From positions 1-64,000 of IMG/VR virus record IMGVR_UViG_3300048625_000156: a stretch of DNA of 64,000 nucleotides; one strand, written 5' to 3'. Shown one piece after another: positions 1-64,000 of this stretch. Source of the stretch: a virus. The translations under genes and the position numbers were made by a program. The first letter of the stretch is position 1. The number at the start of each line of letters is the position of its first letter. The notes beneath the pieces were generated by a model. It was not told the DNA's origin. It worked only from the letters and a program-made list of their open reading frames with translations, and did no database searches.

Positions 1-35
1 ACAGCGACCTTGATGACTGGAGTGAACGTTCATAG
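1..35 (+). CDS. 3' end of a small acidic protein (partial)
   Basis: A reading frame open from the left edge ends in TAG at 33-35 with the tail SDLDDWSERS. Its acidic composition resembles the small proteins that follow, and a new start codon with a purine-rich leader (AGGGGG) comes six bases later, as in an operon. Only ten residues are visible, so this is an inference from context and no function can be given. Confidence 0.35.
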   Translation, partial: SDLDDWSERS

Positions 36-41
36 GGGGCT

Positions 42-182
42 ATGAAAACATGCAGTGATATGCATGGACATCCTGAGCATGATGTAAAAAGGCTCCTTCT
101 TCATGCCTGGAATTTGCCGACCCCCCCTGGGGATCAGTTTACGAAGGGCTTTAAGAAGCTCCCGAAATATTTCCCAAAATAA
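42..182 (+). CDS. small hypothetical protein, 46 aa
   Basis: ATG at 42 is preceded by AGGGGG at good Shine-Dalgarno spacing, and the frame runs to TAA at 180-182. The protein is rich in His near its start (DMHGHPEHD) and in Lys and aromatic residues at its end (FKKLPKYFPK). I do not recognise the family. Its 3' part contains a TTTACGAA / AAATATTTCCC pair resembling the iteron-like repeats found around 1419 and 5323, so this stretch may also act as a DNA site. Confidence 0.5.
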   Translation: MKTCSDMHGHPEHDVKRLLLHAWNLPTPPGDQFTKGFKKLPKYFPK

Positions 183-205
183 TTAAAGAAATATGCCAAA
201 TAGGC

Positions 206-234
206 TTTACAATGTCCGTGGTTGGGTGTATAAT
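206..234 (+). promoter_or_regulatory. sigma-70-like promoter with conserved spacer motif
   Basis: TTTACA (206-211), a 17-bp spacer and TATAAT (229-234). The spacer begins with ATGTCCGTGG, the same place where other left-arm promoters carry ATGTCGGAGGG. It drives the DUF932-type gene at 278. Confidence 0.75.
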
Positions 235-277
235 GGTATTATCAAGTAAAAAACCCTCCAATAAGAAAGGAGCCACC

Positions 278-1297
278 ATGGCTCATGAACTAGAAATCAA
301 CTCAGAAACTGGCGAAGCGTCTTTTGCTAGCCTACGCCAACCTGCTTGGCATGGACTGGGAACAGTCTTCACCGAAGAAGTAAACACCGCTAAGATGTTG
401 GAACTCGCACACCTTGACAACTGGAATGTTCGTCTTGAAGATGTGGCAATGCCAGAGGGCTTCAACTCTGACAAGGGCTACTCGTTCGTTACTCGCACTA
501 ACCCTTTCGACAAAACTCAGAATGATGTTCTGGGCGTTGTTGGTGAGCGTTATGTCCCACTCCAGAATGAGGACTTGTTCACATTTGCGGACAACCTGCT
601 AGACGGTGGTGGTCGTTGGGAAACTGCTGGCTCTATCAAGGGTGGTCGTCAGGTCTTCGGTGCTTTGGCTCTTGAGCGTGAAACCGTTCTTGACCCTAAT
701 GGCGTGTCTGACAAAATCAACACCTATCTGCTAATCAACACTTCTCACGATGGTTCTGTTGCCATTCAGGCAAGTATCACGCCTGTTCGTGTTGTTTGTG
801 CTAACACTCTCAACCTTGCTCTGTCTTCATTCAAGGGCAAGAACTCTGCTAAGCAGTCATTCAAAATCCGACACACTCAGACCGCTGAGGGTAAAGTTGC
901 TGTTGCTCGTGAAGCATTGGGACTTGCCAACAAATACATGGATGAGTTTGACATCATGGCAAAGGCTATGATTGAGAAGACTATTACTGACAACCAGTTT
1001 ATGGACATCATCAACCTTGCTTACCCTGCTCCAGAAAAAGACGCTAAGGGTTCATTCAAGAAGCACAACGACAAGGTGGACAGCCTGTTGGCAATCTATC
1101 GTGGACAGTTCAACGACACCATTGCGGACACCGCTTGGGGAGCATTCAACGCTTTGACTGAGCGTTTGGACTGGCACAGGACTGGTCGTGGTGGAAGCAA
1201 CGAGAGCATTCTCGCTTCGGCTTCTGGCTTTGACCCTGTAATCAACGCAGAGAAGAACCGCTTGATGAAGTTGGTTCAACAGAGCGTAATGGCGTAA
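278..1297 (+). CDS. DUF932 / TIGR03299-type phage-plasmid protein
   Basis: A 339-residue protein opening MAHELEINSETGEASFASL and continuing RQPAWHGLGTVF, the hallmark of the phage/plasmid-like TIGR03299 (DUF932) family. I chose ATG 278 because AAAGGAG sits just upstream and the only earlier in-frame ATG (212) lies inside the promoter spacer. Members are common in early regions of large phages and on plasmids, and their molecular role is not established. It is the first and largest gene of the rightward left arm and has its own promoter, so it is probably an abundant early product. It is full length with no sign of damage. Confidence 0.85.
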   Translation: MAHELEINSETGEASFASLRQPAWHGLGTVFTEEVNTAKMLELAHLDNWNVRLEDVAMPEGFNSDKGYSFVTRTNPFDKTQNDVLGVVGERYVPLQNEDLFTFADNLLDGGGRWETAGSIKGGRQVFGALALERETVLDPNGVSDKINTYLLINTSHDGSVAIQASITPVRVVCANTLNLALSSFKGKNSAKQSFKIRHTQTAEGKVAVAREALGLANKYMDEFDIMAKAMIEKTITDNQFMDIINLAYPAPEKDAKGSFKKHNDKVDSLLAIYRGQFNDTIADTAWGAFNALTERLDWHRTGRGGSNESILASASGFDPVINAEKNRLMKLVQQSVMA

Positions 1298-1510
1298 GCC
1301 ACTCTCCTAGGCATGAGATAAAACTGCCTCCCCCTGGGGGATCGATCCAGCTGCGACACGCCGACCCACTTTTCCCCTTTATCTATATGAAAAATCAGAT
1401 AGTTAAACATAAAAACTTCATTACGAACAGGTAAATATTTTCCCCGAATGTGGTTAAATGTCGGAGGGTAGGTGTATAATTGAGTTATAACCCAAGAGAA
1501 AGGAAAGTCA
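1298..1510. other. intergenic region with GC hairpin, iteron-like repeat and promoter
   Basis: A 213-bp non-coding gap. It holds a short palindrome CCCCCTGGGGG near 1333 that could end transcription of the upstream gene, then CATTACGAAC ... AAATATTTTCCCC at 1419-1445, a copy of the repeat unit found in the 5.2-5.5 kb block, then the promoter at 1452-1480. Confidence 0.6.
1452..1480 (+). promoter_or_regulatory. left-arm promoter with ATGTCGGAGGG spacer motif
   Basis: Weak -35 GGTTAA (1452-1457), 17-bp spacer starting ATGTCGGAGGGTA, and TATAAT at 1475-1480. The -10 is consensus while the -35 is poor, which suggests help from a factor binding the conserved spacer. It serves the small-gene operon 1511-2503. 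Confidence 0.7.
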
Positions 1511-1681
1511 TTGGGACTTTACTATGTAAAAACCATTGTCGAATACAGTGGAGAAGTAGAAGCAGATAGCGAAGCCGAGGCTGAGGCTATTGGTTGGAAG
1601 TTTGACGAGGAACTTCAGTATGATGGTGTCTATTCCATTGATGTAGAAGAACTTGACGAGCCAGAAGAGGAAGACGAATGA
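1511..1681 (+). CDS. small acidic protein, 56 aa, TTG start
   Basis: The frame reads MGLYYVKTIVEYSGEVEADSE and ends in a Glu/Asp-rich tail, stopping at TGA 1679-1681 inside the ATGA that starts the next gene. No ATG is available; TTG 1511 has AAAGGAAAG six bases upstream, so I take it as the start. Its core V-E-A-D-S-x-x-E-A-E-x-x-A resembles the protein at 3117-3317, so the two are probably paralogues. The function is unknown. The strong negative charge would suit a DNA mimic or an inhibitor of a host protein, but nothing proves it. Confidence 0.65.
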   Translation: MGLYYVKTIVEYSGEVEADSEAEAEAIGWKFDEELQYDGVYSIDVEELDEPEEEDE

Positions 1682-1932
1682 GCCACCTACCAACACGAGA
1701 AGCACACACCATTCCACCTATTGAGTGGGATACCAAAGCAATTCACTACGCAGACCCTATCGGTTTGTGTAATCGCCTCATTGAGGAACTTCATGAACTT
1801 GGTGATGAACTTGAGAATCGTGACCCTAATGACCATGACTATGACTTTATTGAGGGTATGATTTCTGCTCATACTGCTACCCTGACCATGCTAGGCGTAG
1901 ACAACATTCCAGTAGTAGGGAGCAACTGTTGA
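1678..1932 (+). CDS. hypothetical protein, 84 aa
   Basis: Starts at the ATG of an ATGA overlap with the gene before it and ends at TGA 1930-1932, overlapping the next start. The protein is acidic, with a predicted helical centre (LCNRLIEELHELGDELENRD). I do not recognise the family. The tight overlaps on both sides imply translational coupling within the 1511-2503 operon. Confidence 0.7.
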   Translation: MSHLPTREAHTIPPIEWDTKAIHYADPIGLCNRLIEELHELGDELENRDPNDHDYDFIEGMISAHTATLTMLGVDNIPVVGSNC

Positions 1933-2120
1933 GCGATTGGAATCCAGATAAGTTTATGACTTATAGGTTTGTTAGTGACTTTGCTGTCATTACCTTTACA
2001 GTGCCAGGAATGTCTGATTGGGACGAAGAGCAGTGGGACTCTGCTGCGACTGATGACATGACTAGTTATGTAACCGAATCAGATGCCTACTACCTAGATG
2101 ACTGTTGGGAGAACAAATGA
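1929..2120 (+). CDS. hypothetical acidic protein, 63 aa, TTG start
   Basis: TTG 1929 overlaps the TGA of the previous gene (TTGA), and the frame ends in TGA 2118-2120, which overlaps the next ATG. The sequence is rich in Asp, Trp and Tyr (WDEEQWDSAATDDM; YYLDDCWENK). No known domain is seen. Coupling by overlap and the operon position support it as a real gene. Confidence 0.6.
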   Translation: MSDWNPDKFMTYRFVSDFAVITFTVPGMSDWDEEQWDSAATDDMTSYVTESDAYYLDDCWENK

Positions 2121-2233
2121 TACCTGTTCGTAAACTCAAAGGTGATGACTACTACGACTACTACCAATGTCGTGAGTGTGGCAAGACTTGGAAGAGTTAC
2201 TTCAAGAAGATTGGACACAAGAAATGCAAGTAA
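2117..2233 (+). CDS. small zinc-ribbon-like protein, 38 aa
   Basis: ATG 2117 overlaps the upstream stop (ATGA) and the frame ends at TAA 2231-2233. The sequence holds YQCRECGKTWKSYF, then a Lys-rich end with HKKC, giving a C-x2-C plus a distal H/C that could hold one zinc ion. The basic charge contrasts with its acidic neighbours and would suit nucleic acid binding. The function is otherwise unknown. Confidence 0.6.
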   Translation: MIPVRKLKGDDYYDYYQCRECGKTWKSYFKKIGHKKCK

Positions 2234-2361
2234 TGTGTAATCATACTAGGATTGTTTGTCCTACCCATGAGGGTAGTTTTGATTGTAATTCATTCTGTGC
2301 TATCTGTGAGGGCTTTCAGGAATACTGCCCAGAGGGCTGTGAGGTGGAGACCTTTGAGTAG
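2233..2361 (+). CDS. cysteine-rich small protein, 42 aa
   Basis: ATG 2233 overlaps the TAA of the previous gene (TAATG). Eight cysteines in 42 residues (MCNHTRIVC, then FDCNSFCAICEG, then EYCPEGCE) suggest two metal-binding knuckles. The family is not recognised. It follows another Cys-containing mini-protein, so the pair may work together, which is an inference from order only. Confidence 0.55.
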   Translation: MCNHTRIVCPTHEGSFDCNSFCAICEGFQEYCPEGCEVETFE

Positions 2362-2503
2362 TTATGAAGAGGGCTACCAGGCTGCGATAGATAAGGTTGT
2401 TAGTATGCTTGACAATACTATGAACAATGAAGAAGTTATGACTACCCTGCCAGCAAAATGGATCTTGGGTATCCTGAGAGTATCCCTGACTAACCCAGAG
2501 TAA
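2354..2503 (+). CDS. hypothetical protein, 49 aa, TTG start
   Basis: TTG 2354 overlaps the stop of the gene before (TTGAGTAG) and the frame runs to TAA 2501-2503, just into the next promoter. It reads MSSYEEGYQAAIDKVVSMLD and has a helical, acidic first half. An open frame extends farther upstream, but that part is antisense-like and overlaps real genes. The family is unknown; this is the last gene of the operon begun at 1511. Confidence 0.55.
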   Translation: MSSYEEGYQAAIDKVVSMLDNTMNNEEVMTTLPAKWILGILRVSLTNPE

Positions 2504-2527
2504 AATGTCGGAGGGTACTGTTATAAT
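2499..2527 (+). promoter_or_regulatory. left-arm promoter with ATGTCGGAGGG spacer motif
   Basis: AGTAAA (2499-2504), 17-bp spacer beginning ATGTCGGAGGGTA, TATAAT (2522-2527). The 13-bp spacer block is identical to that at 1458-1470. It drives the gene at 2557. Confidence 0.72.
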
Positions 2528-2556
2528 AGAGTATCAACCCAAACAAAGGAAAAGAA

Positions 2557-3078
2557 ATGCATGTATTACAATATATCGCAGTAGTTGCTGAAGACAGTGA
2601 CGAGGCTATGCAAAGTGTTGAGACCTTTCTCAATAGCGAAATGGGTGGCAATGACTATGCTACCAACTCATGGTATGACTGGTTTGTAATTGGTGGTGGT
2701 CGTTTCGTAGAAGGAGACCCTTACGAGAGTTCTCCTAACCACATTATCTCTGCGTATGAAGCAGGTAACGATATCCTTGTAAAGACTATCAATGATTGCT
2801 TAGATAGCCGCAAGCGTGAGTTTGCAGATTACCGAGCAAGTTTCGATAAGAGTGAGATTGACCTCAATGCCAAACTAGATAGTTACACTGGTAACACCGA
2901 TTACTCATTCGAACTCTACCCCCTCAAGAAGATGATTGACATGCTTCAAGGTAACTGGGATTATAACTCCTACTTCTTTGACATGGACAGTCAGTCAACC
3001 AACCCTAAGTATATCCTTGATAAGGCTGAGAAAGATAACAAAAACATTTTTCTTGTCCCTATTGACTTCCACTTCTAA
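2557..3078 (+). CDS. hypothetical protein, 173 aa
   Basis: ATG 2557 follows a purine-rich leader (CAAAGGAAAAGAA) and its own promoter. The protein opens MHVLQYIAVVAEDSDEAMQSV, suggesting an alpha/beta fold, and has a WYDWFVIGGGRF signature in its first third that I associate with conserved phage hypotheticals but cannot name. It is the second largest gene of the left arm. There are no membrane segments or metal motifs. A sigma-70-like promoter for the next gene overlaps its last codons. Confidence 0.75.
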   Translation: MHVLQYIAVVAEDSDEAMQSVETFLNSEMGGNDYATNSWYDWFVIGGGRFVEGDPYESSPNHIISAYEAGNDILVKTINDCLDSRKREFADYRASFDKSEIDLNAKLDSYTGNTDYSFELYPLKKMIDMLQGNWDYNSYFFDMDSQSTNPKYILDKAEKDNKNIFLVPIDFHF

Positions 3079-3090
3079 AACTGGTATAAT
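3062..3090 (+). promoter_or_regulatory. sigma-70-like promoter (TTGACT-17-TATAAT)
   Basis: TTGACT at 3062-3067 lies inside the end of the upstream gene; TATAAT is at 3085-3090 with TGG directly before it (extended -10). The conserved ATGTC spacer block is absent. It precedes the gene at 3117. Confidence 0.75.
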
Positions 3091-3116
3091 TGAGATAACC
3101 CTAAAGAAAGAGAACA

Positions 3117-3317
3117 ATGGCTACATTTGAAGTCACAGTAACCTATCACTTCGACACCACCTATGAGGTTGAGGCAGACAGTTACGAGCAAGCAGAATAC
3201 AAAGCCCTAGAAGAAGCAACCGAGTGGAAGCCCTACTCATCTGTAAAGGGCTACACTGAAGACTGGTATCAGGTAGAAGTTGAGCCAGCACACATTAGCG
3301 GAGAGTTGGACGACTAA
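3117..3317 (+). CDS. small acidic protein, 66 aa, paralogue of the 1511 product
   Basis: Starts MATFEVTVTYHFDTTYEVEA after AAAGAGAACA and ends at TAA 3315-3317, one base into the next ATG. The segment VEADSYEQAEYKALEEA matches the VEADSEAEAEAIGW segment of the 56-residue protein at 1511, so both probably share a small alpha/beta fold in which a strand is followed by an Ala/Glu helix. The role is unknown. Confidence 0.7.
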   Translation: MATFEVTVTYHFDTTYEVEADSYEQAEYKALEEATEWKPYSSVKGYTEDWYQVEVEPAHISGELDD

Positions 3318-3760
3318 TGTACACCACAATGACTTGGGAAGAGTTTGAGGCTACCTACAAGCCTATCCTAAATAAAATTACTAAGTATCCTAGCGATACA
3401 CAGTTTGCTTTCGAAACCTATGGCGAAGAACAGGAGTTTGTTCTTGCCCAACCAGAGCAGAATGTCTGGACTGAAGTAGACGGAGATGGTGGTTGCTACA
3501 TTATCAATGGCTTCCACTATGTCAATCGCATTCAGTACTATGTGTGTGAGGTTCCTAATGCCCTGCCGAAGTACCAAGAAGTCGTACTCCAAGTCTACAA
3601 AGACTGTGACGAATGTGGCTGTGCTGGTGGCGACGGTACTACTGATGACGGTGAGCCTTGTGCTAACTGTACTGACAAGTATGACGAATTCAACATCTAC
3701 CCTGAACGCTCAGACCTAATTGAAATCTTTGGAGAGGAATACGCAAATGAGCAAGTCTAG
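3317..3760 (+). CDS. hypothetical protein with CxxC zinc-finger region, 147 aa
   Basis: ATG at 3317 overlaps the stop of the previous gene. The N-terminal two thirds are acidic and aromatic. Residues around 95-120 carry CDECGCAGGDG and EPCANC, two CxxC pairs reminiscent of a DnaJ-type zinc ribbon; tails of this type are frequent in small phage proteins. The family is not named. It overlaps the next gene by 14 bases. Confidence 0.7.
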   Translation: MYTTMTWEEFEATYKPILNKITKYPSDTQFAFETYGEEQEFVLAQPEQNVWTEVDGDGGCYIINGFHYVNRIQYYVCEVPNALPKYQEVVLQVYKDCDECGCAGGDGTTDDGEPCANCTDKYDEFNIYPERSDLIEIFGEEYANEQV

Positions 3761-3926
3761 TTATCTAACCAACGAGGAACTCTTGGAGAACATCGCAAGG
3801 GACCTAACTGAAATGCATCGTGAGACTGGTATTGATTTAGCATACTGGGACACAGCCCTAGAGATTGTACGTCGCTTCTATGACGTAAAGGTTGATGTGA
3901 TTGTGAGGGACCGCCGTAATGTCTGA
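3747..3926 (+). CDS. hypothetical protein, 59 aa
   Basis: I start it at ATG 3747 (MSKSSYLTNEELLENIARDL), preceded by GGAGAGGAATACGCAA; an earlier in-frame ATG at 3720 lies deep inside the upstream gene. The predicted fold is mostly helical. It ends at TGA 3924-3926 and overlaps the next start by 8 bases. The family is not recognised. Confidence 0.6.
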   Translation: MSKSSYLTNEELLENIARDLTEMHRETGIDLAYWDTALEIVRRFYDVKVDVIVRDRRNV

Positions 3927-4125
3927 CTCAAGCAGAGCATTTGAACACCTTGCATTTGACAAGGAAAACTTTGAAACATGGGTAGATGAGACTGGACAAA
4001 CCGCCCTTTCTGATGTACAATGGGAGAAGGTAAAAGACGAGTTAGACGGACGAGTAGAGAACTACTTAGACGAAATGATTTACAATGTTGTTATTGACTT
4101 TAGAGAGGGTCACTTCGATGATTAA
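3919..4125 (+). CDS. hypothetical acidic protein, 68 aa
   Basis: ATG 3919 overlaps the upstream stop. The protein (MSDSSRAFEHLAFDKENFET) is acidic and predicted helical with conserved-looking Trp/Tyr positions. It ends in TAA 4123-4125 overlapping the next ATG (4118). It is part of the same coupled string as its neighbours; the function is unknown. Confidence 0.62.
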   Translation: MSDSSRAFEHLAFDKENFETWVDETGQTALSDVQWEKVKDELDGRVENYLDEMIYNVVIDFREGHFDD

Positions 4126-4477
4126 AGTACTAGACTTGAACATCTTCTATCGTGAAGACTGGGACGAGGATACGGACACTACCACATGGGCAGACACACT
4201 GACCATTGACGTATACATTCGTGAAGAGGACCAGCACGGTGTCCGCAATCGTGAGACAGGCATGTTGATTGAGTGTACTCCTGAAGAGACTGCAGTCATT
4301 GCTCCTAACTACCCTGAGAATGAATACGGCTCAGACTGGTGGGACTTTGCAGAGAACCTTCTAAAGTTTGCACCACCTCGTGTATCATCTCTAATTAAAT
4401 CAGTAGACGTAGACAAAGACGGTACAGACGTAACGTTGAATTATACTGACTCACCACCTGATGGGATGCTGTTTTGA
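4118..4477 (+). CDS. hypothetical acidic protein, 119 aa
   Basis: I start it at ATG 4118 (MIKVLDLNIFYREDWDEDTD), which has AGAGAGGG upstream; an earlier in-frame ATG at 4085 would overlap the previous gene heavily. It is strongly acidic with several Trp residues. It ends at TGA 4475-4477, directly before the hairpin-rich region. The family is not recognised. Confidence 0.65.
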   Translation: MIKVLDLNIFYREDWDEDTDTTTWADTLTIDVYIREEDQHGVRNRETGMLIECTPEETAVIAPNYPENEYGSDWWDFAENLLKFAPPRVSSLIKSVDVDKDGTDVTLNYTDSPPDGMLF

Positions 4478-4481
4478 TCTT

Positions 4482-4595
4482 CCTAGTCGAGCACTGCTCC
4501 TAGGGACAGTAGGGAATCAATAACGTCTAAGGGGTTGGACGGATTCCCTACAGGGGAGGCACAGGGAGTTATTTCCTTTCACCTTGTGCTTCCCC
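4482..4595 (+). ncRNA. three tandem stem-loops, possible structured RNA or terminator block
   Basis: Three good hairpins follow one another in 114 bp. The first is CCTAG/GAGCA with TGCTC/CTAGG (4482-4503). The second is TAGGGAATC (4510-4518) paired with GATTCCCTA (4542-4550), with an inner CGTC/GACG stem. The third is GGGGAGGCACA (4553-4563) paired with TTGTGCTTCCCC (4584-4595) with one mismatch. None has a clear U-run, so a plain terminator is not obvious. The third stem contains the -35 of the next promoter. It could be a leader RNA, a processed small RNA or a terminator array. Confidence 0.45.
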
Positions 4596-4612
4596 ACTAT
4601 TTTTGGTATAAT
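4584..4612 (+). promoter_or_regulatory. sigma-70-like promoter (TTGTGC-17-TATAAT)
   Basis: TTGTGC 4584-4589, 17-bp spacer, TATAAT 4607-4612 with TGG before it (extended -10). The -35 sits in the 3' arm of a hairpin. It drives the gene at 4642. Confidence 0.65.
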
Positions 4613-4641
4613 AGAGATACAACTACACAGAAAGCAACACA

Positions 4642-4848
4642 ATGACAAGACGATTGACAGAAGAGGAAAAGGTAGCCAAGCAGTTAGCGAAGATAACTAA
4701 TGATTTGACTTTGGACTTAGAACAGGTGGGGGTAGTGTTATCAGACATCAGCCACAATGTATCATTCCGAAGACTAGGACTAATCGTAGAGGTAGCAGAA
4801 CAGGAAAAAGAAAATCGTTCTTTGGCTGACTACCCACGGCTTTGGTAA
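4642..4848 (+). CDS. hypothetical protein, 68 aa
   Basis: ATG 4642 (MTRRLTEEEKVAKQLAKITN) follows its own promoter and an AGAAAGCAACACA leader. It is probably an all-helical protein with Lys/Glu-rich ends. No domain is recognised. Its stop (TAA 4846-4848) lies inside the -35 of the next promoter. Confidence 0.6.
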   Translation: MTRRLTEEEKVAKQLAKITNDLTLDLEQVGVVLSDISHNVSFRRLGLIVEVAEQEKENRSLADYPRLW

Positions 4849-4872
4849 AATGTCAGAGGCAGGGAGTATAAT
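4844..4872 (+). promoter_or_regulatory. left-arm promoter with spacer motif; predicts a leaderless mRNA
   Basis: GGTAAA (4844-4849), 17-bp spacer beginning ATGTCAGAGG, TATAAT (4867-4872). Only six bases separate the -10 from ATG 4879, so transcription should start at the A of the start codon. Confidence 0.75.
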
Positions 4873-4878
4873 ATAACT

Positions 4879-5172
4879 ATGACAGAAAACAACGAAACCA
4901 CATTTGAAAACAAGGTAGATATCCTTGCTGACATTTGGCTGAACTACAGAACAGACGGAGCCTTCCAAGACTTCATCGAATACAACGACTTGGGTTTGCC
5001 GTTAGCATACGCTATCTCAAACAAGATTGTTGAAGCAACAGACATTGCTGAGAACTTCGTGAACGAGAGTTTTGCTCTCTTGCTTGCTGGTCTTGATATT
5101 GACGAAGATAAGGGCTATGAAAACCTTGAAGACATCTTTGCTGATAATCTAGATAGTGATGAAGAAGAATAG
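4879..5172 (+). CDS. hypothetical acidic protein, 97 aa, leaderless
   Basis: ATG 4879 lies seven bases after the end of a consensus -10, leaving no room for a ribosome site, so the message is expected to be leaderless. The protein (MTENNETTFENKVDILADIW) is very acidic and ends NLDSDEEE. The family is unknown. It is the last gene of the rightward left arm and is followed within 8 bases by a UUCG hairpin terminator. Confidence 0.7.
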   Translation: MTENNETTFENKVDILADIWLNYRTDGAFQDFIEYNDLGLPLAYAISNKIVEATDIAENFVNESFALLLAGLDIDEDKGYENLEDIFADNLDSDEEE

Positions 5173-5179
5173 CTAGGCT

Positions 5180-5195
5180 GTCCCCTTCGGGGGAC
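5180..5195 (+). terminator. UUCG hairpin terminator
   Basis: GTCCCC, loop TTCG, GGGGAC: a perfect 6-bp stem eight bases after the last rightward gene. It has no U-run, as is usual in actinobacterial systems. Confidence 0.7.
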
Positions 5196-5210
5196 CTCCT
5201 GGTCGGCAGC

Positions 5211-5232
5211 TGTGTATAACTCTGTGGATAAC
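5211..5232. promoter_or_regulatory. two DnaA-box-like sites
   Basis: TGTGTATAA (5211-5219) and TGTGGATAA (5223-5231) are the complements of TTATACACA and TTATCCACA, matches to the bacterial DnaA box TTATNCACA. Another TGTGGATAA is at 5821-5829, with near matches TTATCAACA at 5797-5805 and TTATCAATA at about 5594. Confidence 0.55.
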
Positions 5233-5254
5233 TTTTTCAAACAATCCTAGTAGA

Positions 5255-5356
5255 CATTACGAACATTACGAACCTTTCCCCAAAATCCCCAAACATTGTT
5301 TGTTTTGTTTGTCAAAAAAAGACATTACGAACGACCAAATATTTTTCCCCAATCAT
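5255..5356. repeat. iteron-like ATTACGAAC repeats
   Basis: CATTACGAA occurs twice in direct tandem (5255-5272), then CATTACGAAC followed by AAATATTTTTCCCC (5323-5350). Related copies lie at 1419-1445, 5512-5538 and, weaker, at 5453 and 6075. The order of the two half-motifs and their spacing are kept, so this looks like a protein-binding repeat. Confidence 0.6.
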
Positions 5357-5359
5357 GGA

Positions 5360-5388
5360 CATTAAATGTCAGTGGTATATGCTATAGG
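5360..5388 (+). promoter_or_regulatory. degenerate copy of the left-arm promoter motif
   Basis: CATTAA, then ATGTCAGTGG opening a 17-bp spacer, then TATAGG at 5383-5388. It matches the promoters at 206, 1452, 2499 and 4844 in layout, but no gene follows. It could make an RNA within the origin-like block. Confidence 0.45.
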
Positions 5389-5501
5389 TGTATATACTAT
5401 ACTAGGGATTATAGAGATCAATTACAATGCCCCCCATTTTTGGGAGGGCATCTATTACGATCCCATTACAATTTCCTCTAGTATAAGACAATACACCTAT
5501 A
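5383..5501. repeat. nested inverted repeats
   Basis: TATAGGTGTAT...CTAG (from 5383) is matched in reverse by CTAG...ATACACCTATA (ending 5501), an imperfect repeat of about 22 bp. Between the arms lies a strong hairpin, ATGCCCCCC/GGGAGGGCAT at 5427-5451 (one mismatch, loop of Ts). The whole segment could extrude a large cruciform. Confidence 0.6.
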
Positions 5502-5641
5502 CATCTATAGGTATTACGAACACACCATATTTTTCCCTGAAAGTTGTATGTTTTGATACATTTCTATTTGTTTTGATAAGGTTTTGAGCTAAATGAGAAC
5601 GATTATCAATAGTTTTTTATATAACAATTTGGTAAAAAAGC

Positions 5642-5697
5642 TTGACAAATTGGTGGATATGTGCATACTTGACAAATCAGGATATGTGTGGTATGTG
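5642..5697 (+). promoter_or_regulatory. tandem TTGACA promoter-like repeats
   Basis: CTTGACAAAT...GGATATGTG occurs twice, at 5641 and 5668. Each TTGACA has a possible -10 17 bp downstream (ATACTT, TATGTG). No gene follows on this strand, so these may be an RNA primer promoter or simply repeats. Confidence 0.35.
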
Positions 5698-6085
5698 GTT
5701 TGGGGATAGGTATATGCGGATAGAAATGTTTGCCAGGCTTCTTAAATATGCTCTATTACCCATATCCTTTTCCAAACACTCTCTTATTGACAACAGTTAT
5801 CAACAACAGTAAGATGAATCTGTGGATAACTATGTGTAAAACCTATCCTAAACAGCCTTCTAAGGGGTCTAGGAGGACTTATCTACATCTCCTAGGTCAT
5901 AATATTCGGAGGGTATTAAAGACTCCATATACAGCAGATAGGCAGCTATCAGGACATCCCCATAGACCTCTATCTCCACATCTCCTGATCTGATAGTATA
6001 CAGCCTATCAGGGAATATGGGATATTTGAACTTAGGTGTTTCCATTAGGGATTATCCTTATAGTTTATACTAGGGATTACGAAGC

Positions 6086-6610
6086 TCATTCTTGATTCCC
6101 CGAAAAAGTTAGAGCCAGGTCTTCAATCGGTTTGAGTTGGTCTACATCCATTACTAGTCTTTCCCCATAGCCGTAGTTCTTCTTATAGTGTTTGGCTAGG
6201 AATGTTTCCTTGTCAATGTACCCCCAGAGAATGAATCTTGGATCTTCTTCTGACTTAGTTTTGTCTGCTCCAATGTACTGTACCATTATGGCAATGTCAG
6301 ACTTGAATAGCCATTTGGCATTAAAGATTAGACTTTTTAGCTGACTAGTCTTTACCTGGATTGTTGTGTCTCCAACCTTCATATCAGAACCATCATCTCC
6401 ACCGATCATTACTGTGGTGTCTACTGGAAAACCTAATGCCTGTCCTACTGCTTGCTCTCCTAGATGCCCAATAATATTAATACCCTCGGAAGTGTTGTTT
6501 CGATCAAACATCCTATCGGTTACGTTGTTGGCTTGCTTTGCTTCACGCATAGCCTTTACGAACTCTAGAGTTTCTTCTACTCTCTCTGAAGATACTGTTA
6601 CTTCAATCAT
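6086..6610 (-). CDS. PD-(D/E)XK-like nuclease-fold protein, 174 aa
   Basis: The centre of the protein carries the layout of a PD-(D/E)XK nuclease: GHLGEQAVGQAL (a helix with Glu, about residues 48-59), then GSDMKVGDTTIQVKT (about 74-88) with the catalytic-type Asp and the Q-V-K triad on the next strand. Such folds occur in restriction enzymes, resolvases and phage exonucleases. It is the last gene of the long leftward operon that ends at the origin-like block; it overlaps the gene upstream by ATGA. The substrate cannot be told from sequence. I am fairly sure of the fold, not of the role. Confidence 0.6.
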   Translation of the reverse strand: MIEVTVSSERVEETLEFVKAMREAKQANNVTDRMFDRNNTSEGINIIGHLGEQAVGQALGFPVDTTVMIGGDDGSDMKVGDTTIQVKTSQLKSLIFNAKWLFKSDIAIMVQYIGADKTKSEEDPRFILWGYIDKETFLAKHYKKNYGYGERLVMDVDQLKPIEDLALTFSGNQE

Positions 6611-6930
6611 TTGGTATCCTTGCTTGGGACAAGCATGGGTTCTCTATTCCGCCGAGCTTCACCGTCAAAGATTGGTGCATAGATGTCTACCTTCTCAAAT
6701 TGAGATGTGTATTCAGTCTCAAAGAATTCACCTATCTTGTGGATTGTCTTGTTGGCTTTAGCCATAGCAAGCACCTCTAGGTCTTCTTCCTCACCCTGCC
6801 TGACTGCCTCACGCAACACATAGATAGCTGCTGTGTCTGGATCAAGATCAGTTGATACATCCCAAACTACTGAGAATATGCTTCCATCCTTATCTTGGTA
6901 TGCTACAGAATACTCTACTACTTCTCCCAT
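6607..6930 (-). CDS. hypothetical protein, 107 aa
   Basis: Opens MGEVVEYSVAYQDKDGSIFS. The sequence suggests a small beta-sheet followed by an acidic helix (REAVRQGEEEDLEVLAMAKA). No known domain is recognised. It overlaps both neighbours by a few bases, so it is translated as part of the leftward accessory operon. Confidence 0.7.
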   Translation of the reverse strand: MGEVVEYSVAYQDKDGSIFSVVWDVSTDLDPDTAAIYVLREAVRQGEEEDLEVLAMAKANKTIHKIGEFFETEYTSQFEKVDIYAPIFDGEARRNREPMLVPSKDTK

Positions 6931-7184
6931 CCGATTAGCTCCTTATCTGCTACATGGTTTTTGACTACAGGGATAACGTCCTTAACAGTAAAGGCATCTT
7001 CTTTAAGCCAGTCAATGTCGTGGATATGCTTGTTTAGTAGGTCAACAATTTGATTGTGTTGCTCTACCATTCCTGCTTCGTAGCCATGTTCCCAACCCAG
7101 GTCATATCCTCGCTGGGTCAGTTGTACACGCCACTTAAATAGATACAGGAACTTATTCCATATCTTCTTTGCTTTGCTCTTCAA
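6918..7184 (-). CDS. hypothetical protein, 88 aa, TTG start
   Basis: The frame begins at a TTG (7182-7184), reads MKSKAKKIWNKFLYLFKWRV and continues with a YDLGWEHGYEAG motif and an acidic, His-containing C-terminal half. It overlaps the small membrane protein upstream by 32 bases. The basic aromatic N-terminus could lie on the membrane. The family is unknown. Confidence 0.6.
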   Translation of the reverse strand: MKSKAKKIWNKFLYLFKWRVQLTQRGYDLGWEHGYEAGMVEQHNQIVDLLNKHIHDIDWLKEDAFTVKDVIPVVKNHVADKELIGWEK

Positions 7185-7323
7185 TGATTTTCCTAACTAT
7201 CTTTTTTAGAGCCAAGCGTACAAAGATGTATGTAGCGATTAGCTCAAACAGAACGTTATAAATTGATTCTGTTAATAAATGTGTAGGATCAATTAGATCC
7301 ATCCACCACTGTTCAATTGTCAT
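7153..7323 (-). CDS. small membrane protein, 56 aa
   Basis: ATG at 7321-7323 follows an AGGAATAA leader. The peptide starts MTIEQWWMDLIDPTHLLTES, then has a hydrophobic stretch (IYNVLFELIATYIFV) that should cross the membrane once, then a Lys-rich tail. It overlaps the next gene by 32 bases in another frame. The function is unknown. Confidence 0.6.
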   Translation of the reverse strand: MTIEQWWMDLIDPTHLLTESIYNVLFELIATYIFVRLALKKIVRKIIEEQSKEDME

Positions 7324-7329
7324 TTATTC

Positions 7330-7563
7330 CTAGAAAGGTGTCTCGTCTAGGTTCCAAGGCAGGTGGTCTTCTGCGTTCTTGGCTTCTTCGATAGCGTTCT
7401 GCAGAATAGCAACAGCTCTGGTTGCTTCTTCTACTGTTAGTTCAAGGTGTGTCCAGTTGCTTCCGTCATTGGAAATCACTTGGATCATAGGGATGTTGTC
7501 TTTCCATTCCTTAAATCCCCCAGCCTGGAATGCTCGGTACTCTTTAATAATCATGTCGTTCAT
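7330..7563 (-). CDS. hypothetical protein, 77 aa
   Basis: Starts MNDMIIKEYRAFQAGGFKEW after a GGAGAACAA ribosome site shared by several genes of this operon. A central beta part is followed by an Ala/Glu helix and an acidic end (NLDETPF). The family is not recognised. Confidence 0.65.
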   Translation of the reverse strand: MNDMIIKEYRAFQAGGFKEWKDNIPMIQVISNDGSNWTHLELTVEEATRAVAILQNAIEEAKNAEDHLPWNLDETPF

Positions 7564-7572
7564 TTGTTCTCC

Positions 7573-7719
7573 TTATTTTATTGGTCCTGTGTAGAACACG
7601 ATCTGAGTTCTACCCATTAGTATAATTAGTGACTTACCTTTGGGATGTATCTCAAAAGCAATGCCATACAGCTTTGATGGATTAAAACGCTCCACCATAC
7701 GTTTGTACTTTATGCTCAT
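7573..7719 (-). CDS. hypothetical basic protein, 48 aa
   Basis: ATG at 7717-7719 overlaps the TGA of the upstream glycosylase gene (ATGA). It reads MSIKYKRMVERFNPSKLYGI and then IAFEIHPKGKSLIILMGRTQ, a small beta-rich basic protein. The coupling overlap supports it as a real gene. The function is unknown. Confidence 0.55.
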   Translation of the reverse strand: MSIKYKRMVERFNPSKLYGIAFEIHPKGKSLIILMGRTQIVFYTGPIK

Positions 7720-8201
7720 GCTGCCTCATGTGCTACCCAGTAATACTTGCATGGCTCTTTACGGTCAGGGCAACAAGGGTTGCTCTCTGCTACCGAAGTA
7801 AAGAAGTCATAGTAATAGATAGGGTCTTTCTTGTATAGGTTTGCTTTGTGTGTAGTGGTAAGACGCTTCATGGTGATGTCGTTGGTATACCACTCTGGAG
7901 TATCAAAGCTCCAGTCAATACCGTGGACATTAAGAAGGTTGGTAAGATTTTCCATATTCTTGTCAGTCTTAATGCCACGCTTGTTTGCTTCACGAACCAT
8001 AGCCATAGTGTAGTCGAACAGGTTGTGCTCAAAGCCTCGCCACATCTTTACTGCTGGGTGGTTACGCCATCCTGCACGAGGATCTGGATTAGATAGAACC
8101 TTAAGAATTTGGTAGCACTCTAGGACTTGCTTGTTAAGACGTTTGTTGTCTAGGGCTTCTGCAGACTTGTCGAAGTCTTTGTAAGGTAAAAAGGTTTGCA
8201 T
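7716..8201 (-). CDS. pyrimidine dimer DNA glycosylase family (DenV-like), 161 aa
   Basis: The N-terminus MQTFLPYKDFDKSAEALDNK, followed by RLNKQVLECYQIL, is typical of the Pyr_excise family, whose T4 member (DenV) cuts the glycosidic bond at UV-induced pyrimidine dimers using its N-terminal amine. I start at ATG 8199-8201 (AGAGAGAACGT before it) because that puts the conserved MQTFLPY at the very N-terminus; a longer frame to 8261 runs into the promoter. Conserved elements follow: HPAVKMWRGFE and a Tyr/Trp-rich C-terminus. It probably repairs phage DNA after sunlight damage. Confidence 0.8.
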   Translation of the reverse strand: MQTFLPYKDFDKSAEALDNKRLNKQVLECYQILKVLSNPDPRAGWRNHPAVKMWRGFEHNLFDYTMAMVREANKRGIKTDKNMENLTNLLNVHGIDWSFDTPEWYTNDITMKRLTTTHKANLYKKDPIYYYDFFTSVAESNPCCPDRKEPCKYYWVAHEAA

Positions 8202-8232
8202 ACGTTCTCTCTCGTTTAATGGACCTATATAT

Positions 8233-8261
8233 ATTATACTGGATACTCGCTTGCTTGTCAA
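8233..8261 (-). promoter_or_regulatory. consensus sigma-70-like promoter (leftward)
   Basis: Read leftward: TTGACA (8261-8256), 17-bp spacer, TATAAT (8238-8233). It drives the glycosylase gene and those beyond it. Confidence 0.85.
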
Positions 8262-8274
8262 GCGTTTAATCCTC

Positions 8275-8478
8275 TTATTTACCGCCGAGCTTTTTAAACT
8301 CGTCTAAACTTATATTTGTCCACACTCTGTCAGAATCTGGTCCAAGCTTTTGCCATCTCAATATATATAGTTTGTCACAGTCACAGAGCCATACTGTATT
8401 ATTTGGTTTAAATAACTTTATAGGTAATTTGCATATATGTTGTTGACTCGTAAATACCCCAAGAATTCTGCCAGCCAT
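8275..8478 (-). CDS. hypothetical protein, 67 aa
   Basis: Reads MAGRILGVFTSQQHICKLPI. It is a small alpha/beta protein with several aromatic and Lys residues; no motif is recognised. Its start overlaps the stop of the gene upstream by one base, which supports co-translation. Confidence 0.6.
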   Translation of the reverse strand: MAGRILGVFTSQQHICKLPIKLFKPNNTVWLCDCDKLYILRWQKLGPDSDRVWTNISLDEFKKLGGK

Positions 8479-8717
8479 TATAGAATATTCCTATCATTAA
8501 TTAACCAGATAGTCTCACACATCTTACAGTCTTCATGTATTCCAGGACTTCTAAGGCTATGCCAATAAGGTTCTTGTAATAGTCGGATAATGCGTTTACG
8601 TTCTGCCTCAGCAGTCCAAGCATCATGTTTAGCCAGCCAAGTATCGAAGAACCATTCACTTTCTGCGTCATCGTCAGCATAAATTTTGCGTAGCGTTTCA
8701 GTGCTTAGTCCGCTCAC
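8478..8717 (-). CDS. small protein of the 'ERIIKLL' family, 79 aa, GTG start
   Basis: GTG at 8715-8717 has GGAGAGAACAA before it, the same ribosome site as its neighbours, and overlaps the preceding stop (GTGA); an earlier TTG at 8741 lies inside the upstream gene. The segment AERKRIIRLLQEPYW is shared in kind with the products at 8830, 9006 and 14028, so these are probably paralogues. A Cys pair (CKMC) follows. The function is unknown. Confidence 0.6.
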   Translation of the reverse strand: MSGLSTETLRKIYADDDAESEWFFDTWLAKHDAWTAEAERKRIIRLLQEPYWHSLRSPGIHEDCKMCETIWLINDRNIL

Positions 8718-8833
8718 TTGTTCTCTCCATTGATAGTCCAAAATGGGTTAGTCAGCACCGAGCCATTACTAAGAACGGCAACTCCCGAATGGGTGAAGTC
8801 GTCATAGGTCGCTGTCAAGATTGTGTCGTTCAC
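8714..8833 (-). CDS. hypothetical mini-protein, 39 aa, GTG start
   Basis: GTG 8831-8833 overlaps the upstream TGA, with GGGAGAGAACAA before it; the stop TGA at 8714-8716 overlaps the next GTG. It reads MNDTILTATYDDFTHSGVAV and ends INGENK. Coupling on both sides and the repeated ribosome-site pattern make it credible despite its size. The family is unknown. Confidence 0.5.
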   Translation of the reverse strand: MNDTILTATYDDFTHSGVAVLSNGSVLTNPFWTINGENK

Positions 8834-9009
8834 TTGTTCTCTCCCTTGATAAGAGCGATAAGGTTTGCTCGCTTTGCGTTGAAGTCTTTACTCCGACCAA
8901 ACGCCTTAGTAAACGCTTCACCATCTAGCAGTTTGATAATGCGTTCACGTTCTTCAGCTGTACCAGCAATCTTTCCAGCACCATAAGCAGAAATTGGGTT
9001 TACGCTCAT
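8830..9009 (-). CDS. small protein of the 'ERIIKLL' family, 59 aa
   Basis: ATG 9007-9009 overlaps the upstream stop (ATGA) and has GGGAGAGAACAA before it. It carries TAEERERIIKLLDGEAF and ends LIALIKGENK, both closely matched in the 9006-9254 product (VEEQERIIKLLEAE ... AIALIKGEKK). The shared head and tail show a family of duplicated mini-proteins in this operon. A helical hairpin is likely; the role is unknown. Confidence 0.65.
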   Translation of the reverse strand: MSVNPISAYGAGKIAGTAEERERIIKLLDGEAFTKAFGRSKDFNAKRANLIALIKGENK

Positions 9010-9254
9010 TTGTTCTCTCCCTCTAGTGGTGTTTCAAAATAGTCAAACTCTTGACCAGTTTGCTTCTTCTCCCCCTTGATAAGAGCGATAGCTTGTTCAT
9101 AAACAAACCAACTATCGTCAATCACGATTCGGAATTTATCACGCTCGGCTTCCAGCAGTTTGATAATGCGTTCCTGTTCTTCAACAGCACCATAAGCAAC
9201 ACAGTCAATACAACCTTTGTTGCCATCTGGTCTAGTGCAACGTTCGTGGCTCAT
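9006..9254 (-). CDS. small protein of the 'ERIIKLL' family with Cys-rich N-terminus, 82 aa
   Basis: Reads MSHERCTRPDGNKGCIDCVA, with three Cys that may bind metal, then VEEQERIIKLLEAERDKF and AIALIKGEKK, the segments shared with its neighbour. It overlaps the next gene by ATGA. Related sequences are frequent in actinobacteriophages, but I know of no assigned function. Confidence 0.65.
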   Translation of the reverse strand: MSHERCTRPDGNKGCIDCVAYGAVEEQERIIKLLEAERDKFRIVIDDSWFVYEQAIALIKGEKKQTGQEFDYFETPLEGENK

Positions 9255-9655
9255 TAGACTTCCTCCGCATAGTATGTTTCTTTTGTGCCATCATTCTGGA
9301 CGGTTATTGTATACCCCTCGTGAACGAGTTCGTGGATAGTCTTGTCCCTCTTGGTTTTAAATAACTTTGACTCAGCGTTCTTCTGCCACTCAATACCCCA
9401 GTCAGATCCTTCCTGAAAGCCTTCATCCTTGCCACTGTTAAAAGCATATACCTCAAGCTTATTAGCCTTACGCCACTTAAGAACAGGTCCACCACCAACA
9501 CAAGATTGTAGGTGGTCTCCAGTCATCTGTGCTTCAGGAATTTCACAATTGCAATCAACGAAAGTTCTATCAATTTCTTCCTCGTATTCCCCACAACAAT
9601 CAGCTTCTCCGCAACCCCATATAGTGTTGTCTTGTTTAACATAGTAAATTGTCAT
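9254..9655 (-). CDS. hypothetical protein, 133 aa
   Basis: MTIYYVKQDNTIWGCGEADC leads into a Cys-rich stretch (CCGEYEEE ... DCNCEIPEAQ) that could bind zinc; the remainder is alpha/beta with GSDWGIEWQ. No family is recognised. It overlaps the gene upstream by four bases. Confidence 0.65.
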   Translation of the reverse strand: MTIYYVKQDNTIWGCGEADCCGEYEEEIDRTFVDCNCEIPEAQMTGDHLQSCVGGGPVLKWRKANKLEVYAFNSGKDEGFQEGSDWGIEWQKNAESKLFKTKRDKTIHELVHEGYTITVQNDGTKETYYAEEV

Positions 9656-10047
9656 TTAAAATCATACTCCTTAATTTCTTGTACACAGTCAGCAAGAATG
9701 TCAAACCATTTAATTGCTGATAACTCTTTCATATTTGCTGATACACCACGAGCACAGTGCTTATACCATGTAATGATTAATCCTGATTCATAGTGTTCAA
9801 AGTTTGGTGGGCATCCATCTTCATGCTCTTTGATCTCACCATCACACCAGCAGTAGTAGCGATAGGCAAACTTAGTACCCTCGTAGTTTTGCTCATCGTT
9901 CCAGTCCTGAATCTTGGACTCTTCTAGAACCTGCTTAAGAATAACAAGTCCTTCGGTAGCCCAGTACGCTTCCTCAGCATAGAACTGGTTATTAGATAGC
10001 AGAATCTGCCCAAGTTCTGGCATATAGTTAGGCTCTTCTTTAAACAT
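9652..10047 (-). CDS. hypothetical protein, 131 aa
   Basis: I start it at ATG 10045-10047 (MFKEEPNYMPELGQILLSNN), which has AAGGATG just upstream; the open frame extends to 10137 but only through coding sequence of the next gene. It is acidic and rich in Trp, Tyr and Cys (YYCWCDGEIKEHEDGC). No known domain is recognised. Confidence 0.65.
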   Translation of the reverse strand: MFKEEPNYMPELGQILLSNNQFYAEEAYWATEGLVILKQVLEESKIQDWNDEQNYEGTKFAYRYYCWCDGEIKEHEDGCPPNFEHYESGLIITWYKHCARGVSANMKELSAIKWFDILADCVQEIKEYDFK

Positions 10048-10279
10048 CGGCATCCTTAATAGCATTAAGAGACTTGCGGACCAATTCCTGTAGCATGTCT
10101 CCATAACGGTGCTTAACCTCAACAACGTCATCAGCATACCAATCTGGTTGCTCCCCTGGTTTACGAACTACAGTACGATAGGTATTGATTGAGTCTGGCT
10201 TTGCCTGTCCCTCAATACGACCAATGTGTAGGACATCGATGATGTGTCCATTAATACGCATTTCTACTTGTACTGGCAT
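10040..10279 (-). CDS. hypothetical protein, 79 aa
   Basis: MPVQVEMRINGHIIDVLHIG begins a small beta-rich protein with a basic centre (YRTVVRKPGEQPDWYADD) and a helical end. The stop overlaps the next gene by eight bases and the start overlaps the upstream stop. The family is unknown. Confidence 0.65.
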   Translation of the reverse strand: MPVQVEMRINGHIIDVLHIGRIEGQAKPDSINTYRTVVRKPGEQPDWYADDVVEVKHRYGDMLQELVRKSLNAIKDADV

Positions 10280-10464
10280 TAGAAGTTTCCAATGATAATA
10301 GAGATAGCAATGTCAAGTGCAAACGATCCTACCAGAGCTAACCCAAGTGCTCCAAGGATTCGACCAAAGGTAAATACCTTGACCAACTGATATACCCCCA
10401 TGTATGATATGGTAAAGACTGTTGTTAGGAATACTGGTGTAAGTACTGCTGCAATTGGGTTCAT
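10279..10464 (-). CDS. small membrane protein with two helices, 61 aa
   Basis: MNPIAAVLTPVFLTTVFTIS and the C-terminal LGLALVGSFALDIAISIII are two hydrophobic stretches, so two membrane passes are likely. It is the first gene of the leftward accessory operon, placed directly after a consensus promoter with a good ribosome site (AAAGGAAC). It could alter the envelope, but no family is recognised. Confidence 0.65.
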   Translation of the reverse strand: MNPIAAVLTPVFLTTVFTISYMGVYQLVKVFTFGRILGALGLALVGSFALDIAISIIIGNF

Positions 10465-10490
10465 AATGTTCCTTTGTTAGTTGTTATTCA

Positions 10491-10519
10491 ATTATACCTT
10501 CTACCGTCCGTTTTGTCAA
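10491..10519 (-). promoter_or_regulatory. consensus sigma-70-like promoter (leftward)
   Basis: TTGACA (10519-10514), 17-bp spacer, TATAAT (10496-10491). It drives the operon from 10464 down. Its -35 overlaps the upstream region of the divergent gene at 10540. Confidence 0.88.
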
Positions 10520-10539
10520 GAATATGATACACTATATTT

Positions 10540-10659
10540 ATGGCAGCTAAAAAAGGCAAAGGCTCTGGAGTACGCAACTCAGATCGTCAAAATGGTAAGG
10601 GCAACAAGAAACGTCCTAAGATGTTTGACCCTTCTAAGCGTAGACTCGTAACCCTATAA
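10540..10659 (+). CDS. basic mini-protein, 39 aa, probably leaderless
   Basis: ATG 10540 opens MAAKKGKGSGVRNSDRQNGK and the frame ends KRRLVTL at TAA 10657-10659. It is highly basic and disordered, so RNA or DNA binding is plausible. An extended -10 (TGATACACT, 10525-10533) lies six bases before the ATG, predicting a leaderless transcript. The family is unknown. Confidence 0.55.
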   Translation: MAAKKGKGSGVRNSDRQNGKGNKKRPKMFDPSKRRLVTL

Positions 10660-10661
10660 CA

Positions 10662-10690
10662 TTGACATTCAGCTCACTATGTGAGATAAT
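10662..10690 (+). promoter_or_regulatory. sigma-70-like promoter with palindrome in spacer
   Basis: TTGACA (10662-10667), 17-bp spacer, GATAAT (10685-10690). The spacer holds CTCACTATGTGAG, a small palindrome that could be an operator. It drives 10722-11118. Confidence 0.7.
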
Positions 10691-10721
10691 TGATTGTAAA
10701 CACTAGTAGATAGGAAACCCT

Positions 10722-10898
10722 ATGAACCGTCCTGAAAGACGTAAGGTAGAGCGTCAGCTTGAGGCTCTTAGAAAGAAAGCAAAAGAAGATATGTACGAAT
10801 GGGCATTGAACCTTGGACATGAACCAACCCAGGTAGAGTTGGATGCCTGGAAGGCTGGATACATCTCTGGCGTTAACCGAGCAGCAGGAGTTAAATAA
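10722..10898 (+). CDS. hypothetical basic helical protein, 58 aa
   Basis: ATG 10722 follows TAGGAAACCCT. It reads MNRPERRKVERQLEALRKKA with a long Arg/Lys-rich helix, then a second helix ending GVNRAAGVK. Nucleic acid binding is possible. Its stop overlaps the next ATG (TAATG). The family is unknown. Confidence 0.6.
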   Translation: MNRPERRKVERQLEALRKKAKEDMYEWALNLGHEPTQVELDAWKAGYISGVNRAAGVK

Positions 10899-11005
10899 TG
10901 GTTGAGGGACTTATTGTCTTTGGATCATTAGCAATTTTATCTGTGGTTGTTTGGTTTGTTGATAAAACTAAAAAAGCAAAAGATTATTACGACGGAGACT
11001 ATTGA
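10898..11005 (+). CDS. single-pass membrane mini-protein, 35 aa
   Basis: ATG 10898 overlaps the upstream stop. MVEGLIVFGSLAILSVVVWF forms one hydrophobic helix, followed by a Lys-rich and then acidic tail (YYDGDY). It resembles the one-helix membrane proteins common in phage accessory regions. The role is unknown. Confidence 0.55.
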   Translation: MVEGLIVFGSLAILSVVVWFVDKTKKAKDYYDGDY

Positions 11006-11118
11006 TGTCTTCAGTGTTTGGATGGTGTATCACAGGACACCACAAAGAATGTATAACAAAACTACTTACAGATCAAAAGGCGTGTAGTTGTTCTTGTCAT
11101 ACTGATCCTGTGGGGTAG
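11005..11118 (+). CDS. cysteine-rich mini-protein, 37 aa
   Basis: ATG 11005 overlaps the upstream TGA by one base. The end of the protein carries ACSCSCHTDP, and WCITGHHKEC lies nearer the start, so a bound metal is likely. Its last 53 bases overlap, in antisense, the end of the leftward gene at 11066. The function is unknown. Confidence 0.45.
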   Translation: MSSVFGWCITGHHKECITKLLTDQKACSCSCHTDPVG

Positions 11119-11284
11119 GATACTGCTCCTGGCAAGCATAGCAATAATGTGAGGGACGGAATACATTAGCGGAGGGAACTCCACCTAATACGATTTCGTC
11201 CCTTTTTGCTGCTTCAATCATATCCAGATTAGGATAACCATAGATTACTGGAGCCATTGGGATTGTGCATAGTGGACACTTCAT
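11066..11284 (-). CDS. zinc-ribbon-like protein, 72 aa, leaderless
   Basis: MKCPLCTIPMAPVIYGYPNL begins with CPLC, and a second pair (CYACQEQYP) lies near residue 48, so one zinc is probably held by four Cys. TATACT (11296-11291) ends six bases before the ATG, predicting a leaderless message. Its 3' end overlaps a rightward mini-gene. No family is recognised beyond the ribbon. Confidence 0.6.
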   Translation of the reverse strand: MKCPLCTIPMAPVIYGYPNLDMIEAAKRDEIVLGGVPSANVFRPSHYCYACQEQYPTPQDQYDKNNYTPFDL

Positions 11285-11290
11285 GCTTTA

Positions 11291-11307
11291 AGTATACCAT
11301 GTATAAT
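11291..11307. promoter_or_regulatory. overlapping divergent -10 elements for two leaderless genes
   Basis: TATACT (leftward, 11296-11291) and TATAAT (rightward, 11302-11307) sit back to back, each exactly six bases from an ATG (11284 and 11314). The two promoters must share or compete for the same DNA. Confidence 0.65.
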
Positions 11308-11313
11308 GGTACT

Positions 11314-11547
11314 ATGTCTTACCACGAAGAGCTTGAGATCAACATTGAAAAGATTAAGAAGAATGTTGACGTGAGCATCTACGATCTTGAACATCTATCA
11401 GCCATGCGTGAGCGTGTAAGACTATTTAACCACATCAGGGACCTTATACAGCAAAAAGACTCCCACAACGATATTGTCGCTGCAGAAGTCCTTGCTTGGG
11501 CTTTGGGTGAATTAGCCTCTAGCCCCTACGGTGCTCAGGATATTTAA
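11314..11547 (+). CDS. hypothetical helical protein, 77 aa, leaderless
   Basis: I start at ATG 11314 (MSYHEELEINIEKIKKNVDV), six bases after TATAAT; an earlier in-frame ATG at 11257 would begin inside the divergent gene. The protein is charged and mainly helical (MRERVRLFNHIRDLIQQKD). Its last 29 bases overlap the end of the leftward glycosyltransferase gene. The function is unknown. Confidence 0.65.
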   Translation: MSYHEELEINIEKIKKNVDVSIYDLEHLSAMRERVRLFNHIRDLIQQKDSHNDIVAAEVLAWALGELASSPYGAQDI

Positions 11548-12499
11548 GCTTTTGTAGCTTTTCCTCAAGATCCAGGAGCTGTTCTTTAAACGCCGATGTG
11601 ACTTCTTTCGCTCTCTTCTTAGCAGCCCTAGAGTGTTTGTCATATACCTTTTCATCATCAAGACTTCTGATAGCCTCTACATACCCTGCTACATCGTCAT
11701 GCTCTACAAAGATGCCAGAAGTCCCCAGCGACTCTCTTAAGCCAGGAGTTGGTGCTGCAATACATGGAATGCCACTACAGGCTGCTTCCATACCAACACG
11801 ACCCCAAGACTCATACGATGATGGCATCAGAACAATACCAGTCTTGGCATAGATTCCTCTCACATCGGGTCCGTTCTCCACAATGGTTACGTTTGGTAGT
11901 TTCTTGTCGTAGCCAATCTGCTCACCATAAGCACCCCTGACTCCGATGAACTTTCTGTCTGGAAAGATCCTAGCCAACTGCCAAAAGATTTTTCCGCCCT
12001 TAGCCTCATTCATATTGAGAAGAGCGATTGCTTCCTTGTTAGTTTTAACAGTGTAGTAGTCTGGATCTGTTGGTGGGTAAACAATGGTTGTTGGAATGTC
12101 TTTACGAACAGTCTTCATGATCCACTCAGAGTTTGCAATAGCCAGATGTGCAGTAGTCTTATCAATGTTGTTATAATCTAATTGCTTATCGTTGTGTACT
12201 AGGTGTACGAGTGGCTTACGCAATGCCCTGGAAAATCTAACAGCCTTCTTGGTAAAGTCAAGATGTGTAAAGATGATGTCTGACCACTCAAGTGCCTTGA
12301 TTGCTCTCTCGTCATTGGCATCGATTATCTCAATACCCTCGTATGACTTGGCTCCTGGCTCTCTGGTAATGACCTTGACCTGATGACCAAGACCAACAAG
12401 ACCAACAAGGATTTGGTGAATCATTACCTCTGCCCCTGCATTGTGATTTGGTAGGTAGCCATGTACATAGGCTACGATGTGCATTTCTTGCTTATCCAT
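11519..12499 (-). CDS. GT4-type glycosyltransferase, 326 aa
   Basis: The N-terminal Rossmann domain begins MHIVAYVHGYLPNHNAGAEV after a short Met-Asp-Lys lead, as in GT-B enzymes. The C-terminal domain holds ILVMPSSYESWGRVGMEAAC-type sequence (about residues 240-262; SSYESWGRVGMEA visible), the E-x7-E-like nucleotide-sugar site of family GT4. I start at ATG 12497-12499 (AAAGAG upstream); a longer frame would run into tRNA-Arg. It may add sugars to phage particles or to the host surface; the acceptor cannot be told from sequence. Confidence 0.8.
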   Translation of the reverse strand: MDKQEMHIVAYVHGYLPNHNAGAEVMIHQILVGLVGLGHQVKVITREPGAKSYEGIEIIDANDERAIKALEWSDIIFTHLDFTKKAVRFSRALRKPLVHLVHNDKQLDYNNIDKTTAHLAIANSEWIMKTVRKDIPTTIVYPPTDPDYYTVKTNKEAIALLNMNEAKGGKIFWQLARIFPDRKFIGVRGAYGEQIGYDKKLPNVTIVENGPDVRGIYAKTGIVLMPSSYESWGRVGMEAACSGIPCIAAPTPGLRESLGTSGIFVEHDDVAGYVEAIRSLDDEKVYDKHSRAAKKRAKEVTSAFKEQLLDLEEKLQKLKYPEHRRG

Positions 12500-12529
12500 T
12501 TTACTCTTTTCTGTATATATAAATTGTAG

Positions 12530-12602
12530 CACCCCTAGTAGGATTCGAACCCACGGCACACAGGGTAGAAACCTGTTGCTCTATCCACTGAGCTATAGGG
12601 GC
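12530..12602 (-). tRNA. tRNA-Arg (anticodon TCT)
   Basis: 73 nt: acceptor GCCCCTA/TAGGGGT, standard T-arm with TTCGAAT loop, anticodon loop TTTCTAC, discriminator G; the CCA end is not encoded. It stands alone 8.5 kb from the main tRNA cluster and reads AGA. Confidence 0.9.
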
Positions 12603-12607
12603 AATTC

Positions 12608-13147
12608 TTAATGCTGCATGAAGTAATCTAGCGTGGTAAAGAGGTCATCCTTAGATCCAAGATTAGTAACTATCTTATCAAATACATGATTGTCTAGTGC
12701 TGTTTCTGATGGGTGAGCATTGACTGCTGACACTCCCAGCTTTTCAACACGCCAGACTTGACCACCAGCCAATTTGATAGCATCGTACTCATTTGGGAAT
12801 CGAACATCTGTAAAGACAACATTCTCAGATTCAGAAGCCTTACGCATTGCCAGCTTTACCCAGAAGTCCTGATCCCACATCTCACGAGCAACCTCAGTAC
12901 CAAAACGCTGAAGAAGTCCACGAACTTGCGGTGAGGTCTGTTTAAGAAACTCCCACCCCATAGGAATCAGCTGTGACAGATTGGCTTGTGGAAGCTCTGG
13001 GATATCAGTGATGTGTGGATTTAGCTTTAGCAGTGCTTCACGAATTGGATCAGCAAAGGCGATACGAGTATAGCCATAGTGCTCCACTAGGTGCTGAGCA
13101 ATTGTATCTTTACCTGTTTGTGCATATCCACTTAGTCCAATAATCAT
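12608..13147 (-). CDS. deoxynucleoside monophosphate kinase, 179 aa
   Basis: MIIGLSGYAQTGKDTIAQHL holds a P-loop of the form G-x4-GKD/T, followed by RIAFADPIREALLKLNP, as in the phage dNMP kinase family (T4 gene 1 type). Downstream VVFTDVRFPNEYDAIK matches the family's second signature. The enzyme raises dNMPs to dNDPs and fits the nearby ThyX and deaminase. Its ATG overlaps the stop of thyX. Confidence 0.8.
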   Translation of the reverse strand: MIIGLSGYAQTGKDTIAQHLVEHYGYTRIAFADPIREALLKLNPHITDIPELPQANLSQLIPMGWEFLKQTSPQVRGLLQRFGTEVAREMWDQDFWVKLAMRKASESENVVFTDVRFPNEYDAIKLAGGQVWRVEKLGVSAVNAHPSETALDNHVFDKIVTNLGSKDDLFTTLDYFMQH

Positions 13148-13833
13148 TTGTGCAACGCCTTAAAGGTTTGTGGAAATGCTTCATGAGACAGATCCTTTAC
13201 AGCCAGAGCATACTGCTGAATTTCCCACTGTGCATCGTGCTCTAGTCGCTGCTCAAGGAATGTCATAGCTCCCTGTAGGGATACTGTCCAACGCCAGCGT
13301 ACATACATTGCGTATGCTGGTAGGAACAAACGTGCCTCTTCTGGTGCAATACCATCATTCATTGCTTCATGGTATAACCGTACACCTTCTGTAATAGTAT
13401 CATTAAGCTTATTGGTATAGTAGAAGCCACTGCTTGCATGGATTGGTTCCCCACTACCCTGCTTGCTATTAGCTGGCTTGCTACGCCATGATGATGCACT
13501 AGGAACATAGAACTCCTCGTCCTCTGTGATGTAACGACGTGAGCTTTCGTTCCAGCCGTTCTGGTCGTCTACATGTGTGCTTGAGACTGCGTACTTCCAC
13601 CATTGACGAGCAACGAATAGCGGTGCGTAGACCTCAAAGGTGAGTGCTGCATGGCGAAAGGGCGACGTGTGTCCCTCACGGATGAGAAAACTAATGAGAC
13701 GTTCATCCTTTTCGCTAAACTCAGATGTCTCTTTATCGTAACTAACACGAGCAGCATTAACAACAGATAGGTCATCCCCAAGAGTGTCAACAAGTCGTAC
13801 ATATCCCTTATCAAGAACGTCAATCTTACTCAT
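13144..13833 (-). CDS. thyX: flavin-dependent thymidylate synthase ThyX, 229 aa
   Basis: The fold and order of motifs match ThyX: ARVSYDKETSEFSEKD, then GHTSPFRHAALTFEV, then VARQWWKY and WNESSRRY. In classical ThyX the signature is RQWxRHRxxSxNExSxRY; here the RHR is replaced by KYA and about eight residues are inserted before NESSRRY. ThyX makes dTMP from dUMP using FADH2. Its neighbours (dNMP kinase, deaminase, RNR) complete the dTTP route. Confidence 0.87.
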   Translation of the reverse strand: MSKIDVLDKGYVRLVDTLGDDLSVVNAARVSYDKETSEFSEKDERLISFLIREGHTSPFRHAALTFEVYAPLFVARQWWKYAVSSTHVDDQNGWNESSRRYITEDEEFYVPSASSWRSKPANSKQGSGEPIHASSGFYYTNKLNDTITEGVRLYHEAMNDGIAPEEARLFLPAYAMYVRWRWTVSLQGAMTFLEQRLEHDAQWEIQQYALAVKDLSHEAFPQTFKALHK

Positions 13834-14062
13834 TGCCTGAGACCTGCTTGAGGACCATGTTGGGCTGATGACCCTCTTCTTTGCGGTCAGCCCAGTTCTC
13901 GTAGGCTACTGCTGACAACACTCCGTCTTCTTCTAGCATGACGTTTGCCGATACTAAAAGACTAATTAGTTTTGCTTGCTCTTGCTGAGCAATAAGCGAT
14001 ACTAGCGTGGTAGCATCAATGTTGTAGTTATTCACTACTGGTTGTTGTGTGTCCTTCGACAT
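13826..14062 (-). CDS. hypothetical protein, 78 aa
   Basis: I start at ATG 14060-14062 (MSKDTQQPVVNNYNIDATTL), with GGAG 8-9 bases upstream; the open frame reaches 14092 but inside the preceding gene. A polar lead is followed by a helical segment rich in Gln, Leu and Ala. It overlaps thyX by eight bases. The family is not recognised. Confidence 0.6.
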   Translation of the reverse strand: MSKDTQQPVVNNYNIDATTLVSLIAQQEQAKLISLLVSANVMLEEDGVLSAVAYENWADRKEEGHQPNMVLKQVSGNE

Positions 14063-14258
14063 TAGATTTCTCCTTGTTTTTGATTGTTGCAATTGCCATC
14101 TTGAATCCCTTGCATTTTTCGCAAGTGTACCAGGCTGGGCAAGTTACATGTGATTGAAGCAGAGCAATGATTTCTTCCTCTACTTGTGTTTGCATTCTAG
14201 AATTGTTATACTTCTGCATGTCTGCCCAGAATAATTTTGCATATGAGTCTTGGTTCAT
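14028..14258 (-). CDS. small protein of the 'ERIIKLL' family, 76 aa
   Basis: Contains VEEEIIALLQSHVTC, CEKCKGF and MAIATIKNKEKS, matching in order the EExERIIKLL ... AIALIKGE layout of the products at 8830 and 9006, with a CxxC added. A Thr/Ser-rich tail follows. It starts at the stop of groES (TAATG) and its end overlaps the next gene. The function is unknown. Confidence 0.6.
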   Translation of the reverse strand: MNQDSYAKLFWADMQKYNNSRMQTQVEEEIIALLQSHVTCPAWYTCEKCKGFKMAIATIKNKEKSNVEGHTTTSSE

Positions 14259-14539
14259 TACACTATCGCCAGGATGTCCCTAGAAAAGATCGTCATGTAC
14301 TCTTCGCCATTGTGCTCAAAGTTCTGAACAGCCATTGGTGTGTAGACTACACGGTCTCCAACAGCTACGTCAGGCTCTAGGCGTACCCCAGATGGCAATA
14401 CACGACCTGGACCTACTGCAACTACTTCTGCTATGTTTGTCTTTTGTTTTGAGCCAGCCAAGATTAGACCAGAGTTCGATACCTGATCCTCTTCTTTCTC
14501 AACCTTAAGAATGACCCTATCTTCTAGTGGGGTGAACAT
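14258..14539 (-). CDS. groES: GroES-type co-chaperonin, 93 aa
   Basis: MFTPLEDRVILKVEKEEDQV is the classic Cpn10 opening (PLxDRVxxK), followed by LILAGSKQKTNIAEVVAVGPG and VGDRVVYTPMAV. The mobile loop and the GDxV motif are present and the length is normal. Like T4 gp31, it could adapt host GroEL to fold the phage capsid protein. It overlaps both neighbours by TAATG. Confidence 0.88.
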   Translation of the reverse strand: MFTPLEDRVILKVEKEEDQVSNSGLILAGSKQKTNIAEVVAVGPGRVLPSGVRLEPDVAVGDRVVYTPMAVQNFEHNGEEYMTIFSRDILAIV

Positions 14540-14718
14540 TAGTACCCATCTTTCTGGTGCTTTACACCGTGCTTGTCGTCAATGTACTTGTGTACCTTGC
14601 GGAACGCTACAAAGCGTCCAATTAAAAATGCTACTCCGAACTCAACCAGTCCCCAGAATAATTCTGAGGCAACGTGGGCTGGTCCGAACATAACTTCAAG
14701 TAACTCTTCAGTGTGCAT
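14539..14718 (-). CDS. small membrane-associated protein, 59 aa
   Basis: ATG 14716-14718 has GGAGAGAC before it and its own promoter upstream. MHTEELLEVMFGPAHVASEL is followed by a hydrophobic helix (FWGLVEFGVAFLIGRFVAF) and a basic tail, suggesting one membrane pass. The stop overlaps the GroES start. The family is unknown. Confidence 0.6.
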   Translation of the reverse strand: MHTEELLEVMFGPAHVASELFWGLVEFGVAFLIGRFVAFRKVHKYIDDKHGVKHQKDGY

Positions 14719-14745
14719 GTCTCTCCTATGCTTTGTTATATACCT

Positions 14746-14774
14746 ATTATACAGGAACTATGCTTAAAGGTCAA
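14746..14774 (-). promoter_or_regulatory. sigma-70-like promoter (leftward)
   Basis: TTGACC (14774-14769), 17-bp spacer, TATAAT (14751-14746). The -35 overlaps the last codons of the upstream gene. It serves the operon with groES, thyX and the dNMP kinase. Confidence 0.78.
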
Positions 14775-15462
14775 GTTCGTATTGAGATTTTTCTGAGAAC
14801 ATTACCGCCAAAAGATCTTCTCTTAGCTGCTCAAAGGATACGTCTTCGGATGATAGATACTCTGTGTATTCATCTTGGTAATCAAAAGATATTGCCTGTA
14901 GCTTTGGGTTGCTATACACCTTAACGTCTCGTCTTTCGTACCCACCCACGCCGTAAACATTGCCATACCCTGATCGATATAATTGATAGCGTCCAATGAT
15001 CTTGGCAAGTTTCTCTTTGTTAAATACCATTGGAACGTGTAACTCATAGTTAAGAGGATTTTTAATCTTATCGTGTACCCAGAGTTGATGTGCTGTTGCA
15101 AAGTGTTTATTTACATAGTCTTGACCACCATAGCCATTGTCTTTTCTCCATTTACCCACGGACTCTAGGACATCCCAATAGAAGTAGTCAACACTATCTA
15201 CATAATCAACGATAAAAAAGTCGTCGTTCATTAGGATGAAGTCGTCTGAGATTTCTGGACAATCGATAATAGCCCTTAGATTGTTCCACACCTGGAAGTA
15301 CTGTGAGTTGGCTAGATTTGAATAAAGGAAGTTGCCACCGTACCAGTCTGGCTTGTCACCTACAACCCACAAACTATCGTGAGCAAGGTTTTTTACAACT
15401 GATCGGATGGAGTATCGAAGCTCTTCGTTGTCTCCTGGTCTACAAATATAAACGACATCCAT
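14764..15462 (-). CDS. Stealth-like sugar-phosphate transferase, 232 aa
   Basis: MDVVYICRPGDNEELRYSIR opens a glycosyltransferase-like domain, and DDFILMNDDFFIVDYVD matches the conserved FLYxNDDxF-type region of the Stealth family, which transfers hexose-1-phosphate in capsule and cell-wall polymers. A Trp/Tyr/Gly-rich end follows. With the GT4 enzyme nearby it may modify surface glycans, perhaps to block superinfection; that role is an inference. Confidence 0.65.
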   Translation of the reverse strand: MDVVYICRPGDNEELRYSIRSVVKNLAHDSLWVVGDKPDWYGGNFLYSNLANSQYFQVWNNLRAIIDCPEISDDFILMNDDFFIVDYVDSVDYFYWDVLESVGKWRKDNGYGGQDYVNKHFATAHQLWVHDKIKNPLNYELHVPMVFNKEKLAKIIGRYQLYRSGYGNVYGVGGYERRDVKVYSNPKLQAISFDYQDEYTEYLSSEDVSFEQLREDLLAVMFSEKSQYELDL

Positions 15463-15463
15463 A

Positions 15464-15796
15464 CTATTGCTTTGTTTGACAGATTTTGCACATAAGATTT
15501 AGGCACTTGGGACTTGAAGGTGTGCAGTCTTTTCCTTCAAATGCTGATCCAGCCCAAATGTCTTCGGACTTAGTTCCCATCGATCCCCCTGGACCACCAG
15601 AAGAGATTGCCCCTGCCGATCCTGTAGCGTCCCCTGAACGCCCTCTGCCATTAATCTTTGGCTTCTTTGCATAAGAACTTTTAATTTTACCACCTGTAGC
15701 CTTGCCACCCTGCTGTGGACGCTTAATGCCCACACCTGGATACGTTGAATTGGTTGTAGACGATGGCTGTGCTGGAGTGATTGGTGAGTCTGGCAT
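15464..15796 (-). CDS. low-complexity Gly/Ser/Lys-rich protein with Cys tail, 110 aa
   Basis: The first 85 residues are rich in Pro, Gly, Ser and Lys and are probably disordered. The end carries CTPSSPKCLNLMCKICQTKQ, four Cys that could bind one metal ion. It lies between the Dps gene and the Stealth-like gene in one operon and overlaps the Dps stop. No family is recognised. Confidence 0.6.
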   Translation of the reverse strand: MPDSPITPAQPSSTTNSTYPGVGIKRPQQGGKATGGKIKSSYAKKPKINGRGRSGDATGSAGAISSGGPGGSMGTKSEDIWAGSAFEGKDCTPSSPKCLNLMCKICQTKQ

Positions 15797-16239
15797 TAGT
15801 CTTCTACCTCAATGCTTGCACGAATCTGCCAGCAGAACTTCTGAGAGGCTGTCTGACGGTCTGCAAGGAAGTTCGCTAGACCAAACTCATTGTTGGCATT
15901 GGCAAGGTTACCAGCTTCTACAAGCTTTGCAATGTGAATCTCAATCTCATTGTAAAGATCAACAAGCATTGGCTGTGGGTCTCCCACGATTACAGACTCT
16001 CCAACGGTTGATCCGTCAAAGAAGTCGGTTAGTCTGTATGGTGCATAAACCTTTAGCATTCTAAGCCACTCTGCATAGGTGTCTGTAGCTTCATCATAGT
16101 TTGCGTAGATATCACCAAAGAATTCGTGGAATTGCTGAAAGTCGTCAGACTCTACGTTCCAGTGATATCCGTGGGCTTTCATTCCTAGTGCAACGTTGTC
16201 TGCTAGGAGTGTTCTTAGTTGTGCGAGTAGTTGTTCCAT
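15796..16239 (-). CDS. dps: Dps-like ferritin, 147 aa
   Basis: A four-helix ferritin-like protein: MKAHGYHWNVESDDFQQFHE carries the Dps signature (K-x-H-x2-HWN), and FFGDIYANYDEATD carries the matching acidic site (D-x3-D/E). Dps proteins store iron at a ferroxidase site between subunits and protect DNA from oxidation, some by binding DNA. The length fits the family. A phage copy could shield replicating DNA from oxidative killing or hold iron from the host. Confidence 0.8.
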   Translation of the reverse strand: MEQLLAQLRTLLADNVALGMKAHGYHWNVESDDFQQFHEFFGDIYANYDEATDTYAEWLRMLKVYAPYRLTDFFDGSTVGESVIVGDPQPMLVDLYNEIEIHIAKLVEAGNLANANNEFGLANFLADRQTASQKFCWQIRASIEVED

Positions 16240-16348
16240 AATCCTATTCTATCATATAAAAGGGTAAAAGGACAGTTTCTCATCATGTCCAGGATGTTTT
16301 CCCAAGGTAGCGTCCATTGCGGAAAATCTACTTATTGGTTCTATTATA

Positions 16349-16615
16349 CTACTTTTTAGTAGTGGGCTTCTTAGCTACTGGAGCCTTTTTTGGTGTAGCC
16401 TTTGTGAGTGCTTCCTTGACTTCTTCAGCCTTTGGAGTTACCCCGAATCCTGCATCGTTAGGATTGATGTATCGGATTAGAACTGGTGCAACTGCTGCTA
16501 CCAAAGACCACAAAAGGTCAAGTGGGTCAGTTACCCCAGCTAGGTATAAAGCCGATGCTGCTGCTAGAACGCTACGAAGATACGAAGCGATCATTGCCTT
16601 TGTCTTGTTACTCAT
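16349..16615 (-). CDS. holin-like membrane protein, 88 aa
   Basis: MSNKTKAMIASYLRSVLAAA starts a hydrophobic stretch that extends through ASALYLAGV, and DLLWSLVAAVAPVLIRYI is a second. The tail is Lys/Pro/Ala-rich (KATPKKAPVAKKPTTKK), as in many holins. It overlaps the gene upstream by four bases. Because two other holin-like genes lie at 24246-24685, its true role in lysis is open. Confidence 0.55.
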   Translation of the reverse strand: MSNKTKAMIASYLRSVLAAASALYLAGVTDPLDLLWSLVAAVAPVLIRYINPNDAGFGVTPKAEEVKEALTKATPKKAPVAKKPTTKK

Positions 16616-16992
16616 TTTTTTTCTCCTTGTTGTTCTGGAAGGAATGCAAATAGTTTTATTAATGACTCTTCGCTTACTTTTCCAAAGGATGCAGACGTTT
16701 TGACTGCACCTATTGCTTGCTGGACATTTTCGATATATTCAAAAGCCCAGTCCCTTGATTCAGATAGGAACTTGATGAACCCATCTGTCTTTTCAATTGA
16801 TGTTGCTTGTCTTGCGTCTACTTCAGACTCAAGCTTTTTTGACAGAACCACCCTATCTAGCATGGACTGCTGCAACTCTCTTGAAAGTTTTTTATTCTTA
16901 ATTGATAGCGACATGACTAAGTATGATAACACACCAATCACTAGTAACACTACAATAAAGATAGATAAATTAATTAGATTCACCAGATTCAT
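16612..16992 (-). CDS. membrane-anchored coiled-coil protein, 126 aa
   Basis: One N-terminal helix (NLSIFIVVLLVIGVLSYLVM) anchors the protein; the rest is charged and helical (SIKNKKLSRELQQ ... SEVDARQATSIEK) and probably coiled. It pairs with the holin-like gene that follows. A lysis accessory or a membrane scaffold is possible; the family is not recognised. Confidence 0.6.
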   Translation of the reverse strand: MNLVNLINLSIFIVVLLVIGVLSYLVMSLSIKNKKLSRELQQSMLDRVVLSKKLESEVDARQATSIEKTDGFIKFLSESRDWAFEYIENVQQAIGAVKTSASFGKVSEESLIKLFAFLPEQQGEKK

Positions 16993-17215
16993 ACACCTCT
17001 CGTACTACCAGGACCATGGCTCCGAGATCTTCAAGAGCTTTCTTTACGTCCAGGATATATTGTACAATGGTTTGACCTGCTGCTTCATCCAAACCAACCA
17101 GAGAGGCTGGGTCAACCATAATGGTAATGAACTGGTCATTGTCATATAGGTCTACAGCAAATCCTTCTGGAGGAGTGATAGCGTGAAACGCTTTTGCCAT
17201 TTCTTCTGTATACAT
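16970..17215 (-). CDS. hypothetical protein, 81 aa
   Basis: MYTEEMAKAFHAITPPEGFA opens a small alpha/beta protein with a hydrophobic core (QTIVQYILDVKKALEDLGAM). No signal or motif is recognised. It overlaps the membrane protein downstream by 23 bases and follows whiB with a one-base gap. Confidence 0.65.
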   Translation of the reverse strand: MYTEEMAKAFHAITPPEGFAVDLYDNDQFITIMVDPASLVGLDEAAGQTIVQYILDVKKALEDLGAMVLVVREVYESGESN

Positions 17216-17216
17216 G

Positions 17217-17507
17217 TTATTCCTTGTCGTTTGTTAATGTTTCCCAGGTGTTTGCCCAGTCTTGCTTTGTCCGATGGTCGTTGAACTCTCTTGAGATTTT
17301 ACCCTTTTCAAGATACACACCACCCCAGACTCCCCATTCCTTTTGTGAAACGCCTACAGCGAAACACATTCTGGAAACTGGGCAGTCAGCACAGTACTCG
17401 TCAATTGCTGGACGTAGGTCTTTGTCTTCTTCATATTTGTCAAAGAAAAGATTTGTGTCCCAGTCTTTACAAGCTGCATCGTCCTGCCAACTATCTGTTC
17501 TGTCCAT
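17217..17507 (-). CDS. whiB: WhiB-family Fe-S transcription regulator, 96 aa
   Basis: Starting at ATG 17505-17507 (MDRTDSWQDDAACKDWDTNL), it has the four Cys of the WhiB [4Fe-4S] cluster: DAAC, then YCADCPVSRMC in C-x2-C-x5-C spacing, followed by the GVWGG turn and a basic tail. WhiB proteins bind the principal sigma factor and tune promoters, and are limited to actinobacteria and their phages. The longer open frame upstream would overlap the previous gene. This is the strongest host clue in the window. Confidence 0.9.
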   Translation of the reverse strand: MDRTDSWQDDAACKDWDTNLFFDKYEEDKDLRPAIDEYCADCPVSRMCFAVGVSQKEWGVWGGVYLEKGKISREFNDHRTKQDWANTWETLTNDKE

Positions 17508-17715
17508 TAGTAGCCAACTTGTTAGGGATGGTCCAACCATCTGTATTCGGCTCGTAACGCTTCTGTAGGATCCACTTACCGTTCTTGTAAGCACCATCCT
17601 TGTTCATCCAAGCCGTTGGGGAAGACTTCTGCTCAAGCACAGTCCATCCGTCCCATGATAGAGACTCATTGTTATCTACAATGGTCTCCATTTGTTGTAG
17701 AGAATTAACGTTCAT
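17491..17715 (-). CDS. hypothetical protein, 74 aa
   Basis: MNVNSLQQMETIVDNNESLS leads into W/K-rich segments (WTVLEQKSSPTAWMNKDGAY; KWILQKRYEPNTDGWTIP) that suggest a small beta-sheet. It overlaps the deaminase gene upstream and whiB downstream. The family is not recognised. Confidence 0.6.
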   Translation of the reverse strand: MNVNSLQQMETIVDNNESLSWDGWTVLEQKSSPTAWMNKDGAYKNGKWILQKRYEPNTDGWTIPNKLATNGQNR

Positions 17716-18082
17716 AGTTATCTCCTTCTGTATAGATTACCTTTTTGATTTGTGTTTCTTCAATTACTACCTCGCAACGATTGCAGGGCTTGCTGTATCG
17801 ATCCTCACCCTTGGCGTTAACCCTGGCAATGTAAAGAACAGCACCCTTTACATTCCAGCTGGCATCCCTGATCGCATCTACTTCAGCATGTGTTGAACAA
17901 TGCGTTTTGATGTGTTCAGGCGATACTCTATCTGGGTGATTCCTATCCTTATTAAAACCAGTACCAATTACTCTACCGCCCTTAACTAGGAGTGCTCCGT
18001 GTCGTTGACGAGACGCTGACTTGGTAGCCATGTATCGTGCAACAGACAGGAAAGACTTTTCACTGTTGCTGAGACCTATCAA
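17705..18082 (-). CDS. dCMP/cytidine deaminase family, 125 aa
   Basis: The zinc site of the deaminase fold is complete: CSTHAEVDAI gives H-A-E and KPCNRCEVVI gives P-C-x2-C. The N-terminal SRQRHGALLVKGGRVIGTGF fits the family. A dCMP deaminase would feed dUMP to ThyX, in line with the neighbouring nucleotide genes; other substrates cannot be excluded. It overlaps the next genes by a few bases. Confidence 0.82.
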   Translation of the reverse strand: MIGLSNSEKSFLSVARYMATKSASRQRHGALLVKGGRVIGTGFNKDRNHPDRVSPEHIKTHCSTHAEVDAIRDASWNVKGAVLYIARVNAKGEDRYSKPCNRCEVVIEETQIKKVIYTEGDNYER

Positions 18083-18432
18083 TATCGATAGACTCCCACT
18101 TCAATATCTTTAGCATCTGCCATGCCAATTACTTCTGGCAATGTCTCTTTTGGCTTGCTAAAATATAACAAGTGGTTGATATCTTTTAAGTTTTCTTTAA
18201 TCCAGCTAGGTGGAACCCTAACTAACTTAGTCTTGATTCCGTAAGCTTTTAAACTACGCTCGTTGACATTGAGGAACTCCTGGACAAACTCGTTAATGTT
18301 TACTGGTCCTGCAGTAAAAACAAAAAACTCTTTGTCTTCATTTTCGTTTGCCTTACGCAGGGCTGTTCCAATGCCTCGCATAAAAACCATATAGTCGCTA
18401 AAGTTACGACTACCTTGAACTGCCACGATCAT
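18079..18432 (-). CDS. SLOG-like (DUF2493-type) protein, 117 aa
   Basis: MIVAVQGSRNFSDYMVFMRG carries the GSRxFxD nucleotide-binding opening of the YspA/DUF2493 branch of the SLOG superfamily, and VFTAGPVNINEFVQEF follows with the second loop. Such proteins may bind nucleotide-like ligands. The usual GxAxGaD motif is replaced by AGPVNINEF, so ligand binding may have changed. Confidence 0.55.
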   Translation of the reverse strand: MIVAVQGSRNFSDYMVFMRGIGTALRKANENEDKEFFVFTAGPVNINEFVQEFLNVNERSLKAYGIKTKLVRVPPSWIKENLKDINHLLYFSKPKETLPEVIGMADAKDIEVGVYRY

Positions 18433-18835
18433 TGTTCAGTCCTTCCGTTAATTTCTCTACAATGAAAATTGTCTTGTCTAATTGTACCTTATCCATGGTC
18501 ATTGTGTCAACCTTTTCTCCAGATTCTTTATCAAAATTTCCTTCAATGATGTCTGCTGAGTACAAAGTGTTGTCACTAATCCACCAAGCCTTACTATCAA
18601 TGAATAGGATGCGAGTACTAACTCTGTCAAAGTGTTTAGAAGCTTGTGTGTTTATCTTCCTGCCAAAGCTTGGCATCAGGTCTGCTATTGGTATCATTCC
18701 TTTAAGCATCTCATGCGTATGAGACTGACGAAACTTTATCTCTTTCAGCTTCATAACTTTTGCTTTCTTCTGCACCATCTTATTAAACGCAACCAGCGTT
18801 CCTAGTGTGCATACTGCTGCAATAAAGTATTCCAT
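18410..18835 (-). CDS. hypothetical protein with N-terminal membrane helix, 141 aa
   Basis: MEYFIAAVCTLGTLVAFNKM is a probable membrane anchor; the rest is a soluble beta-rich domain (TRILFIDSKAWWISDNTLYS). No family is recognised. It overlaps the SLOG-like gene by 23 bases. Confidence 0.6.
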   Translation of the reverse strand: MEYFIAAVCTLGTLVAFNKMVQKKAKVMKLKEIKFRQSHTHEMLKGMIPIADLMPSFGRKINTQASKHFDRVSTRILFIDSKAWWISDNTLYSADIIEGNFDKESGEKVDTMTMDKVQLDKTIFIVEKLTEGLNNDRGSSR

Positions 18836-18858
18836 AAGTCCCTAAACTAATTATACTA

Positions 18859-19092
18859 CTAGTCTTCGCCCTGTAGACGATTTTCTACAAGTCGTTCACG
18901 TTCATCGATGATTTCGTAAAAGATTTTTTCAAACTTTGGACCTGCTCCAAGACTTAAGTGTCGCTTGTAGTGGTGTCCGCAGAAGTCCAAGAAGCCGTCT
19001 GGAGCAACCAGCCGAACATAAGCTTGTGCGTAGCACATGCCTTCATCGCATCGATCTGTTGCCAGTAGTACATATTCTTTAGTTTCAACCAT
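18859..19092 (-). CDS. DUF7455-like Cys/His protein, 77 aa, leaderless
   Basis: DRCDEGMCYAQAYVRLVAPD then FLDFCGHHYKRH gives the C-x4-C ... C-x2-H pattern of small proteins (DUF7455 type) found in actinobacteria and their phages. A TATAAT ends only five bases before the ATG (19090-19092), so the message should be leaderless. Metal binding is very likely; the role is unknown. Confidence 0.7.
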   Translation of the reverse strand: MVETKEYVLLATDRCDEGMCYAQAYVRLVAPDGFLDFCGHHYKRHLSLGAGPKFEKIFYEIIDERERLVENRLQGED

Positions 19093-19097
19093 ACTAT

Positions 19098-19126
19098 ATT
19101 ATACCTTGAAAGTCTCAATAAAGCAA
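19098..19126 (-). promoter_or_regulatory. promoter for a leaderless gene (leftward)
   Basis: TTGCTT (19126-19121), 17-bp spacer, TATAAT (19103-19098); ATG begins six bases farther on. The promoter directly follows a terminator hairpin. Confidence 0.72.
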
Positions 19127-19152
19127 GTATGCCCCCAAAATAGGGGGCATAC
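19127..19152 (-). terminator. perfect 10-bp terminator hairpin
   Basis: GTATGCCCCC, six-base loop, GGGGGCATAC, right after the M15 lysin gene; only a T-rich, broken tail follows. Confidence 0.78.
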
Positions 19153-19155
19153 CTT

Positions 19156-19806
19156 TTACTTGATTGTTGGTAAAGCTTTTGCCAAAGCCCCATATGTCAT
19201 TGGACCAGGGATTCCATCAATTGCTCCTGCGTACCCAAACTTAGCCTTAAGCCATTTCTGAGCAGCAGTCCAGGTTTTTGGTCCTGGAATACCATCAATT
19301 GCACCGTTGTAACCATAGGCTACAAGTAGTGTCTGAATCTTTTTCCATTTTGCAGCGTCAGGGGAAAGTGTTGCTCCTGTTCCACCACCAAATGAACAGT
19401 GCCAGGATTCCGATGGGATGTCAAAATGAAAGCCATGCTTATTAAAGATAGCGTTCACTGTAGCATTGTCTCGCCCTGGGCTAACATCTGCAGCTTTCCC
19501 CCAACCGTGGATTGATCCACCTGGATAGGCTGCGGCTGGGGTTTCTCCCCTTTGCATTCTGCCATATTGAAACCACTGCGATGACTTGCCACTAGCAGTC
19601 TTGTGTTCATCTTTGACCTTAGCGTCCCCAGGAACTCCTAGTGGACGATAACCCTCATTGATATGGATTTTAATTCCTTTTGCACGGATCTCTGCTAGTG
19701 CTGCAGCCATAGCTTTCGCTGCTGTAGCCTCAAAATAGTGTCCTTCAACACTACCCATTGCAGAAGATGGAATTGCACCGTTCTTGTGTCCTCCCCAAGC
19801 ACCCAT
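19156..19806 (-). CDS. M15-type peptidase lysin with peptidoglycan-binding repeats, 216 aa
   Basis: The first 145 residues carry the M15 (VanY/L-Ala-D-Glu peptidase type) zinc site: SIHGWGKAADV (S-x-H-x6-D) and ESWHCSF. The remainder holds two similar segments, YGYNGAIDGIPGPKTWTAAQ and FGYAGAIDGIPGPMTYGALA, matching peptidoglycan-binding domain type 1 repeats. The enzyme should cut peptide cross-links of the host wall. No signal peptide is seen, so release would depend on a holin. It lies between a strong promoter and a terminator, as a one-gene unit. Confidence 0.85.
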   Translation of the reverse strand: MGAWGGHKNGAIPSSAMGSVEGHYFEATAAKAMAAALAEIRAKGIKIHINEGYRPLGVPGDAKVKDEHKTASGKSSQWFQYGRMQRGETPAAAYPGGSIHGWGKAADVSPGRDNATVNAIFNKHGFHFDIPSESWHCSFGGGTGATLSPDAAKWKKIQTLLVAYGYNGAIDGIPGPKTWTAAQKWLKAKFGYAGAIDGIPGPMTYGALAKALPTIK

Positions 19807-19879
19807 TATCCGAGCACCTCCGAAGACCTGTTACTTACTGTAGAAAGATATTTTGTCATATTATCTCTCCCTTCAATTG

Positions 19880-19908
19880 ATTCTACCAGAAAAGGGAGCA
19901 AATGTCAA
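19880..19908 (-). promoter_or_regulatory. sigma-70-like promoter (leftward)
   Basis: TTGACA (19908-19903), 17-bp spacer, TAGAAT (19885-19880). It drives the M15 lysin. Confidence 0.82.
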
Positions 19909-19909
19909 A

Positions 19910-20086
19910 CTATTTATCTTTACTGTAGAACCCTGAACCGTTAAATGTAACTGCCCCAAGGTTAAATACCCTGTTCATTTTGTTTCCACAGGATTCGCAA
20001 AAGTGTGTTTTTTCTGGATCAGATATTGATCTTACTTCTGAGAATGATAGATCACATTCTCTACAAGCGTATTCGTATGTTGGCAT
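19910..20086 (-). CDS. FmdB-type zinc-ribbon protein, 58 aa
   Basis: MPTYEYACRECDLSFSEVRS begins exactly like FmdB/CxxC regulatory zinc ribbons (MPTYEYxCxxC), and the second pair (FCESCGNKMNRVF) completes the zinc site. ATG 20084-20086 has AAGGAAAC upstream. Members occur widely in bacteria and in many phages; the true role is uncertain. It sits between the two lysin genes. Confidence 0.78.
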   Translation of the reverse strand: MPTYEYACRECDLSFSEVRSISDPEKTHFCESCGNKMNRVFNLGAVTFNGSGFYSKDK

Positions 20087-20103
20087 AGTTTCCTTAAACT
20101 AGA

Positions 20104-20132
20104 AATGGTCCCCCAGAACTTGAGGGACCATT
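20104..20132 (-). terminator. terminator hairpin
   Basis: AATGGTCCC paired with GGGACCATT around a short loop, between the M23 lysin and the FmdB-like gene, followed leftward by TTTCTAGTTT. Confidence 0.7.
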
Positions 20133-20155
20133 CCATTATACTACAGATTGGCTAA

Positions 20156-20992
20156 TTATCCAAGCTTTGCCCAAGTCTTTGGACCGATGATTCCATCAGC
20201 AGTTAGACCATGCTTCTTCTGAAGAGCTTTAACTGCGTTAGCTGTGGCTGGACCAAAAGCTCCGTCTACTGTTAGACCTAGCTTCTTCTGGATATACTTA
20301 ACAGCTTCTCCCTTAGATCCCTGCTTGATATACTTACCAGGATAAGCCATCTTTGCAGCTGATGGCTTTGGTGCAACCTCTGCTGGATCTACAACCTTTG
20401 CCTCTTCTGGTACTTCTACCGTTGGTACGTCTGGAAGTGAGTGAGTAGGTGCTACAGTTACTGGAGCAGACTCTGGTGTGTCTTTGTGAGCTTCCTCGTT
20501 AACCTTTTCCCATTCAATAACAGCCTTGATGAAAGCCATAGGGTCGTAGTAACCCTTACCGTTGTGGAAGCCAGCCATTGGCTGACCCTTAATGTGACCT
20601 GCCCAGATTTCCCAGTGAAGGTGCTTACCAGTTGCGAAACCAGTTTCACCCATCTTACCAACTACCTGACCAGCAGTAATACGCTGACCCTTCTTGACCT
20701 TGATCGAACCCTTTACCATGTGGAAGTAGGTCCATGTGACCTTCTTGCCCATGACTGTGGACTGAACAATGATTGAGTGACCACCAGATGTTGGTGAGTC
20801 GTTTGGCTTGACAGCAATTACCTTACCATCTGCCCATGCTTCTAGGTAAGTGGTTGCTCCACCCTGCCAGATGTCGACACCATTGTGGTGCTTCTTTACT
20901 TTCTTAATTGGGTGCATTCTCCAACCAAATGGTGAAGTTACCTTCCAGGCTTTTCCTGGTTTCCCATCTACTGGGTATTGTGATTTTGCCAT
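20156..20992 (-). CDS. M23 peptidase lysin with peptidoglycan-binding domain, 278 aa
   Basis: The N-terminal domain is a lysostaphin-type M23 endopeptidase: SPFGWRMHP, KHHNGVDIWQ (H-x3-D) and GKHLHWEIWAG (H-x-H) are the zinc ligands. A Pro/Val/Glu-rich linker (about 170-215) leads to a peptidoglycan-binding domain type 1 (KQGSKGEAVKYIQKKLGLTV ... GPKTWAKLG). It should cleave wall cross-links by a different bond from the M15 enzyme. There is no signal peptide. It has its own promoter and terminator. Confidence 0.88.
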   Translation of the reverse strand: MAKSQYPVDGKPGKAWKVTSPFGWRMHPIKKVKKHHNGVDIWQGGATTYLEAWADGKVIAVKPNDSPTSGGHSIIVQSTVMGKKVTWTYFHMVKGSIKVKKGQRITAGQVVGKMGETGFATGKHLHWEIWAGHIKGQPMAGFHNGKGYYDPMAFIKAVIEWEKVNEEAHKDTPESAPVTVAPTHSLPDVPTVEVPEEAKVVDPAEVAPKPSAAKMAYPGKYIKQGSKGEAVKYIQKKLGLTVDGAFGPATANAVKALQKKHGLTADGIIGPKTWAKLG

Positions 20993-21008
20993 AATGCATC
21001 ATCTCCTT

Positions 21009-21024
21009 CTGTATAATTATACAG
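21009..21024. promoter_or_regulatory. palindromic -10 region (CTGTATAATTATACAG)
   Basis: A perfect 16-bp palindrome holding TATAAT on both strands. Leftward it forms, with TTGCTG 18 bp upstream, a promoter for the M23 lysin, followed by AGAAGGAGATGATGC and ATG. A dimeric regulator could bind here. Confidence 0.6.
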
Positions 21025-21055
21025 CATAAAAGTCCTGATCAGCAAGTAGTTTTTG

Positions 21056-21126
21056 CTCTCCCCCCTGGATTCGAACCAAGAATATCTGAGTCAAAGTCAG
21101 AGGTGTTGCCGTTACACTAAGGGAGA
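21056..21126 (-). tRNA. tRNA-Gln (anticodon TTG)
   Basis: 71 nt, acceptor TCTCCCT/GGGGAGA, anticodon loop CTTTGAC, T-loop TTCGAAT, discriminator G; CCA not encoded. Last gene of the leftward cluster; reads CAA. Confidence 0.92.
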
Positions 21127-21130
21127 TTGG

Positions 21131-21201
21131 CTTCCTTGTCTGGATTCGAACCAAAACTAACAGATTCAGAGTCTGTGATGCTACCGTTACATTACAAGGA
21201 A
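21131..21201 (-). tRNA. tRNA-Gln (anticodon CTG)
   Basis: 71 nt, acceptor TTCCTTG/CAAGGAA, anticodon loop CTCTGAA, discriminator G with encoded CCA. Reads CAG and is a close relative of the adjacent Gln gene. Confidence 0.92.
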
Positions 21202-21205
21202 ATGG

Positions 21206-21279
21206 TACACCTGGCTGGACTTGAACCAGCGACCTCATTCTTATCAGGAATGTATTCTAACCAACTGAAATACAGGTGT
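21206..21279 (-). tRNA. tRNA-Ile (anticodon GAT)
   Basis: 74 nt, acceptor ACACCTG/CAGGTGT, anticodon loop CTGATAA, discriminator A, encoded CCA. Reads ATC and ATT. Confidence 0.92.
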
Positions 21280-21283
21280 ATGG

Positions 21284-21354
21284 TGGACTTGCATGGTATC
21301 GAACCATGTTCCGCAGATTAAGAGTCTGCTGCATCACCTTAATGCTTCAAGTCC
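21284..21354 (-). tRNA. tRNA-Lys (anticodon CTT)
   Basis: 71 nt, acceptor GGACTTG/CAAGTCC, anticodon loop CTCTTAA, discriminator A, encoded CCA. Its T-loop is TTCGATA instead of TTCGAAT. Nearly identical in D-arm to the next Lys gene. Confidence 0.88.
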
Positions 21355-21358
21355 AGAG

Positions 21359-21429
21359 TGGGTCATCATGGTAACGATCCATGTTCCACGGATTAAAAGT
21401 CCGTTGCATCACCTTAATGCTTATAACCC
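21359..21429 (-). tRNA. tRNA-Lys (anticodon TTT), divergent T-loop
   Basis: 71 nt, acceptor GGGTTAT/ATGACCC, anticodon loop CTTTTAA, discriminator A, no CCA. The T-loop reads ATCGTTA, losing the conserved T54 and A58, so it may fold poorly or be decaying. Shares the D-arm of the CTT gene. Confidence 0.78.
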
Positions 21430-21433
21430 CTGG

Positions 21434-21518
21434 CGGAAATAGCAGGATTCGAACCTACGGTAGATTGTTCTACGACGGTTTAGCAAACCGTTGCCTTAAG
21501 CCTCTCAGCCATATTTCC
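21434..21518 (-). tRNA. tRNA-Ser (anticodon GCT)
   Basis: 85 nt with long variable arm, acceptor GGAAATA/TATTTCC, anticodon loop TTGCTAA, discriminator G, encoded CCA. Reads AGC and AGT. Confidence 0.92.
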
Positions 21519-21522
21519 ATTT

Positions 21523-21550
21523 GTAGTAGCAACTTATTAAGTTCTACTAC
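21523..21550 (-). other. hairpin between tRNA genes
   Basis: GTAGTAG ... CTACTAC with inner AACTT/AAGTT, a 12-bp stem with one internal mismatch pair. Probably a processing or termination signal in the tRNA transcript. Confidence 0.45.
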
Positions 21551-21625
21551 TTGAGACGTGACTCTCTTTTCTGCAGCATTCCTGCATCCGAATACCCCCC
21601 AAGTCCAGTACCATACAGGGGATCG

Positions 21626-21698
21626 TACTCGTGGTGAGACTTGAACTCACACTGTCTAGTTCCTAAGACTAGTGCCTCTGCCATTGGGCTACACGAGC
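21626..21698 (-). tRNA. tRNA with Leu anticodon TAG but short variable loop
   Basis: 73 nt, acceptor GCTCGTG/CACGAGT, anticodon stem CTAGT/ACTAG, loop CTTAGGA, discriminator A, CCA not encoded. The anticodon reads CTA (Leu), but the variable loop has only five bases, whereas bacterial tRNA-Leu normally has a long arm. Charging by LeuRS is therefore uncertain. Confidence 0.8.
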
Positions 21699-21702
21699 TT
21701 GG

Positions 21703-21787
21703 CGGAAGGTGGGGGAATCGAACCCCCAAGGCTTTTACACTCAACTGTTTTCAAAACAGGCTCCATCGCCAATTGGATTGACCTTCC
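21703..21787 (-). tRNA. tRNA-Ser (anticodon TGA)
   Basis: 85 nt with long variable arm, acceptor GGAAGGT/ACCTTCC, anticodon loop TTTGAAA, discriminator G, encoded CCA. The first anticodon-stem pair is a C-T mismatch. Reads TCA. Confidence 0.9.
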
Positions 21788-21788
21788 G

Positions 21789-21860
21789 TACCGATAAAAG
21801 GATTCGAACCTTTAACCTCTTGCTTCGTAGGCAAGTACTCTTCCATTGAGTTATATCGGT
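21789..21860 (-). tRNA. tRNA-Arg (anticodon ACG)
   Basis: 72 nt, acceptor ACCGATA/TATCGGT, anticodon loop CTACGAA, discriminator A, no CCA. Needs A-to-I editing (TadA) to read CGC and CGA as well as CGT. Confidence 0.92.
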
Positions 21861-21864
21861 CTGG

Positions 21865-21939
21865 TCCAGATAGGAGGATTCGAACCTCCGACCCCTCGGT
21901 CCCAAACCGAGTGCTCTAGCCAAACTGAGCTATATCTAG
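21865..21939 (-). tRNA. tRNA-Pro (anticodon TGG)
   Basis: 75 nt, acceptor CTAGATA/TATCTGG, anticodon stem CTCGG/CCGAG with loop TTTGGGA, discriminator A, encoded CCA. Reads CCA. Confidence 0.92.
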
Positions 21940-21943
21940 ACAG

Positions 21944-22016
21944 TGGATCTTGGGAGATTTGAACTCCCGACTTTCTGCTTGCAAAGCAGACACTCTACCA
22001 ACTGAGTTAAAGACCC
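21944..22016 (-). tRNA. tRNA-Ala (anticodon TGC)
   Basis: 73 nt, acceptor GGGTCTT/AAGATCC, anticodon loop TTTGCAA, discriminator A, no CCA. Lacks the G3-U70 pair at the normal place in perfect form (G3 pairs with T70), which is in fact the Ala identity element. Reads GCA. Confidence 0.92.
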
Positions 22017-22019
22017 TGG

Positions 22020-22091
22020 GGTGAACAGAGGGAATTGAACCCTCAACTCCTGGACCACAACCAGGTGTTTTACCATTAAACTATGCACACA
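22020..22091 (-). tRNA. tRNA-His (anticodon GTG)
   Basis: About 71 nt, anticodon stem CCTGG/CCAGG with loop TTGTGGT, discriminator C and encoded CCA. The acceptor GTGTGCA/TGTTCAC has one T-T mismatch. The -1 position is T, so the G-1 needed by HisRS is not clearly encoded. Confidence 0.85.
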
Positions 22092-22092
22092 G

Positions 22093-22172
22093 TCCCTGTT
22101 GTAAGAATCGAACTTACCATGCCATTGGCGACGGTTTTACAGACCGCTTCTCCACCTTGGAGAATAACAGGG
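22093..22172 (-). tRNA. tRNA-Tyr (anticodon GTA)
   Basis: 80 nt with a long variable arm as expected for bacterial Tyr, acceptor CCCTGTT/AACAGGG, anticodon loop CTGTAAA, discriminator A, no CCA. Confidence 0.9.
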
Positions 22173-22176
22173 TTGG

Positions 22177-22251
22177 TTGCGGAGGTGGGATTCGAACCCA
22201 CGACCTTGAGCTTATGAGGCTCCTGAGCTGACCTAGCTGCTCCACTCCGCA
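22177..22251 (-). tRNA. tRNA-Met (anticodon CAT)
   Basis: 75 nt, acceptor TGCGGAG/CTCCGCA fully paired, anticodon loop CTCATAA, discriminator A, encoded CCA. The 1-72 pair and the lack of three stacked GC pairs argue for an elongator; an Ile (CAT, lysidine) role cannot be excluded. Confidence 0.88.
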
Positions 22252-22281
22252 ATGCTTATTTATCTCTATTTAGTTTTCAAG

Positions 22282-22354
22282 TCCTACCAACTGGAATCGA
22301 ACCAGTAACCTTCTGTGCTTCAAACAGATGCTCTCCCAATTGAGCTATAGCAGG
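22282..22354 (-). tRNA. tRNA-Phe (anticodon GAA)
   Basis: 73 nt, acceptor CCTGCTA/TGGTAGG with wobble pairs, anticodon stem TCTGT/ACAGA with loop TTGAAGC, discriminator A, no CCA. Confidence 0.9.
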
Positions 22355-22357
22355 TGG

Positions 22358-22428
22358 CAAAGTATGTAGGAATCGAACCCACGCCAACAGGGTTGGAAGC
22401 TGTTGTGCTACCACTACACCAATACGAT
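22358..22428 (-). tRNA. tRNA-Trp (anticodon CCA), imperfect fold
   Basis: 71 nt. Counting from the D-arm (GTGT/GCAC) gives anticodon stem ACAGC/CCTGT with one C-C mismatch and loop TTCCAAC, so the anticodon is CCA. Discriminator G and an encoded CCA fit Trp. The acceptor ATCGTAT/ATACTTT has two mismatches. A Gly (TCC) reading would need a nine-base loop. Confidence 0.7.
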
Positions 22429-22639
22429 ATGATTGTTAGGAATTCACTAGATTTGTGTGATTTGGGATGTTATTGAATTATGGAATTAAGCTGGGATTAA
22501 ATCGACCACGCACGATAAATAGGGGCGTGTGACAGCTGACTAAATCGCTGCTTCATAACGCCTCCTTGATGTTTCATCGTGAATTCCATAACTATATTGT
22601 AGCATATATTTTATGCTTGTGCAAGTATTTCTTGCATCG
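22429..22639. other. spacer inside the tRNA cluster with promoter and possible mini-ORF
   Basis: A 211-bp gap without a tRNA. Leftward it holds TTGCAC, 17 bp, TACAAT (TACAAT at 22601-22596), then a 19-codon frame (22556-22497, starting MKQRFSQ) preceded by AAGGAGG at ideal spacing. GGAATTCAC and GTGAATTCC form an inverted repeat. Confidence 0.5.
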
Positions 22640-22711
22640 TACCCCCAAGGAGAATTGAACTCCTGTTACCAAATTGAAAATCTGGGGTCTTGACCACTAG
22701 ACGATGGGGGC
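22640..22711 (-). tRNA. tRNA-Glu (anticodon TTC)
   Basis: 72 nt, acceptor GCCCCCA/TGGGGGT, anticodon stem CCAGA/TTTGG with loop TTTTCAA, discriminator A, no CCA. Reads GAA. Confidence 0.9.
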
Positions 22712-22715
22712 GTGG

Positions 22716-22788
22716 AGGTGTAGGTGAGAATCGAACTCACACTGAATAGTTTTGCAGACTACCACATTTGCCATTCTGTCACAACACC
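22716..22788 (-). tRNA. tRNA-Cys (anticodon GCA)
   Basis: 73 nt, acceptor GGTGTTG/CTACACC with one mismatch, anticodon stem GTAGT/ACTAT with loop CTGCAAA, discriminator T (the Cys identity base), encoded CCA. Confidence 0.9.
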
Positions 22789-22792
22789 ACTG

Positions 22793-22864
<72 letters not shown>

Positions 22865-22865
22865 A

Positions 22866-22916
22866 AGTGTAGGATCTTGGGTAATCACTCCCTCACCTAC
22901 TGAGTTATTGCTACAT
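22866..22916 (-). pseudogene. decayed tRNA remnant related to tRNA-Ala
   Basis: The plus strand keeps GGATCTTGGG and ACTGAGTTA, blocks identical to the 3' acceptor/T-arm edge and the D-arm of the tRNA-Ala gene at 21944-22016, but the anticodon arm between them is lost. About 50 nt remain of 73. Confidence 0.5.
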
Positions 22917-23031
22917 CGGTAACTAACCGCTGAGAGGATCTGACCTCACAAGGTAAGTTTATAGATACTTACATCTGGCAATATTATAACATAGAATTGC
23001 CCCACTACGTATAGGCGATTAATTCCTATAG
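22917..23031. other. spacer with tRNA-like fragments and a -10 element
   Basis: Contains GAGG-ATCTGA-CCTC, like a damaged T-arm, and a GTAAG/CTTAC stem like an anticodon arm. TGTTATAAT (extended -10, leftward, 22991-22983) could restart transcription of the downstream tRNAs. Confidence 0.35.
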
Positions 23032-23104
23032 CGTCTCCGATGGGATTTGAACCCACGATCCCCTGGCTGACAACCAGGTGCTTTAACCACTAAGCCACGG
23101 AGAC
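23032..23104 (-). tRNA. tRNA-Asp (anticodon GTC)
   Basis: 73 nt, acceptor GTCTCCG/CGGAGAC, anticodon stem CCTGG/CCAGG with loop TTGTCAG, discriminator G, no CCA. Confidence 0.92.
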
Positions 23105-23183
23105 TTGGGCACTTGGTCAGACTTTGTGCCTGACTGTAAAGGCACGAAATAGCTGCATACACAACCGTCTCTAGCAAGTACCG

Positions 23184-23254
23184 AGCGAATAGGGAGAATC
23201 GAACTCCCATAGTCTGCTTGGAAGGCAGAAGTTTTACCACTAAACTATATTCGC
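23184..23254 (-). tRNA. tRNA-Gly (anticodon TCC)
   Basis: 71 nt, acceptor GCGAATA/TATTCGC, anticodon stem TCTGC/GCAGA with loop CTTCCAA, discriminator T as usual for Gly, no CCA. Reads GGA. Confidence 0.92.
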
Positions 23255-23418
23255 AGTTGAGGTATGCAGACAATCAATCCCATACCTCTGGGTCTTTTCC
23301 TAAGACGAGCGACCAACTCCGAACCGATAACGAGAGATTCCTACACGCTTACTGTGTCGCTGTAAGAGCGTTCATTTGTCCGAAATGAAACGGTTGTGAT
23401 AGTGATTAGCTATCATCG

Positions 23419-23504
23419 CTCCCAGAGTAGGAATCGAACCTACGACGCTCTTGCGAGAACAGATTAACAGTCTGGCGGTACCAGCCAACAGTACCCCTCT
23501 AGGA
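23419..23504 (-). tRNA. tRNA with Asn anticodon GTT and long variable arm
   Basis: 86 nt, acceptor TCCTAGA/TCTGGGA, D-arm GGTAC/GTACC, anticodon loop CTGTTAA, discriminator G, no CCA. The 1-72 T-A pair, G73 and GTT anticodon fit tRNA-Asn, but a CTC-GCAA-GAG variable arm makes it class II, a shape normal only for Ser, Leu and Tyr in bacteria. Confidence 0.8.
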
Positions 23505-23509
23505 ATATA

Positions 23510-23941
23510 CTACTTTATATAGTTTATTAATTTTAACATTGTTTCTGGATTATCTTTTAGTATTCCTAATGCCAAATTACATTCTCTACAAAGTAGCCCA
23601 CGAACACATTTGCCACAAGAGAAACTTCCACTGCAGCAAGAGTGGTCATGATCAATATTAGTTCCTTCATTTATCTGACAAGCATGACACTTTTCAGAGT
23701 GTTGAGAAACCAATTCTTCATATCTATATTGAGTTATATTATGACGTTTCCAGTTTGGCTTATAGTATGAATTCATTCTTACTTTTTCAGCTTTTTTATC
23801 TGGATTTATATTGTAATAATTAATCACATAGTCTGTATGGCATCTTTTACAAGTACCTCTGCGACCATCTTTATAATTTTTACCTTTTGCGAATAGATCA
23901 ATATCTTTTTCGATACCGCACTTTACGCAAATCTTTGTCAT
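23510..23941 (-). CDS. endonuclease VII-like HNH nuclease, 143 aa, leaderless
   Basis: [20 protein letters not shown] has the first CxxC, and [20 protein letters not shown] then [20 protein letters not shown] carry the recombination endonuclease VII (HNH) core: the DHDH motif and the RGLLCxxCN helix. Such enzymes resolve branched DNA or act as homing nucleases, and are often found beside tRNA genes. A TATACT ends six bases before the ATG, so the mRNA should be leaderless; an 8+8-bp palindrome covers this promoter. Confidence 0.82.
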
Positions 23942-23942
23942 A

Positions 23943-23977
23943 TTAACAGTATATCATAACTGTTAACGGTTTGTCAA
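23943..23977 (-). promoter_or_regulatory. promoter with palindromic operator
   Basis: TTGACA (23977-23972), 18-bp spacer, TATACT (23953-23948). TTAACAGT (23943-23950) and ACTGTTAA (23959-23966) form a perfect inverted repeat over the -10 and spacer, a likely repressor site. Confidence 0.78.
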
Positions 23978-23978
23978 G

Positions 23979-24179
23979 CTATACAAGCCATTTTACTACT
24001 GGGCAACATGGGTCTCCGCCATCTTCCCATTCTTTTTCTTCTTCTTCTGTCATGTATGGATCACCGTCGTGAGTGAAACAGAATCCTTCTGAGATCCACC
24101 CTTTTTCGATGCCAACATATAGCCACTCAATGGCTGCTGTTGATTCTTCGATTGAAAAATCTTTTGGTTCAATTGTCAT
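23979..24179 (-). CDS. hypothetical acidic protein, 66 aa
   Basis: MTIEPKDFSIEESTAAIEWL opens a very acidic protein with DGDPYMTEEEEKEWEDGGDP and a CC pair near the end. It follows a strong promoter nested in a terminator. No family is recognised; the charge would suit a DNA-mimic inhibitor, which is speculation. Confidence 0.6.
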   Translation of the reverse strand: MTIEPKDFSIEESTAAIEWLYVGIEKGWISEGFCFTHDGDPYMTEEEEKEWEDGGDPCCPVVKWLV

Positions 24180-24187
24180 ATAGAAAA

Positions 24188-24230
24188 CCCTCTCTAGGTT
24201 GTATGTCTATTATACAGGAACTAGAGAGGG
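24188..24230 (-). terminator. terminator stem enclosing the next promoter's -10
   Basis: CCCTCTCTAG (24188-24197) and CTAGAGAGGG (24221-24230) pair perfectly; read leftward the stem is followed by TTTTC. Its loop contains TATAAT (24214-24209) of the promoter with TTGACA at 24237-24232, 17-bp spacer. Confidence 0.7.
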
Positions 24231-24237
24231 CTGTCAA
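24209..24237 (-). promoter_or_regulatory. consensus sigma-70-like promoter (leftward)
   Basis: TTGACA, 17 bp, TATAAT. Transcripts begun here lack the first arm of the surrounding hairpin, so they should escape the terminator that stops upstream transcription. Confidence 0.85.
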
Positions 24238-24245
24238 CTATATTT

Positions 24246-24482
24246 TTAGTTGTCTTCTGGTGTGTTTTCTACGAATGCTGCGTCAATTTCCTCTTCAGAA
24301 AGCTCCCCATCATTTAGGTAGCCACGAGCAAGGTCTTCGACAACATTAGCAATCCCCATAACACCTGCTAGAATAGCAGTCTGCAATGTGTCAATACCAA
24401 TGATAGCACCAGCACCGACAGTTGTCAATGCTGAAACAAGGAATAGTGCAAGCATACGCAATGCGATTTTCTTAACGTTCAT
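24246..24482 (-). CDS. holin-like membrane protein, 78 aa
   Basis: MNVKKIALRMLALFLVSALT and TVGAGAIIGIDTLQTAILAG form two hydrophobic helices; the tail is acidic (LSEEEIDAAFVENTPEDN). Size, two helices and charged end are typical of class II holins. It overlaps the membrane gene before it (TAATG-like) and ends the operon started by the PA14 protein. Confidence 0.65.
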   Translation of the reverse strand: MNVKKIALRMLALFLVSALTTVGAGAIIGIDTLQTAILAGVMGIANVVEDLARGYLNDGELSEEEIDAAFVENTPEDN

Positions 24483-24685
24483 TATTTGTCCTCCTTATCT
24501 TTTCTTAGATTAATTGTGAGCAACCATATTACTGTTGACCACACGATTGCAATTCCTACGATATCTCTTGCGGATCCTGTGAGGGTTAGCCAAGCGATGA
24601 AGAAACCAAGTAGGGTGAATACCTGGTTTATGCTTTCTTTAAAGACATCCCTGATCCATTTAAGTACTGATTTAATTATTCTCAT
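24482..24685 (-). CDS. holin-like membrane protein, 67 aa
   Basis: MRIIKSVLKWIRDVFKESIN is amphipathic and basic; VFTLLGFFIAWLTLTG and IVGIAIVWSTVIWLLTI are two membrane helices, followed by a Lys/Asp tail. It lies between the PA14 protein and another holin-like protein with overlaps on both sides. The two may act as holin and antiholin or partner membrane proteins. Confidence 0.62.
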   Translation of the reverse strand: MRIIKSVLKWIRDVFKESINQVFTLLGFFIAWLTLTGSARDIVGIAIVWSTVIWLLTINLRKDKEDK

Positions 24686-26496
24686 TTTATCCTCCCTACC
24701 ATCATGCTTGCAATTTGTGACACGATGATCACAGGCACGATGACTTCTTGTGCTTTCTCTCGCTGATCGTCAGACATGTCTAGACCTGCTTGAGAAACGT
24801 TCTCTAATACTTGTGCTACAGCCTTGCCTGGCTCTGTGAGTAACTCTCCTACGAATGCTGCAGTTTCTGCTAGCCCTTCCCCTACCGCACCAATTAGGGC
24901 TACTGGGTTTGTTAGGACCGCCAGCGTTTCTTCAGCCTGAATTTCTGTTACAGCATCTGCAACTGTATATGGCAATACGCCTGTATCATTTAATGCAGCT
25001 CGTTCTTCTAACTGCTCCTGTGCCTGTTCTACGGCTGTTGCTGGGGCTTCTGGGGTATCTGTTTTGTTTGGTTCTGGTAACGGTTCAACGATAGTTTCTG
25101 TTGGCTCTTCAATAGGTTCCTCGGTCTGCGTAGGCGTAGGTGGTAACTCTCGGAATGGTGGAATGGCTTCCAGTTCTGATTGAGCGACATTTAACTCCTG
25201 TTGTTTAGTTTGGACATCTACAGATGCTAGTTCAATTATACCTGCTTTTTCAATTTGAGAGTTTAAGGATTCATTGTAATCTGCCTGAGCCTGATCTCTA
25301 TTGCTGACTGCAGATGCTAAATTATTTTGTTTTCTATCTAGAGAATCTTGAGCAGAAGTAACTGCTGGAAGTAGTTCAGGATTGTGAATCATTGGTGCTG
25401 AGGCATTCTCATCTGGTACAAGAATGATACGCTCTTCTCTTCTGTATCTGATCTCATCTCTATAAAAGATCACCTCGTCATAAACTGTAATTTCGTCATA
25501 GACTATTTGCTCTGTATATACAATCACTTCTTCGTATGTTGTTTGTGTTGTTACTTGTTGGAAGGCTGATGCTGGAATGATTTCATAACCGTACCCTGGT
25601 TTTGCCCAGTATGCCCACACATTTGCACCACCACCATTCTCATAAAACCATAGCGTAAACTCGTGACTTCCTTCTGCTAAATATACCGATGTGCTTGATC
25701 CACCACCACCCTTGTCATACCAGTCATTGATAATTGTGTTGCCATCTATAATTATTCTCACACCGTCGTCTCCAGGGGCGTAGAAGCCATATGTTCCACT
25801 TTGGGGGATAGTAATGTACCCTGTGAATTTAACTATTGTGTCTTCAGATAGCCATGTATTGAGGATATAGCCACCACCCCATTGGTAGTTAATGTTTCCA
25901 ACTGTTTGTGTTGATACTAACCTATCTTCACCTGGGAGTGGTGGTGCGTTATTATACCCTGCCATGTTGTAAATTTTTGCTGTAAGTCCGCTAGATATTA
26001 CCTTGGTATTTGTGTGAGTAATTAGTTCTGTATGTGGGACTAGAATGGTTCTTGGTACTAACTCTGTTCTTGCAACTAATTCGGTGTATGGGACCTGAAC
26101 TGTGTATGGTACATCGTATTGCTCTACCTGTTCTTTATTAGGTCTCACCCATTCTGGATCTGATATTAGGGCTGTGTTGTACTCTGTTTGTGCTGAGGCA
26201 AGGAGAGCCTGAGCTTCTAGTACTGCCTGTTCTTTATTTTGAACATCAGCGATAAGATTGTCTAGGGTTGTTTTGTTAGAGATTACTCGTGCATCTGCTA
26301 CGCTCTTTGCTTCAACGGCTGCGTCATATACCCCCTGAGAAGTCACCAGAGCGTCCTGGGCAGCATTAACTACAGCCTGAGCCTGAGCCACAAGGGCATC
26401 GTGCTCTGCTCTAGTTTCGGCTTGTGCTGACGATGCGAAGGCAAGTGGGGCTAGTGCTAGGAATACAACTATAAATGCGTATAATGATTTCTTTAT
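24682..26496 (-). CDS. exported PA14 'lollipop' membrane protein, 604 aa, apparent ATA start
   Basis: Order of parts: signal peptide with AQA-E cleavage site (KKSLYAFIVVFLALAPLAFA, residues 2-21, then ASSAQA), an Ala/Gln/Val-rich helix (about 30-115), four hexapeptide repeats of the TELVAR/TELVPR kind (138-163), a PA14 beta domain (about 172-313; PGDDGVRIIIDGN visible), six hexapeptide repeats of the YxExIV kind (321-355), a second helical coil, a Pro/Glu/Thr-rich linker and a hydrophobic C-terminus (VIVPVIIVSQIASMMV). The coding frame needs a start at 26494-26496, which is ATA, because the stop just upstream leaves no ATG, GTG or TTG and GAGGAG lies 8 bases before it. It overlaps the holin-like genes. 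It probably displays PA14 outside the host membrane; the ligand is unknown. Confidence 0.75.
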   Translation of the reverse strand: MKKSLYAFIVVFLALAPLAFASSAQAETRAEHDALVAQAQAVVNAAQDALVTSQGVYDAAVEAKSVADARVISNKTTLDNLIADVQNKEQAVLEAQALLASAQTEYNTALISDPEWVRPNKEQVEQYDVPYTVQVPYTELVARTELVPRTILVPHTELITHTNTKVISSGLTAKIYNMAGYNNAPPLPGEDRLVSTQTVGNINYQWGGGYILNTWLSEDTIVKFTGYITIPQSGTYGFYAPGDDGVRIIIDGNTIINDWYDKGGGGSSTSVYLAEGSHEFTLWFYENGGGANVWAYWAKPGYGYEIIPASAFQQVTTQTTYEEVIVYTEQIVYDEITVYDEVIFYRDEIRYRREERIILVPDENASAPMIHNPELLPAVTSAQDSLDRKQNNLASAVSNRDQAQADYNESLNSQIEKAGIIELASVDVQTKQQELNVAQSELEAIPPFRELPPTPTQTEEPIEEPTETIVEPLPEPNKTDTPEAPATAVEQAQEQLEERAALNDTGVLPYTVADAVTEIQAEETLAVLTNPVALIGAVGEGLAETAAFVGELLTEPGKAVAQVLENVSQAGLDMSDDQREKAQEVIVPVIIVSQIASMMVGRIK

Positions 26497-26511
26497 TTCC
26501 CTGTCTCCTCT

Positions 26512-26541
26512 GTTAGTGAATCACTAACAAAACTAGTATAT
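26512..26541 (-). promoter_or_regulatory. extended -10 promoter with 17-bp palindromic operator
   Basis: TGATATACT (TATACT at 26541-26536) forms an extended -10 without a clear -35. GTTAGTGA and TCACTAAC with one base between them (26512-26528) form a perfect palindrome between the promoter and the ribosome site of the PA14 gene. Confidence 0.6.
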
Positions 26542-26562
26542 CACGATTTGGGTAAAAGAAAA

Positions 26563-26580
26563 GGGCTACCGAAGTAGCCC
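26563..26580 (-). terminator. UUCG terminator with U-run
   Basis: GGGCTAC, TTCG loop, GTAGCCC, followed by TTTTCTTTT leftward. It ends the RNR operon after nrdF. Confidence 0.9.
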
Positions 26581-26595
26581 AATCCCTTGTGTTTA

Positions 26596-29664
<3,069 letters not shown>

Positions 29665-29681
<17 letters not shown>

Positions 29682-30081
29682 TTAACATCTCCAGCCTTTC
29701 TTTTACTTTGTCTACGTCGTCCTGTGTACCGAAAATTTCAACTTTCGCTAAAATTGGTACACCTATCTTTCTTGAAATCATTTCTGCAGCTTTACAGTAA
29801 TGTTCCCCGAAGTTTGTGTTTCCCATTCCCACTACTCCCTTGAGGAGCTGTCTGTTCTCTGGTACATTGAGGAATGCTTTGACCTGCCTTGGGATTGCTG
29901 ATCCCTCTCTACCGCCTCCGTAAGTCGGAACAACAAGTACAAAAGGCTTGTCAATGACAAGAATGTTAGTGGTATCACTAGCAAGCTCAATTGGTATCCT
30001 CCAGGCGTTAGTTGTTAGCTTCTCTACGAAGCGTTTGGTGTTTCCAGAATAGTTAGAAAAGTACACAATTTCTAGTGACAA
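29665..30081 (-). CDS. nrdI: flavodoxin-like NrdI, 138 aa
   Basis: [20 protein letters not shown] is the NrdI FMN-binding start (S-x-S-G-N-T), followed by [20 protein letters not shown] and [20 protein letters not shown]. NrdI supplies oxidant to NrdF to build its cofactor. It is the first gene of the RNR operon. Confidence 0.92.
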
Positions 30082-30114
30082 TTGTGCTCCTATCTCAATT
30101 TGGGTTAGATATCT

Positions 30115-30143
30115 ATTCTACCACAGTGTTTGAAAAAACACAA
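30115..30143 (-). promoter_or_regulatory. sigma-70-like promoter overlapping a small hairpin
   Basis: TTGTGT (30143-30138), 17-bp spacer, TAGAAT (30120-30115). The spacer contains GTGTTT/AAACAC, a 6-bp stem that may serve as a weak terminator for the terminase gene. It drives nrdI-nrdE-nrdF. Confidence 0.6.
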
Positions 30144-30145
30144 TG

Positions 30146-31960
30146 CTAGATGATGTTAATGTCGAATTGACGCAGGTAATCTTTTATCTCTTCACGAGGT
30201 GCGTGAATTACGTTACGTTTGTCTTCCTCAAGAAACTTGTTCTCTGGCTTGCGGTCACGGAACTCGTGGATTTCTACCATCTGGTTTAGATTACGAGGTG
30301 TGTGGGAGATAGCACCAAAGATAGCACCACAGACAGCATCTGCAAGGTCCTTAGAAGACTTGCGAGGGTGGTCCACACGGTTGTTCTTTACGATCTTTAG
30401 CTCTGTAAGCTCTTCGAACAAAAGTTCGATTGATGGCATAACTAGACGCTCTTCGTAAACAAGCATAGCCATATCTTCGTAGTGCTTCTTAGCAACAGAA
30501 ACAGTATCAGTCCTAATACCAACAGCCTTCAGTTCGTTCTGGATGTCAAAGGAGTTCCAACGGTCAAAGCTAACCATCCCAATGTCGAACCCTTGTCTGC
30601 GTAGGTTCTGAATCCATTGCTTAACCTCTGAAAGGTTTACAGGACCCTCTCTGCGAGGCTCCCACCAAACTACAGCATCTACTACTACCACTGGAACTAC
30701 TTGTTCGTAGTCTTTCATTACCTGGACAGATACCCACTTTTCAACGTGAGCAATTGCGACGGCACACTTGTCGTGTCGCTGAGCAAGGTCAGCATGGACG
30801 TAGTACTTCTTATCTGGGTCAGGAACGAAGGTTTCATCAAAACGCTTTGCGGTGTCAATAGGGTTGCGGATAGTCATACATGCACGAACCTTGTCTTGCT
30901 GTTTGAAGAACGCATCTGAGGCATATGTTGGGATACAGGCAAAACGTTGCATGGCATCTCCTAGGTCCGTGAAGAATGAGATCTTGAAGTCCTCAATGCT
31001 TCTTGTAGGATTGATTACCCAAGTTGGACGCTTGAGTGCAAATACTCCTGGATACTTGTATGACAGAATTGTATCTTCATCCCACTCAATCTCCAAGGTG
31101 TTACCCTCAGCAGTTTCTGGTAGGTCCTCATTCATAATAAACTTGTGAGTCTTTGTGATTATTTCCTTGTCTGCAATCACAGCGTCGTATCTCTGGGAGA
31201 TGAAGTCTCCTGGGTAACGAGGGAAGGATAGCAGGGCTACCTTGCCCAGGTCAGGGAAGCGAGAGTCTACAGAGGCACGGAAGGCTTTATAGATGTTGTC
31301 TGCTGTCTTTCCTTGGTCATTTCCAGTTCCAATCTCCTGTGCGAAACCAGAGATCTCGTCAAGTACTGCTAGGATAAGGTTAAGACCCTCATGAGACTCA
31401 CGCTCAGAGTGACCAGAATAAACAGTAACAGACTTATCAAACTCAATGCTTTCTGCCTTGGCGTAGAACTTTCCAGCAAACCATGGTGAGCGTTCAATCT
31501 TAGACTTGAAGCCTTTGAAGAAAACGTTCTTAGCCTGTTGTGCGTTAATAGCTACGTTAATAATATCGATAGCGTCACCGCCTGGCTTACCGAAGTAGCG
31601 AGCTGGATCTTTTAGGCAAAGAAGTTTGTAAACAATATATGCACAAGCAACAGTAGAAGTAAAGTCCTTACCACTACCCTTACCAAGCTGTAGAATAACT
31701 TCGTTCTTCGTATATTTTTTATAATAGCGTCTTCCCTCTTCCTCACCCATAATGTCAATGACATCTTCAAGCTTGTAGATTTGGCTCATAGCTTCTACAA
31801 TATCGTACTGGTGCTCTGATAGCGGTGGCTGACCCAGGTAGTCTTCACCCTCTACAAATGTTTTAGCATTTACAGGCATCTCGTCAAAGTTTGTGCTTTT
31901 GAGAACCTCAAAGAAATCATTGAACATTGACAATTGTGATTGTCTCCTGGTTCTTGGCAA
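30146..31960 (-). CDS. terL: terminase large subunit, 604 aa
   Basis: The ATPase part has a Walker A (LQLGKGSGKDFTS, about residues 92-104) and a Walker B (LNLILAVLDEISG). The nuclease part has acidic residues in order: YVHADLAQRHDKCA, MVSFDRWNSFD and KSSKDLADAVCGA. TerL pumps DNA into the prohead and cuts it. It overlaps the putative small subunit by 44 bases; a start at ATG 31927 (MFNDFFEVLK) would cut this to 11. It lies far from the structural genes, with the replication genes in between. Confidence 0.9.
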   Translation of the reverse strand: MPRTRRQSQLSMFNDFFEVLKSTNFDEMPVNAKTFVEGEDYLGQPPLSEHQYDIVEAMSQIYKLEDVIDIMGEEEGRRYYKKYTKNEVILQLGKGSGKDFTSTVACAYIVYKLLCLKDPARYFGKPGGDAIDIINVAINAQQAKNVFFKGFKSKIERSPWFAGKFYAKAESIEFDKSVTVYSGHSERESHEGLNLILAVLDEISGFAQEIGTGNDQGKTADNIYKAFRASVDSRFPDLGKVALLSFPRYPGDFISQRYDAVIADKEIITKTHKFIMNEDLPETAEGNTLEIEWDEDTILSYKYPGVFALKRPTWVINPTRSIEDFKISFFTDLGDAMQRFACIPTYASDAFFKQQDKVRACMTIRNPIDTAKRFDETFVPDPDKKYYVHADLAQRHDKCAVAIAHVEKWVSVQVMKDYEQVVPVVVVDAVVWWEPRREGPVNLSEVKQWIQNLRRQGFDIGMVSFDRWNSFDIQNELKAVGIRTDTVSVAKKHYEDMAMLVYEERLVMPSIELLFEELTELKIVKNNRVDHPRKSSKDLADAVCGAIFGAISHTPRNLNQMVEIHEFRDRKPENKFLEEDKRNVIHAPREEIKDYLRQFDINII

Positions 31961-32450
31961 TGTCAGAGAGTCGTCTCATAATCTTGTCACGGATCTCTGG
32001 GTGCTCGGATGCGATGTCTTGCAGGATTCCCTTGAGGATGTCCTGCTTGCGTTCAATCTCTACCATCTCTTCTGCTAGCTCTTTGTTCTCAAGTAGACCA
32101 GCCTTCTGCAGCATGTCAATACGCTTTGACTCAATGTCCAGGACCAGCTTGATACCAGCAGTCTTTGCACTTAGATTGGCAGTAGTGGTAGCGTCATCGA
32201 TAACCTCATATGCTTTATTAATTAGTTTGTTATAGTGGGTGTCTGCAACCACAAGTGCCTCTTTAGCACGAGCACGGATTGCAGCATTGTCTGCAGCCAT
32301 GAGCTTCCACTGATTGATGTGAGCAACAACCTTGGTGCGTGGAAGAGCAAGCTCTTTTGAAATCTGAGTAGGCTCTGCCCCTTGTAGATACTTCTCTACA
32401 ACCTTGTTAATTTCATCAAGGTGTTCTACTGTTAAATCTTCTAGTGACAT
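31917..32450 (-). CDS. terS: putative terminase small subunit, 177 aa
   Basis: The N-terminal third looks like a helix-turn-helix (PTQISKELALPRTKVVAHIN), followed by long helices (AEEMVEIERKQDILKGILQD) that could form an oligomer ring. Position directly before terL supports a TerS role; the sequence itself is not diagnostic. It overlaps both neighbours. Confidence 0.62.
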   Translation of the reverse strand: MSLEDLTVEHLDEINKVVEKYLQGAEPTQISKELALPRTKVVAHINQWKLMAADNAAIRARAKEALVVADTHYNKLINKAYEVIDDATTTANLSAKTAGIKLVLDIESKRIDMLQKAGLLENKELAEEMVEIERKQDILKGILQDIASEHPEIRDKIMRRLSDIAKNQETITIVNVQ

Positions 32451-32749
32451 TATGCCTTCTTTGCTTTCTTAACTCTACGCTTAGGTATACGCTTAATGCG
32501 GTCAAGTGAGAAGGATCTGAATGCCCCCACTTGTCCACGGTGAACTTCGTGGCAATCAACCCAGGTAGCCCCAGTCTTTGTGTTAGTTGTAATGCTGACA
32601 AACTTGAAACGCATTCCATACTCACCCACGACCTTGATAAGGTCTCCAGTTTCAATTGTAAAGTTTCCAGACTCCATCTCGTATACACGAGAGAAGATGA
32701 CAGGTGGAGGAGTGAGTGTGCTTGCAATAGTAGTTTTACGTCGTGCCAT
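32450..32749 (-). CDS. basic SH3-like small protein, 99 aa
   Basis: MARRKTTIASTLTPPPVIFS leads into a beta-rich core (GDLIKVVGEYGMRFKFVSI) and a Lys/Arg tail (RIPKRRVKKAKKA). The fold resembles small beta-barrel DNA-binding proteins. It lies between a mini-HTH protein and TerS. No named family is assigned with confidence. Confidence 0.62.
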   Translation of the reverse strand: MARRKTTIASTLTPPPVIFSRVYEMESGNFTIETGDLIKVVGEYGMRFKFVSITTNTKTGATWVDCHEVHRGQVGAFRSFSLDRIKRIPKRRVKKAKKA

Positions 32750-32853
32750 TATCTTTTAGACTTCCTTAATCCGAACTTAGCTAAATAGACGTAGATAGTT
32801 TCTACGCTAGTACCGCACTCCTGTGCAATCTGCTCAGGGGTTTTCTTATCCAT
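32749..32853 (-). CDS. helix-turn-helix mini-protein, 34 aa
   Basis: ATG 32851-32853 starts MDKKTPEQIAQECGTSVETI, continuing YVYLAKFGLRKSKR: a complete HTH of the tetra-helical type with nothing else attached. Its stop overlaps the next start (TAATG). It may bind DNA as a dimer or be a remnant of a larger regulator. Confidence 0.55.
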   Translation of the reverse strand: MDKKTPEQIAQECGTSVETIYVYLAKFGLRKSKR

Positions 32854-32883
32854 ATGGTATCTCTTTTTTAACCATACCTCACT

Positions 32884-32912
32884 AGTATACAGCTTAGCCA
32901 TTACTTTGTCAA
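32884..32912 (-). promoter_or_regulatory. sigma-70-like promoter (leftward)
   Basis: TTGACA (32912-32907), 17-bp spacer, TATACT (32889-32884), at the end of the ruvC-like gene; drives the HTH-terminase operon. Confidence 0.82.
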
Positions 32913-33464
32913 CCTTTCCCAGTTATTAATTGCGTAGTGTCCAATACCAATAGCATCTGCTACGTCGTTATCTTTAACAATCCTATCATACTGCACCTCA
33001 ATGAAGTGGATAGTTTTTTGTTTGCGTTGTTCTCTTAGCTGAGTCTTAATCCAAGAGTCAGACTTACCTGGGTTCTCTAGTTTCATCTTGGTGATCTCTT
33101 CCTTGCTTGGCTTCTTATTGCCAATGAAGTTCTGCCAGGTAATTGGTGCTACTGATCTAATTACAGGCACTCCTAATGCCCCTAACAATGCCCCCTGAAC
33201 TAGTGCAAGGTCTGCAGCAGTCTTAGGGCTATTCATAAACACCGTATGCTCAATCACAATGGCTTCGATGTCAATGTGCTTAGAGAATCCACGAATCTTT
33301 TTAGCAGCGTCTACGACCTTGCTGTAGGCTGTAAGTCCAGTGAAGTTAATCTTTCCATATGACTCAAGCTTTCCATCTACAAAAATTGAGAAAGCAAGGC
33401 TATTAGTGCTAGCATCGATTGCCATGATAGATTTTGGGATGCTTACGAGATTACTCAGTTTCAT
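32901..33464 (-). CDS. ruvC: RuvC-like Holliday junction resolvase, 187 aa
   Basis: Acidic residues of the RNase H-fold RuvC site are in place: IMAIDASTNSLAFSIF, EAIVIEHTVFMNSP and KDNDVADAIGIGHYA. The enzyme should cut four-way junctions before packaging. It overlaps the zinc-finger gene upstream by 14 bases. Length is close to bacterial RuvC. Confidence 0.83.
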   Translation of the reverse strand: MKLSNLVSIPKSIMAIDASTNSLAFSIFVDGKLESYGKINFTGLTAYSKVVDAAKKIRGFSKHIDIEAIVIEHTVFMNSPKTAADLALVQGALLGALGVPVIRSVAPITWQNFIGNKKPSKEEITKMKLENPGKSDSWIKTQLREQRKQKTIHFIEVQYDRIVKDNDVADAIGIGHYAINNWERLTK

Positions 33465-33744
33465 TCCTCATAATCCTTTTAATGTCTTTAAGTGCTTTGG
33501 CAACGTCAATAGGGTTGACATTGCATATAGAACAAATTTCATTATCATTGTAAATGGAAAGATGACTGCCACAAGATTTACAAGCTCTACCTTTAATCCT
33601 GCGTTTTTGTATACGCTTAAGGATATAGTTTTGTGCTATCTTCTCTTTAGTGGCAGCCTCTCTACATTCAGCTGAACAATAAATTTGATAATTTATTTTG
33701 GTTTGGAATTGGTGGTCACACCATTCACATCGTTTGTGGTTCAT
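33451..33744 (-). CDS. double zinc-finger protein, 97 aa
   Basis: CEWCDHQFQTKINYQIYCSA with a following C gives one zinc site, and ACKSCGSHLSIYNDNEICSI with a following C gives another. A very basic helix lies between them (ILKRIQKRRIKGR). DNA or RNA binding is likely. It is coupled to the nuclease upstream and the RuvC-like gene downstream, so a recombination accessory is plausible. Confidence 0.65.
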   Translation of the reverse strand: MNHKRCEWCDHQFQTKINYQIYCSAECREAATKEKIAQNYILKRIQKRRIKGRACKSCGSHLSIYNDNEICSICNVNPIDVAKALKDIKRIMRNETE

Positions 33745-34534
33745 CTAAAGGCTCCAGTGATTTAATTTTGATCACTCCAGAACCAGCGTTGTCACAAGCC
33801 TCACGGATTGGACACGTCTTACAAATCTTTGAGTTAGACCGATAATTCTTCTCAGGCAGTGTCTTGTCTGACCATGCCTTTCGAACAGTTCTCATCCACT
33901 CAAATGTGTTCTCTACCCACTCAAACATGTACTGATTTAATTCTACAGGAAAAATCAACAGTTCGTGATTGTTCTTGTTCTCATAAATCAGAACAGCTCT
34001 ATTCTTATTAAGGATCTTCATGTAGATAAGCAACTGGACCATGTGACCCAGCTTTGGCTTACCTGCCATTTTACGATATTCAAATCCCTCATTAGGCATT
34101 GTCTTGATCTCACCAAGCAATTCCTTTTCATCCCAGTTGAGCATTACGTCACCATATCCAAAGATAGGTGGATCATTATAAGTAACTTTAAATTCAGAAT
34201 CAACTAGAAAGCCTGGAACGTTTCCCATAGCTGCCTGGATACGTTCGTGTGACTTTGTACCAGCAGTCATGTTTGCACCGCCATAGGCATCAGCGTTGTC
34301 TGTGAAGTTTGCACCTTCGAAAGCCAAGTACCAGTAGCGAGGACATTCTCCATGTGAGAACGCAATCGTGCTTGGTGCAAAGGTCTTCTTAGTCTGAAAC
34401 TTATCTACACGATTGATTGTATAACCAGAGTTAATCTTTTCAATCAGTGCATCTTTGTCAAGGAATGATGGACGAGAATTTGGACTCGTCTCAATCTTCT
34501 TGAGCATTACTTGTTGCAATAGGTTCTTAGCCAT
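33725..34534 (-). CDS. Cas4/RecB-like Fe-S nuclease, 269 aa
   Basis: GECPRYWYLAFEG holds the first cluster Cys; GYGDVMLNWDEKELLGEIKT holds the D...E-x-K nuclease site; MVQLLIYMKIL is the QxxxY-type motif; and KICKTCPIREACD gives the last three Cys. Phage members of this family act as exonucleases in recombination and replication. All key residues are present. Confidence 0.82.
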   Translation of the reverse strand: MAKNLLQQVMLKKIETSPNSRPSFLDKDALIEKINSGYTINRVDKFQTKKTFAPSTIAFSHGECPRYWYLAFEGANFTDNADAYGGANMTAGTKSHERIQAAMGNVPGFLVDSEFKVTYNDPPIFGYGDVMLNWDEKELLGEIKTMPNEGFEYRKMAGKPKLGHMVQLLIYMKILNKNRAVLIYENKNNHELLIFPVELNQYMFEWVENTFEWMRTVRKAWSDKTLPEKNYRSNSKICKTCPIREACDNAGSGVIKIKSLEPLDEPQTM

Positions 34535-34541
34535 AATAACA

Positions 34542-34847
34542 CTAGCGAGTGATATACTTCAGAGCTGATACGAGGTTATTGATAGCCTCTGCAGCAGTGT
34601 AGTATATATTCTTCTTCGCTCTGTCTCCTTTATCTACGTTGGTAAGCCAGGTGGCTTTAAAGGACATCTTCGCAGCAATTGCTTGCAGACGAACGATCTC
34701 CACGGTTGCAACATTTAGAGGTACGTCAGGCTTGATGATAAGCTTGGCAATAAAAGTAAGAGCAGTAGTCAGCTCTTCGTCATTCATGTAGTCAGCAATC
34801 TCTGAGAGACCATTGACCATTTCAATTGTTGTTTGTTGCTGTTCCAT
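34542..34847 (-). CDS. hypothetical helical protein, 101 aa
   Basis: MEQQQTTIEMVNGLSEIADY opens an all-helical protein; KATWLTNVDKGDRAKKNIYY is conserved-looking. Sequences of this kind often lie by SSB or nuclease genes in actinophages, but I cannot name it. Confidence 0.65.
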   Translation of the reverse strand: MEQQQTTIEMVNGLSEIADYMNDEELTTALTFIAKLIIKPDVPLNVATVEIVRLQAIAAKMSFKATWLTNVDKGDRAKKNIYYTAAEAINNLVSALKYITR

Positions 34848-34872
34848 TTGTATCCTTAATTGTTGTACTTCT

Positions 34873-34901
34873 ATTATACACTATTCAACGCCGTTAATCA
34901 A
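34873..34901 (-). promoter_or_regulatory. sigma-70-like promoter (leftward)
   Basis: TTGATT (34901-34896), 17-bp spacer, TATAAT (34878-34873). It lies over the end of the upstream gene and serves 34847 and below. Confidence 0.68.
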
Positions 34902-35168
34902 TTGTTCTAGTACCGACATCTCAATGACTGCTAATCTTGTTTTAATTCCACTTTCACCAATAACCACCACGATTGCAGGATCATTGTTATTACGAATAGC
35001 ATCAGTTGTAGCTTTAGCCCAAACCTCTTTATTAAGGGTAAAGGACTTTCCAACTTCTTTAAAATCAACAGTGAAGTTTTCCCAAGTTGCGTCACCCTTA
35101 TGGGTTCCTCTACCAGAGTTCTTGTGTTGCTTGGCTCCAATTCGTCTACTCTCGCTCTTCTCGCTCAT
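34881..35168 (-). CDS. hypothetical protein, 95 aa
   Basis: MSEKSESRRIGAKQHKNSGR is a basic disordered lead; KGDATWENFTVDFKEVGKSF and VVIGESGIKTRLAVIEMSVL form an alpha/beta core. The layout (basic tail plus nuclease-like strands) recalls small Holliday-junction-type proteins, but no catalytic set is clear. It overlaps the next gene by 23 bases. Confidence 0.6.
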   Translation of the reverse strand: MSEKSESRRIGAKQHKNSGRGTHKGDATWENFTVDFKEVGKSFTLNKEVWAKATTDAIRNNNDPAIVVVIGESGIKTRLAVIEMSVLEQLINGVE

Positions 35169-35331
35169 AAGACTCCTTCTTCTTCTTAGTATTTAAATCG
35201 ACAACGCTAACGTGACGATCTGGGCACATCCATGTAAGTCTCTTCTCGCCAGGGTAAGAACGGATGGTTTTGACATCCGCCTTACACTCGTGGCAAGTAA
35301 AGTCCCCATGATAAATATTATACTTCGCCAT
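35146..35331 (-). CDS. zinc-ribbon protein, 61 aa
   Basis: FTCHECKADVKTIRSYPGEK and LTWMCPDRH supply C-x2-C and C/H ligands, then a Lys/Glu tail (TKKKKESYEREERE). It overlaps recA by 14 bases at its start. It could act with the recombinase; the role is unknown. Confidence 0.65.
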   Translation of the reverse strand: MAKYNIYHGDFTCHECKADVKTIRSYPGEKRLTWMCPDRHVSVVDLNTKKKKESYEREERE

Positions 35332-36331
35332 TTACCTTAGCCTCAATAGCTTCCTGAAGATCTAGGTCTTCTCTTACACGATTGACAAATGCATCTCTAC
35401 CCTGGACCTTAGAACCATCAGGAAGGATGTACCAGGCTCCTGTACGCTCTACAATGCCCATCATCTCTGCAGTGTCAACCAAGTCTCCAATGCTGTCAAT
35501 GCCCACCATAGGACCTCTGAAGTAGAAGTCATACTCTCCACTCTGGAAGCCAGGAGAGGTCTTTGAGAACTGAACTTCCCAACGAACCTTACGTCCTACT
35601 TTCTCTTCAATGAGCTTATCGCCCACCGCAATCTTGCCTTTGATAGCCTGATTGTCTGACTCAGATGAGAAAAGTTTAATAACAGTTGAGCTATAGAACT
35701 TAGTCGCTTGACCACCCGAAGGCTGCTGACTTGTATACATAGCACTAATATTATTACGAGATTGACTAATGAGTACAAGCATCGTAGGCTTGACTTTATT
35801 ATTGGCATAGTTGAGCATCTTCCATGCGTTACTAAAGTCTCTAGACTCTGCTCCAATCTGCTTGGTGTTTTCAAGTTCTTTGAGTTCATCTGTACCCTTT
35901 TCAAAATAGATTGCTGGCAGTAGTGATGTGATTGAGTCAATGGCGATCAGGTCTACCCCTGCATTCATTAGGGCTGTACCAACGTCTACCATCTCGTTGA
36001 TTGTACGAGCCTGAGATACGATTAGCTGGTCTGTATTTACTCCAAGAGCCTTAGCCCAGTCTTCAGAATAAGACATCTCAGCATCGATCCATGCACATAG
36101 CTTCCCCTCTTCCTGGGCTTTAGCGACCATCTGAAGGCATAGAGATGACTTAGCTGATGACTTACTGCCCCAGATTAGGATTTGGCGACCATAAGGAAGA
36201 CCACCCAGCAATGCACGGTTCATGCCATGACTAGGAGTCTTCTGGAATGTGGTTGTGAATCCCACTCCGTTAGATAGACGCTTACGAATTTTTGGATCTA
36301 GCAAAGCTAGAGCTTCTTCCATAGTTGTCAT
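35318..36331 (-). CDS. recA: RecA-like recombinase, 337 aa
   Basis: Core RecA order is clear: GLPYGRQILIWGSKSSAKSS (P-loop), CAWIDAEMSYSEDWAKALGV, VDLIAIDSITSLLPAI (Walker B) and VLISQSRNNISAMY, where RecA has QIR. The P-loop reads GSKSSAKSS in place of the usual GPESSGKTT; G-to-A before the Lys is unusual. The C-terminal domain is shorter and different from bacterial RecA. It should load on ssDNA and drive strand exchange in phage replication. Confidence 0.86.
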   Translation of the reverse strand: MTTMEEALALLDPKIRKRLSNGVGFTTTFQKTPSHGMNRALLGGLPYGRQILIWGSKSSAKSSLCLQMVAKAQEEGKLCAWIDAEMSYSEDWAKALGVNTDQLIVSQARTINEMVDVGTALMNAGVDLIAIDSITSLLPAIYFEKGTDELKELENTKQIGAESRDFSNAWKMLNYANNKVKPTMLVLISQSRNNISAMYTSQQPSGGQATKFYSSTVIKLFSSESDNQAIKGKIAVGDKLIEEKVGRKVRWEVQFSKTSPGFQSGEYDFYFRGPMVGIDSIGDLVDTAEMMGIVERTGAWYILPDGSKVQGRDAFVNRVREDLDLQEAIEAKVNGEV

Positions 36332-36555
36332 TATTCCACCAGCCCATTAATCTTTGCAGGGTTGAAACCTGACCACCAGTCGTCTCCTGCGTTCACCACA
36401 GGCATTGCCTTAAAGCCCTTGTTGACTAGCATCTCAAATGCCTCTAGGTCTACGGTAACATCTACTGTGCTGTACGGCACGTTGATCTTATCTAGGCTTC
36501 TTTTGGTTGCATCACACTGTACGCATGATGGCTTTGTATATACGATTACATCCAT
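36331..36555 (-). CDS. nrdH: NrdH-like glutaredoxin, 74 aa
   Basis: MDVIVYTKPSCVQCDATKRS has the CVQC active site typical of NrdH, and KAMPVVNAGDDWWSGFNPAK carries the cis-Pro and the WSGF segment that marks NrdH. It reduces class Ib RNR using thioredoxin reductase. It is separated from nrdIEF by about 6 kb but its stop and start overlap those of its neighbours. Confidence 0.9.
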   Translation of the reverse strand: MDVIVYTKPSCVQCDATKRSLDKINVPYSTVDVTVDLEAFEMLVNKGFKAMPVVNAGDDWWSGFNPAKINGLVE

Positions 36556-36902
36556 TAGAACTTTACCCCATGCTTCTGTGCTCGTAGCTTGTTTACACTG
36601 GTCTTGTTTTCAAATGCGTAGTCAAGGGATACATGCGTATATCCATGCTCTACTAGACCTGCATACAGATCGAAGGTGCGGATAAGGATGTCTGCCATTT
36701 CATCTGCTACCGCTTCTGGTCCGTGAGACTTACGAATAGCCTCCATAACCTCCGTAGCCTCTGATACAATCATCATCAACTGCTTGGTCATAAAGATATC
36801 TGTTTGTTCCTGTGTGGCATCCTGGATTACATCCCAGAACCCTTTTTCTACTGCTAGTTCATGCAACTCAGTTGCAATATCGTCAAATGTTAAATTAGAC
36901 AT
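36555..36902 (-). CDS. MazG-like nucleotide pyrophosphohydrolase, 115 aa
   Basis: MIVSEATEVMEAIRKSHG and EAVADEMADILIRTFDLYAG give the E-x2-E ... E-x2-D motif of all-alpha NTP pyrophosphohydrolases (MazG / dUTPase-like). Such enzymes clean up unusual nucleotides or lower alarmone levels. It lies between nrdH and dnaE, in line with dNTP control. Confidence 0.78.
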   Translation of the reverse strand: MSNLTFDDIATELHELAVEKGFWDVIQDATQEQTDIFMTKQLMMIVSEATEVMEAIRKSHGPEAVADEMADILIRTFDLYAGLVEHGYTHVSLDYAFENKTSVNKLRAQKHGVKF

Positions 36903-39900
36903 TGTTTACATCCTCCATAATTGTTGTTCCATCTTTAGTTTTACCCAAAGAGAATTTGTATACGTTACCCTCATCGATCTTCATGTATGCCTTGGCATAC
37001 GCTGTAGGGAATACTGTAACGCTGTGTAGCTCTCGGCTGGCATCTGCCAGAACTAGAGAAGCCATCTTCTTTCCAGCCTTGGTTACTCGTGACTTGAATG
37101 AGACTACAAACAGTTCATCCTCTTTATACGGTAACTGTCGGAAACCTAGAATCTTTGTTAGACCATTCTGTGCTGTTTTGAGTTCATCGACAGGGATAGC
37201 CTCTGTGACACGGTTATCGCTAGCCAGGATAAGATAAGTCTTTCCTGCTTCAACCTTAGACTGTTCTTCGTCAAAGATGCCAACACTGCCAGTCTTGTCT
37301 AGAATCTCTACACGAGACCAGCCCTTGCCACGCTTAATAGTTTTAACCATTCCCATAACAAGGTACGCACCCTTTTCCTCATACTCTTCAATGTCATTAA
37401 TAAACGCATAGTAGTGCTGTGGAATGGATACGTTGAACTCTGGTAGGTTCAAGTACTCGTATAGGTTCTCTTTAATCTCGTCATCATTGCGAGGATTATC
37501 AGGGAACGTTGCTGCTCCGATGAGTCGTAGTGCTGACAATGCACGAGAGTTAACTCCGTTACCCTTGCCAAATGTGAACTCTTCCAGTTCCTTGAATGAT
37601 GCAAAGGGACGTGCTGCAATGTATTTCTCAGCAATGTTATCACTAATAAACTTAATAGCAGTTAGTCCGAATCGAATACCCTTGCCCTCAATCTTGAAGT
37701 CAGCATCAGAGTCGTTGATATGTGGAAGCTTTACAGGAATGCCCATACGCTTTGCCTCAATCAGGTACTCTGTACGAGCATCCTTGTCGCTCTCGTTCTT
37801 GAGCAGAGCAAACATGAACTCTAGTGGGTGGTGATACTTCAACCATGCTGTCCAATATGATAGAGTTGAGTATGCGACAGCGTGAGACTTGTTGAACGAG
37901 TACCCTGCGTGAGCCTCAAAGTCATGCCACAGCTCTTCAGCCTGTTCTGCACGGATGTGCTTAGAAGCACCACTGACGAATCGTTCCTTGAACACGTCGA
38001 ACTCACGAGCGTCTTTCTTCTTACCAATGATCTTACGAACCTTGTCAGCCTCTGCCATCGTCATACCGCCAAGTTCTGTACAGGCAAGCATAACCTGCTC
38101 TTGGTACAGAACACAGCCGTAGGTGTCCTGTGTAAAGGACTTCATCAGCTGGTGGTGGTAAGACACGTTCTGCTTACCGTGCTTACGAGCAATGTAGTCC
38201 TTACCGATGGTGTTCATCGCACCTGGACGGACAAGAGCGTTAGATGCAGCAAGCTCATTGAAGTTCTTGACACCCATCTTGACTAGCAGGTTGGTGTAAG
38301 GTGTGGCTTCACACTGGAAGACACCCTTGGTGTATCCCTCAGAAAGCATCTTGTAGACGTTGGCATCCTCCATGTTGATGTCATGCAGGTCAATGTCTGT
38401 TCCAGAACGTTCTTCAATAATCTTGAGAGTGTCCTGAATAACAGATAGGGTCTTCAGACCCAGAGCATCAATCTTAATAAGACCAATACGCTCTGCTTCA
38501 CCCATGTCCACAGCAACCACAGGAATGCGTTCCTTGGTTCCAGGTGCTACACGAGTCTCCATTGGAGCAAACTTGAAGATAGGCTCCTTGGCAGTTACAA
38601 CACCAGCAGCGTGGATACCAGTACCACGGATACGTCCACGAAGCTTCTCACCGTAGACCTCTACCTCTGGGTACTTCTCACGGAACTCTGCAGTCTGCTT
38701 AGAGTTGCAGTAGTCGTCCCAGTCGTCCACAAGCTTAAGTACCTTGTTAACGTCAGGCAGTGGGATGTTTAGTACACGAGCAATGTCTCGCACCATACCC
38801 TTACCCTTGAATTCCAAGAACGTAGCAATGGAAGCAACGTGACGGTACTGGCGAACCAAATAGTCCTTTACTTCTTCTCGGCGTGAGTCCTGGATGTCTG
38901 TATCGATATCTGGGAAGTCGTTACGCTCTGGGTTGATGAATCGGAAGAACAGAAGACCGTGGACAATCGGATCGATGTCTGTAATCTCTAGTGCGTAGCA
39001 GAGCAGTGAACCTGCAGCAGAACCACGACCAGGACCAACCATAATGTCTTCTTTCTTAGCCCATGCAATCATAGAACGCACAACTAGGAAGTAAGGACCA
39101 AAGTTCTTATCCTTAATAATCTTTAGTTCCACATCAAGACGGTCAAGGTATTCCTGGTTCTTGTCCAGACCCTTAGCTTTGAGACCAGCCATAGCAAGTT
39201 CTTTTAGTTCCTTGTCTGGGTTCTGGTACTGTACAGGAAGCAGGTCAGCGTGGTCCTGAATGTTGTAGTCTTCAATCTTTGCTACGATGTCAAGGGTTGC
39301 CTGATACATATCTTCACGGTCAATTCCCTGTGCTTTCATAGCGTTACGCATCTCTTCGTCCGACAGCAAGTGAATGTCAAACTTGTTGAATGACATCTGA
39401 CGGTCTGCACCGTATAGGTAGTCTAGACGTTCCATTAGTGTGTCGTACTTGGTTGACTCCTGATAGGTTACATCCTTCTCAGTCTTGTTAGCATAAGAGT
39501 TGAGGATAAGCTTTAGTTCCTGAATCTCTTTCTGAGAGGTGTCTGCGTGGTGGCAGTCTGGAGTTACTACTGGAGTTACCCCGAATTCATCAGCAAGATC
39601 AAGAAGCATCTTGTTAATCTCTGCTGGGTTGTGAGGCATGACCTCAATGTAGTAGTCGTCTCCAAAGGTCTTCTTTGCCCACTGGATGTGCTCCTTGGCT
39701 ACTGCCAGGTTGTCTGCTTCGATAGCCTTGCATAGGAATCCTGACAAGCAACCAGAGGTTACAATGAGACCCTCTTTGTACTGCTCTAGAACTTCCCAGT
39801 CCATGCGAGGCTTCTTGTAGAAACCCTCAGTCCAGCCAATCTCGTTTAGCTTGTTAAGGTTCTCAAGACCCTTGGCATCCTTAGCGAGGATAACTAGGTG

Positions 39901-40170
39901 GTTGTAGTTAAGGTTAAGTAGGTCAGTCTTGTCCTTTTCTTCGTGGTCAAAACGATCTTTACAGATGTACCCCTCAACACCAAGAATTGGTTTGATACCT
40001 GCCTCTTTGGCAGCACGATACATTTCACGGTGACCAGATAGAGATCCGTGGTCAGTGATTGCAATTGCTGGCATTCCCAGCTCTACGGCACGGTCCACAT
40101 ATTCTTGTGGTGTTGCAATTCCGTCAAATAGCGAGTAGTGTGTGTGGACGTGAAGACCAGCGTAACTCAT
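36895..40170 (-). CDS. dnaE: DNA polymerase III alpha subunit (DnaE type), 1091 aa
   Basis: MSYAGLHVHTHYSLFDGIAT begins the PHP domain (HxH), with ITDHGSLSGHREM and later His/Asp metal ligands kept. The polymerase core has PGRGSAAGSLLCY, FPDIDTDIQDSRR (two catalytic Asp) and LIKIDALGLKTLS (third Asp). Then come the fingers and HhH region, and an OB domain (YLVMGMVKTIKRGKG ... GSVGIFDEEQSKVE). It is a complete family C replicase, close in length to bacterial DnaE. Intact PHP ligands suggest built-in proofreading. It implies use of the host clamp. Confidence 0.93.
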   Translation of the reverse strand: MSYAGLHVHTHYSLFDGIATPQEYVDRAVELGMPAIAITDHGSLSGHREMYRAAKEAGIKPILGVEGYICKDRFDHEEKDKTDLLNLNYNHLVILAKDAKGLENLNKLNEIGWTEGFYKKPRMDWEVLEQYKEGLIVTSGCLSGFLCKAIEADNLAVAKEHIQWAKKTFGDDYYIEVMPHNPAEINKMLLDLADEFGVTPVVTPDCHHADTSQKEIQELKLILNSYANKTEKDVTYQESTKYDTLMERLDYLYGADRQMSFNKFDIHLLSDEEMRNAMKAQGIDREDMYQATLDIVAKIEDYNIQDHADLLPVQYQNPDKELKELAMAGLKAKGLDKNQEYLDRLDVELKIIKDKNFGPYFLVVRSMIAWAKKEDIMVGPGRGSAAGSLLCYALEITDIDPIVHGLLFFRFINPERNDFPDIDTDIQDSRREEVKDYLVRQYRHVASIATFLEFKGKGMVRDIARVLNIPLPDVNKVLKLVDDWDDYCNSKQTAEFREKYPEVEVYGEKLRGRIRGTGIHAAGVVTAKEPIFKFAPMETRVAPGTKERIPVVAVDMGEAERIGLIKIDALGLKTLSVIQDTLKIIEERSGTDIDLHDINMEDANVYKMLSEGYTKGVFQCEATPYTNLLVKMGVKNFNELAASNALVRPGAMNTIGKDYIARKHGKQNVSYHHQLMKSFTQDTYGCVLYQEQVMLACTELGGMTMAEADKVRKIIGKKKDAREFDVFKERFVSGASKHIRAEQAEELWHDFEAHAGYSFNKSHAVAYSTLSYWTAWLKYHHPLEFMFALLKNESDKDARTEYLIEAKRMGIPVKLPHINDSDADFKIEGKGIRFGLTAIKFISDNIAEKYIAARPFASFKELEEFTFGKGNGVNSRALSALRLIGAATFPDNPRNDDEIKENLYEYLNLPEFNVSIPQHYYAFINDIEEYEEKGAYLVMGMVKTIKRGKGWSRVEILDKTGSVGIFDEEQSKVEAGKTYLILASDNRVTEAIPVDELKTAQNGLTKILGFRQLPYKEDELFVVSFKSRVTKAGKKMASLVLADASRELHSVTVFPTAYAKAYMKIDEGNVYKFSLGKTKDGTTIMEDVNNV

Positions 40171-40203
40171 TTAATTCCTTTGTTAGTAGTTTGTTGTATA
40201 TAC

Positions 40204-40232
40204 ATTATGCCACAGATATTGGTCTTTGTCAA
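40204..40232 (-). promoter_or_regulatory. sigma-70-like promoter (leftward)
   Basis: TTGACA (40232-40227), 17-bp spacer, CATAAT (40209-40204). It drives dnaE and the genes after it. Confidence 0.82.
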
Positions 40233-40250
40233 GCCTTGAAAAGTAGTAAT

Positions 40251-40276
40251 GGGGAGCAGCCGTTACGCCACTCCCC
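40251..40276 (-). terminator. terminator hairpin
   Basis: GGGGAG paired with CTCCCC around a 14-base loop, after the SSB-like gene and before the dnaE promoter; leftward tail ATTACTACTTTTC. Confidence 0.6.
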
Positions 40277-40291
40277 ACCACAAATTGTTTT

Positions 40292-40948
40292 CTACCAGTC
40301 GGTGTTAGACGAGGTGACTGAAGAGCCACCACCAAAACCGAAGTAGAAGTTTTCCTGCTCTGCGTAGGCAACTTCACGAACAACCTTTTCAAGGTCAAAC
40401 GCTTCTACCTCTCCCCAGGCATATGGCTCTGTGTCAGGCTTGGTAGGAAGCAAGGTGTAGCTGGTTTCAGTTCCCTGACCATTACGCTTGATCTTCCATT
40501 CAAGGTTTGAGATTGAGCCAGTCTCAAGTGCGTATTCACGGATAGTGTTGAACGCTGACTGCTTTGAGATACCCTGTGACCATACGGCTACATAAGGGTC
40601 TTCTGTGCCATCGTCAATAATGACGTTGCAGTAGAAGCGGAGACGTGAACGCCATCCAGACTTTGGCTCCTTACGAGCCATCTCACAACCGTAGCAACGA
40701 CCCTCTGAGTCGATGGTACATGCTGCCTTGAGCTTGTAATCCTTTGGATTAGTGTGCTCTGAGATTACTACAGAAAGACCACGGTCTTCTGCATAGCTTG
40801 CTGAATCTTCGTCCAGCTCTTCGATGAATCGAATCTTTGCGGACTGACCGTCAACTAGCTTTACCCAGCGAACTTTCTGTCCATTGTTTTCGTATTTTGG
40901 CTTGTCAACAATTGCGTTGATATCTTTAAGCCCTCTGATGATACTCAT
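40292..40948 (-). CDS. putative ssDNA-binding protein, 218 aa
   Basis: The core has basic aromatic strands and a Cys pair with His before it (CTIDSEGRCYGCEMARKEPK), reminiscent of the zinc-bound OB fold of T4 gp32. The acidic/aromatic C-terminus (YAEQENFYFGFGGGSSVTSS, then NTDW) resembles the protein-docking tail of SSBs. Placed between primase and dnaE, an SSB is the missing replisome part. The call rests on layout and context. Confidence 0.6.
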   Translation of the reverse strand: MSIIRGLKDINAIVDKPKYENNGQKVRWVKLVDGQSAKIRFIEELDEDSASYAEDRGLSVVISEHTNPKDYKLKAACTIDSEGRCYGCEMARKEPKSGWRSRLRFYCNVIIDDGTEDPYVAVWSQGISKQSAFNTIREYALETGSISNLEWKIKRNGQGTETSYTLLPTKPDTEPYAWGEVEAFDLEKVVREVAYAEQENFYFGFGGGSSVTSSNTDW

Positions 40949-40975
40949 ATATGTTTCTCCTAATTGGTTGGATTT

Positions 40976-41920
40976 CTATTGTAGCATAGAGACTATGGTT
41001 TTGTCAAATGTTTCATCAAGATTTTTTATATCTTCATTTGACATGTCGCCAATGTCTTTATACTTTTTATCTAGTGTTACTACGGTTACACGGTTGCCAA
41101 GCTTTTCAATTAGCTTAGACTTCATGTTACCGCCAGCTTCATCGTTATCAGCAATGACGATGATGTCATTGAAATACTTCTGAAGAAGTTCTATTTGGAT
41201 CTTAGAGACGTTTGCCCCTAGCGTAGCTACCGCAGGAAAACCGCATTGGTCAAGTCGAATAGCATCAAATGATGACTCAACTACATAGACTTTCCCTGCA
41301 GCTTTTACACGATGGAGATTAAAAAGAACCTTGCTCTTGGGCAGTCCAGGAGTGTTCTTGAACTCCTTGCCCTCTACAGAGCGTCCTACGAAACCGATGT
41401 CGATACCATCTGGAGATGCTACAGGAATAGTCACCATGTCTTGCTTCTCTGAAAAGCCTAGGTTAAACTTCTTTATAGATGCTTCTGTAATTAGTCTACC
41501 ATTGTAGTATCGCATAGCACGAGGAGACTCCAATGCTTGCTGGTTTAATCTTTTAATCTGGATCTCGTCATATGGAACGTAGTCTGGTTTTTGAACGAGC
41601 TTCTGATTAACCTGGTCTTCAATATTGGATGGAACGCTCTTGGAGTTGATGTACCGTGCTGATTCGAAGTATGTGCGACCAGAGGTGTGCATAATAAGTT
41701 CGGTCAGGTCACAGACATGCTGGCAAGAAAAGCAGAAAAAGAAACCAGACACCTTGTCTACTTCACCTGCTGGTGAACGGTGGTTGTTGTGAAAAGGACA
41801 GAAAATAATGTAATCAGAATCTACTTCTGATTCAATTGAGATTCCTGATCCTGTAATGACTCGCTTGATTTGCTCTGGGGTGTACCCAGAACCTCTGTTC
41901 CGTCTATTCCGATTATCCAT
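40976..41920 (-). CDS. dnaG: DnaG-type primase, 314 aa
   Basis: The zinc finger is YIIFCPFHNNHRSPAGEVDK with FFFCFSCQHVCDL (CHC2 type); the TOPRIM part is VYVVESSFDAIRLDQCGFPA and IIVIADNDEAGGN. It lacks the helicase-binding C-terminal domain, so it is short for DnaG but typical of phage primases. Its first 100 bases overlap the end of the gene before it in another frame. A promoter within that gene (TTGACA, 18 bp, TACAAT near 42000) may drive it. Confidence 0.88.
   Translation of the reverse strand: MDNRNRRNRGSGYTPEQIKRVITGSGISIESEVDSDYIIFCPFHNNHRSPAGEVDKVSGFFFCFSCQHVCDLTELIMHTSGRTYFESARYINSKSVPSNIEDQVNQKLVQKPDYVPYDEIQIKRLNQQALESPRAMRYYNGRLITEASIKKFNLGFSEKQDMVTIPVASPDGIDIGFVGRSVEGKEFKNTPGLPKSKVLFNLHRVKAAGKVYVVESSFDAIRLDQCGFPAVATLGANVSKIQIELLQKYFNDIIVIADNDEAGGNMKSKLIEKLGNRVTVVTLDKKYKDIGDMSNEDIKNLDETFDKTIVSMLQ
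40978..41007 (-). promoter_or_regulatory. sigma-70-like promoter (leftward)
   Basis: TTGACA (41007-41002), 18-bp spacer, TACAAT (40983-40978), overlapping the end of the primase gene; drives the SSB-like gene. Confidence 0.78.
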
Positions 41921-42165
41921 TCGCTCTTCCTTGTTCCTACATATGTTCCATATATTGATAGTAAAAAATTAAAATTTTCTTTTGCCTCGTTATATTGTAT
42001 CGTAAAGTCTGGGTCTATGTCAAGCCTTTGGGCATATCCATTTAGTTTCATTTCGATTCTAAGGAGGCGAATGTATTCCTGCTTTAACCTAGGAATAGCA
42101 GCTTCGTCGTGGATAGACCCATCAAGTTTAAATATCTTGATAGGCTTGTGATGTATATACTTCAT
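41821..42165 (-). CDS. hypothetical protein, 114 aa, leaderless
   Basis: MKYIHHKPIKIFKLDGSIHD opens a charged helical protein (LKQEYIRLLRIEMKLNG) whose last third is Ser/Gln-rich and overlaps the primase start by 100 bases. TATAAT (42177-42172) ends six bases before the ATG, predicting a leaderless message. No family is recognised. Confidence 0.62.
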   Translation of the reverse strand: MKYIHHKPIKIFKLDGSIHDEAAIPRLKQEYIRLLRIEMKLNGYAQRLDIDPDFTIQYNEAKENFNFLLSIYGTYVGTRKSEWIIGIDGTEVLGTPQSKSSESLQDQESQLNQK

Positions 42166-42171
42166 ACATCA

Positions 42172-42177
42172 ATTATA
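42172..42177 (-). promoter_or_regulatory. -10 element of a leaderless gene
   Basis: TATAAT read leftward, six bases before ATG 42165. No good -35 is seen; it follows the stop of dnaB by two bases... on the opposite flank, within a 14-bp gap between genes. Confidence 0.55.
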
Positions 42178-42179
42178 GA

Positions 42180-43400
42180 CTATTTTTCTTCAAAGTCCTT
42201 GTACTTGTACCAGCCCTTGTCGAAGTCTACCTGGACCAGGAACTCGCCCATGAATCCGTTACGGTTCTTGCGGAACACGCACTCAAGGATGTCAGAGTTA
42301 GTTGCACGACCCAGGGCAAGTAGCCAGTCAGCATCGTAGGCAATCTGACGTGACCATGAGGTCTGTCCCAATGTAGGAACAGTATCTAGCTTGGTAACGT
42401 CATCTGGTGTTGCAGACGAGATGGCTACAATAGGGATCTCTTCGCTAATAGCCATAAGCTTTAGTTCACGAGAAAGGTTCTTCATGCGTACCGTTTCGTT
42501 ATCTGACTTCTGGTTAGGAGACATGAGCTGCAAGTAGTCCACAATTACGAGGTCTGGCTTGTACTGATCAATCTTACCACGGATAACAGCAGGAGTTACT
42601 TCTCCACCGTTGTCGTTTGAAATGATATGGAACTCTGGCTTACCCTCAAGTTCCTTTTTGTGCCAACGCTTAAGGTCTTCAATGTCTACCTGACCAGAAG
42701 CAAGCTTACGGTGTGACCACAATCCCTCACCCATGGTAGCAAACACACGGTTGCGAACCTCATGCTCAGACATTTCAAGTGAGATGATTAGTGGCGACTT
42801 TCCGTTCTTCCATGCCTGGACTGCTGTGTAGATTGCGAACCACGACTTACCGATACCTGGGTATGCTAGGAGAACGCCTAGCTGACCTGGAGTAATGCCA
42901 GCAGGAAGATAGTTATCAAATCCTGGGAGACCGAGCTTGATACCAATAGAGCCAAGTTCATTCTGACGAGCAAGGTTTTCAAAGTATGCAACAGCAGAAT
43001 CAATGTCAGTGGCATCAATGTCACGAATAGTGGCTGTGCTCTTCTTTAGTTCTGAAGTCTTGGTGATAAGGTCCTCTAGGGCTTTTGTCCCCTGACCAGC
43101 CTGTACTTCGGCAGCAGTAGATCGAAGTACATCCTTGAGACTATCTGTAAGGAATTCTGCCTGTAACTCTTCAAGGTGGTATTTGGTAGCACCGATGCCG
43201 TCGATAGGTGCGAAGTCTCGGAACTTGTCTACCACCAAAGATACAGGTGGAACAGTGCCATTAGTCTCAGAATAATTACGAATGAATGTCCAGATATCAT
43301 TGTGGGTTCGCAGGATATTGTCAACGTTTGCTTGTAGCAAGACGTGAACCTGCTTATCCTGTAGTACTGCTGAAATCAGCTTTGACTCTGTGTTACTCAT
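42180..43400 (-). CDS. dnaB: DnaB-type replicative helicase, 406 aa
   Basis: The RecA-like motor is clear: GQLGVLLAYPGIGKSWFAIY (Walker A), LIISLEMSEHEVRNRV, DLVIVDYLQLMSPNQKSDNE (Walker B) and VPTLGQTSWSRQIAYDADWL. The N-terminal domain is short and helical. It should unwind DNA ahead of the phage DnaE. It overlaps the gene before it by eight bases. Confidence 0.9.
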   Translation of the reverse strand: MSNTESKLISAVLQDKQVHVLLQANVDNILRTHNDIWTFIRNYSETNGTVPPVSLVVDKFRDFAPIDGIGATKYHLEELQAEFLTDSLKDVLRSTAAEVQAGQGTKALEDLITKTSELKKSTATIRDIDATDIDSAVAYFENLARQNELGSIGIKLGLPGFDNYLPAGITPGQLGVLLAYPGIGKSWFAIYTAVQAWKNGKSPLIISLEMSEHEVRNRVFATMGEGLWSHRKLASGQVDIEDLKRWHKKELEGKPEFHIISNDNGGEVTPAVIRGKIDQYKPDLVIVDYLQLMSPNQKSDNETVRMKNLSRELKLMAISEEIPIVAISSATPDDVTKLDTVPTLGQTSWSRQIAYDADWLLALGRATNSDILECVFRKNRNGFMGEFLVQVDFDKGWYKYKDFEEK

Positions 43401-43701
43401 TTAACCACTCCTTGGCTTTCGCCCTACGTTCGGCTCTCTCTTTGAGATCCTGGACGACTCTTGCTCGTCCGTCAATAATCTTGTCTGCATAATTTGCAAA
43501 CCATTTCCAGCTTGGGGATTCTGCTACTGAGAAATAGTAGTCCAGTAGCTCGTAGCACTCTGGTAGTCCATACGATTCAATAAGGGCATCTGCAGCCCAT
43601 TGTTCAACATTTAGATTTAGCGTTACTCGTTCTTCGTAATGCTTGGTGTGAAGCTTGGCATAACGACTGAGCAAAGCCATACGGTCTTTGCGTTCAGCCA
43701 T
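43393..43701 (-). CDS. hypothetical helical protein next to helicase, 102 aa
   Basis: MAERKDRMALLSRYAKLHTK leads into all-helical sequence with WKWFANYADKIIDGRARVVQ and a basic end. Position directly before dnaB and the helical, charged make-up would suit a helicase loader, but no loader motif is seen, so this is only a suggestion. Confidence 0.6.
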   Translation of the reverse strand: MAERKDRMALLSRYAKLHTKHYEERVTLNLNVEQWAADALIESYGLPECYELLDYYFSVAESPSWKWFANYADKIIDGRARVVQDLKERAERRAKAKEWLNE

Positions 43702-43910
43702 TACTTACTGTCAGCCTCGTCTTGTGATTCACGAACCTTTTCAGCAAGCTTTGCTTCTACAAATGCGTAGACACGCTCAAAGGCTTCACTGGTTGTTTCT
43801 CCGTCACGCTTAGAGTCAACGACCCCAAGATCAATTCGGAGTGACTGGAAGTTACCCAGGTTAAGCGTGTATCCAAGTGACACGTTCACTTTAGTGTTTT
43901 CGTTATCCAT
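43701..43910 (-). CDS. hypothetical protein, 69 aa
   Basis: MDNENTKVNVSLGYTLNLGN begins two strands, then LRIDLGVVDSKRDGETTSEA and a helix ending in an acidic tail. Similar small proteins with a strand-strand-helix layout are common near replication genes in phages, without an assigned role. It overlaps the next gene by one base. Confidence 0.65.
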   Translation of the reverse strand: MDNENTKVNVSLGYTLNLGNFQSLRIDLGVVDSKRDGETTSEAFERVYAFVEAKLAEKVRESQDEADSK

Positions 43911-43926
43911 ACCCTATTACTCTCTT

Positions 43927-44457
43927 CTAAATAGATTCATTCCAAATGGGAATGAAGCGACCATCTTCGGTCCTTGTATATGTAAGTATACCATCTCCCA
44001 TACGTCTTGTCAACTCCTGTTTTGAAGGAGTTACATTGTTGGTGATTAGCTTATCCTTACGCTCCCTACCCTGATGGTAGGAAGCTAGTATATCACGAAT
44101 CTCACGAACTTGCGACTCTGCGTAATAACTTCTTACCTGCCACCCTGTAGCCCCACCTGGTTGTGAGCCAGTTGGTCTGGGAATAACTTCCCTCTTCATC
44201 AGAGATGGCATATACTTTTTGTGCCTGTTTACAAGATCTGCCGTTTCCCCAACGGTATAAGCACGTTCACGATTTCTTTTAAAATCGTTAACAAGACAGC
44301 TTTCTATCTGGTCCTTATTAATGTTATAAACAGACATGATTCCATTTGATCTGTTCATGTGATGTACACGAACCAGGTCTCCATTAAGAAACCACACCTT
44401 CTTGCTACCAGGAATTATTGGAGCTGTGTTATAGTCGTCAAGGGTTCTGTATGCCAT
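43927..44457 (-). CDS. MerR-like DNA-binding protein, 176 aa
   Basis: RAYTVGETADLVNRHKKYMP followed by GWQVRSYYAESQVREIRDIL has the look of a MerR/excisionase winged helix (TVGExA ... RxYxESxVxEI). The N-terminal part is beta-rich (VWFLNGDLVRVHHMNRSNG). It lies between the tail and replication modules, where a switch regulator would be useful. The fold is moderately sure; the target is unknown. Confidence 0.6.
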   Translation of the reverse strand: MAYRTLDDYNTAPIIPGSKKVWFLNGDLVRVHHMNRSNGIMSVYNINKDQIESCLVNDFKRNRERAYTVGETADLVNRHKKYMPSLMKREVIPRPTGSQPGGATGWQVRSYYAESQVREIRDILASYHQGRERKDKLITNNVTPSKQELTRRMGDGILTYTRTEDGRFIPIWNESI

Positions 44458-44467
44458 GCGTTACCTA

Positions 44468-44914
44468 CTAAATATTAGGAATGCCAATAGCAATGATGTT
44501 TACGCCAACAGAAGCTTTTTCAGTACCTGCACCATTGAACGATACATATCCTGTTACTCTTGAGGTGCTAACATCGTTAATGACTACAGATGAGTCACGA
44601 CCTGCGTTTGTATTCTTAATTAGAACAGGTGTTGCAGTGACCACAGGTGGGTACTTGTAGTTATTGTTAAAGTTGTATGTGAACGGTAGCTCTGTCTTGG
44701 CGTTGACGTTTGTATTGTTAGTGACTTCTACATACCCTGCAACAACTGCTAGATCATTGAGTCTGTGAGTTTCTTTGATAGTTCCGTTGTCAAATTTTGA
44801 CTCACTGAACTTTGAAGTAACCTTTGTGGAAAGACCGTTTAGTGCATCTACAATCTGATAGATGTACTGGTAGTCAATCGGTTGTCCCTGTTGTGGGATG
44901 GGAATATTTGCCAT
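44468..44914 (-). CDS. tail-tip or fibre-like protein, 148 aa, leaderless
   Basis: MANIPIPQQGQPIDYQYIYQ leads to a beta-rich C-terminal half (PPVVTATPVLIKNTNAGRDS ... GYVSFNGAGTEKASVGVNII) typical of short fibre heads. TGATATAAT (TATAAT 44926-44921) lies six bases before the ATG. It is the last gene of the tail module. Confidence 0.62.
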   Translation of the reverse strand: MANIPIPQQGQPIDYQYIYQIVDALNGLSTKVTSKFSESKFDNGTIKETHRLNDLAVVAGYVEVTNNTNVNAKTELPFTYNFNNNYKYPPVVTATPVLIKNTNAGRDSSVVINDVSTSRVTGYVSFNGAGTEKASVGVNIIAIGIPNI

Positions 44915-44920
44915 ACGTTA

Positions 44921-44929
44921 ATTATATCA
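44921..44929 (-). promoter_or_regulatory. extended -10 for a leaderless gene
   Basis: TGATATAAT, six bases before ATG 44914; it lies in the 12-bp gap after the upstream tail gene. Confidence 0.6.
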
Positions 44930-45532
44930 CAATGAGCCAGAGTTGTATACGGCTTCTGTAGAAACTTGTGGTGAAAGGAATACCCTGGTTTGATGCTGTG
45001 TTTCTGTAGCTGACCTGTTCACTGTGGCTAGATGCACCATAAATTGTGCATACTTTATAGAGGTCATGGTGCTTCTGTGACTTTCCATAATTGGCACAGA
45101 TAAGCTGTTGGATGTGCTTGTGGTAATGTACTCCCAGGCAGACCAGACCATGCTTCCAGAAACAATCTCTCCCCATCTTACATAACTATCAAACTTAAGA
45201 TCGTTAAGCGGTTCTGGGGTCTTAACTTCTCCATTTGAAGTTGAGAACTTCCAGCTAACGTCAAAGGATGTGCCGTGAGACTTTGTAGTTATGACTGGGG
45301 AATACTTTGCAGTAGACTCTCCTAGTGGATTTAGAATGGTCTTCTCTGTTGATACCTCCGAAAAGACAGGTGTCTTAAAGATGGAGTATTTTGGTGACCA
45401 AGACGATGTTTGTGTCCCATCCTTGGATGTAATTCTATATCTAACAGAGTATGACAGATCATCTGCAATTACTGGGAGGGCATCTTTTGGAATAATTATT
45501 TTTTGAATGCCTCTGTCTGGTGATGTAGCCAT
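44927..45532 (-). CDS. minor tail protein with fibronectin-like repeats, 201 aa
   Basis: SYSVRYRITSKDGTQTSSWS and a later SYVRWGEIVSGSMVWSAWEY are two similar beta segments ending in SSWS/SAWE, as in fibronectin type III or similar domains of phage tails. Position and composition (Ser/Thr-rich, few Cys) support a minor tail or baseplate protein. Confidence 0.6.
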   Translation of the reverse strand: MATSPDRGIQKIIIPKDALPVIADDLSYSVRYRITSKDGTQTSSWSPKYSIFKTPVFSEVSTEKTILNPLGESTAKYSPVITTKSHGTSFDVSWKFSTSNGEVKTPEPLNDLKFDSYVRWGEIVSGSMVWSAWEYITTSTSNSLSVPIMESHRSTMTSIKYAQFMVHLATVNRSATETQHQTRVFLSPQVSTEAVYNSGSL

Positions 45533-45533
45533 G

Positions 45534-46964
45534 CTAAATCACATCCGCTACAAATCTAAACTCTATAATGTGCGACTCGTCAGACTCTTTTGTGGCTGTG
45601 GTTGGTGTTGACGTACCAGATATTGAGTAGTTGTTTTTAATAACTGTGTATCCTGTTAAGCCATAGACAGCACTTGTTGAGGATATGTTATCAAGCCTGA
45701 TGCCATCAAGTGCGATGTAGTAGTCGTCTGATACTGTTCCAGAAGTAAAGTCTGATGATGTTGCGTAGACCGATGCAAAGATTCTGACATACTTTACTGC
45801 AGACCAAGAGAATCCATTTGAGCTTGTAGACAGGTCTCTAATTGGAACACTGTTAACAAAATATCTATTGGTTGCAAAGTCTACGCCGTTTTGTCCATCT
45901 ACCAGGTCTGCCTGTAGTCTTGCATAGATTGTTGATCCTGTGATTGGGTCATCGGACCCGAATTCTGCAACTAGGATCACCTTGTATGGATCTGGCTGTG
46001 TTACGTTTTTGCTAATTACAGAGAAAGCTATCTTTACTTCGTCAAGAATTGAGTTCCTACTTAGGTCGATAGTGGTGTCAACGTGTAGGTGAGAAGATGT
46101 GTCAGCAATTACTAGGCTTCCGCTACTGTAGCTGAGCTTTGACAAGTCCCCACGAACAATAACTGAGCTGTTCTGAAATCTTGGAATCTCTAGTCTTGAT
46201 TTTCTCAATGATTCTGAAAAGGTTAGGTTGTTTGAGTTTGCTTGGAATGCCTTGTCGTCTGTGCTAAGTGATGAAACTAGCTGTACAGATCCTCCAGAAG
46301 TATATGTTCCAGATGCCGATGCACCTACATCTACTGTGAACGTTGTTCTTGAGTCGGGTACTGCTGTCACTAGAACGTTAGAAAAGTTTAGAGATGATGG
46401 TGTTACTCCAGTGATGTCAACGTAGTCTCCAACAGAAAGTCTATTGGTTGCCGTATATGTAACTAAATGATTATTCTCTGTGCTAACAGTTGCCCCAGCA
46501 ATGACTGCAAGTTTAGTTGTTGTCACGTCAATATCGCTGCCAGAACTATTTAGCTTGTCTGAGTAGAACGGTACAAGAGCTTTTGTACCTGCAGATCTGT
46601 GATACTGCCACTGCTCGTTTTGACTAAAAGAATAAAGAATCTTGCTATCAATGTTTTGAGCTACTGGGTTAGAGGCTGCTGGATATAGCCCAATTTCAGA
46701 GAACTCGTATCTATTTTCTGAAGGGATCTGTGCTGTAAGAACAATTTTTGATACGCCATCTTCAACAACATAGCCACGAGATATTACTGGAACCCTGAAC
46801 ATTTCAAAATCAAGTGATTTCTTTTCTAAATATGTATCTGTGTCAAACGAGTCTGTCTTTAGCAATGGCTTTGCACCGCAACCTAGAGCAATATATGACG
46901 CATAGGATGGAGCCTGACCTACCAGGTATTTTGAAATAATGGACTTGCCCTTGTTTGTAATCAT
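45534..46964 (-). CDS. tail fibre / minor tail protein, 476 aa, leaderless
   Basis: MITNKGKSIISKYLVGQAPS and ENRYEFSEIGLYPA are typical of phage tail fibre N-terminal modules (the SEIGLY motif). A long Ser/Thr/Val-rich beta part follows with an Ig-like segment (GDYVDITGVTPSSLNFSNVL). TGGTATAAT lies six bases before the ATG, predicting a leaderless mRNA. Likely host recognition. Confidence 0.68.
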   Translation of the reverse strand: MITNKGKSIISKYLVGQAPSYASYIALGCGAKPLLKTDSFDTDTYLEKKSLDFEMFRVPVISRGYVVEDGVSKIVLTAQIPSENRYEFSEIGLYPAASNPVAQNIDSKILYSFSQNEQWQYHRSAGTKALVPFYSDKLNSSGSDIDVTTTKLAVIAGATVSTENNHLVTYTATNRLSVGDYVDITGVTPSSLNFSNVLVTAVPDSRTTFTVDVGASASGTYTSGGSVQLVSSLSTDDKAFQANSNNLTFSESLRKSRLEIPRFQNSSVIVRGDLSKLSYSSGSLVIADTSSHLHVDTTIDLSRNSILDEVKIAFSVISKNVTQPDPYKVILVAEFGSDDPITGSTIYARLQADLVDGQNGVDFATNRYFVNSVPIRDLSTSSNGFSWSAVKYVRIFASVYATSSDFTSGTVSDDYYIALDGIRLDNISSTSAVYGLTGYTVIKNNYSISGTSTPTTATKESDESHIIEFRFVADVI

Positions 46965-46970
46965 AGACTA

Positions 46971-46979
46971 ATTATACCA
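46971..46979 (-). promoter_or_regulatory. extended -10 for a leaderless gene
   Basis: TGGTATAAT (TATAAT 46976-46971) overlapping the stop of the upstream gene, six bases before ATG 46964; the -35 (CACTCA) is poor. Confidence 0.6.
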
Positions 46980-47493
46980 CTAATGGATAGGTTTGAGTGA
47001 CATCCTCTGAGTAAGTCACAAACTCTACCTCTACCCTCAAATTATTATCAACGTTAATGGTGTTGACAACCACCCTTCCAGTTTCCACGTCTACATAAAC
47101 AGTCTCACCTGTGTAGGCTCCGTCAACGTCTATTGCTGTTCCAAATTCTGGAATATAGTTGCCCAGCATGAAAGAGAATAGGCTGGCGTGTTGCTGGTCC
47201 GTTCCCTGCATTGCAATCATTGAGTTGGGGTTAAACTTCTGTTCAAGTGATGCCAAGTTAGACACAATGTTGTATGTGACATTCTGACCATTAAGGATAT
47301 CTGTTCTTGTGATATTAATTAATTCTTGACCACCAATGTCTTCAAGAATAGCGTCTGCGATAAAGTCAGTCTTGTCAGTTCTTTCCTCAAGCACAAAAAG
47401 GTTTGAGGTTGCAACTTTTACAGCAACATTCGCTTGTCTATCAGTCTTTTTAGGGACTGCTGGTTTTACAGTTATCTTTGGTTTTGCTGCCAT
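46972..47493 (-). CDS. minor tail protein, 173 aa
   Basis: A basic Pro/Lys lead (MAAKPKITVKPAVPKKTDRQ) is followed by a beta-rich domain (VYVDVETGRVVVNTINVDNN). No enzymatic motif. Overlap with the large upstream minor tail gene places it in the baseplate or tip set. Confidence 0.6.
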   Translation of the reverse strand: MAAKPKITVKPAVPKKTDRQANVAVKVATSNLFVLEERTDKTDFIADAILEDIGGQELINITRTDILNGQNVTYNIVSNLASLEQKFNPNSMIAMQGTDQQHASLFSFMLGNYIPEFGTAIDVDGAYTGETVYVDVETGRVVVNTINVDNNLRVEVEFVTYSEDVTQTYPLVV

Positions 47494-50400
47494 TACGTCA
47501 CCTCACTTAAATGAACGACCATTGTTGGTCCGCTTCCGTTTCTATTGTACTCAATTGAGTATACTACATATCGTGATTCATCCGATTCTGACACCTGGCT
47601 AATTCCATGTTCGTCATACTTAATCTTAACAATGTCTCCAAGTTGTAAAGTTGGTGTTGAGAAGATTTCCAAACCAACTGCTTTTCGTGGTTGCATAACT
47701 TTGGATACAAGCCAGCCCATCATATCCTCTGCAGCACCTTGTGATTGAATGTACGGAGTCTCAATTGTGAACTCTTTGTTTCCATATGTCAATCTATTCT
47801 TTTTAATATCAGAGTAGGCTTTTTCATACTTCTTACTATACACCTGATTATTACGGTAGTCAGGATCTGAGAGGTTTCCCTGATCCGTAAAGAACTCGTC
47901 TACGGTATAGTCGTGCTTTGAGTTTTGTGTAAACGTTACTCCCTGAATTCTTAAATAGTTTCCACTACCACTATCCAAGCTAAGAACTGTATCGGTAGTG
48001 TTAAAGATTAGGAACTCCGCACCGAAGGCATTTGCTGTAAACCCAGATACAGCATAGCCCTGGTTGTTGTTAAACGTTGGAGAAATCTTTGCAAACAGTG
48101 CAGGGTACGCTTTGTCGTACTTAATGTTAAAGTAAGCCATCTCCCTCATAATGGTTCCAAACTCTTCAAAATAAATATTGTATTCTGGCTTACCGACACC
48201 AGCATTTACACCAGTCAAGAACGTGGACTTGATGGCTCCGCTAAGTGCAAACTTGTTCATAGATGTTGATGCTGTGGTGTTGTCCATTCCAAAGACGTTT
48301 GCTACTGGAGCGTTCACAAGAGATGATGGGTTAACTTCGGCGTTGGTCGCAAGAGCAGAAACGTTTTCGAACATAATTCTAGATGATCCACGAGTAAAGA
48401 GTGCAATGTTGTTGTGTTTGTTCAGTGGGTCTGCATCTACAACTGAGCCAACAAGGCTTCCATTTAGGTACATGAAGAACTTGACTCCAGTACCAGACTT
48501 CTGATATTCTACGCTAATGTCGTAAACGGTTGGATTCTTTTCGTTAACCATTCTGCTTTGACCAGTAAATCTTCCATCGTCAACCAGGATTGGAGCCATG
48601 CCACTCCATAGAACAATTGGAACAGCCAAACCATCACTAGGTCGTGATTGGATTTTGTAAAAGAAAATTGTGTTAATTGCAGACGCAGTAGCAGTATATG
48701 CTTTTGACTCTGTATCCGTTAATGCTACAATTTCATAGTAGTATCCTGCGTTAGTTGTTGGGTCTACCCAAATTCCGATACCGCCAGATGATCCACCAAC
48801 GTTTACAGCCTTACCTTGGTCGTCTTGCACGGAATAGTATGGCATACTTCCAACAGGAGTTTGAGTCCTTGATTGCTGATTTTCCATTGAGCCAACGACC
48901 CTCATACGAGTTGAGTAGTGAACAAACCTATTGTCAAGAGGTGTTGGATTGGTTACATACTGGATGTAGTCTTGCGGATTTACCGTTGATGGATATGTTG
49001 GTCCATCCAGAATGAGTGCTGAGCTTTGTACGGTTCCAGGAGTTGTAGCATTCTTCTTGTTTGTCTGAGTCTCCGTAATCTCTTTTGAGCTTAGGTAGTT
49101 CTTCATAATTCCGCTTGCAGTAGCTGTCTTTACGCTGTGCCAGTCAGTTAGAACACCTGCAGCAACATTCTGATATGTAATGCCTGTATTTCCTCCGTTA
49201 AACATTAGAGTTGAAACCATCTTGCATTTCTTGACTCGCTTTTCATCTGTCCATCCAGACGAAAGTCCTGCTTGGTGCTCTACAATCGATGTTCCAAACT
49301 GACCACGACCATGCTTAGCAACCTTTCCATTCTTAAGGGTATTTGCGGTAGCATCATAGTACGGCTCTGAGTAAATCCTTACCAGTCCTGTTGGATACAT
49401 CTTTCCACCAAAAGGCATTGTTGCAAAGTATTTTTGATACTCCTCTGGGCTTGAGATCCAAACGTTTCCATCTGTTAGAGTGCTGTACTGAACAGCATCA
49501 AACTTAATAATTTCTCCGTTGGCATAGAAGTAACCGTTGTATCTTGATAGCCAGTAGACAGCCTCCCCAAGATCCATTGTGTTATTGACAACAACGCCGT
49601 TCTCAACAAATGGGATGTCGGAGGATAGGGTCGTGTCTAGTGGAATTGCTGCAAGCGTGTAGGAAGACTGCTTTCCAGACTCATCGTTCCAAGCCTTTGT
49701 GTTCTCTCCTGGTGATACCTCCCACAGTAAGACTGGTTTGTATACCCAAGTTTTTTCTGCGTCCAGCACATTTGCCTGTGAGAGTGAGCTGTAAGACCTT
49801 TGAATATACTTGGTTTCATATGTAATCTTTCCACTGTTGTGAACGTCATCAGATTGTGACTCTAGCTGTGCAATATTGGTAAGGTGTACCTGATTGTCAA
49901 TGATTTCGTTTTCTCCACGAAGAGTCATCGACGTTGCTCGCTCCGTCTCGCTTGGCATCATGTATTCTTTTGTCATTAGGACTAGGTTATTTGTTTCGTC
50001 AAAGAACATTGCTGTCTGTGTAGATACCGCAAGGTCATTCAGCACCTGACCGATTGTGGTGTTTGGACCAACGATAAAGTATGGGATAACTGGCTCTTGC
50101 TGTCCAATTCTTCTAAATGTATAGTTAGAAAAACCAATAGAGTCAAGTAGGCAGGAGACAGCCATGCTAAGTGAGCAGTTCGGAATAATTAGCTCTGGAG
50201 CCTTCATCTTTTCTAGGTGGAAGAATAGATCACGAACCTTTACGGAGACGTGCTTAGATGAAGCACTTGTCTCTGGAAAACTTTCTGCATATAAAGTTTT
50301 GATTGGAACATGATAAACCATTCCGTTATCTGGGTAGATTGATTCATAAAACTTAACCTGCAAGTTCTTTGTTTGAAGATAGCTAATAAGACTATCTGGG

Positions 50401-52076
50401 TTATTTGGATTAAAAGCTTGATCGTAGTCAAACATGTCTAGGCTTCCTGTAGATGCCAGTAGCTGTCCTACAGGCATACCACTTGAGCCAAGGTCTGAGG
50501 CATGTTTTGTTACAGATATAGATGTGATCTTGTCTGTAAGGTTTGCAGCAAGGCGTGGTGACATTTCAATTAGGTCGAAGGTCACGTTGTCAATTGTCAT
50601 TGAGTCTACAACGATTCTCATACCCTTCACATACTGAATATCCCTGTAAACCTTTGTTGTTCCGTCCATGTAATACGGTGGGGATGTTAGTTCGTCTATG
50701 AAGCTAGTGGTTCTGCTAGGAGTTTCTGAGTGCAAGTACCAGCCATATTCTGGTGTAAAGGAGTCGAAGTTATCCACCTTGTTTCCAGAGTCATTGCCGT
50801 TTGCAACGTAGTAGGTCCCTGGTCCACTTGTAGACGGAACAAGGTATGCGTATCCCTCTGGTGCAGAGATTGGAAGTGCTTCAAAGGAGGACTGCTGGGG
50901 GGCAAAGATCAGAGAGTCTGTGTACTCGTCTGGAACGATAAGACCATAAGCAAGCTCTACATATCCATCTGAAGGAATCTCAATGTTGTTATCTCCAGAA
51001 AAGTCTACTGCATCTACCCAGTTATTCTGAGCGTTAAGTACTTGAATTTTCCAATCTAGAGGAACAGCCTTGGTTGCAGACGTATCATAAAATGGGTCGT
51101 CGAACGCATTGCCGTCTTCATCAATGTATCCTCCGCTAGGGGCTGCATCGATGTCTCCGACTTTTGTCTGCATCTTGACCACCAATCTGTTTGATGGAAG
51201 ACTATTCTTGTACACTACAAAGGGTGCTGCGTCGTCGATGAAGAACTTGTTACCAGACCTATAAGATACTCCACGAATATCCTCAAAGCTTTTGTCAACT
51301 GTTGCTGTTCCCTGTTCTCCATTTTCACTTAGAGTAACAGTTCCTGCAGTGCTATTGATAAGACCATATACCTTGAAGTATGTTGATGTGGCTGTCAGAA
51401 TAACGAAGTCTCTGTTGATGGTTGACACAGACGCTTTGTTTACCCCCTGGATTGAAACGTAATCTCCAGCATCAAAAGAGTTCAAGGCGTAGACGGTGGT
51501 AACCCAACCGTTTGAGGTTGACTTTGACTTTCCAACTTTTGTAACAGTTGCCGTTACAGTGGCAGTCTTGCCTTCTGTTCTAAGCGATGTCCAGTATTTG
51601 AAATTGTCATTTGCAGTACCAAAATAAAATCTTGGCTGTCTAGCCATGTCTGGGTGTACACGGTTTAGGTATTGTCCGTCGAAGTATATAGCTTTGTTGA
51701 TTCCAGAACGAGGGCGGAAGCGACCTAGGCAGTCCTCTAAAGAAAAAAGAGTCTTCATTTTATCTTTTTTAGAAATAAAGATTTGTGGGGTTCCGTCATC
51801 CTTAAACCCACCGTCTACAACAACATCTGAGTCAGTCGCACCGAAGTAGTGCTTAGTTGCTGTTAGTGCATTTTCAGAAACAAAGTTAGTCTTTGGACCA
51901 GAAAAGATATAGTCGTCGTCTCCGACCTCAGCATCTGGTCTATTGCGATAGTTACCAATTTCATCAATGTTTTCAGCAATGTTAAGATTCCACTCAGCAA
52001 CAACGAGTGCTTGAGAGTTGATCGTAGAGGATGTCTCTAGATGTTTTTGTAAGTAGTTATTTTCGCTTTGCCACAT
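47493..52076 (-). CDS. large minor tail / tail-tip protein, 1527 aa
   Basis: A long beta-rich structural protein. The segment SGGIGIWVDPTTNAGYYYEI (about residue 1140) looks like a concanavalin/laminin-G type lectin fold, and several blocks of the kind DAGDYVSIQGVNKASVSTIN repeat motifs seen in the 476-residue fibre gene. It lies right after the distal tail-like protein, the usual site of the tail-associated lysin or receptor-binding hub. No clear hydrolase site is seen. Confidence 0.7.
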   Translation of the reverse strand: MWQSENNYLQKHLETSSTINSQALVVAEWNLNIAENIDEIGNYRNRPDAEVGDDDYIFSGPKTNFVSENALTATKHYFGATDSDVVVDGGFKDDGTPQIFISKKDKMKTLFSLEDCLGRFRPRSGINKAIYFDGQYLNRVHPDMARQPRFYFGTANDNFKYWTSLRTEGKTATVTATVTKVGKSKSTSNGWVTTVYALNSFDAGDYVSIQGVNKASVSTINRDFVILTATSTYFKVYGLINSTAGTVTLSENGEQGTATVDKSFEDIRGVSYRSGNKFFIDDAAPFVVYKNSLPSNRLVVKMQTKVGDIDAAPSGGYIDEDGNAFDDPFYDTSATKAVPLDWKIQVLNAQNNWVDAVDFSGDNNIEIPSDGYVELAYGLIVPDEYTDSLIFAPQQSSFEALPISAPEGYAYLVPSTSGPGTYYVANGNDSGNKVDNFDSFTPEYGWYLHSETPSRTTSFIDELTSPPYYMDGTTKVYRDIQYVKGMRIVVDSMTIDNVTFDLIEMSPRLAANLTDKITSISVTKHASDLGSSGMPVGQLLASTGSLDMFDYDQAFNPNNPDSLISYLQTKNLQVKFYESIYPDNGMVYHVPIKTLYAESFPETSASSKHVSVKVRDLFFHLEKMKAPELIIPNCSLSMAVSCLLDSIGFSNYTFRRIGQQEPVIPYFIVGPNTTIGQVLNDLAVSTQTAMFFDETNNLVLMTKEYMMPSETERATSMTLRGENEIIDNQVHLTNIAQLESQSDDVHNSGKITYETKYIQRSYSSLSQANVLDAEKTWVYKPVLLWEVSPGENTKAWNDESGKQSSYTLAAIPLDTTLSSDIPFVENGVVVNNTMDLGEAVYWLSRYNGYFYANGEIIKFDAVQYSTLTDGNVWISSPEEYQKYFATMPFGGKMYPTGLVRIYSEPYYDATANTLKNGKVAKHGRGQFGTSIVEHQAGLSSGWTDEKRVKKCKMVSTLMFNGGNTGITYQNVAAGVLTDWHSVKTATASGIMKNYLSSKEITETQTNKKNATTPGTVQSSALILDGPTYPSTVNPQDYIQYVTNPTPLDNRFVHYSTRMRVVGSMENQQSRTQTPVGSMPYYSVQDDQGKAVNVGGSSGGIGIWVDPTTNAGYYYEIVALTDTESKAYTATASAINTIFFYKIQSRPSDGLAVPIVLWSGMAPILVDDGRFTGQSRMVNEKNPTVYDISVEYQKSGTGVKFFMYLNGSLVGSVVDADPLNKHNNIALFTRGSSRIMFENVSALATNAEVNPSSLVNAPVANVFGMDNTTASTSMNKFALSGAIKSTFLTGVNAGVGKPEYNIYFEEFGTIMREMAYFNIKYDKAYPALFAKISPTFNNNQGYAVSGFTANAFGAEFLIFNTTDTVLSLDSGSGNYLRIQGVTFTQNSKHDYTVDEFFTDQGNLSDPDYRNNQVYSKKYEKAYSDIKKNRLTYGNKEFTIETPYIQSQGAAEDMMGWLVSKVMQPRKAVGLEIFSTPTLQLGDIVKIKYDEHGISQVSESDESRYVVYSIEYNRNGSGPTMVVHLSEVT

Positions 52077-52077
52077 A

Positions 52078-52911
52078 TTATGCCTCTTCTAGTGTAACAG
52101 AAACATTCCACATGTCGTAGTTGCTTCCACCACGTTTGTCTACCGTGTAGGAGAAGTCTGCAATATACATTTCAACTACCTGGCTATATTGCCCCAGGTG
52201 TCCATAGGCTGCTCTGTCATCACCAAAGTTTTTGTATTTGTCATATGATAGGAATACCCAGAATGATCCTGTGTGACTCTCGTACCAATCTAGAAGTTCG
52301 TTACCGCCAGCTCCTCCGTCAATTGTGTATGGGGTAGTTGAGGATTTGCCAGTTGTTGGGTTAATAGTTCCTGGTAGTGGGAATGCTCTTGATGGAAGAT
52401 TTTTCCAAGATACAGAAAGTTTTAGTTTGTCTGCAATATGGTATGAACGCATACGACCATTAATCATACGCTCACGCTTTTCAATACGTTCTGGTGAGAA
52501 GTTTAGTCCATCACGGTTGTGGTCTGTCAGGAATATGAAGTCGCTAAACTCTGTACCGCCTGGCAAGAAAACGTATGATCCAGCGTTGAATGTGATTGAT
52601 GTTGTAGAACTTTCTGAGTGTGCAACATTCACTGTAAAGGTTTTTGGTCCTGTAACTTCCACAACCTTTACGCTTGTTCCAAATGCTCCGTTGCCAGATG
52701 TCTTTAGTAGAACGTATCCTGGAACAAGACCTACAGTACTTCCACCATTTTCAGAAAGCTGAACCTCATAAGATCCTGATGTGATAACAGCATTTAAGCC
52801 TGTTACTTTCCAGTCTGGCTCTAGAGTTCCTGGGTTTTCAGAGAATAGGACGGCTTCTGGACGTGCGTACTTGATACGACCATCCATGTATGTTGGTGAT
52901 ACTGCTGGCAT
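52078..52911 (-). CDS. distal tail-like protein, 277 aa
   Basis: It opens MPAVSPTYMDGRIKYARPEA and has a beta-sandwich type sequence with an SLRVK-free core (TSVKVVEVTGPKTFTVNVAH). Its place between the tape measure gene and the giant tip protein is that of a distal tail (Dit) protein. The assignment rests mainly on gene order. Confidence 0.58.
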   Translation of the reverse strand: MPAVSPTYMDGRIKYARPEAVLFSENPGTLEPDWKVTGLNAVITSGSYEVQLSENGGSTVGLVPGYVLLKTSGNGAFGTSVKVVEVTGPKTFTVNVAHSESSTTSITFNAGSYVFLPGGTEFSDFIFLTDHNRDGLNFSPERIEKRERMINGRMRSYHIADKLKLSVSWKNLPSRAFPLPGTINPTTGKSSTTPYTIDGGAGGNELLDWYESHTGSFWVFLSYDKYKNFGDDRAAYGHLGQYSQVVEMYIADFSYTVDKRGGSNYDMWNVSVTLEEA

Positions 52912-55900
52912 TAAACTCTACTTCCCTTCATTCCCTGACCTTCAACTCGTTGAATCTGCTGCATAACTGTCTTTGCAATCTGATCAGCGTTTGCGTCTGA
53001 CTTAACGTTAACACTGATACTATAATTATACACTGAACTGCCTCCGCCTGAAGGCATTTCTCCACGGTTAATCTTAGCCATGTTTCCAGCACCAAGCTTG
53101 TCAGTTGCTGACTTCTTTACTACAAACTCTCCTTGTTGTAGCATAGCAGGAATTGTGTCCTTGCCCATAGGCTTAAATATAGGCATCTTTCCATTAGCAA
53201 GGTAGTTCATCATACCGCCAGAAGCAAAGTGCTTAGCAACACGTCCACCCATAGCCCAACCCTCAGACTTTGCACTCTTGAGTTCTTTAAGGTCTTTATT
53301 TTGGGTTGCTGCGTCAAGAAGTGACTGCCACTGCTCTTTGGTCTTTCCACCAAATGTTAGGCTTGCAATCTGAGAATCTTTTGCCTCAGTCATTCTATCA
53401 CGCTGTTCTTGCATGGCAGCGTTCTGAGCGTTCTGGCGAGCCTGTTGCTGTGCTCTTGCAGCAGCACCGATGTCACCCTTTGACAATGCGTCAGCAAGGT
53501 CTAGCTGGTCCTTCTTCTGCTGGTTGATAACATCGTTAGCCTTCTGAATCTTATCCATAGCCTTCATGCGTTCATCGTAGGCTTTATTAATCTTTTCTTC
53601 CTGCTTATTGATCTGGTTGATTGCACCACTGTAGTAGTCCATCTTGCGTTGCTGCTTGTCAATTGGAGTGCCTCCACCACCGCCACCACCAGTGTCACCT
53701 CCAGTGTCACCTCCAGCTGCAGGGGCTGCACCAGAACCCACACTCTTTCCAGCAAGATATGAAGCAAACATGCTAAAAGTCTTTGTTGGGTCTCCAGCAG
53801 CCCAAGCCTTAAATTGAGCCTGTAGATTCTTATCTCCAGCCATTCCCAAAGTTGCGTTAAAGTTAGCTAGATACTTAACTTTTTGAGATTTTGTTTTTAG
53901 ATTTTGAAAAACTTTATCCTTGTTAATGAAATCCTGCATCTTTTTATCTACAACTGCTGTAGCAACAAGTTTTGTCTCTGGAATCTTTTTTAAGTCATCT
54001 GTGGTCTTTTTATATGCGTTTGCAAACGTGTTCAGTTTAGTCATAGCGTCATCAGTAGTTAGGTCTAGATTGACATTCTGAAGACCAGCAGTAACCGCTT
54101 CCTGGTCTGCTGTGCTACGAGAAGCTCTCTCAAGAGCACCTGTGGTAACTGCTGTGTTCGCTCCACGAGCTTGAGCACTGCCCATAAGCTCTGTCGTCTG
54201 ACGGTCGCCCATGGCATTAACGGAAGCCTGGTATGCTGTTGAGAAGTTTCCTCCAACAGTTCCAGCACCGCCACCACCTTCACCAGCCATTTTAATAACA
54301 CTAGCCATGTCTTGGTTACCAATTGCATCTCCAAGGAATTGCCCCTCAAGCAGCATTCTCATGTCGGAGTTTTCGACACCCTTAATAGCATCCTTTTGCT
54401 TGTTGGCTACAGTCTTCTCTTCTTCTGTTGCGTTGGCATACTTTTCATCAACTGCAGTATTGAATGTGCCCTTGTCGTCAACAGCCTTACCGACGGTGTT
54501 AATTTTTGCACGTTGATCAGCACCTGCCTTGTAGATTGCTGTAATGTCTGCATCCCTACTGCCCTCAAGCCCTGTTATCTCTGTCTTTAAGGCTGCTTTC
54601 TTTGTCTTGTCTGTTTCTGCATCAAACTCTTTTTGCTTTTCGGCAATCTTTTTGTCAACAGCAGCCACACCAGAGTCAATTGATGTTTGAATTGATCCAT
54701 ATGAACCAAGCATTGCTGTGTATCCTGCTTTAGCGTCGTCTCCTCTTCCAGGCTTAATGCCTCCAACCGTTCCATATGCATATTGGTCTTCTAATTTTGG
54801 TGCAGTATAGGTTTGGTTTCCAGATGTGTATTGTTCACCTGGCTTTAACTTTTCACCCTTTAGGTTTGTCATGTTTCCGTATAACTTGTCAAAACTTTCT
54901 TGCTTTTGAGCTGTAATGTCTTTCTGAGTATATACAGCGTCGTCAAGAAGGAAGTCTGCGTTTTCAGTGGTTGACTGGATAAGCTTTGTTGTAACCTTTA
55001 GTGGATCTTTTAGAATGTCTGTTCCATCTGGTCCAAGAAGTTCTGATAGCTGTGAAGTAACTGTAATTGGGAATGCTGAGTCACCAAGCTCTTTACCAAC
55101 AGCCGTTGCAATACTGTTGGCTTCTGTTAGTGTTAGAGTACCCTGCGAAATTGCTTGGGCAAGTGTAGCACTGTACTGCTGTGCAACCTGTGCTGGGGTT
55201 AGCTTGCCGCTTTCTTTTAGCTTTTCAAGGTTGGCAACGTCTGCCTTACCTGCATCAGAGGCGACGTAATCCTTACCAATCTGAAGGTCTTCTACCGACT
55301 TGAGACCTGCACGACGTGCATCTGACTCTGCTTGAGCAGCCTCTGTCAGTCCTACACGACCAGTAAGCTCTCCAAACTTCTTAACACTATCTGAAGCGAC
55401 TGCCATAGCATTACCAAGCTGAGCAGCTTTCTTATTAGCTTCTGCTTGCTGCCATAATGAGAACGCAATAATTCCTGCAAATATAGCTAATGGTGCTGCA
55501 ATTGCAAGAACTGCTGCTCCTGCTGCAGTGCCAAAGAATGTTGCAAGTCCTGCAAGCATTGTTTCTGGTATCAGGGCAATTACAGATTGGATAAGCATAA
55601 GTGGCATCATGATTGCATTAGCAATTTCTCCCACCTTTCCAGGCATCATGGACAGTGTTCCCATTACTGCTGCGGTAGTCATCATTGCTTTACCGCTTCC
55701 GAGTTGACCAATGACACCCTTACCAACTGTAGCTGCTGCTTGCTTTAGTTTTGTCCCTAGTTGAACAAGGCTAACCTTCATTCTTTCTACGCCAGCCTTG
55801 ACTGCGGTTGCAGCAGTATTCATAGCATTACGAATTGCACCTGGAGCCTGAACTGCAAAGTTCTTGATGGCTACCATGCCCTCTGTCATCTTTTGCTTTG

Positions 55901-58900
55901 CAATAAATGCAGCGTTTCCAATAGCCTCTACCGTTACCCTATATGGCTTCATTAGGTTGTCTGCCACGGCAAGCATCTGGCTTGCCTGACGAAGATTCTT
56001 TTCCTCCTGAGTGATCAGGTGTACTCTAACTCCGTGTACAGCATTTAGCTTTTCAACGTTTACAATACCAGCAGAATCCGTAAAGGGTCTCATCATCTTG
56101 TGGAACTGCTCTTTAGCGTACTGTGCCGATGCTGGACTAATTACAAATGAACTCTTTGCAGTATCTGCAACACTCTTCTTGAATGCTGGACCAGCTTCAT
56201 TGATACCAACGATAGCCCCATCTGCAAGGTTCTTACCTGCTTCTTTAGTTCTGCGTGATGGAGATTGTGCCTGTGCTGCAACATTTGTTGCCTCTGCTAC
56301 ATCCTGTTCAATCTTTGCAGCAATCTTTGCACCTGCCTGGGTTGTTTGTGGCTTAGTTGCTGCAGCAGGAACCTGACCAACTATAGCTTCCTTTTGTGCT
56401 TTGGTTGCGTCAAATGGAACCTGGTACTTTGTGTTTACGTCTGCCTTGCCGTAAATCTCTTTAATTCCAGCATCTTTTCTTGATAGTGCTGAGTCAAGTT
56501 GTGATGATGGAGTCTGTCCCTGGGCTGCAATCCTGTTTCTAACATCTGCAGGAGTATCCATAATTACTGGAGCAGTATTGTGAGCAGCAACCGATCTTGA
56601 TGTGTCCATGCCTTCGGCTGATGCAAACTTACGTCCAGTGTCAAAGACACCTGTGTAGCGTCCACGCTCGGAGGTCATGGCTTCACGACCAATAGATCCG
56701 AATCCACCATGACCACGCTGACGTTCACGAGTGTTGTCATCAAATGTGGTTACGTTTGTTGCAAACTTATCTGCTGCTGCCTGAACACGAGGGTCTGAAG
56801 ATTTTGTCTTGGCTCTAGCCTTGTCGGATGCTGCGTAGTATTCTGGGTCACCCATCTTTTCGCCTGTAACGTTGCTAACCTCTTTAGCAATGTTGTGGCT
56901 TAGGTCTTCTGCATACTTTGCAATTTCTGGATTAGACTCTACAGCAGCCTGAATATCTTTAACAGTCTTAGCACCAAAAAGTTCTTTTGCAATGTAAGCA
57001 ATTAGTGGACCTTGGATTAGCTTTGGATTTGCCTTGTACTCTGCAGCAATACCTGCAGGTGACGCTGTTCCACGGTTTAGCTGATCGTTGGCTGTTTTTG
57101 AGAGCAAGCTTGTTGAGTCTGTAAATCCACGAGTTGACTGATATCCTGCAACACCATTCTTTGCATAACCAGGAATGTTGACCTTTGCACCACTTAGAAG
57201 TGCAGCAACCACTGCTGGGTTTTTCTTTACATTTTCAACAGAAAGAACCACTTCACCATTTGAAAGATTGGCTGGAACCTTGTCATCTGTTGGACCACCA
57301 GGACCAACTACGACACCACCAGTAGCCATCTTCTTTGGCTTTGGTCCAGTCTTGGCTCCAGGGATTCTGCTTCCAAAATTGTTTTGGATTGCTACAGCAC
57401 GTTCCATCTCCTTGCGAAGAAGTGCGACAGCACCTGCCTCTGCAGTAAATGTCTGTGTAAGTTTTTCATGGACTTGCTCAAGTGATGCAGCTACTGCACG
57501 AGCTTCAATTTGTTCCTGTGTCATGTAGGATGTCTGTGAACCAAGGTCTTTTGTTCCCTGACCTAGATTGTTAAAGAAAGACTTAACACTTGCAAATAGC
57601 TTAATCATGTTAGCAATACCGTTAGCGATAAGACCAATAGCCATAAGTGCTACTGGACCTACCCCAGCCAAGACGAGGGTTAGCCCTCCAACAAAGTCTT
57701 TGGCTCCGCTACTCATGTTATTAAAGTTTTTTAGAACATCTGTAAAGAATTTTGCAATTGGAGTTACAGCCTTCATGAACTGCTCTCCAAGGGGGATAAG
57801 TTCTACCTTGAGGTCCTCTAGAGCCTTTTTAAACTTGAACATAGGAGAGTCTTCAATTCTCTTCAACTCTCGTTCAGCAAGCACTGAGGCTGCTCCTGGA
57901 CCTTGTGCTGCAAGGTTGGCTACGCTGGATGCCTGGCTGTTTGCATCTGTAACGTTCTTTAGAAGTGTTGAGATACGAGCGAACTGGAACTTTCCAAACA
58001 CCTGTTCGATTGCCTGTGCTCGCTTTAGTGGGTCAAGAGCGTTGAGTGCGTTTCCTAGGTCTACAACCATTCCCTTGACATCGCCCTTGTTTGATTGAAC
58101 AATGTTCTTTAGGTTAATACCAAGACCAGCAAGCATATCTGATGCCTTCTTGCTTGGGTTAATCATGGAGGCTAGACCAGACTTAAGTGCGTTAGCACCT
58201 TCAGATGCGTTGATTCCACCTTCCTTCATTGCTGTCAAGAAGAATGCTAGGTCTTCTACGTTTCCGCCTAGCTGCTGAATAACTGGGGCTGCCTTTGGAA
58301 TAGCAATTGTCATATCCTCAATGCTGAGTACCGATTGGTTTTCAACTGCGTTTAGGAAGTTAATCTTATTCTTTAGTTGATCAGCAGAGATGCCAAATGC
58401 GTTAGTAAGAGAGATAGTTGTTTCAAGTGCCTGTTGCTGATCTACCCCACCAAGAACTGCGAGGGTTGTTGCCGACTGAACCTGAGCAAGAAGGTCTGCA
58501 CCTTGTTTACCCATAGCAGCAGCGTCAGCAGCCATGCTCATTGTGTCCGCAACAGCCACGCCATACTTTGTAAATGTTTTTGCTAGGCTCTGAACCTGTC
58601 CAGCCATATCGTCTGTTTGCTGCATTGTTGTACTCAGGTCACCATATACACGCTTAAATTTAATTACTGATGTTTCCATGTCCATGAATGTCTTGGCTGC
58701 AATCTGACCAAGCATTGTAAGTGGAACAGTAAAACCAACCATAAGCTGACGACCAGCCCACTGGGTATTCTTACCCCAGTTGAGCATGTTTGTAGAGCCT
58801 TGCTTAAGAAGTTGATTTAGAAGTTGCTGTCTTTGTGCAGCAATTTGAGTTTTTGTTGATAGGTTTTCCATATCAAGCATGAGTGGACGAATCTTGATTG

Positions 58901-59321
58901 CCTGGACAGCACCAGATGCGTCACGACCCATCTTGATGTATTGGGTCTGTAGGTCCTTTACTCGTTCACGAGCGACCTTGTTAATAGTGTCAAACTCATT
59001 CTTAAAGAGTTTTCCAAAAGTCTTTGTTGATGCTCCTGCATATCTGAAGTACTCTCCAGTCGTGAGCTTGTTCTTTTCTAGTGCTGTGGTAAACTGCTCT
59101 GTGGTAGTTTTAACTCTCTGCATAGACGCATCGAATTGTCCACTTCTATTTACCGCAGTAATGAAGTTATTTTGTAGACGTGCCATGTCTGATGCAGCTG
59201 CTGCACCAGTACGAGACATCTGCTGATGAAAGGCTGATATTTGACTCTGCAACACCTTTAGGGATGCCAAAGCACTATTAGTGTCAATATTGACTCTAAT
59301 GTTGGATTGGATATCAGCCAT
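52911..59321 (-). CDS. tape measure protein, 2136 aa
   Basis: The N-terminus is coiled coil; residues about 200-500 match phage tape measure proteins (AAKTFMDMETSVIKFKRVYG; VADTMSMAADAAAMGKQGAD). Hydrophobic blocks lie near 560-590 (LTLVLAGVGPVALMAIGLIA) and in the centre (LATFFGTAAGAAVLAIAAPL). The motif ATGGVVVGPGGPTDDKVPAN ... NGEVVLS in the first half recurs near the C-terminus as FASGGMMNYL ... GKDTIPAMLQQGEFVVKKSA. At about 1.5 angstrom per residue the tail would be roughly 320 nm long. Confidence 0.92.
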   Translation of the reverse strand: MADIQSNIRVNIDTNSALASLKVLQSQISAFHQQMSRTGAAAASDMARLQNNFITAVNRSGQFDASMQRVKTTTEQFTTALEKNKLTTGEYFRYAGASTKTFGKLFKNEFDTINKVARERVKDLQTQYIKMGRDASGAVQAIKIRPLMLDMENLSTKTQIAAQRQQLLNQLLKQGSTNMLNWGKNTQWAGRQLMVGFTVPLTMLGQIAAKTFMDMETSVIKFKRVYGDLSTTMQQTDDMAGQVQSLAKTFTKYGVAVADTMSMAADAAAMGKQGADLLAQVQSATTLAVLGGVDQQQALETTISLTNAFGISADQLKNKINFLNAVENQSVLSIEDMTIAIPKAAPVIQQLGGNVEDLAFFLTAMKEGGINASEGANALKSGLASMINPSKKASDMLAGLGINLKNIVQSNKGDVKGMVVDLGNALNALDPLKRAQAIEQVFGKFQFARISTLLKNVTDANSQASSVANLAAQGPGAASVLAERELKRIEDSPMFKFKKALEDLKVELIPLGEQFMKAVTPIAKFFTDVLKNFNNMSSGAKDFVGGLTLVLAGVGPVALMAIGLIANGIANMIKLFASVKSFFNNLGQGTKDLGSQTSYMTQEQIEARAVAASLEQVHEKLTQTFTAEAGAVALLRKEMERAVAIQNNFGSRIPGAKTGPKPKKMATGGVVVGPGGPTDDKVPANLSNGEVVLSVENVKKNPAVVAALLSGAKVNIPGYAKNGVAGYQSTRGFTDSTSLLSKTANDQLNRGTASPAGIAAEYKANPKLIQGPLIAYIAKELFGAKTVKDIQAAVESNPEIAKYAEDLSHNIAKEVSNVTGEKMGDPEYYAASDKARAKTKSSDPRVQAAADKFATNVTTFDDNTRERQRGHGGFGSIGREAMTSERGRYTGVFDTGRKFASAEGMDTSRSVAAHNTAPVIMDTPADVRNRIAAQGQTPSSQLDSALSRKDAGIKEIYGKADVNTKYQVPFDATKAQKEAIVGQVPAAATKPQTTQAGAKIAAKIEQDVAEATNVAAQAQSPSRRTKEAGKNLADGAIVGINEAGPAFKKSVADTAKSSFVISPASAQYAKEQFHKMMRPFTDSAGIVNVEKLNAVHGVRVHLITQEEKNLRQASQMLAVADNLMKPYRVTVEAIGNAAFIAKQKMTEGMVAIKNFAVQAPGAIRNAMNTAATAVKAGVERMKVSLVQLGTKLKQAAATVGKGVIGQLGSGKAMMTTAAVMGTLSMMPGKVGEIANAIMMPLMLIQSVIALIPETMLAGLATFFGTAAGAAVLAIAAPLAIFAGIIAFSLWQQAEANKKAAQLGNAMAVASDSVKKFGELTGRVGLTEAAQAESDARRAGLKSVEDLQIGKDYVASDAGKADVANLEKLKESGKLTPAQVAQQYSATLAQAISQGTLTLTEANSIATAVGKELGDSAFPITVTSQLSELLGPDGTDILKDPLKVTTKLIQSTTENADFLLDDAVYTQKDITAQKQESFDKLYGNMTNLKGEKLKPGEQYTSGNQTYTAPKLEDQYAYGTVGGIKPGRGDDAKAGYTAMLGSYGSIQTSIDSGVAAVDKKIAEKQKEFDAETDKTKKAALKTEITGLEGSRDADITAIYKAGADQRAKINTVGKAVDDKGTFNTAVDEKYANATEEEKTVANKQKDAIKGVENSDMRMLLEGQFLGDAIGNQDMASVIKMAGEGGGGAGTVGGNFSTAYQASVNAMGDRQTTELMGSAQARGANTAVTTGALERASRSTADQEAVTAGLQNVNLDLTTDDAMTKLNTFANAYKKTTDDLKKIPETKLVATAVVDKKMQDFINKDKVFQNLKTKSQKVKYLANFNATLGMAGDKNLQAQFKAWAAGDPTKTFSMFASYLAGKSVGSGAAPAAGGDTGGDTGGGGGGGTPIDKQQRKMDYYSGAINQINKQEEKINKAYDERMKAMDKIQKANDVINQQKKDQLDLADALSKGDIGAAARAQQQARQNAQNAAMQEQRDRMTEAKDSQIASLTFGGKTKEQWQSLLDAATQNKDLKELKSAKSEGWAMGGRVAKHFASGGMMNYLANGKMPIFKPMGKDTIPAMLQQGEFVVKKSATDKLGAGNMAKINRGEMPSGGGSSVYNYSISVNVKSDANADQIAKTVMQQIQRVEGQGMKGSRV

Positions 59322-59346
59322 TCAATTTACACCTCTTGTTTATTTT

Positions 59347-59658
59347 TTAGCCCAGGTTACTAAGCACTGAATCGCCTAGCTTAATTCCTGCTGCTTCCTC
59401 TACGATTGCGTAGACGGTTGGAAGGTCTAGAATTTCTTCAAGATCCTTACCTGCTGACTCTGGAGAATACTGCTTCATTGCGATTGCAACACAAGCAAGT
59501 AGTAGGTCCAGAGACTTTTCGTTGTCTTCAGCGACATCTGAAATACCATCGAAGGCTTTCATGAATTGCTTAAGTAGTGAGATCTTTAGTGGACGAGCCT
59601 TAATTACGGTTCCATCCAATAGGGTAATCTCTTTTGCTTCATTAATAGTTGTAGCCAT
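59347..59658 (-). CDS. tail assembly chaperone-like protein, 103 aa
   Basis: MATTINEAKEITLLDGTVIK leads to a helical domain with IAMKQYSPESAGKDLEEILD and VYAIVEEAAGIKLGDS. This matches, segment for segment, the first 95 residues of the larger protein encoded just upstream, so the two are paralogues. Proteins in this position guide folding of the tape measure protein. A strong AAGGAGG precedes the ATG. Confidence 0.7.
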   Translation of the reverse strand: MATTINEAKEITLLDGTVIKARPLKISLLKQFMKAFDGISDVAEDNEKSLDLLLACVAIAMKQYSPESAGKDLEEILDLPTVYAIVEEAAGIKLGDSVLSNLG

Positions 59659-59708
59659 TTGTAGTCCTCCTTGTTTGACTAATTAAATTATATCACAATA
59701 GGGCTTTA

Positions 59709-60413
59709 CTATTCTTCCAGTTTTTCGTATGAAAGACCCATTCCAATTCCAAAGCCATTTTGTCTAGCCTTAGTTCCCTGGAATGAGGTGATATCGTTTG
59801 CATCGACAACAGCTATACCACTTGTCTTTGCTGCGACCCTAGCCTTCATGGCTTCCCATGGGTCGTCTTCTTTTTTACCTAGCTGTTCGTCAAGGTCTAC
59901 ACCCTGTAACGCAGCCGTAAATCTCTTATCCAAATAATCCATATCTCTCTTTGCATTCAATGTTGCGGATACCTCTGGCATCGATAGAGATGTTTCTAGC
60001 TCTTCGTAGTCTTTCCAAATGCCCAGCAAAAATAGCTCTGACTCTAGCTTTGCTAGGTCAAGATCAGCCCAGGAGTTTTCTGAACTCTTGGTTGCTTGTT
60101 GCTTTACTGGCTCTACTGCTGGATCTTTGTTTATTTTAATACCTGCACCGATGTCAATAATTCTGTATATAGCATCCATATCAAACCTATCTTCAAGCTC
60201 TTCGATTGTAGTGACCTCTGGCAGGTACTGTTTCATTCCGATCAGAGCACATTCTGCTAGTACGGAGATTGCATCAATGTCGTTCTTAACTGTGGACATG
60301 TCGTCAAACTTGTCCATTACCATTCTAAGGTATTTGAGCTTGAGTGGCGTTAGGTAGACTTCTTGTCCATCCATTGTAAATATTGTTTCTGATTCATATA
60401 CTTGTGTAGGCAT
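59709..60413 (-). CDS. long tail assembly chaperone-like protein, 234 aa, leaderless
   Basis: The N-terminal domain (TPLKLKYLRMVMDKFDDMST; IGMKQYLPEVTTIEELEDRF) is shared with the 103-residue gene that follows. The C-terminal half (MDYLDKRFTAALQGVDLDEQ; WEAMKARVAAKTSGIAVVDA) resembles the T part of G-T fusion chaperones, here in one frame, so no programmed slip is needed. TATAAT lies six bases before the ATG, predicting a leaderless mRNA. Confidence 0.7.
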   Translation of the reverse strand: MPTQVYESETIFTMDGQEVYLTPLKLKYLRMVMDKFDDMSTVKNDIDAISVLAECALIGMKQYLPEVTTIEELEDRFDMDAIYRIIDIGAGIKINKDPAVEPVKQQATKSSENSWADLDLAKLESELFLLGIWKDYEELETSLSMPEVSATLNAKRDMDYLDKRFTAALQGVDLDEQLGKKEDDPWEAMKARVAAKTSGIAVVDANDITSFQGTKARQNGFGIGMGLSYEKLEE

Positions 60414-60419
60414 TACTCT

Positions 60420-60425
60420 ATTATA
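60420..60425 (-). promoter_or_regulatory. -10 element of a leaderless tail gene
   Basis: TATAAT read leftward, six bases before ATG 60413, directly after the terminator of the major tail gene. Confidence 0.6.
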
Positions 60426-60430
60426 CCCTA

Positions 60431-60464
60431 AAAACGAAACTGCCCCAGCCGAAGCCAGGGCAGT
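60431..60464 (-). terminator. strong UUCG terminator after the major tail gene
   Basis: ACTGCCCTGGC, TTCG, GCTGGGGCAGT (11 pairs with two G-U) followed by TTTCGTTTTT leftward. It would uncouple the highly made tail tube protein from the chaperone genes. Confidence 0.9.
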
Positions 60465-60490
60465 CCCTATTAAGTTGTCTACTGTTGCAA

Positions 60491-61180
60491 TTAAGCAGAA
60501 GGTAGGTATGAACGGTCGATAATCTTACCGTATGCACCAGAGTCATCTGGAAGCAAGCGGAAGTTAACTTCGAACATAGTAGCCTCGTCACGCTTAGCTG
60601 ATACGTTAACACTTTCGATTGAAAGTGCACGGTATGCAACATAAACACGCTGGGCGTTGGTGTGAGTTGTAGCCTCTGTACCAAGAGCACCAACATCTGT
60701 TGATGCACCGATAGCGATAAGACCACGCTCTAGTGGATATTCTCCAAGCTCACCTGAAATAAGCTCAAGCTCTTTACCAACGGTGTCTGTCTCGTCGTGA
60801 GCCAGAAGTTCGTTGGTAGCAGCAGTTGCGAGAAGCAAGTTCTCAAGAGTTGCTTCTGCGAAGCTTGTCTTAAGAGTTACCTTCATTCCCTGCTTGAATA
60901 GCTTAGCTACGTCAAGTAGCTGGTCAACCTTTACCTCACCGAAGTCAGGTTCGAAGCTGAGTTCTAGACCATTGCTGGTGTAACCAACGTTAGTCCATCC
61001 TAGACCTGTTCCTGTTGTAGGAGTTAGATCTGACATGGTTTCTTTGTAGTCTGTACCCTGAGTAAATGCTGGAATGCCTGTGTCACCTGTAGTAACAACT
61101 ACTGGTCCACTGTCCTTTACGAACAATGCTGCGGCTCCAACAATAATCTGAGCACTATTGCCACGTTTGTAATCTGCCAT
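60491..61180 (-). CDS. major tail tube protein, 229 aa
   Basis: I start at ATG 61178-61180 (MADYKRGNSAQIIVGAAALF) with AGAGGTG before it. The protein is beta-rich with GLELSFEPDFGEVKVDQLLD and LALLATAATNEL-like helical parts, and ends in SYLPSA, all as in siphovirus tail tube proteins. It stands alone between a promoter and a strong terminator, and just before the chaperone and tape measure genes. Confidence 0.8.
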   Translation of the reverse strand: MADYKRGNSAQIIVGAAALFVKDSGPVVVTTGDTGIPAFTQGTDYKETMSDLTPTTGTGLGWTNVGYTSNGLELSFEPDFGEVKVDQLLDVAKLFKQGMKVTLKTSFAEATLENLLLATAATNELLAHDETDTVGKELELISGELGEYPLERGLIAIGASTDVGALGTEATTHTNAQRVYVAYRALSIESVNVSAKRDEATMFEVNFRLLPDDSGAYGKIIDRSYLPSA

Positions 61181-61236
61181 ATTTTTCACCTCTTTTTCTT
61201 TCTATAGAATAGAGGGGCTTTGTTTCCTCATTTACA

Positions 61237-61266
61237 AGTATAACAGAGTTTTTAACTATTTATCAA
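61237..61266 (-). promoter_or_regulatory. sigma-70-like promoter (leftward)
   Basis: TTGATA (61266-61261), 18-bp spacer, TATACT (61242-61237), over the end of the upstream gene; drives the major tail gene. Confidence 0.72.
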
Positions 61267-61767
61267 GTGGTAGTCGAATTCAATAATAATCTTATTGCCA
61301 CCGTATGTTCTAGCTGTTCCAAAGTTAATGATGTCTCTGGTCTCCTGAAGCTGGAATACCCTGAATTTATGAAACCTAAAATCTGGCGTAAGGGTCTCTC
61401 CCTCAACCACCAAAGAACCTTTTGCCTTTGCCCAGTCGTTAATTTCGTCTGCAGACTCGTCTTCACGGTCAAGAAGTCTTAGTGCTGTTTCAGTAATCTT
61501 TACCATGTTAACAACTGAATTCTCTGCTGTTGCATAGAAGTAGTAAAGTAGTTGCTCACACTTAATATGTGGAAATGGCGATTTTCTCAATCTAATTAAT
61601 CTGTCATATGTGCACATAATACCGCCTTCTGGGAAGTACTCTGTGATGTCGTTTAGAGTGGATGGGGTTGTTGGAAAGAATGGCACAGATTCAAACCCCA
61701 GATCGACAAGCTTCTCTTGTAGATAGTGGTTAACCCAAAGTGCTGGTGTATTTAATACTGATGTCAT
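61252..61767 (-). CDS. tail terminator / tail completion protein, 171 aa
   Basis: I start at ATG 61765-61767 (MTSVLNTPALWVNHYLQEKL), which has GGAGGCAAACT upstream and overlaps the previous stop (ATGA). The mixed alpha/beta sequence (RKSPFPHIKCEQLLYYFYAT) and place directly before the tail tube gene fit a tail terminator. The assignment rests on order and size. Confidence 0.6.
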   Translation of the reverse strand: MTSVLNTPALWVNHYLQEKLVDLGFESVPFFPTTPSTLNDITEYFPEGGIMCTYDRLIRLRKSPFPHIKCEQLLYYFYATAENSVVNMVKITETALRLLDREDESADEINDWAKAKGSLVVEGETLTPDFRFHKFRVFQLQETRDIINFGTARTYGGNKIIIEFDYHLINS

Positions 61768-62441
61768 AGTTTGCCTCCTGCATTCACTATCCAATTATAC
61801 CCTATTTGTTTACCTGCCGAAGCCCCACCAGTCTTTGCTCTTGGCAATCCTCGTTTATAGTCAAGCGGTGTCTGTAGATGTTTTGTAAATCCGCTTTCAG
61901 TCAGGAATGATTGCGTAAAGTATACAGAGAAAAATGTTTCTAAAACTTCTTCGAACGATCCTTGGACTGCAGAGCCACCAGGCTTCTGGATTGTGACTGG
62001 ACTCTTTGTAAAAACTGTTTCTCCATTATCTTCAAATCTGAGGGCTTTTGCTGTTCTTGGAACAATGGTGACAGGGATACCCTTTTCCATAATCTCTGCC
62101 TTATTGTAGAAGGGTGTCTCAGAGCCATTGCTAAATGTTTTAGATTGTGAAAAGGAGCTTCCAAAAGTAAGCCCACCACTTGTTACACGATAGTCAATGT
62201 CAAATAGTCTTGCTGCTGGGCTGCCAGTTTGATACCACTCATAGACGTGATGAAGGCTTTGAGGATCCATTCTTGCCATTGTGTCAATATACTCTTCTAC
62301 AATCTCTTTTGTCCTTGAGCCAAATATTTGCAACATCTTCGACTTGCCTAGATGAACCCCTTCCAGGTATCCCTCGGAATATTTGATGAAGTTGTTCATT
62401 TCTGCAAAGAATTTTGCGTCTTCAAAATCTACGCTTATCAT
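61764..62441 (-). CDS. head-tail joining / tail completion protein, 225 aa
   Basis: MISVDFEDAKFFAEMNNFIK opens a helical domain; GTVFTKSPV-like beta parts and a basic C-terminal end (LPRAKTGGASAGKQIGYNWI) follow. It resembles HK97 gp10-type proteins in size and place. Overlaps both neighbours by four bases. Confidence 0.6.
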   Translation of the reverse strand: MISVDFEDAKFFAEMNNFIKYSEGYLEGVHLGKSKMLQIFGSRTKEIVEEYIDTMARMDPQSLHHVYEWYQTGSPAARLFDIDYRVTSGGLTFGSSFSQSKTFSNGSETPFYNKAEIMEKGIPVTIVPRTAKALRFEDNGETVFTKSPVTIQKPGGSAVQGSFEEVLETFFSVYFTQSFLTESGFTKHLQTPLDYKRGLPRAKTGGASAGKQIGYNWIVNAGGKL

Positions 62442-62887
62442 AGATCTGCCGCCTGGTTTTCAGAGCGTCTTAGAACTAACTTAAAATATTCTGTAGTTCC
62501 GAATGGACCAACGACTGGGTTGAAAGTTGCAACCTCAAATATGGTAGCCATTCCTGCTCTTGGACCAGACGGTTCATTATAAACAACATTGCCATTGGCA
62601 TCTCTAATATTAGTAACGATAATGTTTGTTAGGGAGTTTAGAGTACCCCTTGATGAAGTGGTGATGTCTCCACGAATTCGACCAACAATAGAGTTGTCGA
62701 TATCAATCTTTGCGTCTGGCTGCACATCTTTCTTTGCCTTAACCCCACCAGCTACGAAGGCACAAGCTACTGACTTGTCTAGCACCCATTGCTTCTTAAC
62801 ATTACCATATCCACCCTGCTCAACGATAGGGTAATAAACATCCATTAGCAATGGATACATGAAATCTGTAGATTCGCAAGCCGTCAT
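62438..62887 (-). CDS. head closure-like protein, 149 aa
   Basis: MTACESTDFMYPLLMDVYYP leads into a small beta-barrel (VGRIRGDITTSSRGTLNSLT; TNIRDANGNVVYNEPSGPRA) that matches the layout of head-closure (SPP1 gp16-like) proteins. Position between the adaptor and tail completion genes supports this. Confidence 0.58.
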   Translation of the reverse strand: MTACESTDFMYPLLMDVYYPIVEQGGYGNVKKQWVLDKSVACAFVAGGVKAKKDVQPDAKIDIDNSIVGRIRGDITTSSRGTLNSLTNIIVTNIRDANGNVVYNEPSGPRAGMATIFEVATFNPVVGPFGTTEYFKLVLRRSENQAADL

Positions 62888-63816
62888 TAGATGATTCCTG
62901 GCTTGAACACATTGCCTTTATATCCATTAAGGATCTTATCTACAATGTTGTTGCCAGTACCCCCTAGGAACTGAGGAGCAAATTTAATGTCAAATTGGTC
63001 TGTGCTGTAGGCTGTAACGAATCTCTTGTAGTAATCGTTATTTCCACACTTCAAATCTTCGATTAGCATCTTTGCTGCGATCTCAATGTCTGGTGGAACT
63101 GCCTTGTATCCTACATCAAGAACGAACACATAGTCATATCCTCTTGGGAACGACATCCCTCCGTGACCATAGTACTGCAGGTCACCAGTGGCTACTGGAA
63201 GCGATACTGGAGTACTTTCGAACCTATTGTACGTCCCAGTTAGAACTCGCATAATCGATGCGTTATTTGGTGAAATAATGTACTGCTGTTCCCAGTCTAC
63301 TCTAGTGTCGTAGTCGTAAACTAGAACATTGTTCTCGTATACCTTTAGCACACGTTTTGGATTGTGCCAGATTGGGAAGTAGTCTGCTCCATCTCCAACA
63401 CCCTGGACAATAAGCTTATGGTTATAGAAGCCTTCTCCAGTTGCTGAATCATTGCCAAGATAGGCATCCATGATAGAGCGAGCAATAATCTCCCACTTTT
63501 TGTAATCCTCAACCTCTGTTGGTGTTGAGCCAAGAGTATTGGGATCTACATATGGTCTATAGACGGTTAGGTTTGACTCTGTTACGATGTCTCCCAGTAA
63601 GTCTGTGTCGTAAATCTTTAAAGCAAAGTCACGGTCGAACTCTACCTTTGAGCGTGGAAGTATATACTCTACTGTTGATTGACTTGATGATGTTACCTCA
63701 ACAGTTTCTACTGAGTGGTCCACCACATCCTCCACATAGATCAGGTAAGCGTGGTTAGCTTCTGGTACTGTCCAAGTAGTTGTGATTGGATATGGTGGGA
63801 CCCTCAAGATTTCCAT
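62887..63816 (-). CDS. head-tail connector (adaptor) protein, 309 aa
   Basis: A beta-rich N-terminal part (TTTWTVPEANHAYLIYVEDV) is joined to a helical adaptor-like part (WEIIARSIMDAYLGND; PPDIEIAAKMLIEDLKCGNN). The helices KWEIIARSIMDAYL are typical of gp6/gp15-like adaptors. The extra N-terminal domain makes it longer than usual. Confidence 0.6.
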   Translation of the reverse strand: MEILRVPPYPITTTWTVPEANHAYLIYVEDVVDHSVETVEVTSSSQSTVEYILPRSKVEFDRDFALKIYDTDLLGDIVTESNLTVYRPYVDPNTLGSTPTEVEDYKKWEIIARSIMDAYLGNDSATGEGFYNHKLIVQGVGDGADYFPIWHNPKRVLKVYENNVLVYDYDTRVDWEQQYIISPNNASIMRVLTGTYNRFESTPVSLPVATGDLQYYGHGGMSFPRGYDYVFVLDVGYKAVPPDIEIAAKMLIEDLKCGNNDYYKRFVTAYSTDQFDIKFAPQFLGGTGNNIVDKILNGYKGNVFKPGII

Positions 63817-63817
63817 G

Positions 63818-64000
63818 CTAGTTCTTCACCCTTGTAGCAATCTCTTCTGGGGTCGCAAGGCGAATACCCTTCTTGGTTAACCACTTGTCGGCAAGCTCTT
63901 TGGTAACTAGATTGTATCCAACCAATAGCTTTCCAGCTTCCTGCCAAGCAACGTTTCTCTCTGAGAATAGTGCTACCTTTTCAGTAGGATTAGCTTGAAC
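63818..64000 (-). CDS. C-terminal end of a structural or hypothetical protein (partial)
   Basis: The frame is open from the right edge to TAG at 63818-63820 and gives 60 residues, ending GYNLVTKELADKWLTKKGIR and then LATPEEIATRVKN. The KELADKWLTKKGIRLATPEEIA stretch suggests a winged-helix or similar tail. It lies one base before the adaptor gene start, so belongs to the head module operon. Its main part is outside the window. Confidence 0.6.
   Translation of the reverse strand, partial: VQANPTEKVALFSERNVAWQEAGKLLVGYNLVTKELADKWLTKKGIRLATPEEIATRVKN

Follow-up and report, generated by a model that had tools for sequence, protein, structure and literature searches.

Genomic context and gene organisation

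The window analysed here, a stretch of 64,000 nt, is part of a viral record that spans 94.8 kb. Its terminase and DNA polymerase display 55 and 57 % identity, respectively, to those of Streptomyces Stanwilliamsviridae phages, and this kinship to actinobacteriophages makes an actinobacterial host likely. With regard to Stanwilliamsviridae synteny, an annotated counterpart is absent from the two stretches compared.

The locus consists of three genes on the minus strand. Gene 1 (24682..26496), which opens with an ATA codon, specifies a predicted exported PA14 hairpin-stalk protein of 604 aa. The start of gene 2 (24482..24685) overlaps the gene 1 stop, and its product is a 67 aa partner with two transmembrane (TM) segments; gene 3 (24246..24482), connected to gene 2 by a further start/stop overlap, gives a 78 aa two-TM protein that is weakly holin-like. 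The interval 24682–26496 had been put forward in the original prediction and its coordinates are retained, with the strand set to minus, where 604 open residues are found; a plus-strand reading was dropped, as it carries 40 stops. Together with its own terminator, −10 element and leader, gene 1 forms a unit located between nrdB and a tRNA cluster, approximately 18 kb from the structural genes. The cluster itself contains 21 tRNA genes (21055–23504, minus strand) and separates the stalk operon from M23/VanY-like lysin genes. A perfect TTGACA-17-TATAAT promoter is also present at 24209–24237 (minus strand), flanked by the inverted repeats CCCTCTCTAG...CTAGAGAGGG.

Every element originally named for this protein, i.e. 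signal peptide, helices, hexapeptide arms, PA14 and hydrophobic C-terminus, can be located in the gene 1 product (all coordinates in this paragraph are on the minus strand). Sequence and hydropathy place the signal peptide, IKKSLYAFIVVFLALAPLAFASSAQA, at residues 1–26 (26419..26496), followed by an N-terminal coiled-coil arm at residues 27–108 (26173..26418), over which AF2 draws a helix from residue 29 to 108 with a pLDDT of ~85–96. An N-side beta-arm of 50 residues (120–169; 25990..26139) is composed of hexapeptides, including ...VPYTVQVPYTELVARTELVPRTILVPHTELITHT..., and has a 47-residue match on the C-side. The PA14 domain occupies residues 170–312 (25561..25989), as delimited by Pfam, Foldseek and invariant columns, and leads into the C-side beta-arm, YEEVIVYTEQIVYDEITVYDEVIFYRDEIRYRREERIIL, likewise made up of hexapeptides (residues 313–359, 47 residues; 25420..25560), for which AF2 predicts ladders that mirror those of the N-arm. 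Beyond this lie a C-terminal coiled-coil arm (residues 373–443; 25168..25380; AF2 helix, pLDDT ~83–96) and a spacer rich in Pro and Glu (residues 444–485; 25042..25167), recognised from its sequence and with a pLDDT below 50 over residues 455–485. The chain ends in a membrane segment with a basic end (residues 582–604; 24685..24753; hydropathy 1.97), the hydrophobic C-terminus being AQEVIVPVIIVSQIASMMVGRIK and the final residues RIK. This segment is the last part of a conserved C-terminal domain that bears a G.DM....RE.A motif ahead of the hydrophobic stretch and the basic end. Hydropathy agrees with the C-terminal anchoring of the stalk that had been suggested, and the orientation of this segment is assigned from hydropathy and charge only.

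Leader and start codon usage

The intrinsic terminator of the upstream nrdB (26563..26580, minus strand), which is conserved in relatives, sets that gene apart from gene 1. It is followed by a −10 element, TATACT (26535..26540, minus strand; TATAAT in relatives), and, beginning 7 nt past this box at the inferred transcription start, by an inverted repeat of the form GTTAG...CTAAC (GTTAGTGATTCACTAAC; 26512..26528, minus strand), which may represent either a 5′ mRNA hairpin or an operator. A hairpin forms at this position in all seven of the distinct leaders folded, and the Shine–Dalgarno sequence stays free. In most close relatives the repeat is kept, with both of its sides changed.

A Shine–Dalgarno sequence, AGGAG (26505..26509, minus strand), stands 8 nt ahead of the start codon assigned to gene 1, ATA (26494..26496, minus strand), and ATG, GTG and TTG are all absent from the N-terminus of this gene. 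An internal GTG start, corresponding to a product of 569 aa, was rejected because the signal peptide would be lost. The same leader occurs in most close relatives, with ATT as the start; indeed, within the clade that carries beta-stalks the start is mostly ATT, and each member read so far has a predicted ATT or ATA. Such a codon accompanies a strong Shine–Dalgarno sequence in L002–L007, L020, L021, L116, L128 and L129, with an in-frame ATG upstream offering an alternative start in L006.

When the start codons of genes 1 and 2 are assigned by one rule across all loci, ATG begins gene 1 in only 3 of the 51 loci that have an assigned start after deduplication, other loci using TTG, ATT, ATA, GTG, ATC or CTG, whilst gene 2 starts with ATG in 28 of 34 of the same loci (Fisher p 2e-13, a value that ignores the kinship of the loci). 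A poor start codon behind a strong Shine–Dalgarno sequence suggests selection for low output, and the avoidance of AUG starts by the gene 1 family would be fitting for a protein of low copy number.

Mirrored arms and structural predictions

The mirror symmetry around PA14 that had been noted from the window alone goes far beyond chance, and the lengths of the two arms change together across relatives. Homologues with the same mirrored layout were indeed found, namely 21 loci with beta-arms in which N- and C-side lengths stay in step, at 38/36, 43/42, 50/47, 56/54 and 92/90 residues. The coiled-coil arms behave similarly: most loci have 65/62 residues and a single locus 62/62, and the window and L114 group reach 86/83 by way of a 21-residue coiled-coil insertion in both arms. 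Perhaps the clearest case is that of L004 and L005, the PA14 domains of which are 97 % alike, yet each arm differs by exactly 54 residues. In the arms compared, one side never changed alone by more than 3 residues. Correlations between arm lengths exceed an r of 0.99, a figure inflated by the kinship of the loci; the PA14 tree points to some four or five arm-length events of independent origin. Candidate paired indels in the coiled-coil subfamilies (14 and 14 residues for L010/L011; 37 and 42 for L011/L058) have poor anchors and were not counted.

Structural predictions for the window protein return the helices at residues 29–108 and 373–443 with a pLDDT above 83, as well as short ladders that mirror each other. 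For the core of L005, strands at 73–162 and 310–399, of 90 residues each, are drawn in the register i+j=472, which is the same as that of the paired helices 3–61/411–459. The ribbon of L005 has a pLDDT of 35–80 and comes from a nine-sequence alignment, and repeats may in themselves lead AF2 to draw a ribbon. Given this low confidence, the exact pairing of strands is a prediction; that the arms pair also has their matched lengths behind it. Of the structure first envisaged, the helices and mirrored ladders are therefore recovered, but the exact ribbon pairing is of low confidence; the single chain that runs up and back as a paired stalk tipped by PA14 finds support in both the lock-step arm lengths and the AF2 models. 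Using standard rises per residue, the rod ahead of PA14 is estimated at ~28 nm for the window protein and ~39 nm for L005. A hairpin-stalk architecture, with display of the gene 1 product at the cell surface, is very probable.

The PA14 domain

PF07691 matches the gene 1 product with an E-value of 2.3e-11 and 44.1 bits, against a gathering cut-off of 24, and in Pfam PA14/GLEYA are the only families matched by this protein. The PA14 model likewise matches 13 of 13 aligned family members, and in 13 diverse members residues D243-D244-G245 are invariant. This DDG aligns to that of RsgI3 and of 6m8m, and may be the acidic motif of a putative calcium/sugar site. Foldseek matches for the domain in the PDB are 6qe7, 6x7z and 6m8m, and Pfam, PDB sequence and Foldseek comparisons all place RsgI3 and sugar-binding adhesin domains as the nearest PA14s. 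This proximity, together with the invariant DDG, makes surface display of a putative glycan-binding domain the best reading of the sequence.

The small membrane-protein genes

Hydropathy reveals two hydrophobic segments in each of the products of genes 2 and 3. The partner gene begins 4 nt or less from the end of gene 1 in 64 of 66 loci that are complete at the 3′ end, and its product, of 56–67 aa across loci, has two TM segments. A second small two-TM gene usually follows, with gene 3 in its strict form present in 46 loci. A further connection is found in phage DSL-LC01, where an exported protein of 944 residues, devoid of PA14, has a terminal segment that resembles gene 2 (21.5 bits; the highest score among 1000 shuffles is 8.2) and contains an FN3-like stretch resembling that of L012/L014. 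This fusion, along with the overlap of the genes, is evidence that the products of genes 1 and 2 work together.

The neighbours had been described as holin-like, and two small two-TM proteins are certainly present, but such matches to holins as were obtained fall short of the threshold (phrog_443, E 0.045). A gene 3 homologue compared with the Pfam r1t holin similarly stays below threshold (E 0.13; 12.8 bits against a cut-off of 26.9), and genes 2 and 3 of the window match neither r1t nor, significantly, any other Pfam family. Gene 3 also matches phrog_26427, labelled 'nuclease' (E 1e-23), a label that is probably a misannotation because the gene 3 protein consists of two TM helices.

Distribution and neighbourhood of the family

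A profile scan confirmed at least 578 matches in viral contigs through PA14, 80 of which were kept, and the pooled set examined comprises 83 phage loci. PA14, the C-terminal domain and gene 2 are retained family-wide. The stalk varies, with beta-arms in the group of the window and long coiled coils elsewhere; other loci lack an N-arm altogether and instead carry FN3 domains and Pro-rich spacers after PA14. Such variability fits a stalk that would act as a spacer carrying PA14 away from the membrane. Full-length structural matches were obtained in BFVD for A0A6J5L639 and A0A6J7WSJ6, both from uncultured Caudovirales phage, which align over the arms and PA14 at 34–37 % identity and apparently belong to the same family, albeit annotated by domain only, as 'PA14 domain containing protein'. 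Amongst isolated phages, the matches to gene 1 are confined to PA14 and come from Pelagibacter phage HTVC008M and from an uncultured faecal phage, and GenBank phages yielded nothing that matches the C-terminal domain (from L010) or the gene 2 homologue (from L015). No paper describing the gene 1 family was found, nor anything relevant in the literature on PA14 in freshwater actinophages.

Of 84 neighbourhoods, 42 contain CHAP/M23 lysin-like genes at a distance of up to ~6 kb. Several other genes for exported proteins are found around the family. A subtilase-like protease is encoded ~5 kb or less downstream of gene 1 in L047 (11161–12279; Pfam S8, 1e-11) and 16 other loci, and an S-layer-like protein of 340–508 aa, usually upstream of gene 1, in L028 (4260–5288) and 28 other loci. 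In L112 an NlpC/P60 gene with an export signal (8735–9370) sits on the plus strand amid minus-strand structural genes. L092, from a Rhodoluna MAG, encodes a protein (7743–8645) with the order signal peptide, PA14 and LADTG, a sortase-type anchor, and is a bacterial surface PA14 resembling the phage domain; it falls outside the stalk family and was set aside as a host homologue.

Proposed function and alternatives

It is proposed that gene 1 would yield a low-copy protein that leaves the cell via the host Sec pathway. The chain would climb first as helix and then as beta-strand, form PA14, and return as beta-strand and then helix, so that a single polypeptide would build a rod of two strands, about 30 nm long, that bears PA14 at its far end. 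The Pro-rich spacer and C-terminal membrane segment would, in the presumed orientation, root this rod in the cytoplasmic membrane, and the 67 aa two-TM protein of gene 2 may sit beside the anchor and serve the stalk as a platform or partner. In this way the PA14 domain and its DDG would lie outside the wall, where they could bind sugars. As to purpose, it may serve as an adhesin for glycans on the surface of nearby cells of the same type, so that debris or susceptible cells stay near the lysing cell ('sibling capture'). Taken as a whole, purpose included, the statement that the displayed hairpin-stalk PA14 is a low-copy glycan-binding adhesin for sibling capture is a tentative one, and the most likely of those considered. 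It is ranked first because of the variable-spacer stalk, the seemingly low copy number and the independent occurrence of an exported PA14 in HTVC008M; counting against it, the lysins nearby and the small neighbouring genes may be a sign of lysis instead. The sequence elements, the paired arms, the conserved operon and the conserved avoidance of AUG can be followed in the genomes themselves; orientation, partnership in the membrane, sugar binding and the preference for an adhesin over its rivals are inferred.

Those same neighbours could mean that the stalk reads glycans or particles outside the cell, with its membrane segment and gene 2 delaying or triggering the holin-like proteins much as T4 RI and antiholins do. 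A translationally coupled operon with two small two-TM proteins, the gene 2-like domain fused to an exported protein in DSL-LC01, the lysin-like genes near half of the neighbourhoods and weak start codons that suit a regulator would all accord with such a sensor of lysis timing, as would actinophage lysis cassettes in which two small membrane proteins cooperate (PMC13056207). The holin matches are sub-threshold, however, arm lengths ranging from none to more than 700 residues are odd for a sensor based on force or geometry, and the M23 and VanY-like lysins of the window lie beyond the tRNA cluster, outside the operon, leaving this a somewhat unlikely explanation. Superinfection exclusion, whereby the exported PA14 would occupy or shield glycans that serve phages as receptors, is compatible with a surface location and with exported S-layer-like genes near 29 loci; a phage S-layer protein has been proposed to act in exclusion (PMC9004378), and known Gram-positive exclusion proteins are, according to the abstract of PMC3952083, surface lipoproteins. 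Masking needs many copies, though, where non-AUG starts suggest few, and PADLOC returned no similarity to its listed exclusion or defence families, so that exclusion is judged unlikely. Lastly, the protein could belong to the virion, where, as a decoration or fibre, it would use PA14 to attach to the next host. Tail fibres do include hairpin needles that bind through their tips (T4 gp37), and further phage proteins carry PA14; the signal peptide and C-terminal membrane segment, the independent transcription unit at some distance from the structural genes, and the pairing of gene 1 with membrane-protein genes nevertheless render a virion component highly improbable.

Phages are usually viewed as acting on the host from inside or by means of the virion. 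Here, a large family from relatives of actinobacteriophages, hitherto annotated merely as PA14-domain, seems to equip the infected cell, while still alive, with a long rod that binds sugars. If so, infected aquatic actinobacteria would bear a virus-made adhesin or sensor, which would matter for the timing of lysis, for exclusion and for the way in which phages find hosts in dilute water. In the lock-step arms, nature provides a clear example of a hairpin protein whose two sides have to co-evolve in length, and the conserved non-AUG start is a test case for translational control in phages. What appears to be new is a stalked lectin-type surface protein in phages; the layout originally read from the window seems to be right, and its function is one that we infer.

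Comparison with known systems

In the original prediction, no described system was known to share this layout, which stands amongst the phages searched; hairpin stalks that end in a lectin-like domain are familiar from streptococcal antigen I/II adhesins, and a needle running up and back from the tip of T4 gp37. RTX adhesins (MpIBP/MpAFP, Lap) and RsgI3 sensors share with gene 1 the PA14 fold, the DDG and the nature of an extracellular surface protein, but are bacterial adhesins or anti-sigma sensors, and we know of no RTX adhesin or RsgI3 protein with mirrored arms or a phage operon. In streptococcal antigen I/II the chain runs out and back as a stalk with a lectin-like apex and C-terminal anchoring; it is a bacterial protein that relies on helix/polyproline pairing, a different tip domain and a sortase anchor. 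The gene 1 product resembles it in layout, with N- and C-terminal halves paired and a binding domain at the tip, but is not a member of that family, having no Pfam sequence match to it and ending in a membrane segment with RIK rather than a sortase motif. The tip of the T4 long tail fibre, gp37, is a beta needle that likewise goes up and back and carries a binding head at its end; it is a trimeric virion fibre devoid of signal peptide, membrane anchor and PA14, whereas the gene 1 product carries both a signal peptide and a C-terminal membrane segment.

Genes 2 and 3 recall the actinobacteriophage LysF1a/LysF1b cassette, in which two small membrane proteins act together (PMC13056207); the likeness, two such proteins per cassette, is by description only, and no exported stalk protein figures in the abstract of that paper.

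The closest parallel for a phage-encoded exported PA14, apparently displayed on the infected cell, is HTVC008M (L132), where a protein at 2833–4158 combines a signal peptide, PA14 and curlin-like repeats, and is encoded beside CsgF, CsgG and CsgB. Unlike gene 1, this PA14 is joined to curlin-like repeats, is associated with CsgG/CsgF secretion and belongs to a Gram-negative host, with neither stalk nor gene 2; conversely, Pfam finds no CsgG/CsgF or curlin repeats in genes 1–3 of the window. For the pelagiphage curli cluster, 'sibling capture' and exclusion have both been proposed (PMC7029224, PMC9599517), in papers that make no mention of PA14, although, in the related curli phage Melnitz, infected cells were not seen to clump (PMC9004378). 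Viewed together, the two systems raise a possible, if rather doubtful, broader picture: a widespread phage surface-display system, made up of an exported hairpin-stalk lectin and its two-TM partner, with starts kept weak by selection, may capture hosts for progeny or pass an extracellular signal to lysis, and alongside the PA14-curlin of pelagiphages would reflect a general strategy of pelagic phages, in which the infected cell is armed with PA14.
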